Below, piece after piece: positions 1-44,420 of a stretch of DNA of 44,420 nt. This stretch comes from Planctomycetales bacterium (GTDB taxonomy: Bacteria > Planctomycetota > Planctomycetia > Isosphaerales > Isosphaeraceae): the NCBI GenBank assembly GCA_027449865.1, contig DAIDKV010000136.1, positions 1 through 44,420 on the forward strand, written 5' to 3'. Position 1 is the first letter of the stretch. Each line of letters begins with the position of its first letter. A program made the position numbers and the translations under genes. The notes under the pieces are model-generated. The model made no database searches. It saw only the letters and a program-made list of their open reading frames with translations, and was not told where the DNA came from.

Positions 1-1
1 C

Positions 2-106
2 CTCCATGACTCGGCTCTCCGACGTGGCCTCAAGTGGGTCGAAAGCTCGGCGATCCGCATTGTGCCCGAGCCGTGTCCGTCTGACTACAACCCTCGTCCG
101 CTCTGA
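2..106 (+). CDS. C-terminal end of an unidentified protein (partial)
   Basis: An open frame enters from the left edge and ends at a TGA at 104-106. It gives 34 residues ending in NPRPL, with the G/C-rich third positions seen in the neighbouring genes. The start lies outside the window. The tail has no recognisable domain, so no function is proposed. It is kept because no other frame is plausible here and because it lies in the same direction as the RDD gene that follows about 110 bp later. Confidence 0.45.
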   Translation, partial: LHDSALRRGLKWVESSAIRIVPEPCPSDYNPRPL

Positions 107-215
107 CGCGGATCGAGATACTCGGACAGCCTCCTAGGAAAGGGACCATGGGGACGCGCCGATCTGGCTCCCGTCACATCGAGGCGGCCGGGCTCCGACC
201 TGCGGGGAGGTGGGA

Positions 216-1025
216 ATGAGCGCTCCGGGTGGTCCTCGTCCGAACGGCGGCGGGCTGGCGAGGCCGGACTCTGGCCGCGCGTCTGGTACGGAAGTAAACG
301 GATCATGGCCGCCGAGTTTGAGACGCCGGACCCTCCCGCATCCCTCGATACGGGACTCGATCGTCGACCATGACGACCGGGAGGGCCGGCCAGGTCCTGC
401 CTGGGCCGCACCACGATCGGATATCGGTGCCGGGTTGCCCGAAATGGGCATGTGGGGTATGTTTGCCCCATTCATGGGCGTTCGATCCCAAGCGGGCCGA
501 CCCGGATCACCTCCGAACCTCTGCGGAGTCCCTAACGCCATGTATGCGCTGAAGAGGATGGCGGCGTATGCCATCGACCTGTTGCTGCTGTACGCTCCCA
601 TCACAGCGGCCCTCTCGTTCGGCGAGATGTGGCTGATGGCCTCGCTCCCGTCGGTGGCGCACATGCCCCTGGGAATTGGTGCGTGGGGCCTCTCGATCCT
701 GATCCCCGCCGTGATCGTCGGCACGATCAGCGGCCTGACAGGCCGAACGCCGGGCAAATGGCTGATGTCCCTCAAGGTCCGGGACTACACCGGTTCGCCT
801 CCCGGGATTGCGCACGGAGTCCTCCGGGAGATCGTCAAGCTCCTGTCGCTAGGCTTCTTTTTCGGGATGCTGTGGGCGCTTCAAGGTCTCATTGCCCGGG
901 GACAGACCTTCTACGACGACTGGATGGAGACCGAGGTCGAGGACATCAACCCCTGGGGACTGACGCCGACGCAGAAGAACTTCCGGAAGTACATGCGGCA
1001 GCAGGAGCGGCTGAAGGGACGTTGA
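216..1025 (+). CDS. RDD family membrane protein
   Basis: A 269-residue protein. The C-terminal 160 residues (from about 540 on) form an RDD-type domain: a start like YALKRMAAYAIDLLLLY, two further hydrophobic segments, the conserved GRTPGKWLMSLKV after the second helix, and a last helix before GQTFYDDW. RDD proteins are small polytopic membrane proteins, some of them ion antiporters; the role here is unknown. The ATG at 216 follows a strong GGGGAGG at 204-210 and would add a roughly 108-residue Gly/Pro/Arg-rich, probably disordered N-terminus. An ATG at 540 starts exactly at the domain and is the main alternative. The domain call is safe; the start is less certain. Confidence 0.75.
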   Translation: MSAPGGPRPNGGGLARPDSGRASGTEVNGSWPPSLRRRTLPHPSIRDSIVDHDDREGRPGPAWAAPRSDIGAGLPEMGMWGMFAPFMGVRSQAGRPGSPPNLCGVPNAMYALKRMAAYAIDLLLLYAPITAALSFGEMWLMASLPSVAHMPLGIGAWGLSILIPAVIVGTISGLTGRTPGKWLMSLKVRDYTGSPPGIAHGVLREIVKLLSLGFFFGMLWALQGLIARGQTFYDDWMETEVEDINPWGLTPTQKNFRKYMRQQERLKGR

Positions 1026-1053
1026 CCGGCCGAGGCGGGGGCATCTCCCTCCC

Positions 1054-2526
1054 TCATCGGCCCGTCGCCGGAACGTCAGCCCGATCGCCGGGCGGCGGAC
1101 CCTGTCCGGATGCTTTGGCCTTCGCCTCGTCCCAGATCGGACCATAGACCTCCTTGTCGAAGGGCGGGCATCCGGTGGCGAACTGACCCAGCTCGTTATG
1201 CTTCGAACGCATAAGCGCCGTGCAGTAGCTGAAGGTCCGGCAGATCCGTTTGCGGTCGAGCGGCTCGCCCCGCAGGAGCCGGACACCGAAATCGGGCTGC
1301 GAGAGCGATCCACGGCCGATTCCGACGAACGCGACGCGGCGGGCCTCGATGTTCGCCGCGCCGGCCTCGAACGCGAATGCCTGGAGCCAGCTATATCCCG
1401 AGCCGACGACCGGTAGGTCGGGGAAGGCCGACTGGACCTCGCTCGCGAGCCGGAAGTGCCGGTCGACACCGATCAGCGGATGTTCGGGCGTTTCGTAGCC
1501 GTCGGGCGGCGGATACTCGAACGGGCGGAGCAGGTGCGGGCTCGCGTACGGATTGCCGATCGAGACATTCAGAAGTCCCAGACCGAGATCCTTCAACTTC
1601 CCGATCAACCAGAGCGGTTCTCGAAGATCGGGGCGAGAGGGATCCTCGGGATCGGTGCCCCATGCTGAGTGGATCGGCGGCTCGTGCGGGCAGGGAATCC
1701 CGGTATCCTCCGGCCCTTTTTGATAGGGGAGGCCATCGAACAGGTTCAGGCGGGTTGCCAGGATTTGTCCTGGGTTTGCATCACGTATCCTGGCGACGAG
1801 GTCGCGGATGAATCGGGTACGGTTCTCGATCGACCCGCCGTACTTGCCGGGCCGCGACCGGGCCGAGAGCAGCTCGCAGAGAAGGTAGCGGTGGCATTGC
1901 TTGATGTCGACGAAGTCGAAGCCGATCTGGAAGACGAGCGCGGCCGCCTCGACGTAGCGATCCTGGAGCCGGTCCAGTTCGTCGTCGGAGATGAGGGGCG
2001 TTTTCTCGTCGGCGGTCCGGCCACTGGTTTTGTCGACGATGGTCCGCGGGGCCAGCACCGGATCGTGCTGAGCGAGGATCGGCCGGGAGAAGGAGTATCG
2101 GCCGGAATGCGTGAGCTGCAACCCGACGAGGAGATCGTCCGAGGTGCCGAGGGCCCGCGTGTGGGCCACTCGCGTCTCCTGGAGCATCCGAGCGAGGGGA
2201 GCGGCCGTCGAGGGCCCGATGACGAGCTGTCGAGGATTGGCGCGACCTTCCGGGACGACCGCGGCCGCCTCGCCCCAGATGAGCTTGGCGCCCCCGGCCC
2301 CGAAGCGTCGATACCGGCGAAAAGTCAGCGCACCGGGCGAGCCGTCGGCCTCGGCGTCGCAGCCTTCCATTGGCTGGATCGCGAGCCGATTGCCGATCGT
2401 TCGGCCGCCGATCTCGATCGGCTGAAAGAGCGGGCCGAGGTCGCTGGAAAGACGGACATCAAGCCCGAGCCGGTCGACATCGGCAATGAGCTGTTCTCGG
2501 GATTTGTACCGAAAATAACGCGACAT
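1054..2526 (-). CDS. NADH:flavin oxidoreductase, Old Yellow Enzyme family
   Basis: A 490-residue TIM-barrel flavoprotein. The FMN/active-site signatures are visible: QLTHSGR at about 137-143, DIKQCHRYLL at 207-216 and KYGGSIENRTRF at 228-239, followed by GSGYSWLQAF and the GRG-containing phosphate-binding end of the barrel. It lacks the C-terminal Rossmann domains of 2,4-dienoyl-CoA reductases. It has a Cys-bearing tail (ICRTFSYCTALMRSK, then ATGC) that resembles the cluster-binding region of that subgroup, but the cysteine spacing does not match the classical 4Fe-4S pattern. It lies downstream of the slipin gene on the same strand with a 115-bp gap, so co-transcription is possible. The substrate cannot be read from the sequence. 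Confidence 0.85.
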   Translation of the reverse strand: MSRYFRYKSREQLIADVDRLGLDVRLSSDLGPLFQPIEIGGRTIGNRLAIQPMEGCDAEADGSPGALTFRRYRRFGAGGAKLIWGEAAAVVPEGRANPRQLVIGPSTAAPLARMLQETRVAHTRALGTSDDLLVGLQLTHSGRYSFSRPILAQHDPVLAPRTIVDKTSGRTADEKTPLISDDELDRLQDRYVEAAALVFQIGFDFVDIKQCHRYLLCELLSARSRPGKYGGSIENRTRFIRDLVARIRDANPGQILATRLNLFDGLPYQKGPEDTGIPCPHEPPIHSAWGTDPEDPSRPDLREPLWLIGKLKDLGLGLLNVSIGNPYASPHLLRPFEYPPPDGYETPEHPLIGVDRHFRLASEVQSAFPDLPVVGSGYSWLQAFAFEAGAANIEARRVAFVGIGRGSLSQPDFGVRLLRGEPLDRKRICRTFSYCTALMRSKHNELGQFATGCPPFDKEVYGPIWDEAKAKASGQGPPPGDRADVPATGR

Positions 2527-2641
2527 GGCCGCTCCTCACCACCATTCGACCGGGGACGGAATCGGGTCATGGTGGCAGGTTTGTCGAGGACCGACAAGGG
2601 CCGAGCGATCGATTTCCGCCCGGCCCTTTCGAGGCGAAACC

Positions 2642-3595
2642 TCAGGCCCGAGGCGACAGGGGCGGACCCTCCGAATTCTGCGTTCGGACGAAGTCGCGGA
2701 ACGAATTGAGCGCCTCGAACATCTCGACCGGGAGGGCCAGAACGACCGTGTTCGAGGCCGTGGGACCGAGGCCGTCGATTGTCTGCAAGGTGCGAAGCTG
2801 CATCGCGCCGGGACTCTCGGCCATGGTGTGCGCGGCCTGAGCGAGGTTGACGGCGGCCTCGCGATCGCCCTCGGCCTTGGTGATGGTGGCCCGCTTCTCG
2901 CGCTCGGCGGAGGCCTGTCGCGACATCATTTTTTTGAGTTCCTCCGGCATGTCGATATCCTGAATCCGAAGGCCGGTGATATCCAGCCCCCAGCCCTTGG
3001 TGTCCTTCTCGACGTGCTGCTCGATTGCGTGGGCGATCTGCTCGCGCTCGGTGAGAAGCTGGTCGAGCGTCATCTGGCCGATGACGTCGCGGAGCGAGGT
3101 CTGGGCGTACTGAGAGATCGCGTAGCGGAAATCCTGGACCATGATCAGCGCATCGGCCGCGTTCTGGACGCGGAAGAACAGGACACCGTCGATCGTTACC
3201 GGGACGTTGTCGCGCGTGATGACCTGCTGCTTCGGGATGTTCACGGCCAGGACGCGGGTATCGACGATCCAGAGCTGATCGATCAGCGGGACGACCATGA
3301 ACAGGCCAGGTCCCTTCATCGTGTGGTACTTGCCGAGGCGGAAGACAACGGCCTTCTCCCACTGAGCGGCCAGGCGAATCGACGAGCAGACGACGACGTC
3401 CAGGAAGATCCAGAAGACGGCGAAGAGACCCGCGATCAGCGGCGAAGCCGAGAAGATGCCCGCGGCGATCAGGGCGCCGGCGATCAGCATCAGCACAAAG
3501 AGAAGTGCCGATATGTAGTTGACCATGGGGGTGACTCGAATCTGCGGCCCCCCTCGGGACGAACCGGGGGCGGCCGGCATTTGCATCAGCGACAT
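2642..3595 (-). CDS. Slipin/stomatin-like SPFH-domain membrane protein
   Basis: A 317-residue protein with two adjacent hydrophobic segments (roughly residues 25-70) followed by a full SPFH (band 7) domain. Its features include AAQWEKAVVFRLGKY, GPGLFMVVPLIDQLWIVDTR, the TLDQLLTERE helix and a charged coiled-coil region ending in QASAEREKRATITKAEGDREA. These are hallmarks of bacterial slipins, which form oligomeric rings on the membrane, often beside an NfeD protease partner; no nfeD gene is seen here. The ATG at 3595 was chosen because GGAGGTC lies about 6 bp upstream; an in-frame extension to 3643 lacks such a site. The N-terminus is rich in Met, Pro and Gly. Confidence 0.88.
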   Translation of the reverse strand: MSLMQMPAAPGSSRGGPQIRVTPMVNYISALLFVLMLIAGALIAAGIFSASPLIAGLFAVFWIFLDVVVCSSIRLAAQWEKAVVFRLGKYHTMKGPGLFMVVPLIDQLWIVDTRVLAVNIPKQQVITRDNVPVTIDGVLFFRVQNAADALIMVQDFRYAISQYAQTSLRDVIGQMTLDQLLTEREQIAHAIEQHVEKDTKGWGLDITGLRIQDIDMPEELKKMMSRQASAEREKRATITKAEGDREAAVNLAQAAHTMAESPGAMQLRTLQTIDGLGPTASNTVVLALPVEMFEALNSFRDFVRTQNSEGPPLSPRA

Positions 3596-4034
3596 CGGAA
3601 GACCTCCGGCCGCCGTGGATGCGGCGGCGAGACGACAGACCACGGCTGACGTCGCCGGGGCCGGTTTTGGATCAAGGAGACTCTCTCATCATCGAGCGAT
3701 TCGCGTCGACCTGGCGTTTATTCCGCCTCTTCGGATTCTGAGCGTTCCTGCTGCTGGACTGAGGCGAGGATCAGGGACTCGTCAGGCCGCCTGGGCCACC
3801 TCCGCGCGAGGGGATCGGAGCAGAAGCGAGAGGCGCCTGCCAGGACGTGGGCCGGACCTGCGACTCCATCAGGCTAATGCGCTTTTGAGGTGAGCGTCAA
3901 CAAGGCAGAAGACGGCCGCCTCTGGCGAACGGTTCCTGCCCTGCGTACGATCGGGAGTGGCCTGTCGAGGCCCGTACCGATCGGCGACGGGATCCGATCC
4001 GCCTCTCCATCCCCTCGAGAAAGGGAAATTCTCC
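3596..4034. other. Intergenic region between divergent slipin and oxidoreductase genes
   Basis: About 440 bp between two divergently read genes must hold both promoters. I see no convincing -35/-10 pair, hairpin or repeat. The only clear element is the ribosome binding site GAGAAAGGG just before the ATG at 4035. Frames that cross this region on either strand look like non-coding shadows. Confidence 0.5.
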
Positions 4035-5393
4035 ATGACGACTGATCCGATGAACCGCCGCGAGTTTGCCGGGGCAGCCGGGATCGCGGCCGGGGCGGCC
4101 GTGATGCTGGGCGCTCCGGCGATCGGCAAGAGCGCGCCGGCCAGCGAGAAGGTCCGGCTCGTCCTCATTGGCGCGGGGAGCCGCGGCAATCAGTTGCTCG
4201 GCTCGTTTCTGGAGCTCCCGGAGGTCGACATCGTCGGTATCGTCGACGTCGACGACCATCACGCCGGGGAGACCGCCGAGCGTGTCAAGAAGGCGAAGGG
4301 GAACAACCCCGACGCCACCCGCGACTACCGCCCGACGCTCGATCGCAAGGATGTCGACGGCGTGATCATCGCCACGCCCGACCACTGGCACGCCCTTCCC
4401 GCGATCCAGGCCGTGATGGCCGGCAAGGACGTTTACGTCGAGAAGCCCGTGGCGCATAACATCGCCGAGGGTCAGGCCATGCTTCAGGCTGCCCGGAAGA
4501 CCAACCGGGTCATGGCCGTGGGCACTCAGCAACGTTCCTCATCGCACTTCCAGAAGGCCGTCGAGGTCGTTCGATCGGGCGCGCTCGGAAAGGTCTTCTG
4601 GGTGCAGACCTGGAATTATGAGAACATCAGCCCAACTGGGATCGGCAAGTTTCCGGACGGCGAGGCGCCTTCGCACGTCGACTACGAGCGATGGCTCGGC
4701 CCGGCACCCCTGCGGCCGTTCAATCCCAACCGCTTCCACCTCCTCTTCCGCTGGTTCTTCGACTATGCCGGCGGAATGATGAGCGACTGGGGTGTTCATC
4801 TGAATGATATCGTTCTTTGGGCGCTCGACGCGAAGGGACCGCGGTCGGTCGACACCACCGGCGGTATCTTCACGAGCGACGATAACCGCGACACGCCCGA
4901 CACGATGCAGGTTGTCTATGAGTTTCCCGAGTGCGTACTGACCTACTCGATGCGCAAGGGGAACGGGCTGAAGTTCAACGGCCACGACTACGGTATCCTT
5001 TTCTGCGGGACCAACGGGAGTCTCCTGCTCGACCGGAGCGGCTTCGAGATCATTCCCGATCACACCGTTTTGCCCTACGGAATCCGGATGGTCCAGGGCG
5101 ACCGGCCGCTCCGGAAGATCGATCTGAAGGCCGAGAAGGTCAAGGGAGACGACGGCCAGGATCCGCACGTGAAGAACTTCGTCGAGTGCATGAAGACACG
5201 GGCACGTCCGACCTCCGACATCGAGATCGCCCACCGTTCGACGAATACCTGCCACCTGGGGAACATCTCGTACAAGCTCGGCCGGAAGCTCTTCTGGGAC
5301 GTCGAGACCGAGTCGTTCAAGAACGATCCCGAGGCCAACGCCCAGCTTCGCCGCGAACCGCGCAAGGGGTACGAACTTCCGGGGATGGGTTGA
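4035..5393 (+). CDS. Tat-exported Gfo/Idh/MocA family oxidoreductase
   Basis: A 452-residue NAD(P)-dependent sugar-type oxidoreductase. The N-terminus carries a twin-arginine signal (NRREF at residues 7-11, followed by a Gly/Ala-rich hydrophobic stretch to APA), so export by the Tat system is expected. The Rossmann fold begins at VLIGAGSRG (about 44-51). The family EKPVAHN motif is near residue 136, and the C-terminal substrate domain has FFDYAGGMMSDWGVH. This signal-bearing subtype is greatly expanded in Planctomycetes; most members have no known substrate. The start was taken at MTTDPMNRREF because GAGAAAGGG precedes it and the Tat motif then lies at the N-terminus. A strong intrinsic terminator follows immediately. 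Confidence 0.9.
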   Translation: MTTDPMNRREFAGAAGIAAGAAVMLGAPAIGKSAPASEKVRLVLIGAGSRGNQLLGSFLELPEVDIVGIVDVDDHHAGETAERVKKAKGNNPDATRDYRPTLDRKDVDGVIIATPDHWHALPAIQAVMAGKDVYVEKPVAHNIAEGQAMLQAARKTNRVMAVGTQQRSSSHFQKAVEVVRSGALGKVFWVQTWNYENISPTGIGKFPDGEAPSHVDYERWLGPAPLRPFNPNRFHLLFRWFFDYAGGMMSDWGVHLNDIVLWALDAKGPRSVDTTGGIFTSDDNRDTPDTMQVVYEFPECVLTYSMRKGNGLKFNGHDYGILFCGTNGSLLLDRSGFEIIPDHTVLPYGIRMVQGDRPLRKIDLKAEKVKGDDGQDPHVKNFVECMKTRARPTSDIEIAHRSTNTCHLGNISYKLGRKLFWDVETESFKNDPEANAQLRREPRKGYELPGMG

Positions 5394-5400
5394 TCGATCG

Positions 5401-5442
5401 GGCGCCGGTGTCCTGGCCGCGGACCCCGGCGCCTCGATTTTT
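5401..5442 (+). terminator. Intrinsic terminator after the Gfo/Idh/MocA gene
   Basis: GGCGCCGG (5401-5408) pairs perfectly with CCGGCGCC (5426-5433). An inner GTCC/GGAC stem and a 7-nt loop sit inside, and five T residues follow at 5438-5442 after TCGA. It begins 8 bp past the stop codon at 5393. It is the clearest rho-independent terminator seen in the window. Confidence 0.75.
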
Positions 5443-5492
5443 CCATCGCGAAGGCCGCGAATCCGCTCGATGGACGAACGTGAAGGGGCGCG

Positions 5493-5711
5493 ATGAGACG
5501 AGCCGGAAATTGGCTGAGATGGATCGGAATGCTCCTCGAACTGGTCGGAATCACCGCCGTGGTTCGCGACCCGGGCGGACAAGTCGTTCCGGTCTTCCCG
5601 ATGCCGGGAAGCGCGACGGCCTCGGCCGGATACCTAATCTTCGCTCTCGGATTGGTCCTCTGGATCACGAGCCAGGTTCTGCGAGCGATCGGCCGGCGCC
5701 CCAAGCCCTGA
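5493..5711 (+). CDS. Small two-helix membrane protein, unknown function
   Basis: A 72-residue protein preceded by GAAGGGG and an ATG at 5493. It has two hydrophobic segments, about residues 9-24 (LRWIGMLLELVGITAVV) and 42-62 (SAGYLIFALGLVLWITSQ), joined by a Pro/Gly loop. It ends in a basic IGRRPKP tail, consistent with two membrane passes and both ends in the cytoplasm. No family was recognised. It sits between a terminator and the SGNH gene in the same direction and is probably transcribed on its own. Confidence 0.6.
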   Translation: MRRAGNWLRWIGMLLELVGITAVVRDPGGQVVPVFPMPGSATASAGYLIFALGLVLWITSQVLRAIGRRPKP

Positions 5712-5812
5712 AGCGGTCCTGAGAATTCCGGCTGGCCGCTTCCGGTCCGAGTCGATAAAAGACAAACCTGACTTCCCGCGCGAAGGGAGGACTCCTTCGC
5801 CGACTTCCACGG

Positions 5813-6991
5813 ATGGATGAGATGTCCCGGTCGACATCGGCCAGCGATGCAATGGCGATGGAGGTGGACCGAAGCACCTTCGTTGCGCGCTGTCCGTCCG
5901 GGATGCTCGGGGCCTTCGTTCTGATCGTGCTGGTGAACGTGGGCCTGGGACAGCTTCGCTGGGAGAATCCACCGCGATCACGGCTCTCGGCCTCGTGGAA
6001 ATGGGCGAACCGGGCGGCGGATGGTCCCGAGGCGGGCGCGGAGGTCCTTTGCTTCGGCGATAGCCTCATCAAGCTGGGGATCGTCCCGCGCGTGCTTGAG
6101 GAGCGGCTCGGGCGGTCGTCGTACAATCTTGCCGTCCTGGGCGGACCGGCGCCGGCAAGTCAGGTGCTGTTGCGACGCGTTCTCGACAGGGGATTCCAGC
6201 CTCGGGCGCTGGTCGTCCACTTCTCGCCGCTGCTGCTGGGAATGGACCCGAAAGCCGGCCTGGAATGGTGGGCCGGCGGTCTGAGGATCTGCGATCGCCT
6301 GGCGTTACTCGGCCGGACACGCGATCCCTCGATGGTTGCTTCCCTCATCGTCCATGGCCTGCTCGGCTCGATCGTGGCTCGGGAAACTATCCGATCAGCT
6401 CTCGGGCTCCGGTCGGAGAGTTCCGAATATGTCGATCGGCTTGGCCGCGAGGGAATCGAGGATCTGGTTGTCGGCTGGACACGAAACCAGGGCGCGCAGC
6501 TCGCTCCTCGGGAATATGTTCCCGTCGCGGGCTCTTTACCGACACCGTATCTCGGCCACGGATGGAGATGGGCTCCGAACCCGGTGCATGCGTACTTCGT
6601 CGATCGGTTTTTGGCGATGGCGCAGGAACGGGAGATCCCGGTTTACTGGGTGATCCCGCCCGCGGATGCCGCATGGCTCGATCGGAATGAGGGCGTGGGG
6701 ACGGTCGGCGCGTACCGAGAATACGTCCGCGGACTGCTCGGCCGGTTCGAGGTGCTTACCGTTCTTGATGCCCAGAAAGCGAGATGGGAACGCCGATGGT
6801 TCCGCGACCCGATCCATCTGAACCGCGACGGCGCGGTCCGGTTGAGTGGGCTGGTCGCGGAGGCCATCGCCGATGGACGGGGCGCGCGGTCGAGCGCTGA
6901 TCGCTGGATCGCCATGGATCAACGCGACCGACCGCGACCGACCGACGACCGGCTCGCGAGTGGTCCAATCACAAGGGAGGGCCGGCGCTGA
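5813..6991 (+). CDS. Membrane-anchored SGNH/GDSL-hydrolase-like protein
   Basis: A 392-residue protein with one N-terminal membrane segment (about residues 31-48, MLGAFVLIVLVNVGL) and an extracytoplasmic domain with SGNH features. The block I motif is FGDSLIKLG (serine near residue 84). A block V-like DPIHLNRDG near residue 332 supplies the Asp and His. SGNH proteins of this build act as O-acetyl esterases or transferases on glycans; the substrate here is unknown. The stop overlaps the start of the next gene (TGATG), so it is translationally coupled to a sulfotransferase, pointing to a job in modifying a surface polymer (inference). ATG codons at 5813 and 5822 are both possible starts; no ideal ribosome binding site is seen. 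Confidence 0.65.
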   Translation: MDEMSRSTSASDAMAMEVDRSTFVARCPSGMLGAFVLIVLVNVGLGQLRWENPPRSRLSASWKWANRAADGPEAGAEVLCFGDSLIKLGIVPRVLEERLGRSSYNLAVLGGPAPASQVLLRRVLDRGFQPRALVVHFSPLLLGMDPKAGLEWWAGGLRICDRLALLGRTRDPSMVASLIVHGLLGSIVARETIRSALGLRSESSEYVDRLGREGIEDLVVGWTRNQGAQLAPREYVPVAGSLPTPYLGHGWRWAPNPVHAYFVDRFLAMAQEREIPVYWVIPPADAAWLDRNEGVGTVGAYREYVRGLLGRFEVLTVLDAQKARWERRWFRDPIHLNRDGAVRLSGLVAEAIADGRGARSSADRWIAMDQRDRPRPTDDRLASGPITREGRR

Positions 6992-8088
6992 TGAGCCGAG
7001 GAAATCGGAATGAGGGACCAGCCGGGTCGCGTCGCGATCGGGGCGGCCGGCCGTCGCCGCACGCGAAGTCCGGAGGCACCGCGGCCGGGAACGGTCCCGC
7101 GCTGAAGGTCGGGCGCGGCGTGCTCGCGAGCGGGATGAAGCACAGGCCGGTCGACGTGATCTGCGCGGGGATGTACCGGGCGTGCTCGACCTGGCAGTAC
7201 GAGGTCGCCGCGCATCTGGTCGAGCATCATCGCGAAGGGGCCCGAGCCGGGTATCTGACAGCCGCGGAGTATGCCGAATCGGTTCGCCAGGCGCCGGCGG
7301 AGTGGCGAGTGATCAAGTCGCACGACGCCCACCCCTGCTTCTCCCGGGCGATTGTCGAGGGGCGAGCCGTGGCGATCTACGCCTATCGCGACGTCCGCGA
7401 CGTGGCCTTCTCGCTGATGCACAAGCGTCGGCTGACGTTCGACCGGTTGCTCCAGCAGGGGATGATCCACCAGGTTCTCGCCAACGACCGGTACTGGACC
7501 GAGCAGCCGAACGTATTGATCCAGCGATACGACGAGATCCTGGCCGACCCGGTGGCGGCGGTCCGGACGATTGCGCAGCACCTGGGCATCCGTCCGGCCG
7601 CGGGCGAGGCGGAGAGGATCGCCTCGGAATACTCGCTTGAGGCCAACAAGGCGCGCACCGAGGCCCTGCGGCGCCAGATCGAGCAGAGCGGGGTCAACCT
7701 GCACGAAGCCTCGAGCGCGCAGATTTGCGACCCGGGGACACTCCTGCACTGGAACCATGTTCGCGACGGCCGAACCGGCTCCTGGCTGGACGAGTCAACC
7801 CCCCGCGATCGGGCGATCCTGGATCGACTCTGCGGACGATGGCTCGCCGCCCGGGGCTATCCTCCATCGCCTCGCGAGATGTGGGCCGCCTCGATCGGGG
7901 ATCGCCTGCGGATCGAGCGCGACATCCTTCGCGGATGGATCTCGTGCCAGGCTAGGACCGCCTCCGAACGGTTCCCCCGGCTCGCGGCGGTCGCCCGTAG
8001 GATGCTCGGAAGAACCTCGACGACGGCGGCCGGCGCCAGAGCCTGGGGCGGTTCCACGGCAAAGGATGGTGAGCACCGACCGGCATAG
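6991..8088 (+). CDS. Sulfotransferase-family protein
   Basis: A 365-residue protein. Residues about 50-70 (VICAGMYRACSTWQYEV) resemble the 5'-phosphosulfate loop of PAPS-dependent sulfotransferases. RDVRDVAFSLMHK near residue 132 matches the 3'-phosphate-binding region (R-D-x-R-D-x-x-x-S), and QRYDEILADPVAAVRTIAQHLGI is the usual helix pair near the end of the fold. It likely transfers sulfate from PAPS to a glycan or small molecule. The ATG overlaps the stop of the SGNH gene, indicating an operon. The first 45 residues are Arg/Gly-rich and probably disordered. An internal Met at about 7135 could be an alternative start, but the overlap favours 6991. Confidence 0.78.
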   Translation: MSRGNRNEGPAGSRRDRGGRPSPHAKSGGTAAGNGPALKVGRGVLASGMKHRPVDVICAGMYRACSTWQYEVAAHLVEHHREGARAGYLTAAEYAESVRQAPAEWRVIKSHDAHPCFSRAIVEGRAVAIYAYRDVRDVAFSLMHKRRLTFDRLLQQGMIHQVLANDRYWTEQPNVLIQRYDEILADPVAAVRTIAQHLGIRPAAGEAERIASEYSLEANKARTEALRRQIEQSGVNLHEASSAQICDPGTLLHWNHVRDGRTGSWLDESTPRDRAILDRLCGRWLAARGYPPSPREMWAASIGDRLRIERDILRGWISCQARTASERFPRLAAVARRMLGRTSTTAAGARAWGGSTAKDGEHRPA

Positions 8089-8126
8089 GGCTTGCATTCC
8101 TGTCAGGACATCACTCCAAACGCCCG

Positions 8127-8155
8127 ATGTTGAAGGAGTTAACTCCGATCAACAT
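8127..8155. promoter_or_regulatory. Long imperfect palindrome just upstream of the LEPR-XLL gene
   Basis: A perfect 12-bp palindrome, GGAGTTAACTCC (8135-8146), is flanked by ATGTTGA (8127-8133) and its exact reverse complement TCAACAT (8149-8155). The arms are therefore 13 of 14 or 15 positions symmetrical around 8140/8141. It ends just before the ribosome binding site AGGAGG of the gene starting at 8170. It could be an operator for a dimeric regulator, or an RNA hairpin that blocks ribosome access. Confidence 0.5.
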
Positions 8156-8169
8156 ACAGGAGGCTGTCC

Positions 8170-9471
8170 ATGACTCCCCTCGACGTGCTCCGATCGATCG
8201 CCGGATCGGATCGTTCCCTGGCCGACCATCCCCATCACGCGAGCCACCCTGCGCTCGAACTGGAAGACCTCGAACCGCGGCAACTCCTCTCGGCCGTTCA
8301 GGGGACGACCTCGGCGGAGTCCAGCAGCCCGCAGGTGATTGGGGTCACGGCCGGCGCGCCGCCCTCCCTGGAGGTCGGAACTCAGGTTCCGGGCGGCTAT
8401 AGTGTCGTCACACATGCGGTCGGCGATATCAACTATCTCCAGTCCGAATTACCCCTGAACGATTTGCTGGCGAATGCCTCGGAACTGACCGCCAACGTCT
8501 ATTCGACCCAGACCGGTGTAACGGCGGCACTTGGGTTGACGTCGTTGCCGATCACCCCATTGCTCACCCCCATGGTGACCGAGAACGAGACCCCGCTGGA
8601 TAACGGAACCCCCGACATCGGCACGGTCTGGATCACCCTGCCGCCGCTACCCACCGGCCTCTTCCACATGGAGACGACCGAGATCCCACTGACTTCTAAT
8701 AGTTGGATGCAGGCCCCAAATCCCCAGGGTGGTCCGCCGACGTTCACGCACTTCGGCCAGGCCGCAAACGGTTCGCTCAATGGCGCTTCGGTCAACCAGC
8801 CGGTCGCGGTCGGACCGATCGGCCCATCCATCACGGAAGAGGTCGAGCCGGTCCAGCCGCCTTCGGTCGAGGCGCATCAGCCGGCAGGCCCGCCGACGAT
8901 GATCCAGCAAGACGAGACCACACCTCAGCAGAACGCACAGACGCCGCCGGGCGGCGAGCAGGGAGCCGGACAGCCGGGCACTCCCGGCCAGGGCGCCGCG
9001 CCGGGCCAGTCGGCTGGCGCCGAGCAGGGCCACTCCCGGAGCGCCGGCGGTGAGACCACTCAGGGTGTCCAGGCAACCACACCCGATTCTCCCGGCGGCC
9101 CGGGTGCTCCGTCCGGCGCTCAGGCGGGCCAGACAGAAGGCGTGTCCGGCGGGACAGGAGGCGCGTCGACGGGCGGCGGCCAGGGCGGTTCCGGCAGCGG
9201 AGGATCATCGGGCGGCAGCGGCGCGTTCCTGCTCCATCCCGCCGACCCAAACTCGGATCCACCGGCCGACCTGATCGACGAGGCCATCCCTGTCCTGGTC
9301 GCCAACTCGCTTACCCACGCGGATGATCCGGAGGACGTCGCCGGCGCCCTGCCAACGGTCTTTGGCGCCGCGGCGGTTGCGGCCGGCGGGTTCCATCTCG
9401 CCCTCCGCGGCGATCGGACCGGGCGGGCGAAGTCACGCGGCCGAAAGCCGAGGGATGCCTCCAGGGATTGA
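8170..9471 (+). CDS. LEPR-XLL domain surface protein with low-complexity stalk
   Basis: A 433-residue protein. Near the N-terminus (about residues 33-43) it has LEDLEPRQLLSA, the LEPR-XLL motif found at the start of many large planctomycete surface proteins. Residues about 60-230 are a Thr/Pro-rich domain without a recognised fold. Residues about 235-355 are a Gly/Pro/Gln/Ser low-complexity region, likely an extended stalk. The C-terminus has a short hydrophobic segment (VFGAAAVAAGGFHLAL) followed by a strongly basic tail, like a membrane anchor or sorting signal. A clear AGGAGG precedes the ATG. Export is inferred from the motif; it has no classical signal peptide. Its neighbourhood (SGNH and sulfotransferase genes) also suggests cell-surface work. 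Confidence 0.7.
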   Translation: MTPLDVLRSIAGSDRSLADHPHHASHPALELEDLEPRQLLSAVQGTTSAESSSPQVIGVTAGAPPSLEVGTQVPGGYSVVTHAVGDINYLQSELPLNDLLANASELTANVYSTQTGVTAALGLTSLPITPLLTPMVTENETPLDNGTPDIGTVWITLPPLPTGLFHMETTEIPLTSNSWMQAPNPQGGPPTFTHFGQAANGSLNGASVNQPVAVGPIGPSITEEVEPVQPPSVEAHQPAGPPTMIQQDETTPQQNAQTPPGGEQGAGQPGTPGQGAAPGQSAGAEQGHSRSAGGETTQGVQATTPDSPGGPGAPSGAQAGQTEGVSGGTGGASTGGGQGGSGSGGSSGGSGAFLLHPADPNSDPPADLIDEAIPVLVANSLTHADDPEDVAGALPTVFGAAAVAAGGFHLALRGDRTGRAKSRGRKPRDASRD

Positions 9472-9524
9472 GGCCCGCTTCGGCTCGCGGGGCGAGGACG
9501 GATGAAAACGCCTCGCCACGCGAT

Positions 9525-10400
9525 CTACAGCCAGACCTTCAACCGGCCCCGGAGCGAATCCGGAAGCCGTTTCTCGACGATCCGGGCGATCTGGTCGGGG
9601 TGCAGCCGGGTGCTGAAGTGCGAGGCGATGATGATTTCGTTCTCGAACCGATCGGCTCGCGCGATCAGGTCGTCGAGATGCGTATGACCGTACTTGTGGA
9701 TGATCGAGGCCCGCTCGTTCGGCGCCACGAAGGTCATCTCCAGGATCAGGATCTGTGCGTGGTAGACGTCGGGGACGGCGTCGATTCCCTGGGGCGACGT
9801 GTCGCCGAGGTAGGCGATCTTCGGGATTCGGATCTCGGCCGAGACCTCCACACCGCTGAGCCGGAGGTCACGAATCTGATCGCCCGGCAGATGGTGATAC
9901 TCTGGCTTGAGTTTCTTCCGACGCTCCCAGACAAGATAACCGAGCGAGGGGATGGTGTGCCGGGTCGGAATCGTCGAGACGACCAGCTCGCGCGAGAGAT
10001 TGACCTCGTCTCCTGGCTTCAGCCCAACCAGCTCGACCGGCATCCGCCCTCGATCGAGCCGCTGAAAGGCGCGCAGGAGGGCATCGACGTTGGCGACAGC
10101 CTCGGCGGGAAGGTAGATGGTCGGCGGCTCCATCTTCATCATCCGGCGCCGCGCGACCAGCACCGGGAGCGCCGCGATGTGATCCAGGTGAGTATGGCTG
10201 ACGAACCAGTGAGGCGTCGCCATGAACGACCAGGGCTGCGCACCCATGTCGAAGCCCAGCTTCAGCTCGGGGACACGCCAGTAGGTCTGGACGGCCGCCC
10301 GAGAGTAGCCCTCAACGGTGAGGTTCTGGTGCGTGATCGAGCGCACCGGGGCGTTATCCACCGGATGATCGAGCGATTCCACCGACGATTCGATATCCAC
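9525..10400 (-). CDS. Metallo-beta-lactamase-fold hydrolase, RNase Z-like
   Basis: About 291 residues. The zinc-binding motif [12 protein letters not shown] lies at about 68-79, with further metal ligands in YLGDTSP (about 196-202) and the closing [10 protein letters not shown] (about 255-264). The Asp-then-HFS arrangement and the short HTIPSLGY exosite-like segment are typical of the RNase Z/ElaC branch. A tRNA 3'-end nuclease is thus plausible, but other phosphodiesterases of the branch fit as well. A GTG at 10400 was chosen as start; AGGGGAG lies 13 bp upstream. A much longer in-frame extension would run into the divergent PfkB gene and its -10 element and is rejected. Confidence 0.75.
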
Positions 10401-10491
10401 GGTCCGCAGTCGACTCCCCTGAATTCTGAACGACCGACGATTTGGCCGTTTCGCTGCACGAACGGCGCCGGGGCCGGATGAACCTTCGAGT

Positions 10492-10497
10492 ATAATG
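10492..10497 (+). promoter_or_regulatory. Possible -10 element of the PfkB-like gene
   Basis: A perfect TATAAT stands 70 bp before the ATG at 10567 in the divergent gap after the metallohydrolase start. No good -35 hexamer is present at 16-18 bp, so it may need an activator or be fortuitous. Confidence 0.3.
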
Positions 10498-10566
10498 CGA
10501 ACGTCCCCGCGGACGGAACCGGACCCGTTCGCCCAACCTCGCTCCCGCCACTCTGAGGCCGCCTGG

Positions 10567-11739
10567 ATGCCGCGCCGCACGCTCGTAATCGGGCCCGCGT
10601 ATCTCGATCGGGTTCTGCGTGTGGTCGATCCGCTCACGATCGAGGGTGAGGGCGGCCCCATCGATCAGAGCGCCGAGGCCGCTGGCGAGTTCGGGGGCGG
10701 CGAGTCGATCGTCATCGAGGATCCGGCCGGATACGCCCTGGAGATCGATCCGCCGGAAGGTTGGCCCGGCCCGACCGGGAGGATGACGCTACGCGACCCG
10801 ATCCGCGCCGGGCTCTCCGGACGCCGACACATCCGGGCCGTCTCCTGGGCCGACGATCTGGGCGGGATGGGCGCCGGGTTTGCCTCGGCCCTCGGCGGAA
10901 CGCTGGTTTCCGCGCTCGGAGAGAACGCCGATCCGATCCGTCGGAAGATCGTCGCGCGGATCTCGAAGGTCGGGATCACTCACCATCCCATCCGGACGCC
11001 CCATCATCCGGCCGACTGGACTCTGCTGGTCACGAGCGGCGAGCATGGCGACAAGCTTGCGATCGGCTTTCGAGGCAGTCATGCGGCGATCGATCCGGAA
11101 GAACTTACCGAACTGGCCTCGAAGCCAACCGATCTCCTGGTCGTCTCCGCCCTGCCGAACCGGCTGATCGGACCTGTCTTGAGGCGTTCGAGTGCAAAAA
11201 CGCGGTTCCTTGCTCCCTCACTCCGAAACATGACCGATCGCCACGATCCACTCACCGGGTTTGCCGATCGCGTGAGTTTCTTGAGTTGCAATCGGACGGA
11301 GTGGCAGGAACTCGACGACCGCGAGCGGGTCGGCTCTCTCATTCCCATCGTCGCGATCACGGATGGTCCCCGAGGCGCGGAGGTTCGATTCACGGACCCA
11401 TCCGGAGAGCGCCGAGGCTGTGTTCGACCCGCGTTTCCCCGATCGCGACCACCCCGCGACACGAACCGCGCCGGTGAGGCGTTCGCCTCAGCGATGCTGC
11501 TCGCCCTGCTCGATCGGGGATGGGACGGCGGCTTCCGAAACGTCCCCCAGGACTGGATTCGCGAGGCGATCGATCGCGGCTCGGCCGCGGCGGCGCTGGT
11601 GCTCGATCGGCTCGATTTTGGTTTTCCGACCACCCGGGAGATCGACTCGGCGCTCCGCGACGGGCGGGTCATTGGATGGTCGCCGGACCACGCGATCGCT
11701 GATGCCGCGGCGGGCGGTTCGTGTTACACTCAGGAATGA
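10567..11739 (+). CDS. PfkB/ribokinase-like protein with altered catalytic motif
   Basis: A 390-residue protein. The ribokinase layout is visible: an N-terminal strand [13 protein letters not shown], a Gly-rich [27 protein letters not shown] (the conserved T/D-G-x-x-G turn near residue 270) and [14 protein letters not shown] at 298-311. In the family the last motif is D-T-x-G-A-G-D-A-F with Asp as catalytic base. Here the base position is Glu304 and the first Gly of the anion hole is Arg301, so activity is doubtful or altered. The family usually phosphorylates sugars or nucleosides. The ATG at 10567 was chosen because the protein then begins directly with the first strand. Confidence 0.6.
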
Positions 11740-11781
11740 ATCGGGATTGAGATGGGCGTCGGGTGACTCGAGGACCGAGCC

Positions 11782-12510
11782 ATGCACCGGAAAGCTTACG
11801 CGGCGCTCTTCCTGCTGATCGGGATGACGCTGGGCCTCTCGATCACTGACCGGGTGATGCTTCGGGCCCAACCGCCCGGGCCGTCGAATGTCGTCCCCCC
11901 GAAATCGAGCGTGCCGGGCGTCTCGGTCCAGGAGTTACTCTCACGCCCTTACCGCTTTTCCTTCGGCCGCCCGACCCCGCTCGCCCAGGTCGCCGTCCAG
12001 TTGAAGCAGGATCTCGGCATTCCGGTTGTCCTCGACATCGCCGCGATGGAACGGCAGAACGTTCAGGTTGAGGATACAGTCCGGCTTGAACTGGACGGCG
12101 TTCGGCTCAAGACCGGGCTGAAGCTGCTGCTCGACCAGGTTGGGATGACATACCACGTCGTCGCCGAGGATAACCTCCTGCTCATCACGGACCGGGAGGG
12201 CTCCGACGACCCGATTGACCGTCTCTGGAACGAGATGCGGACCATCCATCGAGAGCTGCACGACGTTCAGGACGCGGTGGACGAGCTGACTGACGCCCTC
12301 TATGCCGACGAGCCTGGCGACGGTGCCCTGCTTCGAAAGCCGACGATCATCGAGGAGAAACCCGAAGCCGGCGCGCCGGCCCCGGAGGCAGGTTCCGGCG
12401 AGACGAGGCGGAAACACGGCGACGAACCACCGGCCACCCCCTCCCACCGATCGCGATCGTCCAGGCCGCGAACGTCCCTGCGTCACCGAGGATGGGCGAC
12501 CCGATCATGA
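11782..12510 (+). CDS. Exported protein with a secretin/TonB short N-terminal (STN)-like domain
   Basis: A 242-residue protein. The N-terminus is a signal peptide or anchor (YAALFLLIGMTLGLSI). Residues about 55-135 show the STN pattern: LAQVAVQLKQDLGIPVVLD, then VRLELDGVRLKTGLKLLLDQ, then MTYHVVAEDNLLLITD. STN domains normally precede secretin or TonB-receptor barrels; here none follows. Instead there is a short helix-forming stretch (about 145-165) and a Pro/Arg/Ser-rich disordered tail. Free-standing STN-like proteins are common in Planctomycetes, with unknown roles. Its stop overlaps the next start (ATGA at 12507-12510), so the two proteins are made together. Confidence 0.6.
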   Translation: MHRKAYAALFLLIGMTLGLSITDRVMLRAQPPGPSNVVPPKSSVPGVSVQELLSRPYRFSFGRPTPLAQVAVQLKQDLGIPVVLDIAAMERQNVQVEDTVRLELDGVRLKTGLKLLLDQVGMTYHVVAEDNLLLITDREGSDDPIDRLWNEMRTIHRELHDVQDAVDELTDALYADEPGDGALLRKPTIIEEKPEAGAPAPEAGSGETRRKHGDEPPATPSHRSRSSRPRTSLRHRGWATRS

Positions 12511-13766
12511 GGCCGGCATCATCGGCACCGCCATCGGGCCGGGACGATCCCACCGTCAATCCCAGCACGCCGACCCGGCGACCAGGATCGCGGACGCTGG
12601 GCGACGGCGAAACCACGCGACGCCGATGGATGACCGAGCCGAGGTCGGCCGTCTGGCTGGTCATGGCGGGAATCATTCTCATCGGAGGCGGACGCCGCCT
12701 GCTCCGATCGTGGCGAGCTGGCCGCGCGGTCGATCGGCTTTCTGATCCCAACCTCACGGTCGCCGATATCGAGGCCGCCGCCGAGTTCGGCCGATCGGGT
12801 GCCTGGGAATTGCTCCGAATCTTCAGCACCGCCGAGCCCGGCCCGATCCGAGATGCCACCGGCCGGGCACTCTCGCGACTCTGGAGAGAAGACGAGCTGG
12901 TCGCCGAGGAAGAACAGGCGCTCGTCCCCCGCGGATTCTCCGTCTCATGGCTCGCCCGGCGTCGATATCCGAGGGCCCTCGATCTCCCGATCTCCCTTGC
13001 CGTTCGCTACGACGTTCCCTTTCTCGACGACAATCCAGCCCACGTGCAGGCCGGAGACCTTCTCTGGTCGCACCGGATCATGGGGGCTCGCCGAGCGGCG
13101 CTCGAGGAGTATTCGGAATGGCGTCCAGGGCCGGTGTTTTTCACGTTCCCAATCATCCCGGGCGACTTCCCCACCGTAGGCCCGCACCGCCTGGTCTTGC
13201 AGGTGAAGGTGAAGACCGCGCCGACACTTTCCGACTCGTGGGAGATCGAGCTCCCGCACGTCCCCTTTCCGATCGAGTTCGACCCGATCCTGAAGCTGGA
13301 CGCCATCCTGACGCTTTCGGACGCCGTGCGCGACGAGACGATGGCGACCGCGATTCGGCTGGAGTCTCCCGATCGAGAAGACGACTCCGTGACGGGACAA
13401 AACCTCGCGATCGGCGAGGATTGGGTGATCCGCCGCCCGCCGTGCCTCGCGATCGAGACGCCCCTGCCCTCTGACCTGGCGCACCGGCTCTCGATCGAGG
13501 TGGAAGGGCATCCCGAACGCTTTCCGGCCGGAACGCTAATTGTCTCCGGACAGGGGACACCCGGCGCTCCCTCGTCTACCCGACGATTTCCGATCGGGCC
13601 GATCGCCGAGGGTGCCGGCCAGGCCATTGAACGGCCGGGCACTCGACGAATTCGCCTGCAGGCGTCGGCCGACCCGCGGCTCGGATGGGGCGATCCCGAT
13701 GTCCGGTCGCTCTGGCCGGGCGATCACGCGACCAACTGGGTCGAAATCGAGATCATCCGACGGTAA
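12507..13766 (+). CDS. Membrane-anchored protein of unknown function coupled to the STN gene
   Basis: A 419-residue protein. A disordered N-terminus (about 45 residues) is followed by one membrane helix (SAVWLVMAGIILIGGG), then a short helical region that looks like a degenerate HEAT-type pair (VADIEAAAEFGRSGAWELLRIF). The rest is a long beta-rich extracytoplasmic part with no recognised family. The start at 12507 overlaps the stop of the STN gene by ATGA, a usual sign of translational coupling. An ATG at 12492 is also in frame. The 3' end overlaps the convergent pdxA gene by 14 bp. The pairing suggests both proteins act together at the cell envelope, but no function can be named. Confidence 0.6.
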   Translation: MRPASSAPPSGRDDPTVNPSTPTRRPGSRTLGDGETTRRRWMTEPRSAVWLVMAGIILIGGGRRLLRSWRAGRAVDRLSDPNLTVADIEAAAEFGRSGAWELLRIFSTAEPGPIRDATGRALSRLWREDELVAEEEQALVPRGFSVSWLARRRYPRALDLPISLAVRYDVPFLDDNPAHVQAGDLLWSHRIMGARRAALEEYSEWRPGPVFFTFPIIPGDFPTVGPHRLVLQVKVKTAPTLSDSWEIELPHVPFPIEFDPILKLDAILTLSDAVRDETMATAIRLESPDREDDSVTGQNLAIGEDWVIRRPPCLAIETPLPSDLAHRLSIEVEGHPERFPAGTLIVSGQGTPGAPSSTRRFPIGPIAEGAGQAIERPGTRRIRLQASADPRLGWGDPDVRSLWPGDHATNWVEIEIIRR

Positions 13767-14835
13767 CGCGCTCCCCATGAGAGGCCCGCCATCGGGCGAT
13801 TCGGCCCGCGACTCGCGTGGAGGCGATCAGGCTCGAGGCCTCGGCGCGGTTCTGCCAGGCGATGTCGAAGGCCGTTCCGTGCGCCACGCTCGTCCGGACG
13901 ATCGGAAGTCCGAGCGTCACGTTTACGGCCCGCTGAAATCCGACCGTCTTCAGGGCGATGTGCCCCTGATCGTGGTACATCGCCACCACGGCGTCAAACG
14001 CGCCCTGGAATGCGTTATAGAAGAGTGTGTCGTTGGGGAACGGACCGTGGACGTCGATCCCCTCGGCCATCGCATCCTCGACGGCCGGACGAATGATGGT
14101 CAGCTCCTCGTCGCCGAAGAGACCGTCCTCGCCGGCATGGGGATTCAGAGCGGTCACGGCGATCCGGGGCTTTCGGCCGTCGGTCAGCGGTCGCATCGAT
14201 CGATCGGCGAGCCGGATCTTCGAGGCGATGACATCACGGCGAAGCAGCTCGAAGACCTTCCGCAACGCGACGTGAAGAGTGACATGGATCACGCCCAGGC
14301 CGGCCGCGGAGGGATTCGAGGGGCCTCCGGTCTCCATGTAGAGCATCATCGCGTGGTCGGAGGCGCCGCAACGCTCGGCGAGGATTTCGGTGTGGCCGGG
14401 ATGCTCGACACCGGCCTCGTGAAGCGCCTTCTTGTTGAGCGGAAGCGTCACGATCGCGTCGAGGCGTCCGGCCATCGCCAGATCGGTGGCCTCGCGCAGA
14501 AAGGCATACGAGGCTCGCCCGGCTCGGGGATCCACCGCGCCCGGGCGAACGTCGGCCAGCTTGTCGCCAGCCTCCGGAACGGTGAGACAAGGGATCGCAT
14601 ACCGGGACGGTTCGGCCTGCCCTGGATTCTCGATCCTTTGGATCCGGACGCCATCGGTTGCCCCGACAAGGTGCAAGGCCCGGAGGAGAATCGTCGGATC
14701 GCCGATAACAATGGGTCTCGCCAGGGCATGGAAATCGGGATCCAGCCAGGCCCTCGCGATCAACTCGGGGCCAATCCCCGCCACGTCCCCCATCGTCAAA
14801 CCGACGAGCGGGAGGTCTCTGGTTACCGTCTCCAT
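13753..14835 (-). CDS. pdxA: 4-hydroxythreonine-4-phosphate dehydrogenase (PdxA)
   Basis: A 360-residue protein of the PdxA family, the NAD-dependent dehydrogenase/decarboxylase of the DXP-dependent pyridoxal-phosphate pathway. Visible motifs are TMGDVAGIGPEL (residues 14-25, phosphate/nucleotide site), PLNKKALHEAG, HPGHTEILAERC with a metal-binding His, LNPHAGEDGLFG, and MYHDQGHIALK with further His ligands. Length is slightly above the 330 or so of E. coli PdxA. PdxA2-type paralogues act on other hydroxy-acid phosphates, and this cannot be excluded since no pdxJ or DUF1537 gene is nearby. The start at METVTRD was taken because upstream frame lacks conservation-like content. It is divergent from hemD and tail-to-tail overlapping with the gene before it. 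Confidence 0.88.
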   Translation of the reverse strand: METVTRDLPLVGLTMGDVAGIGPELIARAWLDPDFHALARPIVIGDPTILLRALHLVGATDGVRIQRIENPGQAEPSRYAIPCLTVPEAGDKLADVRPGAVDPRAGRASYAFLREATDLAMAGRLDAIVTLPLNKKALHEAGVEHPGHTEILAERCGASDHAMMLYMETGGPSNPSAAGLGVIHVTLHVALRKVFELLRRDVIASKIRLADRSMRPLTDGRKPRIAVTALNPHAGEDGLFGDEELTIIRPAVEDAMAEGIDVHGPFPNDTLFYNAFQGAFDAVVAMYHDQGHIALKTVGFQRAVNVTLGLPIVRTSVAHGTAFDIAWQNRAEASSLIASTRVAGRIARWRASHGERVTVG

Positions 14836-15014
14836 GCGCGCAGCATCTCGTCTCCAGAGTCCGATCTCGCCCAGGACGCTCCCAGGCGATCCTCCGTATT
14901 GTAATCGTAAAGGAAGGACTCGCCACGAAAATAGGTGGTGTCCCGCGATGACCAGGATCGGGCGGTCTGGAAGTGGACGGGCGGATCGAGAGATCCGGGC
15001 CCGCGGGGCCGATG

Positions 15015-15043
15015 AAGACACGACCACGTCCGGCGATTAGAAT
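15015..15043 (+). promoter_or_regulatory. Possible promoter of the hemD-nuclease pair
   Basis: AAGACA (15015-15020) and TAGAAT (15038-15043) are separated by 17 bp and lie 44 bp before the ATG at 15087. Each hexamer differs from the sigma-70 consensus at one or two places. Confidence 0.35.
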
Positions 15044-15086
15044 GGAGGCATTCCCCGCCGCTTCGGCGAGGGCCGAGGGATCGATC

Positions 15087-15929
15087 ATGAACGAGGCATC
15101 CGGCTTCGATGGCCTGCGCGTTGCGATTTTCGAGTCGCGCATGGCCGGAACGCTGGCGAGTTTGGTCGAGAAACACGGCGGGATCGCGATCCCGGCGCCC
15201 TCGATGCGCGAGGTTCCGATCGAGGACAACGCCGAGGCGATCGCTTTCCTCGACCAACTTCTGGCCGGCCGGTTCGACCTGGTGATTTTCGAGACGGGCG
15301 TTGGCATCCGGATGCTGGTCCAGGCGCTGGAGGCCAGATTTCCGGCCTCGGGATGGGGCGAGGCCCTGGCGGGATCAAAGATCGTCGCGAGGGGGCCAAA
15401 ACCCGTCGCGGTCCTCCGGGAACTGGGCGTGAGGATTGACCTGAAGGTTCCCGAACCAAATACCTGGCGTGAGACGCTGGCCACCCTCGACGCCGAACAA
15501 CCCGTCAAGGGCCTCCGCGTGGCCGTTCAGGAATATGGTAAACCCGTCCCCGAACTGATCGAGGGGCTTGAAAACCGAGGCGCCTCGGTGACCCGGGTTC
15601 CGGTCTATCGCTGGGCGCTGCCCGAAGATACCGGTCCGCTCGCCGAGGCGCTGGCCCGGATGGCCGAGGGGCAAATCGACGCCGCACTGTTCACGTCGGC
15701 GCAGCAGGTTGAGCACGTTCTCCAGGTCGCCGCGTCGAGCGGGATCGAGGCTCCTCTTCGCGAAGCGATGACCGAGCGGGTGGTGGTCGGCTCGGTCGGG
15801 CCGACGACGTCCGCGGCCCTCCGAGCGCACGGTCTGCCCGTCGATATCGAGCCGGAACATCCCAAGTCGGGGCACCTCGTGGCCGCGGTCGCCAGCGAGT
15901 GGCGTCGGATCGGAAAGGTGCGGCGATGA
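15087..15929 (+). CDS. hemD: Uroporphyrinogen-III synthase (HemD)
   Basis: A 280-residue two-lobed protein of the HemD family, which closes and isomerises hydroxymethylbilane to uroporphyrinogen III in haem and corrinoid synthesis. It shows the poorly conserved but characteristic layout: GLRVAIFESRMAG at the start, FDLVIFETGVGIRML in lobe one, VPVYRWALPEDTGPLAEAL at the hinge, IDAALFTSAQQVEHVL, then SVGPTTSAALRAHGLPVDIEPEHPKSG cut here as two blocks at about residues 232-258. The ATG at 15087 has GAGGG seven bases upstream. The stop overlaps the start of the S1/P1 nuclease gene (ATGA). HemD sequences are so divergent that the family call rests on the lobe pattern. Confidence 0.78.
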   Translation: MNEASGFDGLRVAIFESRMAGTLASLVEKHGGIAIPAPSMREVPIEDNAEAIAFLDQLLAGRFDLVIFETGVGIRMLVQALEARFPASGWGEALAGSKIVARGPKPVAVLRELGVRIDLKVPEPNTWRETLATLDAEQPVKGLRVAVQEYGKPVPELIEGLENRGASVTRVPVYRWALPEDTGPLAEALARMAEGQIDAALFTSAQQVEHVLQVAASSGIEAPLREAMTERVVVGSVGPTTSAALRAHGLPVDIEPEHPKSGHLVAAVASEWRRIGKVRR

Positions 15930-16765
15930 GTCGACAATCGGGACCATACGCACGAGGACGACCTCAGCGCACGGTCTGCTTCGTCATCACGGTTATGATC
16001 GCCTGGCAGTCGGCGGGACCGGTCTGGGCGTGGGGCCGGCTCGGACATCGCGTGGTCGCCGAGTTCGCGGACCGCCATCTCAGTCCCACGGTTCGGGCCG
16101 AGATTGCCGAGATCCTTGAGCCGGGCGAGTCGCTTGCCGACGCCTCGACCTGGGCCGACGAGAACCGGACTCGCATCCACGGGAGCGGTCCCTGGCACTT
16201 TGCCGACGTCCCGCTGGACGAGGAACGGTACAACGACCGCCTGGCCGGCTCGGGGCAAATCGTACCGAAACTTCGCGAGTTCCGCGGGATCCTCGCCGAC
16301 CGCCGCCGTTCTCCAGCCGCCAGGCGAGAGGCGCTTCGATTCGTGGTTCACCTCGTCGGCGACCTGCACCAACCGCTCCATATCGGCGAGCACCACGACC
16401 GAGGCGGCAACACACTTCAAATCCACTTCTACCGACGGAAGACCTCGCTGCACCATCTTTGGGACGACCTGATCCTCGAACACCGGACCCGGGGCGAGGA
16501 CCGATGGGTCGCCGAGCTTTCAGCGATCGACGACCCCATCAGCCGCTCAGCGGCGATGGACGGCACGCTCGAAGAATGGGCGACCGGCAGCCTCCACGCC
16601 GCTCAACTGGCCTATCAAAATCCCCGGACCGGACGCCGGATCGAATCGGGCGAGACTCTCGAAGACGCTTACTACGAGGCCAGCCTGCCGATCGTCAGGC
16701 GACAGCTCTACCTGGGCGGAAGCCGGCTCGCCTGGGTCCTCACCGACGCCCTCCGTCCCGAGTAA
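15926..16765 (+). CDS. Secreted S1/P1-type nuclease
   Basis: A 279-residue exported zinc nuclease. A signal peptide (hydrophobic FVITVMIAWQS, cleavage expected after VWA at residue 35) would leave Trp36 as the mature N-terminus, as required in this family, where the N-terminal Trp binds zinc. Other ligands are visible in WGRLGHR (His41), ASTWADE, WHFADV, HLVGDLHQPLH (about 156-166), DRGGN and LHHLWDD. The family cleaves single-stranded DNA and RNA and removes 3'-phosphates. The start overlaps the hemD stop (ATGA). It ends only 9 bp from the convergent tetR gene, with no obvious shared terminator. Confidence 0.9.
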   Translation: MSRQSGPYARGRPQRTVCFVITVMIAWQSAGPVWAWGRLGHRVVAEFADRHLSPTVRAEIAEILEPGESLADASTWADENRTRIHGSGPWHFADVPLDEERYNDRLAGSGQIVPKLREFRGILADRRRSPAARREALRFVVHLVGDLHQPLHIGEHHDRGGNTLQIHFYRRKTSLHHLWDDLILEHRTRGEDRWVAELSAIDDPISRSAAMDGTLEEWATGSLHAAQLAYQNPRTGRRIESGETLEDAYYEASLPIVRRQLYLGGSRLAWVLTDALRPE

Positions 16766-16774
16766 GGCCGCCGC

Positions 16775-17449
16775 TTATCTCTGTGGGCCGATCTTGCGCC
16801 TCGTGGCGGTCCGTGGCAGATTTCGAGGGGCTGAGCACTCTCCCGAACCCTGTTTTTTCCGGCCGGTCGCCGGAGCCGCACCACCCTGCATGCCGTACAG
16901 GAAGAGCCGGGTGACACGATCCGGAAGGTCTTCCGGCCAGGGGCGGGGCAGGCTAAAGAGAATTTCCTTCATCATCCCCGAAATGGCCACGACCTCCAGA
17001 GCCAGTTCTTCATCGGTCGCATTCACACGCGAGGGAAATTCGCGAATGATCCGGAGAAGCAACCCCTGAAGCCGGGCCCTCGGCTCCTCGAAACACTCCG
17101 ACTTCCCGTCGAGCCGGATCGACTCCAGCCGCTGCAGAACCTCCAGGAAGAAATGGTTCGTCTCGAAGAACGAGAACGACTCGCGGTTCATCGACAGCAG
17201 CTTCTCTTCGGGCGACATCTCGTCGCGCAAGCTCGACTCGATCCGCTCCACCAGCGATCGGAGCCAGGTGCTCTTCATCCCAACAAACAGGGCTTCCTTG
17301 TCCTTGTAGTGGAGGTAGAGCGTCCCCTTCGCCACCTGTGCCCGCGTGGCGATGTCCTCCATCCTCACCTCGTGATACGGCCGCTCCGCGAAGAGCTGGA
17401 CCGCCGCATCGATGATCCGCTTGACCTTGGCGGGATCGGCCGTTCGCAC
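16775..17449 (-). CDS. TetR/AcrR family transcriptional repressor
   Basis: A 224-residue regulator. The N-terminal helix-turn-helix (about residues 10-55: IIDAAVQLFAERPYHEV, then MEDIATRAQVAKGTLYLHY) is typical TetR. The C-terminal helical region (residues 70-200) is the variable ligand and dimer domain. It is divergent from the efflux operon. Two copies of a TetR-like operator lie in the 233-bp gap, so it very likely represses both itself and the pump, and is released by a pump substrate (inference from arrangement). The C-terminal 25 residues are basic and probably disordered. Confidence 0.9.
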   Translation of the reverse strand: MRTADPAKVKRIIDAAVQLFAERPYHEVRMEDIATRAQVAKGTLYLHYKDKEALFVGMKSTWLRSLVERIESSLRDEMSPEEKLLSMNRESFSFFETNHFFLEVLQRLESIRLDGKSECFEEPRARLQGLLLRIIREFPSRVNATDEELALEVVAISGMMKEILFSLPRPWPEDLPDRVTRLFLYGMQGGAAPATGRKKQGSGECSAPRNLPRTATRRKIGPQR

Positions 17450-17589
17450 GCGTCACCTCGTCCTGCAATCCAACCCCCTGCCCCGCGGCCTCGCCTCGAC
17501 GGGCCGCACCGCACCGCACACGCCACGGGACCTCGATTCTAGCAAACTCCCGCCGTTCGCTCCCGCCTGTTTCCCGAACCGATTTCCTC

Positions 17590-17617
17590 TTGCTCGGTTC
17601 CCGGCTCGTTCTATAAT
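17590..17617 (+). promoter_or_regulatory. Rightward promoter of the efflux operon
   Basis: TTGCTC (17590-17595) and a perfect TATAAT (17612-17617) with a 16-bp spacer. The last base of the -10 box is the first base of the first operator, so a bound repressor would cover the transcription start (about 17624). Confidence 0.65.
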
Positions 17618-17639
17618 GACTGACCAGTCAGTTTTGCAA
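17610..17639 (-). promoter_or_regulatory. Leftward promoter toward the tetR gene
   Basis: Read on the minus strand, TTGCAA (17639-17634) and TATAGA (17615-17610) are 18 bp apart, each matching 4 of 6 consensus bases. The first operator fills most of the spacer, the classic position for autorepression. The distance to the tetR start at 17449 implies a leader of about 155 nt. Confidence 0.4.
17617..17630. promoter_or_regulatory. TetR-type operator, copy 1
   Basis: TGACTGACCAGTCA: 6-bp arms TGACTG/CAGTCA around a 2-bp centre. It overlaps the -10 region of the rightward promoter and the spacer of the leftward one. The identical copy 2 lies 25 bp further on. Confidence 0.75.
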
Positions 17640-17641
17640 AA

Positions 17642-17655
17642 TGACTGACCAGTCA
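17642..17655. promoter_or_regulatory. TetR-type operator, copy 2
   Basis: An exact second copy of TGACTGACCAGTCA inside an 18-bp duplicated block (17616-17633 and 17641-17658). It lies in the transcribed leader of the efflux operon, downstream of the predicted start. An ATG at 17641 is part of this operator and is therefore an unlikely start codon. Confidence 0.75.
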
Positions 17656-17682
17656 GTTCTATCCGGCAAGGAGGCCGAGTCG

Positions 17683-19314
17683 ATGGGCGAGCCAGGGAGA
17701 ACGGGCGAGGGCGGGGACGAGGCGGCCGTCAGCACGCGAACCATCGCCTCGCCGGGGCATGGGTCGAGGCATGGTCCCCACGTCGAGGAGGGAGGCACGC
17801 CGATGGGCGAGGCAAGAGAGGTCGTCCCGCCACCGAGGCGTGGGGGACGTCGCTGGGTGATGGTTGGCGTCGCGGCGGTCGCGGCCGTCGTGGGAGCATG
17901 GAAGGGCGGGCCGTGGATTCGCGACTACATGGCGCACGTCTCAACCGACGACGCCTTTGTCACGGGAGATCCGTCGACGGTCCCGAGCCGGGTTGCTGAT
18001 GTGGTCGAGCGGGTGCTGGTGCACGACAACGACTACGTGGCAAAGGGCGCGCTGCTGGTGCAACTCGATCGAGAGCCGTACCGGCTACTGGTCGAGCAGA
18101 AGCGGCAGGACTGGCAGCAGGCCCGGATGCAGGTCGACGGGATGATCCGCGCGATCGAGGCAGCGCGGGCCGAGCTGGAGCAGTCGCGCGACCAGGTGCG
18201 ATCGTCGGTCTCGTCGCTGGAGGAGGCCTGGCGGGCGGTCGAGGGGCAGCAGGAGCAGGTGCGCTATCAGGTCGCGAGCCTTCGGGCCGAGGTCGCCTCG
18301 CTCCGAGCGGCGCAGGCCGATTTGATCCTCGCCGAGAAGGACCATCAGCGGATCAAGAACCTGGTGGCCCAGCAGAGCGGGACGGCCGCCGAGCTCGACC
18401 AGCGGCTCGCGACGATGCAGAGCGCCCGTGAGAAGCTCAAGGCGGCGGCCGAGCGGGTCCAGCAGGCCCGGGCCCTGCTGGCGCTCCCGCCCGATTACCA
18501 GCATCCGGAGCGCGTGCCCTCCGACCTGGAACACACGGCGACGGCCGTTCGTCGGGCGGTCGCCTCGGGACAGCAGATCCTGGCGCGGCTGGGCCTGGCG
18601 TCGTCGGTCGTCGCGCTCCAGCCCGAGGCATTGCGCCGGGCCGTGCAGGAACTGGCCTCGCGGACCTCGGAATCGTGGTTCGACGAGGTTCCCACGGTCC
18701 GAGTCGCCCGGGCGCAGCTCGATCGGGCCGAGGCGATGCTGGGCGGCCCCTCATTCGACCCGTCGCACAGGGACGAGCACCCCAGCATCGTCAAGGCGAG
18801 GAAGGAGCTGGATGAGGCCGAGCTTCGTCTGGGTTATACCGAGATCCGGGCGCCGGTCTCTGGGTTTGTGAACCGCCGGTCAGTCAACCCGGGCGATGCC
18901 GTGCAGGCGGGACAGGGGCTTCTCTCCATCCAGCCGCTCGAAGATGTGTACATTGTCGCGAACTTCAAGGAAACGCAGATTGCCGACCTCTCGATCGGCC
19001 AGCCGGTCGAGGTCGAGGTCGACGCCTATCCTGGCCGGACTTTTCGCGGACGGGTCTCGGGCTTCGCTCCAGCGACGGGCGCGGCCTCGTCGATGCTTCC
19101 GCCCGAGAATGCCACGGGCAACTTCGTGAAGGTGGTCCAGCGCATCCCGGTCCGGATCGACCTGGTGGACCCAAACTCGAAGCAAACGCCGCTGCTGGTC
19201 GGGATGTCGGCGGTGCCGTCGGTGGACATCAAGACAAGGCCCGAGGGACCCGACGCCGGCGCCCGGCTTCGGGGCTCGTCGTACCGGTTGCCAATCGCGG
19301 AGGCCCGTCGATGA
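17683..19314 (+). CDS. HlyD/EmrA-family periplasmic adaptor of a tripartite efflux pump
   Basis: A 543-residue membrane-fusion protein. A roughly 55-residue disordered cytoplasmic N-terminus precedes one membrane helix (about 58-75), then HVSTDDAFV (85-93), the usual opening of the EmrA-type barrel. The first lipoyl half is at about 105-130, a long Glu/Gln/Arg-rich coiled-coil hairpin at about 130-290, and an inserted helical segment at about 300-375. The second lipoyl half (YTEIRAPVSGFVNRR) and the beta-barrel (VYIVANFKETQI) follow. It is longer than E. coli EmrA (390) because of the N-terminus and the extra helical insert. The ATG at 17683 has GGAGG eight bases upstream. Its stop overlaps the emrB-like gene by ATGA. 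Confidence 0.88.
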   Translation: MGEPGRTGEGGDEAAVSTRTIASPGHGSRHGPHVEEGGTPMGEAREVVPPPRRGGRRWVMVGVAAVAAVVGAWKGGPWIRDYMAHVSTDDAFVTGDPSTVPSRVADVVERVLVHDNDYVAKGALLVQLDREPYRLLVEQKRQDWQQARMQVDGMIRAIEAARAELEQSRDQVRSSVSSLEEAWRAVEGQQEQVRYQVASLRAEVASLRAAQADLILAEKDHQRIKNLVAQQSGTAAELDQRLATMQSAREKLKAAAERVQQARALLALPPDYQHPERVPSDLEHTATAVRRAVASGQQILARLGLASSVVALQPEALRRAVQELASRTSESWFDEVPTVRVARAQLDRAEAMLGGPSFDPSHRDEHPSIVKARKELDEAELRLGYTEIRAPVSGFVNRRSVNPGDAVQAGQGLLSIQPLEDVYIVANFKETQIADLSIGQPVEVEVDAYPGRTFRGRVSGFAPATGAASSMLPPENATGNFVKVVQRIPVRIDLVDPNSKQTPLLVGMSAVPSVDIKTRPEGPDAGARLRGSSYRLPIAEARR

Positions 19315-20906
19315 GCGAACCTGCCATCTCCCCGTCCGATCGGCCCGCGATCAATCCCTGGATCATCGCCCTGACGGTCACGCTCGCGACCTTCATGGAG
19401 GTGCTCGATACGTCGATCGCGAACGTCGCGCTGCCGCACATCGCGGGCAGCCTCTCCGTCTCGGTCCACGAGAGTACCTGGGTGCTGACCAGCTACCTCG
19501 TCGCCAACGCGATCGTCCTTCCGCTCACCGGCTGGCTCTCGTCGATCGTCGGCCGAAAGCGGTTCTACATGACCTGCGTGGTCCTCTTCACGGCCAGCTC
19601 GGCGCTCTGCGGGATGGCGACCAGCATCGAACAGCTCGTCTTCTTCCGCGTGCTCCAGGGGCTCGCCGGCGGCGGATTGCAGCCCTCCGAGCAGGCGATA
19701 TTGATGGACACCTTCCCGCCAGCCAGGCGCGGGATGGCGATGGCTGTTTACACACTCGCCATCCTCGTGGCGCCCGTGCTGGGCCCCACACTCGGCGGCT
19801 ACATCACCGAGAACTACAGTTGGCGGTGGATCTTTTACATCAACATCCCCGTCGGCGTGCTCTCGATCGTCCTGAGCAGTCTCGTCCTGGAAGATCCTCC
19901 GTATCTGAAGGCTCAGCGGGCTGAGAACCGAGGGAAGCCGATCCGGGTCGATTTCCTCGGCCTCTCGCTCATCTCGATCGGGCTGGCCTCGCTCGAATTG
20001 ATGCTCGACAAGGGGCAGGAGCACGACTGGTTCGACTCGCCGTTCATCATCAACCTGGCGATCGTCGCGACAGTCGCCCTCATCACAGCGGTCGTCTGGG
20101 AACTACGGCACCCAGAGCCGATCGTGAATTTGCGGCTGTTCCGAGACCGGAACTTCGCGATGGCCTCGGTCTGCGTCTTCTTCGCCTTCGGAGTGCTGTA
20201 CGGCAGCAACGTGCTGCTCCCGCAGATGCTTCAAACGTTGATGGGATACTCGGCGCTCAATGCGGGGCTGGTTCTCTCGCCGGCCGGTTTTGTGACCATG
20301 CTGGAGATGCCGGTCATCGGCATTTTGCTCAGTCGAGGGGTCGATGCCCGAAAGCTGATCATTGCCGGACTAATCACGCAGGGGATCGCGGCGCTCTGGA
20401 TGTCGGGTCTGAACCTCGGCGTCTCGCCGGGGATGATGATCTCACCCCGAAATCTTCAAACACTGGGCGCGGGGATGATGTTCGTTCCGATCAACCTGGT
20501 CGCCTACGCCTTCCTCCCGAAGGACCAGACGAACAACGCCTCGGGGCTGTTCAGCCTGGTCCGAAATGAGGGATCGAGCATCGGCGTGGCACTGACGAAC
20601 ACGCTCCTCCAGCGCAGGACGCAGTTCCACCAGGCAAGAATGGTGGAGCACCTGGACTCGCTGAACGCGACGGCCACGCACTGGATGTCGGGCGTCTCGG
20701 GGGCGTTTCAGGCCCGGCTCGGCGACCCGATCCTGGCCCAGCGCCGGGGGCTGCACATGCTGTATCAGGTGGTCCAGCAACAGGCCGCGGCGGTCTCTTA
20801 CCTGGATATGTTCTGGCTGTTCTCGGTGCTCGCCTTCGGCGTGGTCCCGCTGGTCTTCCTGATGAAGCGGGCGGGCTCGGAAGGCGCGAGCGTCGCCGTT
20901 CACTGA
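19311..20906 (+). CDS. DHA2-family (EmrB/QacA) MFS drug transporter
   Basis: A 531-residue inner-membrane antiporter with about 14 hydrophobic segments. The DHA2 signature after helix 1 is present (VLDTSIANVALPHIAGSL, about 25-42). The helix 2-3 loop GRKRF and the antiporter motif C region in helix 5 (VLGPTLGGYI) can also be seen. It starts inside the stop of the adaptor gene (ATGA), as in emrAB operons. Together with the TolC-like gene downstream it would form a pump that moves hydrophobic compounds across both membranes. Substrates are not predictable. Confidence 0.92.
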   Translation: MSEPAISPSDRPAINPWIIALTVTLATFMEVLDTSIANVALPHIAGSLSVSVHESTWVLTSYLVANAIVLPLTGWLSSIVGRKRFYMTCVVLFTASSALCGMATSIEQLVFFRVLQGLAGGGLQPSEQAILMDTFPPARRGMAMAVYTLAILVAPVLGPTLGGYITENYSWRWIFYINIPVGVLSIVLSSLVLEDPPYLKAQRAENRGKPIRVDFLGLSLISIGLASLELMLDKGQEHDWFDSPFIINLAIVATVALITAVVWELRHPEPIVNLRLFRDRNFAMASVCVFFAFGVLYGSNVLLPQMLQTLMGYSALNAGLVLSPAGFVTMLEMPVIGILLSRGVDARKLIIAGLITQGIAALWMSGLNLGVSPGMMISPRNLQTLGAGMMFVPINLVAYAFLPKDQTNNASGLFSLVRNEGSSIGVALTNTLLQRRTQFHQARMVEHLDSLNATATHWMSGVSGAFQARLGDPILAQRRGLHMLYQVVQQQAAAVSYLDMFWLFSVLAFGVVPLVFLMKRAGSEGASVAVH

Positions 20907-20911
20907 TCGAA

Positions 20912-21029
20912 AGGCCAGATCGGAAGACAGAAGAGCAACCACGGAATACACGAAATCACACGAGATCGAGAGGCCAGATCAGAGGACCAAAGAGCAACCA
21001 CGGAAAACACGAAATCACACGAAATAAAG
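20912..21029 (+). repeat. Two direct repeats of about 59 bp (units A and B)
   Basis: Unit A (20912-20970) and unit B (20971-21029) are adjacent copies beginning with AGGCCAGATC. They share a 30-bp core (20933-20962 and 20992-21021) that differs by one base. They begin 6 bp after the stop codon of the MFS gene. The core reappears in opposite orientation at 21087-21116 and 21133-21162. Confidence 0.8.
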
Positions 21030-21081
21030 GCCAGGGTGCGGGATTTTACTGAGGGTTCGCAGGAGCCTGGAATCCTTGATG

Positions 21082-21173
21082 GAATCCGTGTGATTTCGTG
21101 TTTTCCGTGGTTGCTCCTCCAGAGTCTGAATCCGTGTGATTTCGTGTTTTCCGTGGTTGCTCCTCCAGAGTCT
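21082..21173 (-). repeat. Exact 46-bp tandem repeat, inverted relative to units A and B
   Basis: Units C (21082-21127) and D (21128-21173) are identical 46-bp copies. Their 30-bp core is the exact reverse complement of the core of unit B, so the transcript can fold into a long hairpin with arms about 65 bp apart. It ends 38 bp before the start of the tolC-like gene. The whole 305-bp gap 20907-21211 consists largely of these units and holds no gene. Confidence 0.85.
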
Positions 21174-21211
21174 GTTTCCGATCGACCATCGCGTACACAA
21201 GGAGGGTCGTG

Positions 21212-22591
21212 ATGCCTCGTTACTTTCGCCGACATCCGGGCTGGGCCGTCGTCATGGTAGGCGTCCTTGGGCTGATGGTGGTCCCCTCGGTGATCGCCGA
21301 GGATCTGGCCGAAGCCTGGACGATCGCTCTGAATTCCAATCCCCAGCTTGGCGCCAGCCAGCGGACGACCACGGCGGCCGGACTGGACCTGGCCTCCATC
21401 AAGGGAACCCGGCTCCCGCAGATCCAGACGCTGAACCTTGAATCGTTCCTGACCAACCCGATCTCGGTGCCGGGTCTCGGCGGCCAGCCGAAGGCGGCGC
21501 CGGCGAGCGGCCAGCAATCGTTCTTGATCTCGGCGGTGGCGGCGAGCGTCCCGATCTACAGCGGCGGTCGGATCCGGCACTCGATTGCCGATAGCCACGC
21601 GCAGCTTGGCGCGGCAAGGGCCGACGAGGCCGCCGCCGCGCTCGATCTGAAGCTCCAGGTGGCGAGGGCCTATGTTGATGTTCTCCGCGCCGATCGCGGT
21701 GTCGCCGTGGCGAAAAGCAGTGTTTCGAGCCTCTCGTCGCAGGCACGCGATGTCGGCAACCTGGTCAAACAGGGGCTGAGCATCCGCAACGATCTCCTGG
21801 CGGCACAGGTGGCGCGGTCGAACGCCCGCCAGCGTGAGATCCAGGCAAAGAATCGGCTGAGCCTCGCCTGGGCCGCCTACAATCGGTATCTCTGCCGGCC
21901 GATGGAGACGGTTGTTCCGCTCGCCGACCTGGCCCCGCCCGAACCGCCAGCCGACGCGATCGGTCAGGCCGCCGAGCCCGCCGCGATTCTCGATGCGGAC
22001 CCCGAACCAATCGTGCCCAACGAGGGAGAGATCCGGTCGCTGGGGGATGTGGCGCTCCAGAATCGGCCCGAACTGAAGTCGCTCTCCGAACAGGCGCGAT
22101 CCGGCCACGAGCAGGCAGCGGCCGAACGGGCGAAGACGCTTCCGCAGGTGAGTTTTTTCGTCGCCAACATTTATCAGAACGTTCGGTTCCTGCCGACCGA
22201 GGCCGACAGCGGCGCCGCCTCTTTCCTGCTCAACTGGACGATCTATGACGGCGGCCGGTCGCGGCGCCACGCCGCGGCGCTCGAGCAGCGTTCGGCGGCC
22301 TCGCTCTGCCGCCGCGACGACCTCGCCGCGGCGATCCGCCTTCAGGTTCGATCGGCCTGGCTCACCTGCCGCGAGAGCGAGACCCGTATTCCCGTCACCC
22401 GAGCCGCGCTCACCCAGGCCGACGAGAACCTGCGCGTCGCCCGCGGCCGGTATTTACAGCAGCGCGGGACCAATACCGAGGTCCTCGACGCCGAGGCGGC
22501 CCGCGTGCAAAGCTATGATAACTATTTCAACGCGGTGTATGACGCTGTGGTCGCACGATTCGAACTTCGACGGGCGGTGGGGAATCTTTGA
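21212..22591 (+). CDS. TolC-family outer-membrane efflux protein
   Basis: A 459-residue exported protein. A signal peptide (WAVVMVGVLGLMVVPSVIA, cleavage before EDLAEAW) is followed by two OEP repeats: the first opens with DLAEAWTIALNSNPQL and the second with LGDVALQNRPELKSLSEQ. Long amphipathic helices form the trans-periplasmic barrel, and SFLLNWTIYDGGR marks the strand region. A Pro-rich linker with 20 or so acidic/Ala residues joins the halves. GGAGGG lies six bases before the ATG at 21212. It completes the TetR-regulated tripartite pump, although the repeat cluster separates it from the MFS gene. Confidence 0.9.
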   Translation: MPRYFRRHPGWAVVMVGVLGLMVVPSVIAEDLAEAWTIALNSNPQLGASQRTTTAAGLDLASIKGTRLPQIQTLNLESFLTNPISVPGLGGQPKAAPASGQQSFLISAVAASVPIYSGGRIRHSIADSHAQLGAARADEAAAALDLKLQVARAYVDVLRADRGVAVAKSSVSSLSSQARDVGNLVKQGLSIRNDLLAAQVARSNARQREIQAKNRLSLAWAAYNRYLCRPMETVVPLADLAPPEPPADAIGQAAEPAAILDADPEPIVPNEGEIRSLGDVALQNRPELKSLSEQARSGHEQAAAERAKTLPQVSFFVANIYQNVRFLPTEADSGAASFLLNWTIYDGGRSRRHAAALEQRSAASLCRRDDLAAAIRLQVRSAWLTCRESETRIPVTRAALTQADENLRVARGRYLQQRGTNTEVLDAEAARVQSYDNYFNAVYDAVVARFELRRAVGNL

Positions 22592-22720
22592 TCGTTCGGC
22601 CGCTCGCCGGAGTGTCTGGAACCGGCGATTCGGAGAAAAAAATCGTGCGGGCCGCCTCGGATCCCGTCTCCTTGTATTAGGATGGGATCATTCCGATGGG
22701 TTGAGGAGGCTCGCCACGCC

Positions 22721-25453
22721 ATGCCGACCACTGGGTTGTCGAATCTGGGACGCGACCTGGAACAACTGTTCCGCGAGGGGAGCCTTGCCGGGGCGACCGA
22801 CGCCCGACTCCTCGAACGGTTCGTCTCCGATCGGGACGAGACCGCCTTTGCCGCCCTGATGGCCCGGCATCGCGAGATGCTGCTCCGGACCTTCCGCGAC
22901 CTGCTCGGCGACGCGGCCGACATCGAGGAAGCCTTCCAGGCGACGGCCGTGATCCTCGCGCGGCGGGCCCGATCGATCCGAGACGCCGATGCCCTCGGGG
23001 GCTGGCTGCACCGGGTCGCCTGCCGGGTGGCGCGTCGGGCCCGGACCGAGGCCGCCCGGCGGCGAGCTAGCGAGGGTCGCGCGGCGGCCCTCCGATCCCG
23101 CGAGGAAGCCATTGGGCCCGAACCGGATCCGGTCGAACGCGACGAGGTTCGGACGGCCCTCCACGACGAGCTTGACCGCCTCCCCGATCGCTATCGGCGA
23201 CCGTTGATCCTCTGCCTGCTCGAAGGGATGACGCACGAGCAGGCGGCAAAGCGGCTCGGATGGACCGAAGGATCTGTCCGCGGCCGGCTCGCCCGGGGCA
23301 AGGCCCGGCTCCGCGACCGACTCGTCCGGCGTGGGATCACGGTGGCCGTCGTCCTCGCCGAACTGGCCGAGCCAGGCCCGATCGCGGCGGCACGGCCGAT
23401 CGCCTCGGCCTGGCTGGTCAAGGCGGCCGGGGTGCTCGTCTCGCTGATGGCCGCGATCGGGGGGTCGTCGCTCGCCATCGCGGTCCGCAACGAGCCGGCG
23501 CCGGCGCCCCGGGCAAAGGCCGCGGTCATCCCGCCCGCGCCCGCCCCCGCACCGGCTCCGAAACCCGAGCCCGATCACGGGGTGAACCAGCTTGCCTCGT
23601 TCCGGGGCGGCGGGCCCACGGACCAGAGCCGCGCCTCGGCGCTGCCGGCGGAGGTCGCCGCGCGGCCGGTCGTCTTCCTCGGGCGGGTGATCGACCCGTC
23701 GGGGAAAGGCGTCGAGGGCGCCCGGATCTCGCTCGTCACCGACGCCTGGACGCTCCCCGAGCCCCAGGCCGTGAGCGGGCCGGACGGCTCGTTCCGCTTC
23801 GCCCGGACCGTCGGCGATTTCTGGCGCAACTTCGCGAGCGGGGGAGTTGCCACTCCGCATGTCCAGTCGGTCGTCCTGGCGACGCACGAACGGTTCGGGC
23901 TCGCCTGGTATAACCTGCGGATCGTCGGCGAGGACCGGAAGCCTGCGATCGGCGGGGACGATCCGCTCATCCTCCAGATGACGGCCGACCTCCCGATCGA
24001 GGGGCGGTTGATCGATGGCCGGGGCGCGCCGATCGTGGGGGCCAAGGTGCGGGTCGGACGGCTTTACGGCGTCCCGCGCGGCGACCTCTCGCCGATCCTC
24101 GACGCCCTCCGCAAACGCGACCTGGCGCCGTTCCAGCGCACGTTCCCGCGCGTCGGACCGAACCACTTCGAGGCCACTTACGTCCTTCCCGTCGCGACCA
24201 CCGGCGCCGATGGCCGGTTCATGCTCCGGGGCGTCGGCCGCGAGCGCCAGGCCGAGCTGATCGCCGAGGGTCCAGGTATGGCCTCGATCCAGTGGACCGT
24301 CCTCAACCGCAAGGAGGCCGTCGAGGCAACGAGGGTCGTCCGCGAGCGCGGGGCCGCCTCGCCGAACGGGGTTCGCGTCTATGGCCCGGCCTTCGACCTG
24401 ACGGTCAAGGCGACGCAGACGGTCGGTGGAGTCGTCCGCGGCGCGAACGGCCGGCCGGTTGCGGGGGCGATCGTCTACGTCCCTCGCTTCGACGGCTCGG
24501 GCAGGACCGACGTGCAGGGCCGCTATCGCTTCGTCCTCCAGTCCGGGGCGAATCGCTTCCCGATTGTCGTCCGACCGCCCGACCAGGCCCCGCTGGTGGG
24601 CGCCGCCCGCGAGGTGCAAGGGTCCGCGACCCCGGGCGAGATTCGGGCCGACTTCGCCCTCCAACGCGCCGTGGTCGTCTCGGGGCGGGTCGTCGAGCGC
24701 GGGACGGGCCGGCCGATGGTGGCGAGTCAGGACTACGGTTGCCACGGCCCGCAGCACGTCCGGGCCGGCTACCTCTGGTATCGGCCCCTGGCCAGCAATC
24801 CGACGCTGAGGGACGTCGAAATCCAGACGTATTTCCGCCAGGATTACGAGAACCCGGTGCTAGTGGGCGTGATCGGCGCCGATGGCTCCTTCCGAGGCTC
24901 CATCCCGCCCGGGCTGGGAGTGTTACTGGTCGAGGACAATCCGGGGATGCCCTTCATGTGGGATAGCCTGGGTGGGCCCTGGAAAGAGGGTGACGGGCTC
25001 CAACTGCGGTTTCCCTACGCGCCACTGGCCCGTCGCGAGCCGAACGACGGTGCTCCGGGAGCGCCCGGCGAGACCTTGCCCGGCGCCTTCGGGCCGATCG
25101 CGCTCTCCGGACCGAACATGAACACCCGATATGTGGCGTACCGGGTGATCGATCCGGGCGCAGGCGATGCTTCCTTCCAGGCCGACATCACCATCCCGGC
25201 CGCGACGTCGCGGAAGGTCCGTTTCGTCGATCCCCAGGGCCAACCGGTGCGTGGGGCGACCGTCAACGGGGTGAATGCCTGGCCGGACCATCCGGTGGTG
25301 CTCGATGACGATGAGGTAGAAATCCTCGGGCTCGTCCCCGGCCAGGAGCGTCGGATTACCGCACTGAGCGCCGACCGTCGGCTCCAGGCCGAGGCCATCG
25401 TCCGGGGCGACCAGTCCGGGCCGCTCACCGTCCGGATGAGGCCGCCAGGCTAG
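22721..25453 (+). CDS. ECF RNA polymerase sigma factor fused to a membrane segment and carboxypeptidase-regulatory-like domains
   Basis: A 910-residue protein. Residues about 25-110 are sigma region 2 (RHREMLLRTFRDLLGD, DIEEAFQATAVILARRA). Residues about 150-205 are region 4 (LDRLPDRYRRPLILCLL, EQAAKRLGWTEGSVRGRLARG). A hydrophobic segment follows (about 230-256), then a Pro/Ala linker (about 258-290). After this come at least four Ig-like carboxypeptidase-regulatory units, recognisable by G-x-V-x-D/G-x-x-G-x-P-V-x-G-A-x-V and DGSF/DGRF turns. The plan puts the DNA-binding part in the cytoplasm and the rest outside, suggesting an envelope-sensing sigma factor with a built-in sensor. No anti-sigma gene is adjacent. 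ATG 22721 gives the usual N-terminus; 22682 is an alternative. Confidence 0.85.
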   Translation: MPTTGLSNLGRDLEQLFREGSLAGATDARLLERFVSDRDETAFAALMARHREMLLRTFRDLLGDAADIEEAFQATAVILARRARSIRDADALGGWLHRVACRVARRARTEAARRRASEGRAAALRSREEAIGPEPDPVERDEVRTALHDELDRLPDRYRRPLILCLLEGMTHEQAAKRLGWTEGSVRGRLARGKARLRDRLVRRGITVAVVLAELAEPGPIAAARPIASAWLVKAAGVLVSLMAAIGGSSLAIAVRNEPAPAPRAKAAVIPPAPAPAPAPKPEPDHGVNQLASFRGGGPTDQSRASALPAEVAARPVVFLGRVIDPSGKGVEGARISLVTDAWTLPEPQAVSGPDGSFRFARTVGDFWRNFASGGVATPHVQSVVLATHERFGLAWYNLRIVGEDRKPAIGGDDPLILQMTADLPIEGRLIDGRGAPIVGAKVRVGRLYGVPRGDLSPILDALRKRDLAPFQRTFPRVGPNHFEATYVLPVATTGADGRFMLRGVGRERQAELIAEGPGMASIQWTVLNRKEAVEATRVVRERGAASPNGVRVYGPAFDLTVKATQTVGGVVRGANGRPVAGAIVYVPRFDGSGRTDVQGRYRFVLQSGANRFPIVVRPPDQAPLVGAAREVQGSATPGEIRADFALQRAVVVSGRVVERGTGRPMVASQDYGCHGPQHVRAGYLWYRPLASNPTLRDVEIQTYFRQDYENPVLVGVIGADGSFRGSIPPGLGVLLVEDNPGMPFMWDSLGGPWKEGDGLQLRFPYAPLARREPNDGAPGAPGETLPGAFGPIALSGPNMNTRYVAYRVIDPGAGDASFQADITIPAATSRKVRFVDPQGQPVRGATVNGVNAWPDHPVVLDDDEVEILGLVPGQERRITALSADRRLQAEAIVRGDQSGPLTVRMRPPG

Positions 25454-25668
25454 AGGACCGAGCGTCTGGTCGATCGGGGCGGCCATCCGGTGGCTGAGGG
25501 ACCGTCATGGGCCTTCCAGGCACCCGAGAGGACTGACTCGAGTGAGCAGCGCACCCCGCAGGGTCATCCACCGCGAGGAGGAATCGCGAGACACGGGAAC
25601 CGTCGCGGCCGGCGCCCGGCAGGGCCTTCCGAGATAGGCGGTCTCCGGCAGATCGGGGCGGTATCGGA

Positions 25669-25697
25669 TTGCTCGGGTCGGCGCCGCCGCCTATAAC
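25669..25697 (+). promoter_or_regulatory. Promoter of the DUF1080-esterase gene
   Basis: TTGCTC (25669-25674) and TATAAC (25692-25697) with an ideal 17-bp spacer, 43 bp before the ATG at 25740. The -35 hexamer is the same as in the efflux promoter at 17590. The rest of the gap 25454-25668 shows nothing further. Confidence 0.55.
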
Positions 25698-25739
25698 GGG
25701 CGTCTGGCGGTGTCCGACGACCTTCCAGGAGCCTCCCCA

Positions 25740-27140
25740 ATGATCCGACCTCGACGATCGCGGATGGAACTCGTCCTCGTCCTGACCCTGTTCGCCTCGG
25801 CCGCATCGGCAAGCGGCGAAGAGCCGGGCTTTCGTCCCCTCTTCAACGGAAAAGACCTGACCGGCTGGAAGTGCCGAGGAACCGACCTCGCCGGCAAGAC
25901 GGCCACCGACGACGGCCGATTCGTGGTCAAGGACGGCATCCTGGTCATCTCCGGATCGAAGGATCGACCGCCGAAGATGGAGGAGATCGATACGGCTCAC
26001 TCGTTCGACAGCGATTTCACCCTGCGCCTCGAGTTTCGGGCCTCACGCGGGGCCAACAGCGGTCTGCACCTCCGCGACAAGGTTTTCGCTCACCAGCTTC
26101 AGATCCGCGATTATCCGAGAGTCGGGCCCTACAAGTCCCTCCGGCAATACCGAGACGGCGACTGGAACGCGGTCGAGGTGGTCGTCTCCGGCGACCGTGC
26201 CCGATGCACGTGCAACGATGAACTGCTCGAAGCCGCCCTGCCCATCCCCGAAAAAGGCCCCATCGCGCTGCAATCCGAGCTGAACGTCGTCGAATATCGG
26301 AATATCCGAATTCGTTCCGAGCCCGGCTCGATCAAGGTCCGGTGCGACATTCCGTATGCCGACACGCCGGATCGGCTCCGAACGCTCGACGTCTATTCTC
26401 CACCCGGGGCGAAGGGACTTCCGGTCGTCTTCTGGATTCACGGGGGCGGCTGGCAGACCGGCGATAAGTCCGATGTCCAGCAGAAGCCGAGGGCGTTTGC
26501 CGACCGTGGGTTTGTCTTCGTCTCGGCGAATTATCGGCTCCTGCCTCGCGTTGACATGGAGACCATCGTGCGCGACGTGGCGAAGGCGTTCCGATGGGTC
26601 CACGATCACATCGAGGAATATGGAGGCGATCCGAATCGGGTTCTCGTGATGGGCCACTCCGCCGGCGCGCAGCTCGCCGCGCTGATCTGCACCGACGACC
26701 GCTATCTCAAGGCCGAGGGGCTCTCGCTCGGGATCGTGAAGGGATGCGTTCCGGTGGATGGCGATACCTTCGACATCCCGGCGATCATTGAGACGGCCGA
26801 GACGCGTCAACGCGTCCACGGACTCCCGATGCCGCGGTTCGGCCACCGAGAGAAGTTCGGCAACGACCCGGCGAAGCACCGCGATTTCTCGGCCGTCACG
26901 CATGTCTCCGGTGGCAAGAGCATCCCACCGTTCCTGATTCTTCACATCGCCGCCAACCCCGACACCACCGTCCAGGCACGTCGTCTGGCCGAGGCGCTGA
27001 AGGGTGCGGGGATTCCGGCTCAGATCGTGACCGCGCGCGAACTGACCCATGGCCAGATCAACGCTCAGCTCGGTTTTCCGGATGATCCGGCGACGAAGGA
27101 ACTTTTTCCGTTCGTCGATCGGGCGGTTGGAAAGCCCTAG
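25740..27140 (+). CDS. Exported DUF1080 / alpha-beta-hydrolase fusion protein
   Basis: A 466-residue protein with a signal peptide ([18 protein letters not shown]). Residues about 30-200 are a DUF1080 (3-keto-disaccharide-hydrolase type, concanavalin-like) domain: [40 protein letters not shown] and [10 protein letters not shown]. Residues about 210-466 are an esterase/lipase of the HSL/BD-FAE type, with oxyanion motif [11 protein letters not shown] (about 232-242), nucleophile elbow [12 protein letters not shown] (about 302-313) and a late His in ELTHGQ. DUF1080 proteins occur in glycan-degradation loci, and acyl esterases of this clan remove acetyl or feruloyl groups from polysaccharide. A combined binding/deacylating enzyme is therefore plausible (inference). 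AGGAG precedes the ATG. Confidence 0.85.
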
Positions 27141-27207
27141 CACCTCGGCCCCGAAATCCAGCATTTGAGGTTCTCGATGGAGAGCGCTGGAAGGAGGAAT
27201 TTCCTCG

Positions 27208-28725
27208 ATGAATCGCGTCGCGATGGTCTCGATGTGGGGCGCCGTGCTCCTCTCCGTGTTCGCTCCGCTCACCCGATCCGTCCACGCCCAGGCCCCGAAA
27301 CGGCCCAATGTCATTCTAATCATTGCCGACGACATGGCCTGGGATGACTGTGGAGCGTACGGAAACCGCAAAATCCGGACGCCGAATATCGACCGCCTGG
27401 CGCGGGAGGGAATGCGGTTTGACCGGGCGTATGTCACGACCAGTTCGTGCAGCCCGAGTCGCTCGAGCATCCTCACCGGACGCTACCCGCATAACACCGG
27501 GGCCGAGGAATTGCACTGGCCGCTGCCGGCCGAGCAGGTCACGTTTACCGAGAAGTTGAAGGCGTCCGGCTACTGGACCGCCGCGGCGGGCAAGTGGCAC
27601 CTGGGGAACGCGGTCAAGGATCGGTTCGACGTGGTCCGCGAGGCGAATTCCTCGGGCTTCCAGCTCGGGACCGGCAAGGGTGCCCGATCCCGGATGACGG
27701 CCGGCGATTCGGGAGCCATCCAGAGCGGGAGCGATCAGTGGGTGCCCATTCTCAGGGACCGGCCCCGCGACAAACCGTTTTTCCTCTGGCTGGCTTCTCT
27801 CGACCCGCATCGGGAATATCAGTCGGGAACCATCCCCAGGCCGTATGGACCCGAGGATGTGGTCGTTCCGCCGTATCTGCCCGACGTGCCCGAGGTCCGC
27901 AAGGATTTGGCGCTTTATTATGACGAGATCGGCCGACTGGACCATTACGTCGGTGAGGTGCTCGCCGAACTGGACCGACAGAAGATCGCCGGGGAGACGC
28001 TGGTCCTGTTCCTCAGCGACAATGGGCGGCCGTTTCCACGATGCAAGACCACCCTCTACGAGAGCGGGATTCGGACTCCGCTCCTCGTCCGATGGCCGGG
28101 GCACATCCGCCCCGGTAGCCGGGCTAGCGGACTGGTCAGCACGATCGACATCGCGCCGACCGTGCTCAAGCTGGCCGGGATTGAACCGGGTCCGAGCTTT
28201 CAGGGCAAGGATCTCTCGCCGATTTTTCACGACCCATCGGCGAAGATCCACCAGACGATCTTCGCCGAACGGAACTGGCACGACTACGCCTCGCGCGGCC
28301 GGGCCGCTCGAACGGAGCGCTTTCGCTATATTCAGAACCTCGACTTTGAGAGACCGCTCACACCGCCGGCCGACGCGGTGCGGAGCCTGACGTTCCGGGC
28401 GATGCGGCGGCTTCGGGACGAAGGAAAGCTAACAACCGCCCAGATGAGCTGTTTCCTGAGTCCCCGCGCCGCGGAGGAGCTTTATGATGTGGATGCCGAT
28501 CCGCAAGAGCTGGTCAACCTGGCCGGGGATCCGAAATACGCCGGGATTCTGGCCGAACTGCGACGCGATCTCTCGGCGTGGGAGCACGAGACAGAGGATT
28601 CTCCGCCGAAGGAGATGAGCCCCGACGAATTCGATCGGGAGACCGGCGACCCGCGACCCGGCCGGGTGCGACCGCGGCGAAAACCGCCGATGCCGAAGGA
28701 TCGGTCGAATCCTGGTCGTCGATGA
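27208..28725 (+). CDS. Exported sulfatase (type I, FGly-dependent)
   Basis: A 505-residue enzyme of the alkaline-phosphatase-like superfamily. A signal peptide (ending near VHAQA) precedes the metal-binding RPNVILIIADDMAWDDCG. The activation motif CSPSRSSILTGRY starts at Cys81, which must be oxidised to formylglycine. GKWHLG (about 131-136) and FLSDNG (about 269-274) supply further metal and substrate ligands. It would desulfate a carbohydrate or small ester outside the cytoplasm. The C-terminus (last 50 residues) is a Pro/Arg/Asp-rich disordered tail. AAGGAGG lies about 9 bp before the ATG. It follows the DUF1080 fusion by 67 bp and may be in its operon. No maturase gene is in the window. 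Confidence 0.92.
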   Translation: MNRVAMVSMWGAVLLSVFAPLTRSVHAQAPKRPNVILIIADDMAWDDCGAYGNRKIRTPNIDRLAREGMRFDRAYVTTSSCSPSRSSILTGRYPHNTGAEELHWPLPAEQVTFTEKLKASGYWTAAAGKWHLGNAVKDRFDVVREANSSGFQLGTGKGARSRMTAGDSGAIQSGSDQWVPILRDRPRDKPFFLWLASLDPHREYQSGTIPRPYGPEDVVVPPYLPDVPEVRKDLALYYDEIGRLDHYVGEVLAELDRQKIAGETLVLFLSDNGRPFPRCKTTLYESGIRTPLLVRWPGHIRPGSRASGLVSTIDIAPTVLKLAGIEPGPSFQGKDLSPIFHDPSAKIHQTIFAERNWHDYASRGRAARTERFRYIQNLDFERPLTPPADAVRSLTFRAMRRLRDEGKLTTAQMSCFLSPRAAEELYDVDADPQELVNLAGDPKYAGILAELRRDLSAWEHETEDSPPKEMSPDEFDRETGDPRPGRVRPRRKPPMPKDRSNPGRR

Positions 28726-28733
28726 CGGCGCCC

Positions 28734-28760
28734 TGAGCGGCCGGACGAGTCGGCCGCTTA
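28734..28760 (+). terminator. GC-rich hairpin after the first sulfatase, no T-tract
   Basis: TGAGCGGCCG (28734-28743) pairs with CGGCCGCTTA (28751-28760), 10 pairs with one wobble and a 7-nt loop. It lies 9 bp past the stop codon. There is no run of T after it, so it may stabilise the 3' end or act in factor-dependent termination rather than as a full intrinsic terminator. Confidence 0.4.
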
Positions 28761-28865
28761 CCGGAAGGAATCGTGAAGGCTTCCGAAGGGGCTATCGTCT
28801 TGCGATGGTCTGCCAACGCCCCAGGCGAGTCGTTGGGAATCAGGTCCGAGACCGATAGGTGACTC

Positions 28866-30959
28866 ATGAGCTTCCGGCTGATCACGATCCTCCTGTGCGT
28901 CGAAGTTCTCTCCAGGACGGCCACGGCCCAGACCGTTGAGCTGACCGGCTATCGCCCTCAGCCCGGTCTGGTGGCTGCTGCAAGCGGCGGGACGGTCACT
29001 GTGACCTGGGATGGCGAACAGGGACAGGAGTTACAGGCCCGGTTCTCGATCGTGGACGAGACACCGACGATTCGAGAACTGGGGGTGAGGAGAAAGAGCG
29101 GCGCCTGGACGACCCTGGGCCGGGACCTCGTGCCCGAGTTCAGCGCGACGACCGGTGTCCGACGCGCCGGTCATGGGCTGGACCATGAGCATCGCTGGGA
29201 CGTCTTCTGGGACGCCCCGCTGAACCACCCCGATGAGGTTCGTCGGTCTGCTTCCACCTTCCATTCGGATCGCATCGAGGTCAGGACGGACGGGGCACGG
29301 CTGGAGGTCTCCTCGCCGGGGCTCTCGATGGGGTCCTTCTCCGGGGGCGTGCGGTTCACGGTCTACCGGGGCACCAACCTGCTCCGGGTGGAGGCCATCG
29401 CCCGGACGGATGAGCCATCGGTGGCCTACATCTATCGGGCCGGGCTGAAAGGCTTCTCCTCGGGCTCACTCCCGCTTGTCCATTGGCGTGAGGCTCACGA
29501 TCAAAAGCGGAAGCGTGATGCCTCCGAGGGCGAGGCTGGGAATCTCGAGGTCCTTCGGGCACGCAACCGCCTCGCGATTGCCGGGGGACAGGCCGGCTCG
29601 GTCGCCGTCTTCCCGCCGCCCCACCAGTTTTTCTTCGCCCGGGAGTTGGAGGTCAATCTCGGCTACGTCTGGCGCCGACCGGAGGGGGGAAAGACCTTCT
29701 CGATCGGCGTCCGTCAGGGAGAGAACGCCGAGGGATACAATCCAACCTGGGCCGAGAAGGTCTTCTCGCTCTACAACGCCCCACCGGGCACCCTGCAACG
29801 GATGCCGGTCTACTTCTACCTGAGCCCCGATAACCCGGATGCCTGCCGGGCGGCGGCCCTGGCGTACACCCACGGCGACCGCTACAAGCCTTTGCCCGGC
29901 TACAGAACGCTGGTCACGCACTTCCACACGGCGTTCACCCAGGAGTTGATCAACTCGGGCAGCCTCGACACGACGCCGCCCTGGATTCCGATGATGCGGG
30001 ACCTTGGCATCAACATCGCCCACATCTTCGACTTCCACGGCGACGGCCACCCGCACGACCCCGGACCGATCCGGCTCAAGGAGCTTCAAACCTACTTCGA
30101 GGTCTGCCGCCGCCACTCCGACGCCGACTTCCTGATCCTGCCAGGCGAGGAGGCCAACGCTCACCTGGGCGGTCACTACAACATCCTCTTCCCGAAGCCC
30201 GTCTACTGGACGATGGTCCGGACCAGGAGCCAGTCCCTCGTCGAGGACGACCCGAAGCACGGCCGGGTTTATCACGCCGGGAGCGCCGCCGATCTGTTCG
30301 AGGTGATGAAGCGGGAGGACGCCCTGGTCTGGACGACCCACCCCCGGACCAAGGGCTCGACCGGCTTCCCGGATAAGATCCAGGACACGGATTACTTCCG
30401 AAGCGACCGATGGCTGGGATCGGCGTTCAAGGCGCTGCCGGTGGACCTCTCGCAGAAGCGGCTGGGAGAGGTCCGGTGCTTCGGGACGCTCGATGACATG
30501 AACAACTGGGGCAAGCCCAAGTTCATGGTGGGTGAGGTGGACACCTACAAGAAGTATCCCGACTATGACCTCTACGGCGACTTCAACGTGAACTACGTGA
30601 GGCTCGATCGGGTGCCGGGGTTCGAGGACTGGAGCCCGATCTGTCGGGCGCTTCGGGCGGGGGAATTCTTCGTCACGACCGGTGAAGTGCTGATTCCGAG
30701 ATGGGGTGTCGAGGGCGAGGGCAAGGATCGGGCGGTGGTGGCCGAGGTCGAATGGACGTTTCCGCTGGAGTTCGTCGAGGTTGTCTGGGGCGATGGTGAG
30801 CGGGTTGGCCGATCGGTCGTTTCGGCCACGGACGGGCCGCCGTTCGGGGCTCAGCACTTCCGCATCCCGTTCGATGCCTCGGGGAAGAAGTGGGTCCGGT
30901 TCTCGGCGTGGGACTCGGCGGGGAATGGGGCGTTCACACAGCCGATTCACTGGAAGTGA
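28866..30959 (+). CDS. Exported PHP-like protein of unknown function
   Basis: A 697-residue protein with a signal peptide (SFRLITILLCVEVLSRTATAQ). The first half (to about residue 330) is beta-rich and resembles glycan-handling beta-sandwich regions. The second half has features of a PHP-type metal site: VTHFHTAF near residue 350 (H-x-H), FDFHGDGHPHDPG, LPGEEANAHLGGHYN and VWTTHPRTKGS. These are spaced as expected for a TIM-like barrel, though the family cannot be named. It lies between two sulfatases in the same direction, so a role in the breakdown of a sulfated polymer is likely (inference). The start at 28866 is the only Met that keeps the signal peptide complete. Confidence 0.65.
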   Translation: MSFRLITILLCVEVLSRTATAQTVELTGYRPQPGLVAAASGGTVTVTWDGEQGQELQARFSIVDETPTIRELGVRRKSGAWTTLGRDLVPEFSATTGVRRAGHGLDHEHRWDVFWDAPLNHPDEVRRSASTFHSDRIEVRTDGARLEVSSPGLSMGSFSGGVRFTVYRGTNLLRVEAIARTDEPSVAYIYRAGLKGFSSGSLPLVHWREAHDQKRKRDASEGEAGNLEVLRARNRLAIAGGQAGSVAVFPPPHQFFFARELEVNLGYVWRRPEGGKTFSIGVRQGENAEGYNPTWAEKVFSLYNAPPGTLQRMPVYFYLSPDNPDACRAAALAYTHGDRYKPLPGYRTLVTHFHTAFTQELINSGSLDTTPPWIPMMRDLGINIAHIFDFHGDGHPHDPGPIRLKELQTYFEVCRRHSDADFLILPGEEANAHLGGHYNILFPKPVYWTMVRTRSQSLVEDDPKHGRVYHAGSAADLFEVMKREDALVWTTHPRTKGSTGFPDKIQDTDYFRSDRWLGSAFKALPVDLSQKRLGEVRCFGTLDDMNNWGKPKFMVGEVDTYKKYPDYDLYGDFNVNYVRLDRVPGFEDWSPICRALRAGEFFVTTGEVLIPRWGVEGEGKDRAVVAEVEWTFPLEFVEVVWGDGERVGRSVVSATDGPPFGAQHFRIPFDASGKKWVRFSAWDSAGNGAFTQPIHWK

Positions 30960-31018
30960 TCGAGTCGCGGGCTCGCACGTCCACGAGGAGATACGGCCCG
31001 GATCGAGGAGACCTCGGA

Positions 31019-32395
31019 ATGCCGCACCGCACGATCCCTGTCGTTGGACTCCTGCTCCTGACCATCCTGGTCGTTCCCGGCCGGTCTGGCCTTGCCGGAG
31101 CACCGAGGCGGCCCAACATCGTCCTGATTGTCGCGGACGACCTGGGCTACGGCGAACTGGGCTGTCAGGGGGGCGCGGATATCCGCACCCCGCGGATCGA
31201 CTCGATCGCCCGCCAGGGTGTGCGGTTCACCAGCGGCTACGTCACCGCCCCGGTGTGCAGCCCATCTCGGGCCGGGTTGTTGACCGGCCGCTACCAGCAA
31301 CGGTTCGGCCACGAATTCAACGCCATCGGGAAGCAGAACCGCCTGCCCGATGTCGGCCTGCCGACCACCGAGAGGACGATCGCCGACGACCTCCGGTCAG
31401 GCGGCTACGCCACGGGGATTGTCGGCAAGTGGCACCTGGGCGGGACCGAGCCGTTCCACCCGCAACGGCGGGGCTTCAGCGAGTTCTTCGGGTTCCTCCA
31501 CGAGGGGCACTTCTATGTGGACGGCCGCACCAGCCAGGCTGTCTCGCTGCTCCGGCCCAATGAGCCACCCTACGACGAGCAGAACCCGATCCTGCGGGGC
31601 ACCCGGCCGACGGAGGACTTCGTCTACCTGACCGAGGCGTTTACCCGTGAGGCTGTGACCTTCATCGATCAGCATCGGGACCGCCCCTTCTTCCTCTACC
31701 TGCCGTACAACGCCGTCCACAGCCCGATGCAGGCGACCGAGGCCGACCTGGCCCGGTTCGGCCAGATCAAGGATCGGAAGCGGCGCCTTTTCGCCGCCAT
31801 GCTGGCCGCCCTCGACGAAGGTGTCGGCGCGGTTCTCGACAAGCTCCGGGAGGCCGGCCTGACGGAAGAAACGCTGGTCGTCTTCCTGAGCGACAACGGC
31901 GGGCCGACGGCGGAACTGACGTCGAGCAATGCTCCGCTACGGGGTGGCAAGGGGCAACTCTACGAGGGGGGCATCCGGGTGCCATTCCTGATGCAGTGGG
32001 TGGGCCGCCTGCCTGGCGGGGTCGTCCAAGATCGTCCTGTGTCCTCGCTCGATGTCCTTCCAACGGCTCTGGCCGCTGCCGGCGTCGAGGCTCCGCGAGG
32101 GGCGAAACTCGACGGCGTGGACCTGATGCCCCATCTCGGGCCGAAGAGTGATCGCCCGCCGCACGAGCGGCTGTACTGGCGGTACGGGGGCAAGGCGGCC
32201 GTTCGAGAGGGGCGGTGGAAGCTGGTGCGGGACGGAGGCCAGAAGCCCTGGGAGCTTTACGACCTCGACAAGGACATCGGCGAGTCGGACGACATGGCCG
32301 CGCGGCAGTCCGAGGTGGTCGCTCGGCTGAGGGCCGCCTGGGAGCGGTGGGACGCGGAGCTGATCCAACCGCGCTGGGGCAGCGGGCCTCGTTGA
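31019..32395 (+). CDS. Exported sulfatase, arylsulfatase A-like
   Basis: A 458-residue sulfatase. A signal peptide (PVVGLLLLTILVVPGRSGLAG) is followed by NIVLIVADDLGYGELGC. The FGly motif CSPSRAGLLTGRY has Cys80 as the residue to be converted. VGKWHLGG and FLSDNGGP carry the remaining active-site residues, and LYEGGIRVPF is typical of arylsulfatase A relatives. GAGGAG lies eight bases before the ATG at 31019, only 59 bp after the PHP-like gene, so the two probably share a transcript. It differs from the first sulfatase in length and surroundings and likely acts on a different sulfate ester. Confidence 0.93.
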   Translation: MPHRTIPVVGLLLLTILVVPGRSGLAGAPRRPNIVLIVADDLGYGELGCQGGADIRTPRIDSIARQGVRFTSGYVTAPVCSPSRAGLLTGRYQQRFGHEFNAIGKQNRLPDVGLPTTERTIADDLRSGGYATGIVGKWHLGGTEPFHPQRRGFSEFFGFLHEGHFYVDGRTSQAVSLLRPNEPPYDEQNPILRGTRPTEDFVYLTEAFTREAVTFIDQHRDRPFFLYLPYNAVHSPMQATEADLARFGQIKDRKRRLFAAMLAALDEGVGAVLDKLREAGLTEETLVVFLSDNGGPTAELTSSNAPLRGGKGQLYEGGIRVPFLMQWVGRLPGGVVQDRPVSSLDVLPTALAAAGVEAPRGAKLDGVDLMPHLGPKSDRPPHERLYWRYGGKAAVREGRWKLVRDGGQKPWELYDLDKDIGESDDMAARQSEVVARLRAAWERWDAELIQPRWGSGPR

Positions 32396-32493
32396 CCCGG
32401 ATGATCACCGGCCTCGGCATCGGCGGCTCCCTCAAGGAAGTGGAGCGGGCGGTGATCCCAGTGGCAAGGCCCGAGCGTCTCATGGTCCCGGCG

Positions 32494-32817
32494 TCAGGTG
32501 CGTTGGACCCTGGCCACGCCCTTGAGCCAGGCCGCGACCCGCAACAACTCGGCGAGCCCGAATGGTACATCGCTCCCCGAAACCTCCCTCGGGGCATGGA
32601 GGGCGTTGAGTACCCGGTCCAGTACCGGCAGCTTCGGACACCGCCAGACCCCTTCGAGATCGAGGATCGCCTCGGCTTGCTCCCCCTTGTGGGTCAGGAA
32701 GACGACCACGCCGATGGACGGCTCAGAGGTGGTCGTTGCCAACTCCCCAGACCCGTAGCCAGTTCCAAAGAAGGTTTCCGGGATCACGAGGGCGGAACGG
32801 CAGAGAGTCGTCTCCAT
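32494..32817 (-). CDS. 107-residue orphan protein
   Basis: A minus-strand gene with GAGGAG six bases before its ATG at 32817. A TATGAT-like -10 box is found on the minus strand at 32868-32873. The protein begins METTLCRSALVIPETFFGTG, is of mixed alpha/beta composition without signal peptide or membrane helix, and contains IGVVVFLTHKGEQ and LPVLDRVLNALH. No family was recognised. Codon use looks like the neighbouring genes, and the opposite strand has no competing gene. It lies downstream of the WD40 gene on the same strand with a 133-bp gap. Confidence 0.5.
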   Translation of the reverse strand: METTLCRSALVIPETFFGTGYGSGELATTTSEPSIGVVVFLTHKGEQAEAILDLEGVWRCPKLPVLDRVLNALHAPREVSGSDVPFGLAELLRVAAWLKGVARVQRT

Positions 32818-32950
32818 GACAGTCTCCTCAGCGAGGAATGCGAGTCGGTTGCCACGGCACGAACTCTATCATAGTGGTCGTCTGTACACAATAAGAATTC
32901 CGAAGAGTCGTCCGAGGGGCGCAGGGTTCCTGTCTTGAGGTGATGTCGAA

Positions 32951-35071
32951 TCAATCCCCGGCGCGTGATTTCCAGATGGCCGCGATGTCCCACCACTGGA
33001 CGTCCTCGCCCGCAGAGGCCAGGGTCTTGCCGTCGGGCGAAAATCGGAGGTCCCGGATCGGGGTGTGGTGACCTGTCTCCAGGGCGACCAGGATTTTGCC
33101 GGTCCCGGCGTCCGCGATCCGGATCGTGCTGTATCCCGCCACGGCCAGGAGCTTGCCGTCCGGCGAGTAGGAGAGGGCGTTGACGTCCTCGATCTGGGGA
33201 TGCCCACCCCTGGTGGACGGCCTGAAGGCGACCCGTTCCTTGCCGGTCGCAACCTCTCTCAGAGAGACCCCGCCCTTCTCATACATCGCCCGGTCTCCCG
33301 TGGCGATCGTCTTGCCGTCGGGCGAGTACGCCAGGCAGTAGATTTGCACCCCCTGATCCTCCATCTCGCCGGGGATGGCAACCCGCATGGTGACCGTCTC
33401 GCCGTCGATGACACGCTTCTCTTCCCTGGATCTGTTCATCCGGTAGGTATGACCCCGGACCAAAGCCTTCTCCTGCCGTTCGGCGACGTCCCAGAATCGG
33501 ATCGTCCCGTCGAGACCCGCCGAGGCCAACGACCTACCGTCGGGCGAGAAGGCCACGGAGGAAACTTCCCGCTCGTGTCCCCGGAGAACCGCCGGGATCG
33601 AGGCCCAGGTCGCTTCCCCGATCCGGACCGTGCCGTCCATGCCACCCGAGGCCAACGACCTACCGTCGGGCGAGAACGCCAGCGACGTCACGGCGCCCGC
33701 ATGCCCGAAGGAATTCTGCCCCTGCCGCACGCCGGTCGCCGGGTCCCAGATTGTGATCAGGCCGTCCTCGGCCCCGGCAGCCAGCCGCTTCCCGTTGGGC
33801 GAGACCGCCAGCGCCGTGATCCGCCGGGTGTGCCCCTCCAGGGTCGTCCGCACACGCCCAGCCTGGACGTCCCAGAGGGGGACGGTCCCGTCGCTCAGCC
33901 CGGCGGCCAGGGTCTTTCCATCGGGAGTGTAGGCGAGGCGATAGGCGATCCGTCCGGCGAGTTTCGACCGCTCACTCCAGGTCCCGGTGTCCCAGACGGT
34001 GATGCTCCAGTACAGCCCGCCGGCCGCCAGCGAGGCTCCGTCGGGCGAGAAGGCGAGCGTCGAGATTACGCTGCACGCGGCTTCGAGGTCGGCCACGATC
34101 GCCCCGGAGCGAGCGTCCCAGACCCGGACCTGCTGCCCGAAGCCTCCCGCCGCTACCCGTCGGCCGTCGGGCGAAAAGGCCACGGCGTGGATCTCCAGCG
34201 TCAATCCGGTCAGCGAGGCCCGCTCCCTGGGCGTCTCGCCGGTCAGGTCCCAGAGCTTCACCTCGCTCGGAAAATCGTGGTAAGGGCCACGGAACCGCGA
34301 GGAGGGCTCGCCGGCGCCCGATGCGAGGGTCTTGCCGTCGGGCGAGAACGCCAGGGAAAAGATTTGATTCCTGTGCCCCTTGAGGACGGCCCGCTCTCGA
34401 CCGGTGGCGACGTTGAGGAGCAGGATCGTGTATTCCGGCCCGAGGACGGCCATTGTTTTGAGGTCCGGGGCAAAGGCGATCTGGAAGGAGGCGGTCGCAA
34501 GCTTCGTGGAAGTTAACAAGCGGCCCGTGGCGGCCTCCCAGACCCTCACGGACCCATCGTAGTCAGCGGAGGCCAGCCTGCTACCGTCTCCGGAGAAGGC
34601 CAGAGTCTTGATGGTCCCGGAGGAATCCTCGATCCTCGCCCGCTCCTGCCCGGTAGCGACGTCCCATAACTTGACACCGCCCGTCTTTCCACCATCGAGC
34701 GGGTTTTTCGGATGAATCACCAACCCGCTGCTGCTTCCCGTGGCGAGTGTCTTGCCGTCGGGGGAGAAGGCCACGGCGTTGACCCAGCCCGAGGGATGGG
34801 CTCGCAAGGTCTCCCGGACCCTGGCGGTGGCCATCTCCCAGAGCTTGACGGTTCCATCCCGGCTGGATGAGGCCAGCGTCCGGCCGTCGGGCGAGAAACA
34901 CAGGTCGGTGATGGAATTGTTGTGAGCGTCCGAAAGCGTCCAGGTCCGGGGCGAATTGCCCTGAGCCCGAGATCGCTCGCACGGGAGGCAAAACGCCATC
35001 AGGACCGTCAAGCAGAAAAGGGATCGCTGGGCCAGAGGACGGCGGTCGGCTCGGGTTAACCAGTGAACCAT
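32951..35071 (-). CDS. Exported WD40-repeat protein, 14 repeats
   Basis: A 706-residue protein with an N-terminal signal or anchor (SLFCLTVLMAFCLPC) and 14 WD40 units. Each contains a variant of AFSPDGKTLASG followed about 15 residues later by VKLWD or similar, which fits two seven-bladed propellers. Unit 5 has an insert (RFRGPYHDFPSE), and about 30 charged residues lie between units 11 and 12. Unlike many planctomycete WD40 proteins, it has no kinase, caspase or cytochrome domain, so it likely acts as a scaffold. GGAGAG lies six bases before the ATG at 35071. The repeats create conspicuous internal DNA similarity that should not be mistaken for a repeat array. Confidence 0.9.
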   Translation of the reverse strand: MVHWLTRADRRPLAQRSLFCLTVLMAFCLPCERSRAQGNSPRTWTLSDAHNNSITDLCFSPDGRTLASSSRDGTVKLWEMATARVRETLRAHPSGWVNAVAFSPDGKTLATGSSSGLVIHPKNPLDGGKTGGVKLWDVATGQERARIEDSSGTIKTLAFSGDGSRLASADYDGSVRVWEAATGRLLTSTKLATASFQIAFAPDLKTMAVLGPEYTILLLNVATGRERAVLKGHRNQIFSLAFSPDGKTLASGAGEPSSRFRGPYHDFPSEVKLWDLTGETPRERASLTGLTLEIHAVAFSPDGRRVAAGGFGQQVRVWDARSGAIVADLEAACSVISTLAFSPDGASLAAGGLYWSITVWDTGTWSERSKLAGRIAYRLAYTPDGKTLAAGLSDGTVPLWDVQAGRVRTTLEGHTRRITALAVSPNGKRLAAGAEDGLITIWDPATGVRQGQNSFGHAGAVTSLAFSPDGRSLASGGMDGTVRIGEATWASIPAVLRGHEREVSSVAFSPDGRSLASAGLDGTIRFWDVAERQEKALVRGHTYRMNRSREEKRVIDGETVTMRVAIPGEMEDQGVQIYCLAYSPDGKTIATGDRAMYEKGGVSLREVATGKERVAFRPSTRGGHPQIEDVNALSYSPDGKLLAVAGYSTIRIADAGTGKILVALETGHHTPIRDLRFSPDGKTLASAGEDVQWWDIAAIWKSRAGD

Positions 35072-35173
35072 GTCCACTCTCCGGGCTCGGGGAAATGCCG
35101 GGGCGAGACCGTACGCACTGCCCTCCATCATACCAGAGCCCAGAGAACGAAAAGGGAAGATCCCTGAGAAGCT

Positions 35174-36265
35174 TCACGTGTTTGGGGTCACGTCCTCGAA
35201 CGTCTCGTCTCCGCGGATGGGGATCGTCTTGATGCTTCGCGCGTCGAGGTCCAGCGACTTCAGATCGATGACCCGGATGCGGCTGTTCTCATAGGTACGG
35301 AAGTAGTATCGGACGTTCTTCAGGTCCGAGGCACTCGTCCAGAGCGTGTAGTCGGCGACCGGCTTTCCATGTTCGACGCCCCGGGCTGCTCCCTTTGGTA
35401 TGTCGAACTGGTTGAGGATGTGAAAGGCCTGTTGCACGCCTTCCCGGGCCGTCTTCACCGGCAGGGCCGACTGAGAAAACGCCGCGGCCCGGACGAATCG
35501 GGAGGGCGGGGTGAAATCGCCAGGTAGACCCAGCATCCCACTCCCCTGCCCAAGTCCCTTCAGTTCCATCCCGGAAAGATCGAGCTTCGGCACGTTGCTT
35601 ACCGTCAGGTTGATGTAGTTGCTCAGGTTGGTCATGTGCCAGTCGAAGGTCGGGGAGTTGGACATCACGCCGAGTAGGTTGCGGTGGACCTTCAACGCGC
35701 CGGCGACATGCTCCAGAACCACCGAATGGCCCGAGGCGTCCGTGACGATGTAGTGCAGAGGCAGCACAAATCCAAATTCCTTGAAGACCACATTTCCGAC
35801 TCGAACGCCCCTGGCCGCCTCGACCGCCTCGCCGACGTTCGCCGACGTCTCCAGCAGAAATCCGGCCAGTTCCTCCGGTGCAAGCGTCCGGCTCTCATCC
35901 GAGGCGGTCATTGTCTGGTACCCGGCATATCCGGGAAAGTAAAAGACGCCGACATGCAGGCCCTTTTCGTTCAGGCCGTCGGCGAAGAGAGGCAAGCCGC
36001 AGGCGTTCATACCGACGCTCGCATACTTCGTCTTCCAGCGCAGCCCCGGCTTGCCGTCGGGAGTCGATCCGACGTACTCCCGGCCTCGCGGGACCACGAT
36101 CACGTTCGACCGGATATCCACGGCGAATTCGAGCGTTCGAGCAAAGATGACCGAGCCATCCTGCGGCTTGATCGTGATCCCGGTACAGGCCAGGGCCGTG
36201 AGCGAGCCGGACATGAGGTAGACGGAGGCCAGGATGAATCCGATCGCCGATTTGCTTCGAAGCAC
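35174..36265 (-). CDS. Exported choloylglycine-hydrolase / penicillin-V-acylase family protein
   Basis: A 363-residue Ntn-type hydrolase. A signal peptide (IGFILASVYLMSGSLTALA) ends exactly before Cys27 in ALACTGITIK, so cleavage would expose the N-terminal nucleophile. Downstream are RTLEFAVDIRSN, MNACGLPLFADGLNEKGLH and NSPTFDWHMTNLSNY, the last giving the conserved Asn and Asp region. The family cuts linear amide bonds, as in bile salts, penicillin V and N-acyl homoserine lactones; the substrate here is unknown. The GTG at 36265 was taken as start because it begins just before the signal peptide, with AAGGA upstream. It is followed on the same strand by the WD40 gene (102-bp gap). Confidence 0.85.
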   Translation of the reverse strand: MLRSKSAIGFILASVYLMSGSLTALACTGITIKPQDGSVIFARTLEFAVDIRSNVIVVPRGREYVGSTPDGKPGLRWKTKYASVGMNACGLPLFADGLNEKGLHVGVFYFPGYAGYQTMTASDESRTLAPEELAGFLLETSANVGEAVEAARGVRVGNVVFKEFGFVLPLHYIVTDASGHSVVLEHVAGALKVHRNLLGVMSNSPTFDWHMTNLSNYINLTVSNVPKLDLSGMELKGLGQGSGMLGLPGDFTPPSRFVRAAAFSQSALPVKTAREGVQQAFHILNQFDIPKGAARGVEHGKPVADYTLWTSASDLKNVRYYFRTYENSRIRVIDLKSLDLDARSIKTIPIRGDETFEDVTPNT

Positions 36266-36566
36266 GGGTGATGGTCCTTGATGGGAGGGAAAATCGAGTC
36301 GCGTCGCCCACGACGCGGGTTGAAGACGATATCCTTCAAAAGTTCGGTGCAGCGGAATCCGCAGGTCACACCTCATCGCTGGAAAAAGTCACCCCGGAGC
36401 TGCACCGGCGCCGCTCCCTGGCATCGACCGTCCTGTGAACGAGGTGGTCGTCTTTCCTTTTCACCGATCGCCCGACTGTTGCGAATCCGGGTCGGCTGCC
36501 TCTATCGTGGTGGTCCTCGATCGATCCCACCACGATAATGACGCCGAACCAGGGAGGTTAAGGCCG
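36266..36566. other. Intergenic region between the acylase-like and DUF2809 genes
   Basis: About 300 bp between divergent genes. Apart from the inverted repeat at 36503-36537 and the AGGGAGG ribosome binding site of the DUF2809 gene, I see no promoter consensus or coding frame. Confidence 0.5.
36503..36537. promoter_or_regulatory. 11-bp inverted repeat upstream of the DUF2809-sulfatase pair
   Basis: TATCGTGGTGG (36503-36513) and its perfect reverse complement CCACCACGATA (36527-36537) are separated by 13 bp that themselves include the palindrome GATCGATC. It lies 30 bp before the start codon. Arm length and spacing suit either a repressor/activator site or an mRNA leader hairpin. Confidence 0.5.
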
Positions 36567-37025
36567 ATGCGAGCGTCCCGACGCAATCCAATGGTCTGGG
36601 TCGCCCTGATCGTTTTGACCGGCTCCCTCGGGATCGGCTCCCGTCGATTCGGCCAGAGCTTGCCGGGTTTCGCGGCGGCCTACGCCGGTGACACGCTCTG
36701 GGCGCTCGCCGCCTTTCTCGGATTCGGCCTGATTCTACCGAGGTTCTCGACGCGGCGAATCGCCCTGCTGGCGATCTCGTTCTCGGTCGCCATCGAGGTC
36801 AGCCAGTTGTACCACGCCCCCTGGATCGACTCGATCCGCGGAACGACAGTGGGCGGCCTGATCCTGGGCTTCGGCTTCCTCTGGAGCGACCTCACGTGCT
36901 ATGCCGTGGGTGTCGGCCTGGGTATCCTGATCGAACGGGTCATCCTGAACGATCGATCCAAACCGACGACAAAGGCTCGCCCCGAATCCGCGAATCTGCC
37001 AGACAAAGACCTCATTCGATCATGA
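36567..37025 (+). CDS. DUF2809 family small membrane protein
   Basis: A 152-residue protein with about four membrane helices. It matches the DUF2809 pattern: an early LGIGSRRF, then GDTLWALAAFLGFGLIL, the conserved EVSQLYHAPWID-S-IR segment, and GFLWSDLTCYAVGVGLG at the end. Some databases label the family ribosomal maturation YjgA-like, without biochemical support here. AGGGAGG precedes the ATG at 36567. Its stop overlaps the first start of the sulfatase gene (ATGA at 37022-37025). Confidence 0.8.
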   Translation: MRASRRNPMVWVALIVLTGSLGIGSRRFGQSLPGFAAAYAGDTLWALAAFLGFGLILPRFSTRRIALLAISFSVAIEVSQLYHAPWIDSIRGTTVGGLILGFGFLWSDLTCYAVGVGLGILIERVILNDRSKPTTKARPESANLPDKDLIRS

Positions 37026-38563
37026 ATCGAAACGTCAAGCCTCCAGGGAGCCGAACGATGCCGGGAAGACGCGACGCGAAGTGGCCACGCTGGTGGAACC
37101 TTGCCCTGGCTCTGTTCGTTCTCGCCTCGGGTCTCCTTGGTACGAGCCCGACCAGCTCGGCCGCCGCGCGCCCTGGCTCATCCGAAGGCCGACGCCCCAG
37201 TATTCTGCTGATCCTGCCCGATCAGTGGCGAGGGCAGGATCTCGGCTGCATGGGCGACCCGGAGGTCCGCACGCCTCACATCGACCGCCTGGCAGCCCAG
37301 GGCATTCTGTTCCGCAACACGTTCGCCAATACACCCGTCTGCTGCCCGGCCCGAGCGATCCTCCTGACGGGCAAGTATGCTCACAGGAACGGGATGGTCG
37401 CCAACGACCTGCGACTGCGCGAGTCGCAGGTCACGATCGCCGAGATCCTCGCCAGCCACGGCTACCGCACCGGCTTCATCGGCAAGTGGCATCTCGACGG
37501 CGGCAAGCGTCTGCCAGGCTTCGTCCCACCTGGCCCCCGACGTCAGGGCTTTGACTTCTGGGCGGCCAGCGAGTGCGACCATCGCCACTTCCGCCCCACC
37601 TACTTCCGGGACACCGACCGGCCGATCGTCGAGAACCGGTTCGAGCCCGAGGTCTGGACCGACCAGGCCGTCGAGTTCCTGAAGCAGGTCGGGGAGAACC
37701 CGTTCTTCCTGGTCGTCTCGATGGGCCCGCCCCACGACCCCTATGGCGCACCCGAGCGATTCCGGAAACTCTACGACCCCTCGAAGCTGAAGGTGCGTCC
37801 CAACTGGGTCGAGGGGGTGCCAGGCGCCGACCGGAAGGCGATCGCCAACTACCATGCGGCGATGACCGCCGTGGATGAGCAGGTCGGCCGTCTGATGAAG
37901 GCGCTTGAGGATGTGGGCCGGGCCGAGGACACGATCGTCCTGTTCACCTCCGACCACGGCAACATGATCGGCTCGCACGGGAAGAGATTGAAACGGAAGC
38001 CCTGGGAAGAATCCATCCGGGTGCCCGGCATCGTGCGGTACCCGGCGAAGGTGCAGGCGGGCCGCACCTCGGAGGCGCTACTGAGCCACGTGGACCTGGC
38101 CCCGACGCTGCTCGCGCTCTGCGGCCTACCGGTCCCGGACGAGATGCAAGGGACTGACCTCTCCGGCGTGGTACTCGGGCGGACGGACCGTGGCCCGGAC
38201 TCGGCGTTCTTCCAGATCTTCGTGCCGTTCGCGGGAGGAGAGCTGACGCATCCCTGGCGAGGCATTCGAACCGAGCGATTCATGTACGCCCGAACCGAGG
38301 CCGGTCCGTGGGTGCTTTACGACCTCAAGGGCGATCCCTACGAGAAAAAGAACCTGGCCGACGATCCCGCCCACGCCGACCTCCGGAAGCAGATGGAGGT
38401 GAAGCTGGCCGACTGGATGAAACGGACCGGCGACGCGTGGTCGTTTGACTCGATGGCCCCGGTGGAGGACAAAGGGCGACTCTATCGGTTCGAGACGTTC
38501 TACACGATCCGCGACTACCTGGACTGGGCAGCGAAACATCCCGACCTCGCCCCCAGAGACTGA
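37022..38563 (+). CDS. Exported sulfatase (choline-sulfatase/heparan-type)
   Basis: A 513-residue sulfatase. A signal segment (LALALFVLASGLLG) is followed by SILLILPDQWRGQDLGCMG, with Asp-Gln in place of the more common Asp-Asp. The FGly motif is C107-C-P-A-R, followed by AILLTGKY; the first Cys would be converted. GKWHLDGG and FTSDHGNMIGSHG complete the active site. The pattern resembles sulfatases acting on sugar or choline sulfates more than arylsulfatase A. The ATG at 37022 overlaps the DUF2809 stop. The ATG at 37058 has a better ribosome binding site (AGGGAG, 7-8 bp) and keeps the signal peptide, so it is an equally good start. Confidence 0.9.
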   Translation: MNRNVKPPGSRTMPGRRDAKWPRWWNLALALFVLASGLLGTSPTSSAAARPGSSEGRRPSILLILPDQWRGQDLGCMGDPEVRTPHIDRLAAQGILFRNTFANTPVCCPARAILLTGKYAHRNGMVANDLRLRESQVTIAEILASHGYRTGFIGKWHLDGGKRLPGFVPPGPRRQGFDFWAASECDHRHFRPTYFRDTDRPIVENRFEPEVWTDQAVEFLKQVGENPFFLVVSMGPPHDPYGAPERFRKLYDPSKLKVRPNWVEGVPGADRKAIANYHAAMTAVDEQVGRLMKALEDVGRAEDTIVLFTSDHGNMIGSHGKRLKRKPWEESIRVPGIVRYPAKVQAGRTSEALLSHVDLAPTLLALCGLPVPDEMQGTDLSGVVLGRTDRGPDSAFFQIFVPFAGGELTHPWRGIRTERFMYARTEAGPWVLYDLKGDPYEKKNLADDPAHADLRKQMEVKLADWMKRTGDAWSFDSMAPVEDKGRLYRFETFYTIRDYLDWAAKHPDLAPRD

Positions 38564-38573
38564 AGCGGGCCCT

Positions 38574-38604
38574 TTGACATCGGCACGAGGTTCGCCGTCA
38601 CAAT
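38574..38604 (+). promoter_or_regulatory. Possible promoter of the candidate selenoprotein gene
   Basis: A perfect TTGACA (38574-38579) and CACAAT (38599-38604, 4 of 6) with a 19-bp spacer, 46 bp before the ATG. The spacing is long, so confidence is moderate. It suggests the gene is expressed independently of the sulfatase. Confidence 0.4.
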
Positions 38605-38650
38605 GCCGAAGGTGATGATCCTGATCGAGGTCTGAAGAGGGAGAACCGCC

Positions 38651-39250
38651 ATGCCGCTGAAGATCCTGGTCTACTCCGATTACGTCTGACCGTTCTGCTA
38701 TCTGGCGGAGTTTCCGCTACGAGAAGCGATCCAGGGCAAGGACGTCGAGGTCGAATGGATGCCGTTCGAGCTTCGGCCCGAGCCCCATCCGACGCTGCGT
38801 CCCGAGGGCGAATATCTCCAGCGGGCGTGGTCTCAGGCGGTCTACCCGATCGCCCGCCGCATGGGCGTGCCGATCGTCTTGCCACCGGTCTCGCCCCAGC
38901 CGCACACCCATCTGGCATTCGAGGGCTTCCAGTACGCCCGGGAGCAAGGCCAGGGGAACGACTACAATCATCGGGTTCTGAAAGCGTTCTTCGTCGAGGG
39001 CCGTGACATCGGCGACATCAACGTGCTGACGAAACTCGCGGGAGAGATCGGCCTGGACGAACCGGAGTTTGAGGAGGCGCTACGGTCCCGGAAGTATCAG
39101 GAGGCCCACCGCCGCGCTCTTCGGCACGCCTACGAGGAGGCAGGTGTGAGCGGCGTGCCGATGTTCGTCATCGGAGGACAAATCCTGACCGGCTTGCAGG
39201 CCCGAGAGACGCTGGAGGCGGTCATTGGGGAGGAGTTGGCGAATCCGTGA
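38651..39250 (+). CDS. DsbA/FrnE-like thiol oxidoreductase, candidate selenoprotein (in-frame TGA at codon 13)
   Basis: A 199-residue thioredoxin-fold protein if TGA 38687-38689 is read through. The start MPLKILVYSDYV is followed by TGA, then Pro-Phe-Cys16-Tyr-Leu-Ala-Glu. In related DsbA/FrnE proteins this site is C-P-F/W-C, so TGA replaces the attacking first cysteine, giving U-x-x-C. The frame after it is intact to 39250. It has the all-helical insert (FEGFQYAREQGQG, HRVLKAFFVEG) and the cis-Pro loop GVPMFVIGG (Pro170). AGAGGGAG lies seven bases before ATG 38651. The TGA is followed by C, a weak termination context. A SECIS-like stem-loop follows. An annotation starting at 38759 would lose the active site. 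The alternative is a recent nonsense mutation or sequencing error. Confidence 0.7.
38703..38719 (+). promoter_or_regulatory. SECIS-like stem-loop downstream of the in-frame TGA
   Basis: TGGCGGA (38703-38709) pairs with TCCGCTA (38713-38719), seven pairs including one G-U, around the loop GTT (38710-38712). The loop begins 20 nt after the TGA. Bacterial SECIS elements are short hairpins within the coding region, about 16-37 nt downstream of the UGA, with a G in the first two loop positions. Both conditions are met. The three-nt loop is at the small end of what is known. Confidence 0.5.
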
Positions 39251-39326
39251 TTACGAACGCCTGCTCTTGCCGGGAGCGGGTCGGGATCACGGACGTCCCC
39301 CTCATCGAGCGGAGCATCCGCCCCGG

Positions 39327-39782
39327 CTACTCGCCGATGTCCTCATTCCAGAGGTCTGGCCTGGCCCGGATGAATTCTTCCATTAGCCGGACGCATTCCA
39401 GGTCGTCGAGTACCTCCACGACAATACCTCGGGACCGCAGGAGGTCTTCCGGCCCCCGGAACGTCCGGTTCTCGCCGACGACAATCCTCGGAATTCGGTA
39501 GAGCAGTGCCGTGCCCGAGCACATGTCGCAGGGCGAAAGGGTCGAATAGAGCACGGCATGCCGATAGTCGCTCGCCTTCAGCCGGCCGGCGTTCTCGATG
39601 GCGTCCATCTCGGCGTGGAGAATGGCACTACCGTTCTGGACCCGTCGATTATGCCCTCGCCCGACGATCCGATCGCCGATGACCAGGACCGAGCCGATGG
39701 GGATGCCGCCCTCGGCGAGTCCCTGCTTCGCCTCGTCGATCGCCGCCTGCATGAAAGGGTCTCGGATACGTGGTTCGAACAT
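39327..39782 (-). CDS. Cytosine deaminase, yeast Fcy1-like nucleoside deaminase family
   Basis: A 151-residue zinc deaminase. The ligands are His56 and catalytic Glu58 in ILHAEMDAIENAG and Cys85/Cys88 in SPCDMCSG. The C-terminus RARPDLWNEDIGE closely resembles the end of fungal cytosine deaminase. The middle (RIPRIVVGENRTFRG) also fits that enzyme rather than tRNA adenosine deaminase TadA. It would turn cytosine into uracil for pyrimidine salvage. E. coli CodA is an unrelated amidohydrolase, so that symbol is not used. It is convergent with the thiol oxidoreductase gene and divergent from the LRR gene. Confidence 0.82.
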   Translation of the reverse strand: MFEPRIRDPFMQAAIDEAKQGLAEGGIPIGSVLVIGDRIVGRGHNRRVQNGSAILHAEMDAIENAGRLKASDYRHAVLYSTLSPCDMCSGTALLYRIPRIVVGENRTFRGPEDLLRSRGIVVEVLDDLECVRLMEEFIRARPDLWNEDIGE

Positions 39783-40111
39783 GGTGGTGTGCCTCGCCTC
39801 GGGCCGGTGCGGTCTTCAAATCGCTCGATGGGAAACCTGCGTACGATCGATCACTCGGCCTCGGGCCGCATCGCAGGTATTATGCCTCGGATCATGGGAC
39901 TCGTCAGCACCACGATCGAGTATCGGGTGGGAACACCTCTCGCTCAATCGATTCGTCACGGGAGTCGGCTCCTCTGGGTCGGACTTGCCGTGCGATTCTG
40001 ATTGCGTCAGTACCCGCCGCATGGACGGTCAGCGAACACCCTCCCTCTGCGGGCCGAGCGAAGACAAGTACCAATCGCCGGACCAGCAAGTCTCGCAATT
40101 AAGGAAGCGAA
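39783..40111. other. Intergenic region between the deaminase and LRR genes
   Basis: About 330 bp between divergent genes. No clear promoter, repeat or hairpin is seen. Short overlapping frames (for example one ending at 40001) lack ribosome binding sites and coding character. The LRR gene has AAGGAAG just before its ATG. Confidence 0.45.
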
Positions 40112-41125
40112 ATGATACTTGATTCCCTGGTCTCCTCGGCATGGTTTCGCCGCCCCTGGTCCCACCACGTGGCCATTTCCCTGGCATGGGTCCTCTGGCC
40201 GGCCCTCGGCCCGATCACGTTGGCTCAGGATGAGAGGCCAGACGAACGACGGGCGATCGCTGCGATTGAAGCGGCGGGCGGCAAGGTGGAGCGGGACGAA
40301 CAGGCGCCAGGACGTCCCGTTGTGAAGGTCTTCCTCTTCTCGAAGACCGAAGAGGTTATGCGGCAGGTCGAGGCGTTCTCGGAACTCAGGACGCTCATCG
40401 CCCGGTTCGGGAGAGTCACCGACACCAGCTTGAGGCACCTCGAAGGCTTGAAGAAGCTCGAAATTCTGAACCTGTCCGACAACGACCTCACCGACGCCGG
40501 GATCAAGCACCTGGAGAAACTGACCAACCTCGAGGTTCTGTTCGTCGGCGGCAACGCCATCACCGACGCCGGCCTGGCTCGCCTGGAGATTCTCACCAGG
40601 CTCCAGGTCCTTGGCCTCAGTGAGACGAAGATTACGGACGCCGGCCTCGACCACGTGGGGGCACGCCACGGACTGCAACAGCTTGTGCTCACGGGTTGCC
40701 AGATCACGGACGCCGGGCTCGTCCACCTTCGAGGGCTGAAGGATCTCCGGCTATTGAACCTCGCCGGAACTCAGGTCTCGGATGCCGGATTGGAGCACCT
40801 GCGTGGCATGGCCAACCTCCAAACCCTCTGGCTCACCACTACCCGGATCACCGATGGCGGGCTCAAGAACCTGGATGGGCTGACCAGGCTCCATTCGCTC
40901 TACGTCAACGATAACAGGATTACCGATGCCGGTCTGAAGCACCTGGCCAACATGACGGGCCTTCAGGATTTGAGCCTGGCCCGTACCGGGGTGACGGACG
41001 AGGGGTTGCAACACCTGGTGAAGCTGAAGCAGATCCGCACGCTTATTCTGTATGGAACTCGTGTCTCGGACGCCGGGATCGAGAAGCTTCGGAGGGCGCT
41101 TCCTCAGGCCAATATCAGCCGATGA
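40112..41125 (+). CDS. Exported leucine-rich-repeat protein
   Basis: A 337-residue protein with an N-terminal signal or anchor (HHVAISLAWVLWPALGPITLA). About nine LRRs of 24 residues run from about residue 95 to the end, each of the form L-x-x-L-x-L-x-x-T-x-I-T-D-A-G-L-x-x-L. This is the ITDAGL/VSDAGL type found in ribonuclease-inhibitor-like and F-box-like LRRs and greatly expanded in Planctomycetes. No catalytic domain is attached. It likely serves as a binding surface in the periplasm or outside the cell; the partner is unknown. Confidence 0.88.
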   Translation: MILDSLVSSAWFRRPWSHHVAISLAWVLWPALGPITLAQDERPDERRAIAAIEAAGGKVERDEQAPGRPVVKVFLFSKTEEVMRQVEAFSELRTLIARFGRVTDTSLRHLEGLKKLEILNLSDNDLTDAGIKHLEKLTNLEVLFVGGNAITDAGLARLEILTRLQVLGLSETKITDAGLDHVGARHGLQQLVLTGCQITDAGLVHLRGLKDLRLLNLAGTQVSDAGLEHLRGMANLQTLWLTTTRITDGGLKNLDGLTRLHSLYVNDNRITDAGLKHLANMTGLQDLSLARTGVTDEGLQHLVKLKQIRTLILYGTRVSDAGIEKLRRALPQANISR

Positions 41126-41225
41126 TCGTGGCCGGTGGCGATCTCCATCGTGATCCCGGAGAGCGTTCAAGAGGAATGGTCGTTCGACCTGGGGCTGACG
41201 AGACGGGTCAGCCGGGCGGGTGCCG

Positions 41226-41840
41226 TCAGCGCAATCCTTCTCGCATCAGGCCGGCGATGGTTCTTGAATCCTCGGTGGATTGGACCTCAAGCGCCTGGAT
41301 GACCCGGTTTCGCCGTTCCTTCGAGTGATTCTGGCTGAGCTTCCACTTGCCCTCAAGCCTCGTGATCTCGATCCGGAAGCCGACGATCGCCCTGAGCATC
41401 GTCTCGACGTGCGGAGCCGACTCGTCGAAGGGCCAGGGCTCGGGCCTGGGGCTCTCGTACGTCTGGACGGATCGCCGCAGAATGTCCAGCAGTCCGTCTC
41501 GCTCCTCGACGACGTGGAACGTGCCGTAGGCATGGACGGCCACGTAATTCCAGGTCGGGACGGTGCCCTCTTCCTCGTACCACGACGGCGAGATGTAGGC
41601 GTGCGGCCCGGAGAAAATCGCCAGGGCCTCACCCCGGACGTCCCGCCACTGCGGGTTGGCCCTGGCCATGTGCCCCAGCAGGTGGCCGTTCGGCCCGGCG
41701 TCGTCGTCGAGGATCAGGGGCAGATGGCTGGCGATGAGGCCAACCTGGCCATCCGAGGTCAGGATGGCAAAGCTGTTCCGCCGGATGAACTCGTGAAGCC
41801 TGACCGTCTCGGTCTCGGCGAAGGACGCGGGTATGTACAC
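41226..41840 (-). CDS. PaiB-family FMN-binding protein
   Basis: A 204-residue protein that begins VYIPASFAETETVRLHEFI, matching the usual start (MYIP..F) of PaiB, with GGAG seven bases before the GTG at 41840. Further family features are LPLILDDDAGPNGHLLGHMARANPQW, split here around the loop, then ALAIFSGPHAYISPSWYE, PTWNYVAVHAYG and a C-terminal IVGFRIEITRLEGKWKLSQN. PaiB binds FMN and is annotated as a negative transcriptional regulator, although its direct role is debated. The frame stays open upstream to 42119, so a 297-residue fused product is also possible. Its length from 41840 equals the usual family length. Confidence 0.8.
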   Translation of the reverse strand: MYIPASFAETETVRLHEFIRRNSFAILTSDGQVGLIASHLPLILDDDAGPNGHLLGHMARANPQWRDVRGEALAIFSGPHAYISPSWYEEEGTVPTWNYVAVHAYGTFHVVEERDGLLDILRRSVQTYESPRPEPWPFDESAPHVETMLRAIVGFRIEITRLEGKWKLSQNHSKERRNRVIQALEVQSTEDSRTIAGLMREGLR

Positions 41841-42119
41841 GTTGAAACTCCAGGCGATCGCCACTCGGTTATCGAGACCATTCTTACCCGAGGGATTCGG
41901 TTGCGACAAGCGACCGGTTTCACCCCTGGACGATGCGGCCTTCTGGCGTTTAGCGTGGCCTTCGGTGGACGGCTCGGCCTCCAGGTTGGCCCGGATGCGC
42001 TCCCGGACCGAAACCAACAGCCCCAGGGGGATCTCGAGGTCACGGACGCCATGTTTGACCCGCACCCTGTTCCCCGGCTGGGAGCGGGACGGCACGGATT
42101 CGGCCTTCCCGCGAGCCAT
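41841..42119 (-). pseudogene. Probable truncated small gene in frame with PaiB
   Basis: An ATG at 42119, four bases after the stop of the DUF6398 gene, begins MARGKAESVPSRSQPGN and continues RVRVKHGVRDLEIPLG. Small planctomycete proteins with an SH3-like RVRVKPGV...D..IPLGGW start occur beside such genes (from memory). Here the likeness stops after IPLG, and the rest is a Ser/Arg/Glu-rich stretch that runs without a stop into PaiB. Either the small gene lost its 3' part by deletion or it now forms an N-terminal extension of PaiB. Confidence 0.35.
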
Positions 42120-42122
42120 GGG

Positions 42123-42671
42123 TCACTCCTTGGCGTCCTCGGACTGCCGATCGGCGGGGATGTATGGGATCAGGCGCATGCGGTACGCCTCTTCCTGATA
42201 TTCTCTGGGCAGATCGCGGGCATCGACGATCAAGCCATTGACCTGGATCATCCAGGCGAGCGGATTGTCCTCCATCCGGCTCGGGAGCGTCCACTCGGGA
42301 TCGAGCGTCTGGATCTTGAGCAGCTTGCGGATCTCCGTGGCCTTCGTCGAGCCGGTCGCCTCGGAGACCCCGAAAGCCTTGTCGATGTCGGTCATCTTCA
42401 AGTGGAGCGGCTGGCTGGGGTCTCCCAGGAAGTTGGCCCCGCCGACGACCCGGACGATCCCGCTGGCCCACGACTCGGGCTTGCCACGGGTCAGTGGAGA
42501 GGGCCGCTTGCGGGCCAGGATGCCCGTTAGCTTCCGGCACATCATCCGGTACTCTTCGTTCAGATGCTCCCGGCAGAAGCCGTCGATCCGATCGGCGACC
42601 GCCTCGTAAGCCGGACGTGCCGCCTCCGGGATTGGCGGTTCCCCAGTCGCATTCGGATTCTTCCTGGCCAT
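42123..42671 (-). CDS. DUF6398 domain protein
   Basis: About 182 residues. The centre EEYRMMCRKLTGILARKRPSPL, then WASGIVRVVGGANFLGDPSQP and FGVSEATGSTKATEIRKLL, fits DUF6398, a helical domain with a helix-turn-helix-like second part. Its role is unknown; the last segment suggests nucleic-acid binding. GAGGAG lies seven bases before the ATG at 42671; an ATG at 42674 directly before it is also possible. It is the third gene of a tight minus-strand operon (HPr, DJ-1/PfpI, this gene, PaiB). Confidence 0.7.
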   Translation of the reverse strand: MARKNPNATGEPPIPEAARPAYEAVADRIDGFCREHLNEEYRMMCRKLTGILARKRPSPLTRGKPESWASGIVRVVGGANFLGDPSQPLHLKMTDIDKAFGVSEATGSTKATEIRKLLKIQTLDPEWTLPSRMEDNPLAWMIQVNGLIVDARDLPREYQEEAYRMRLIPYIPADRQSEDAKE

Positions 42672-42692
42672 CATGAATCTCCTCTACGTTTC

Positions 42693-43319
42693 TCACACAC
42701 GCCTGCGATTGTGATCGGGGAACGGGTATTCCATGTGTCGGGAGGTCGCCCGTGCCACCGCCTCGCCGTGATGCCGGACCACGACCCGCAGGGCCAGGTC
42801 GATCCCCGCCGAGATGCCCGCGGAGGTGATCACCTGGCCGTCCTCGACGACATGCAGGTCATCCACGACGGTAATCGCGGGAAATCGCTCCCGCAATAGC
42901 CCCAGGGACTTCCAGTGGGTCGTCGCGCGTCGACCGTCCAGGAGCCCGGCCTGGCCCAGCAAGAGCGCTCCGGTGCAGACGGACGCCAGGGTCGCCACCT
43001 GTCTCCCCCGATCGGCAATCCAGGCGATGAGCCGGTCGTTCGACATCTCCTTGCGGGTCCCCCAGCCGCCAGGGACGACCAGGACGTCGAGCGGCGGGCC
43101 ATCGTCCAGGGCGTGATCCGCCACGACCTTCAGGCCGCCCGTGGCGATGACCACGCCGCCCTCCTCGGCCACCAGCACAACCTCGTAAGGCGAAGGGTCT
43201 TCTCGCCTCCGAGCCTCGTCGAGCCGGACTGCGGAGAAGACCTCGAACGGACCGCAGAAGTCGAGGACCTCGACCTCGGGGAAGACCAGGATGCCGACAC
43301 GGCGGCGGTCGATGGACAC
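42693..43319 (-). CDS. DJ-1/PfpI family protein, isonitrile-hydratase-like
   Basis: A 208-residue class-I glutamine-amidotransferase-like protein. The nucleophile elbow ASVCTGALLLG (Cys115), the N-terminal LVFPEVEVLDFCGPFEVF with the conserved acidic residue, and TSAGISAGIDLAL near the end match the DJ-1 branch. That branch includes isonitrile hydratase and the ligand domains of GlxA/AraC-type activators. No AraC domain is attached. The reaction could be hydration of an isonitrile, deglycation or none. The start is GTG 43319 with AAGGAGG five bases upstream. The HPr gene ends 13 bp before it. Confidence 0.85.
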   Translation of the reverse strand: MSIDRRRVGILVFPEVEVLDFCGPFEVFSAVRLDEARRREDPSPYEVVLVAEEGGVVIATGGLKVVADHALDDGPPLDVLVVPGGWGTRKEMSNDRLIAWIADRGRQVATLASVCTGALLLGQAGLLDGRRATTHWKSLGLLRERFPAITVVDDLHVVEDGQVITSAGISAGIDLALRVVVRHHGEAVARATSRHMEYPFPDHNRRRV

Positions 43320-43332
43320 GGGCCCCTCCTTG

Positions 43333-43638
43333 CTACTGGGAACCGCCCTGCGGCAGGTAATCCTCGTCGATCATGTGGAACCCGGCGGCCACCAGATCGG
43401 TCAGTGCTACGAGAGCCTCACCGAAGTCGGGGCCTTCGGCTTCGAGGTCCAGCACCATCCCGCATTCGGCGGCCAGGCTTGTCATGTCGAGGAGGCTCTT
43501 GCCATTCACCTTGGTTCCCTGGTACTCGACACGGACGTCCGACTGAAAGGACTGGGCCAGCTTCACGAACCTGGTCGCCGGTCGGACATGCAGTCCGTAG
43601 GCGTTGACGATCTGGACCCGGCGGCGAGCTTTCTCCAT
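43333..43638 (-). CDS. HPr-family phosphocarrier protein
   Basis: A 101-residue HPr-like protein. VQIVNAYGLHVRPATRFV contains the phosphorylatable His17 with Arg19 and Pro20. GKSLLDMTSLAAECG contains the regulatory serine (Ser48, equal to Ser46 of HPr). DLEAEGPDFGEALVAL fits the last helix. The roughly 14-residue tail after the domain (HMIDEDYLPQGGSQ) is unusual. No PTS enzyme I or sugar permease is near, so a regulatory role is likelier than sugar uptake. The ATG at 43638 has a G-rich site upstream; an ATG at 43644 is the alternative. First gene of the minus-strand operon. Confidence 0.85.
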   Translation of the reverse strand: MEKARRRVQIVNAYGLHVRPATRFVKLAQSFQSDVRVEYQGTKVNGKSLLDMTSLAAECGMVLDLEAEGPDFGEALVALTDLVAAGFHMIDEDYLPQGGSQ

Positions 43639-43809
43639 CCTCATTCCCCCGCGGACGGCCCGGTCGTCCGCCATTTCCCCCGAAGCTCGGCAGCCCGACC
43701 GCTCTGGACAGGCCGAGGTCCGTTGCCTCATGATTCTACCAGCCCCGGGCGGGGAGGGATCGAGCCTGGATCGATCGCGGTCTCCAGTGACCTGGACACA
43801 AGGAACGAG

Positions 43810-44235
43810 ATGCCGATGGTGCATTCGGATGCGATCGAGGTCAAGCAGGTACGGGGCAAGGGGCGAGGCGTCTTCGCCCGACGACCGATCGAGGAAGGCG
43901 AGGTCATCGAGACGTGCCCGGTGCTGGTCCTGCCAGCCGGGTCGATCGAGGACTTCTCGGAGGGCCTCGGTACCTACGTCTTCGAATGGGGCCGTGGCAA
44001 GCTGGCGCTGGCCCTGGGCTACGGGTCGCTCTATAACCACTCGTACCAGCCCAACGCCCGCTATGCGGATCTGCCCGATCGGACCAAGCTATTCACGGCG
44101 ATCCGGAACATTGCAGCCGGAGAGGAGATCACCGTCAACTACAACGGCAAGCCGGACGACAAGACGCCCGTGGGTTTCGAGGTTGTCGAAGGTCCGAGCG
44201 TCCTGAGGAGAAGGCCGGTCCGAGTGGGCGGCTGA
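43810..44235 (+). CDS. SET-domain protein (putative lysine methyltransferase)
   Basis: A 141-residue minimal SET domain: KGRGVFARRPIEEGEVIE at the start (SAM site), GYGSLYNHSYQPNARY in the centre (the N-H-S-x-x-P-N signature) and FTAIRNIAAGEEITVNYNG at the end with the catalytic-type Tyr. There is no post-SET cysteine cluster. Such short bacterial SET proteins may methylate a protein lysine; targets are unknown. AAGGAACGAG precedes the ATG at 43810. It is divergent from the HPr operon with a 171-bp gap. Confidence 0.85.
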   Translation: MPMVHSDAIEVKQVRGKGRGVFARRPIEEGEVIETCPVLVLPAGSIEDFSEGLGTYVFEWGRGKLALALGYGSLYNHSYQPNARYADLPDRTKLFTAIRNIAAGEEITVNYNGKPDDKTPVGFEVVEGPSVLRRRPVRVGG

Positions 44236-44255
44236 GCGCCGGGGCGGTCTGGGGG

Positions 44256-44355
44256 TGGTCGCTCCTGGAGATGCTGGCTGAGGCGGGCTTCGTCGAGGCG
44301 AGACTCCACGGCTGGACCGGCTACCGTAGGTCGTCCTTCACCGAAGGGGCACTCG
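44256..44355 (+). pseudogene. Remnant of a methyltransferase C-terminus
   Basis: Read from 44256, the frame gives WSLLEMLAEAGFVEARLHGW followed by TGYRRSSFTEGAL. It resembles the end of class I SAM-dependent methyltransferases common in Planctomycetes, which typically finish GFV...LHGWTGY.TS..TQGALVTARK. The N-terminal three quarters are absent, as the SET gene ends only 20 bp before. The likeness stops at GAL. It is therefore a fragment, not a gene, recognised from memory only. Confidence 0.4.
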
Positions 44356-44386
44356 AGCGCGTCACCGTTGGATGGCCGATGTCTCC

Positions 44387-44413
44387 TACCAACCCGACGC
44401 GCCAGCGAGGGTC
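44387..44413. repeat. Possible end of a dispersed planctomycete repeat
   Basis: The stretch containing ACCCGACGCGCCAGCGAGGG (44392-44411), which translates as NPTRQRG in one frame, looks like a motif that recurs in intergenic DNA of Gemmata-like genomes. Only one copy is in the window and the edge cuts it, so this is a weak call from memory. Confidence 0.25.
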
Positions 44414-44420
44414 TTCGTGT

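Follow-up and report, generated by a model that had tools for sequence, protein, structure and literature searches.

Based on the reading frame, orthology, a full selenocysteine (Sec) machinery, a conserved TGA, a conserved hairpin and the predicted fold, the FrnE/DsbA-like thiol oxidoreductase gene at positions 38651-39250 (+) of the window (the whole stretch of DNA analysed, 44,420 nucleotides) is almost certainly a true selenoprotein gene, with the UGA at 38687-38689 predicted from sequence to encode Sec. The earlier note had proposed Sec insertion at this codon. That proposal is supported by the sel genes of the source genome, by the conservation of the TGA and by a bacterial SECIS (bSECIS) hairpin, a conserved feature that the note did not contain. 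The gene is real and well supported, and it belongs to the described family of DsbA-like UxxC selenoproteins and not to a new kind.

Reading frame and the in-frame TGA

On reading the sequence, the ATG at 38651 was found to be preceded by AGAGGGAGAACCGCC, with a purine stretch resembling a ribosome binding site at 38636-38645 (+). Twelve sense codons, MPLKILVYSDYV, lead to the TGA at 38687-38689 (+), which is followed by Pro-Phe-Cys and 183 further codons up to the terminal TGA of the frame at 39248-39250, giving a product of 199 residues with the active site U13-P-F-C16 if the internal TGA is read. The cis-Pro loop is formed by Val169-Pro170, and this Val-Pro pair is conserved. The frame described in the earlier note, from the ribosome binding site to the cis-Pro loop, is thereby confirmed. 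The note had also expected routine annotation to begin at 38759 and to miss the active site, and a 163-amino acid ORF lies exactly there (38759-39250, +). Routine annotation strips the catalytic residue from members of the family.

The read-through product matched the Pfam DSBA domain (PF01323) with an E value of 4.7e-34 and 118.3 bits against a cut-off of 25.6. The only NCBIfam model that matched it scored 40.8 bits, far under the cut-off of 190. In the alignment with Cys homologues, the single TGA falls precisely on the first catalytic Cys of the DSBA domain, giving UxxC as residues 13 to 16, as the earlier reading had anticipated. Residues Y8, S9, D10, P14 and C16 were invariant in 42 homologues.

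Conservation of the active-site codon

Orthologues were sought in 397 genomes of the class, and a wider scan covered one genome per species for 84,980 species. A close orthologue was present in seven of the 397 genomes. The source genome and five others, the latter at 76-83% identity (G019 and G278, 82%; G284, 81%; G001, 77%; G350, 76%), carry one TGA each at the identical codon, and the seventh (G228, 72% identity) has TGC in its place. The wider scan returned 80 best loci; most were from Bacillaceae, Paenibacillaceae and their relatives and shared 57-70% identity. An active-site TGA was found in 12 Bacillota-type homologues (60-64% identity), while 66 rows had TGT or TGC at this codon. On the alignments, the position of the TGA exceeds what chance would give, being on the first catalytic Cys and at the same codon in the five planctomycete and 12 Bacillota-type loci.

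These data bear on the reading of the TGA as a true stop in a recent pseudogene or as a sequencing error. The codon is one substitution away from TGC or TGT, and a lone in-frame stop is typical of an early pseudogene. Against this, the 17 related loci share the position of the stop codon and have no other within the aligned gene, and pN/pS is about 0.2 on either side of the TGA. The earlier note had named a TGC or TGT on resequencing, or scattered nonsense mutations in close relatives, as grounds for giving up the Sec reading; the same TGA in independent assemblies excludes a sequencing error, and the relatives show a single TGA each. We therefore consider a pseudogene or error highly improbable.

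In pairwise comparisons with the five orthologues, pN/pS was 0.00-0.41 before the TGA, 0.11-0.26 from the TGA to Met37 and 0.20-0.51 after it. By this sequence measure, purifying selection is acting on either side of the TGA. Since the upstream stretch is selected as protein, neither a true stop nor a start at Met37 fits. The latter reading, in which translation begins at 38759 to give the 163-residue protein and the upstream stretch stays untranslated, has in its favour that no conventional ORF in the frame is longer. It conflicts with the conservation of codons 1-12 and 14-36 as protein (pN/pS 0.0-0.4), with the invariant residues at positions 8 to 16, and with the thioredoxin fold, whose first strand and helix lie upstream of Met37; we regard such a start as very unlikely indeed.

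The hairpin downstream of the TGA

A bSECIS hairpin with a 7-bp stem and a 3-nt GUU loop (38710-38712) was found at 38703-38719 (+), 20 nt 3' of the UGA, in agreement with the four published bSECIS constraints (PMC13188914). At -8.9 kcal/mol, its stability was equalled in one of 200 dinucleotide shuffles and in 0.08% of synonymous recodings. Folded by itself, the 42-nt stretch had only a slight advantage over shuffled sequences (z -1.7). Within the six planctomycete genes, silent sites just after the TGA were more often fixed than elsewhere (7/9 versus 22/84, p 0.004). Planctomycetes and bacilli share the motif GCGGAGNNNCCGCT, down to the third positions at which Ala, Glu and Pro codons are free to vary: each of the 18 main-family TGA forms has it, against only one of the 66 forms with Cys (Fisher p 3e-16, uncorrected for relatedness and scoring a distant homologue, L025, as a miss). 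The core pairs hardly vary, and no compensatory covariation was to be had in the upper stem; support for the hairpin thus comes from silent-site conservation and from the contrast with the Cys forms. No Rfam family matched the hairpin or the window.

Three Cys forms may retain traces of this element. The Paenibacillus locus L070 (4037-4070) keeps the SECIS motif, and most of it is also kept in L064 (Paenibacillus, 4037-4070), where the genome has no selA. Both look like relics of lost Sec, although single cases could be chance. In L109, the Cys form of G228, a hairpin is kept where the Sec forms have their SECIS, a possible relic of a change from Sec to Cys.

Selenocysteine machinery

All four components that the earlier note had wanted sought, selA, selB, selC and selD, are present in the 8.48-Mb source genome. 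The tRNA-Sec (selC) scored 73.2 bits and has the anticodon TCA, and selA (505 bits), selB (370 bits) and selD (383 bits) each scored above the curated cut-off. Planctomycetes are known Sec users (PMC4807772). Sec use is common in this group, as selA exceeded its cut-off in 30 of 45 genomes from the same bacterial family. Among 40 rows, selA accompanied the TGA in 17 of 17 genomes versus 11 of 23 genomes bearing Cys (p 0.0003, uncorrected for relatedness, with too few independent pairs).

Decoding of the TGA as a residue other than Sec, whether through suppression to give Trp or Cys or through an altered code, has nothing but the open frame to recommend it and is extremely unlikely, since the gene's own terminator is TGA, the homologues show Cys at this position and never Trp, and the genome has a complete Sec system and the gene a SECIS-like hairpin.

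Predicted fold and function

The AlphaFold2 model (pLDDT 93.7) is a thioredoxin fold with a helical insertion, in which the first strand comprises residues 3-9 and residue 13 stands immediately N-terminal of a helix at 14-18. Since the first strand starts at residue 3, there is no room for a signal peptide, and the protein is predicted to be cytosolic and FrnE-like. The earlier note had left the choice between an envelope and a cytosolic thiol oxidoreductase; the cytosolic assignment stands and the envelope one does not. The product shows the traits of the FrnE subfamily, namely a DsbA-like thioredoxin fold, no signal peptide and a CPxC-type site, here UPFC. Cys16 is its sole Cys, and a C-terminal CxxxxC motif is absent from the whole product; many but not all FrnE proteins have this motif, which is thus no strict mark of the subfamily.

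From known family chemistry we infer the following course of events. SelB with Sec-tRNA(Sec) would bind the GUU-looped hairpin just 3' of the UGA, and Sec would be inserted as residue 13 to give a cytosolic FrnE/DsbA-type enzyme whose redox centre reads U-P-F-C. Substrate disulfides or GSSG would be attacked by Sec13 as nucleophile, and the mixed selenenylsulfide would be resolved by Cys16, adjoining cis-Pro170. Such an enzyme may serve as a cytosolic disulfide reductase or isomerase with a role in disulfide and oxidative-stress handling. None of seven neighbours in the window recurs beside the orthologues, so the surroundings of the gene offer no hint of the substrate. The genes that flank it in the window encode a sulfatase (PF00884/PF16347; 36896-38563, +) and a deaminase (PF00383; 39327-39782, -), and neither is conserved beside the orthologues.

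Relation to known families

The selenoprotein family, which the earlier note called uncommon, is not new. DsbA-like UxxC selenoproteins (COG2761, PF01323) were described from Sargasso Sea data in 2005 (PMC1088965) and again from GOS data as 'DsbA 1' (PMC2398784), appear in a genome survey table with the figures 41 and 45 (PMC5029168), and are counted as a family in a 2026 review, under the name 'DsbA-like protein form 1' (PMC13188914). Compared by description, the published forms share with our gene the Pfam domain, Sec at the first catalytic position of U-x-x-C, a bSECIS with an apical-loop G and widespread Cys homologues. They come from marine metagenomes, Deltaproteobacteria, Clostridia and others, while the genes reported here are from planctomycetes and Bacillaceae. 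We take COG2761 to be the FrnE group. A Sec-containing FrnE has also been reported from green algae (PMC6627142). A partial literature search found no paper naming this protein in planctomycetes or Bacillaceae, and with the present data Planctomycetota and Bacillaceae each gain a well-supported selenoprotein.

The best PDB match by both sequence (E 9e-24) and fold (TM 0.86) was Deinococcus radiodurans FrnE (DR_0659; PDB 5cnw, 5co3, 5xwh), ahead of other DsbA-like proteins, YjbH, HCCA isomerases and DsbM. The literature describes FrnE as a cytoplasmic disulfide reductase linked to oxidative-stress tolerance, and its cytoplasmic location and CP(W/F)C active site, as described, resemble those of our protein (PMC8945050). 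The D. radiodurans enzyme differs in having Cys at both active-site positions and a C-terminal CxxxxC, whereas the planctomycete protein has Sec first and Cys16 only; FrnE of D. maricopensis and S. roseofulvus likewise lacks the C-terminal CxxxxC (PMC8945050). The Cys homologues of Bacillaceae and relatives, which are similar to our protein at the level given above, have the same site as CPFC but carry Cys for Sec, and all but one of them lack the SECIS motif. Listeria Lmo1059, a GSSG reductase with a CPFC site (PMC10715225), was compared by description and is a lead for activity only.

Evolution of the Sec and Cys forms

All planctomycete rows fall together on a single branch with an SH-aLRT support of 100, and at least six or seven changes of the Sec/Cys state are required on a tree that is poorly resolved. 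A single origin of all Sec forms was weakly rejected (p-AU 0.033), the tree being otherwise poorly resolved. The small number of planctomycetes with the gene, together with its closeness to Bacillota, suggests horizontal transfer. A plausible but somewhat doubtful scenario has a Sec-encoding allele, accompanied by a single near-identical SECIS hairpin, passing between Bacillota and Planctomycetota; it would have switched at least six times between Sec and Cys, leaving relic hairpins in some Cys forms (L070, in part L064 and perhaps G228). Close Sec/Cys pairs, such as G278 (Sec) and G228 (Cys), both of genus code g38, offer material at hand for measuring what an FrnE-type enzyme gains from selenium.

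L025 (1042-1596, -; genome G014) is a distant DsbA-like homologue of 34% identity from the same bacterial family. Its first active-site codon is also TGA but its hairpin differs, and it probably represents a second Sec-DsbA lineage. In Litchfieldia salsa, a second gene copy, L110 (G401:C28:230800-231900), has the active-site TGA, an extra TGA replacing a conserved Trp and no cis-Pro, and seems to be a duplicate in decay, next to an intact copy with TGA (L111). The protein of L086 (JAGGRA010000054.1), recorded as 'Pseudomonas sp. ISL-84', clusters with Cytobacillus (support 99), which points to a probable labelling error or Bacillaceae contamination in this record.
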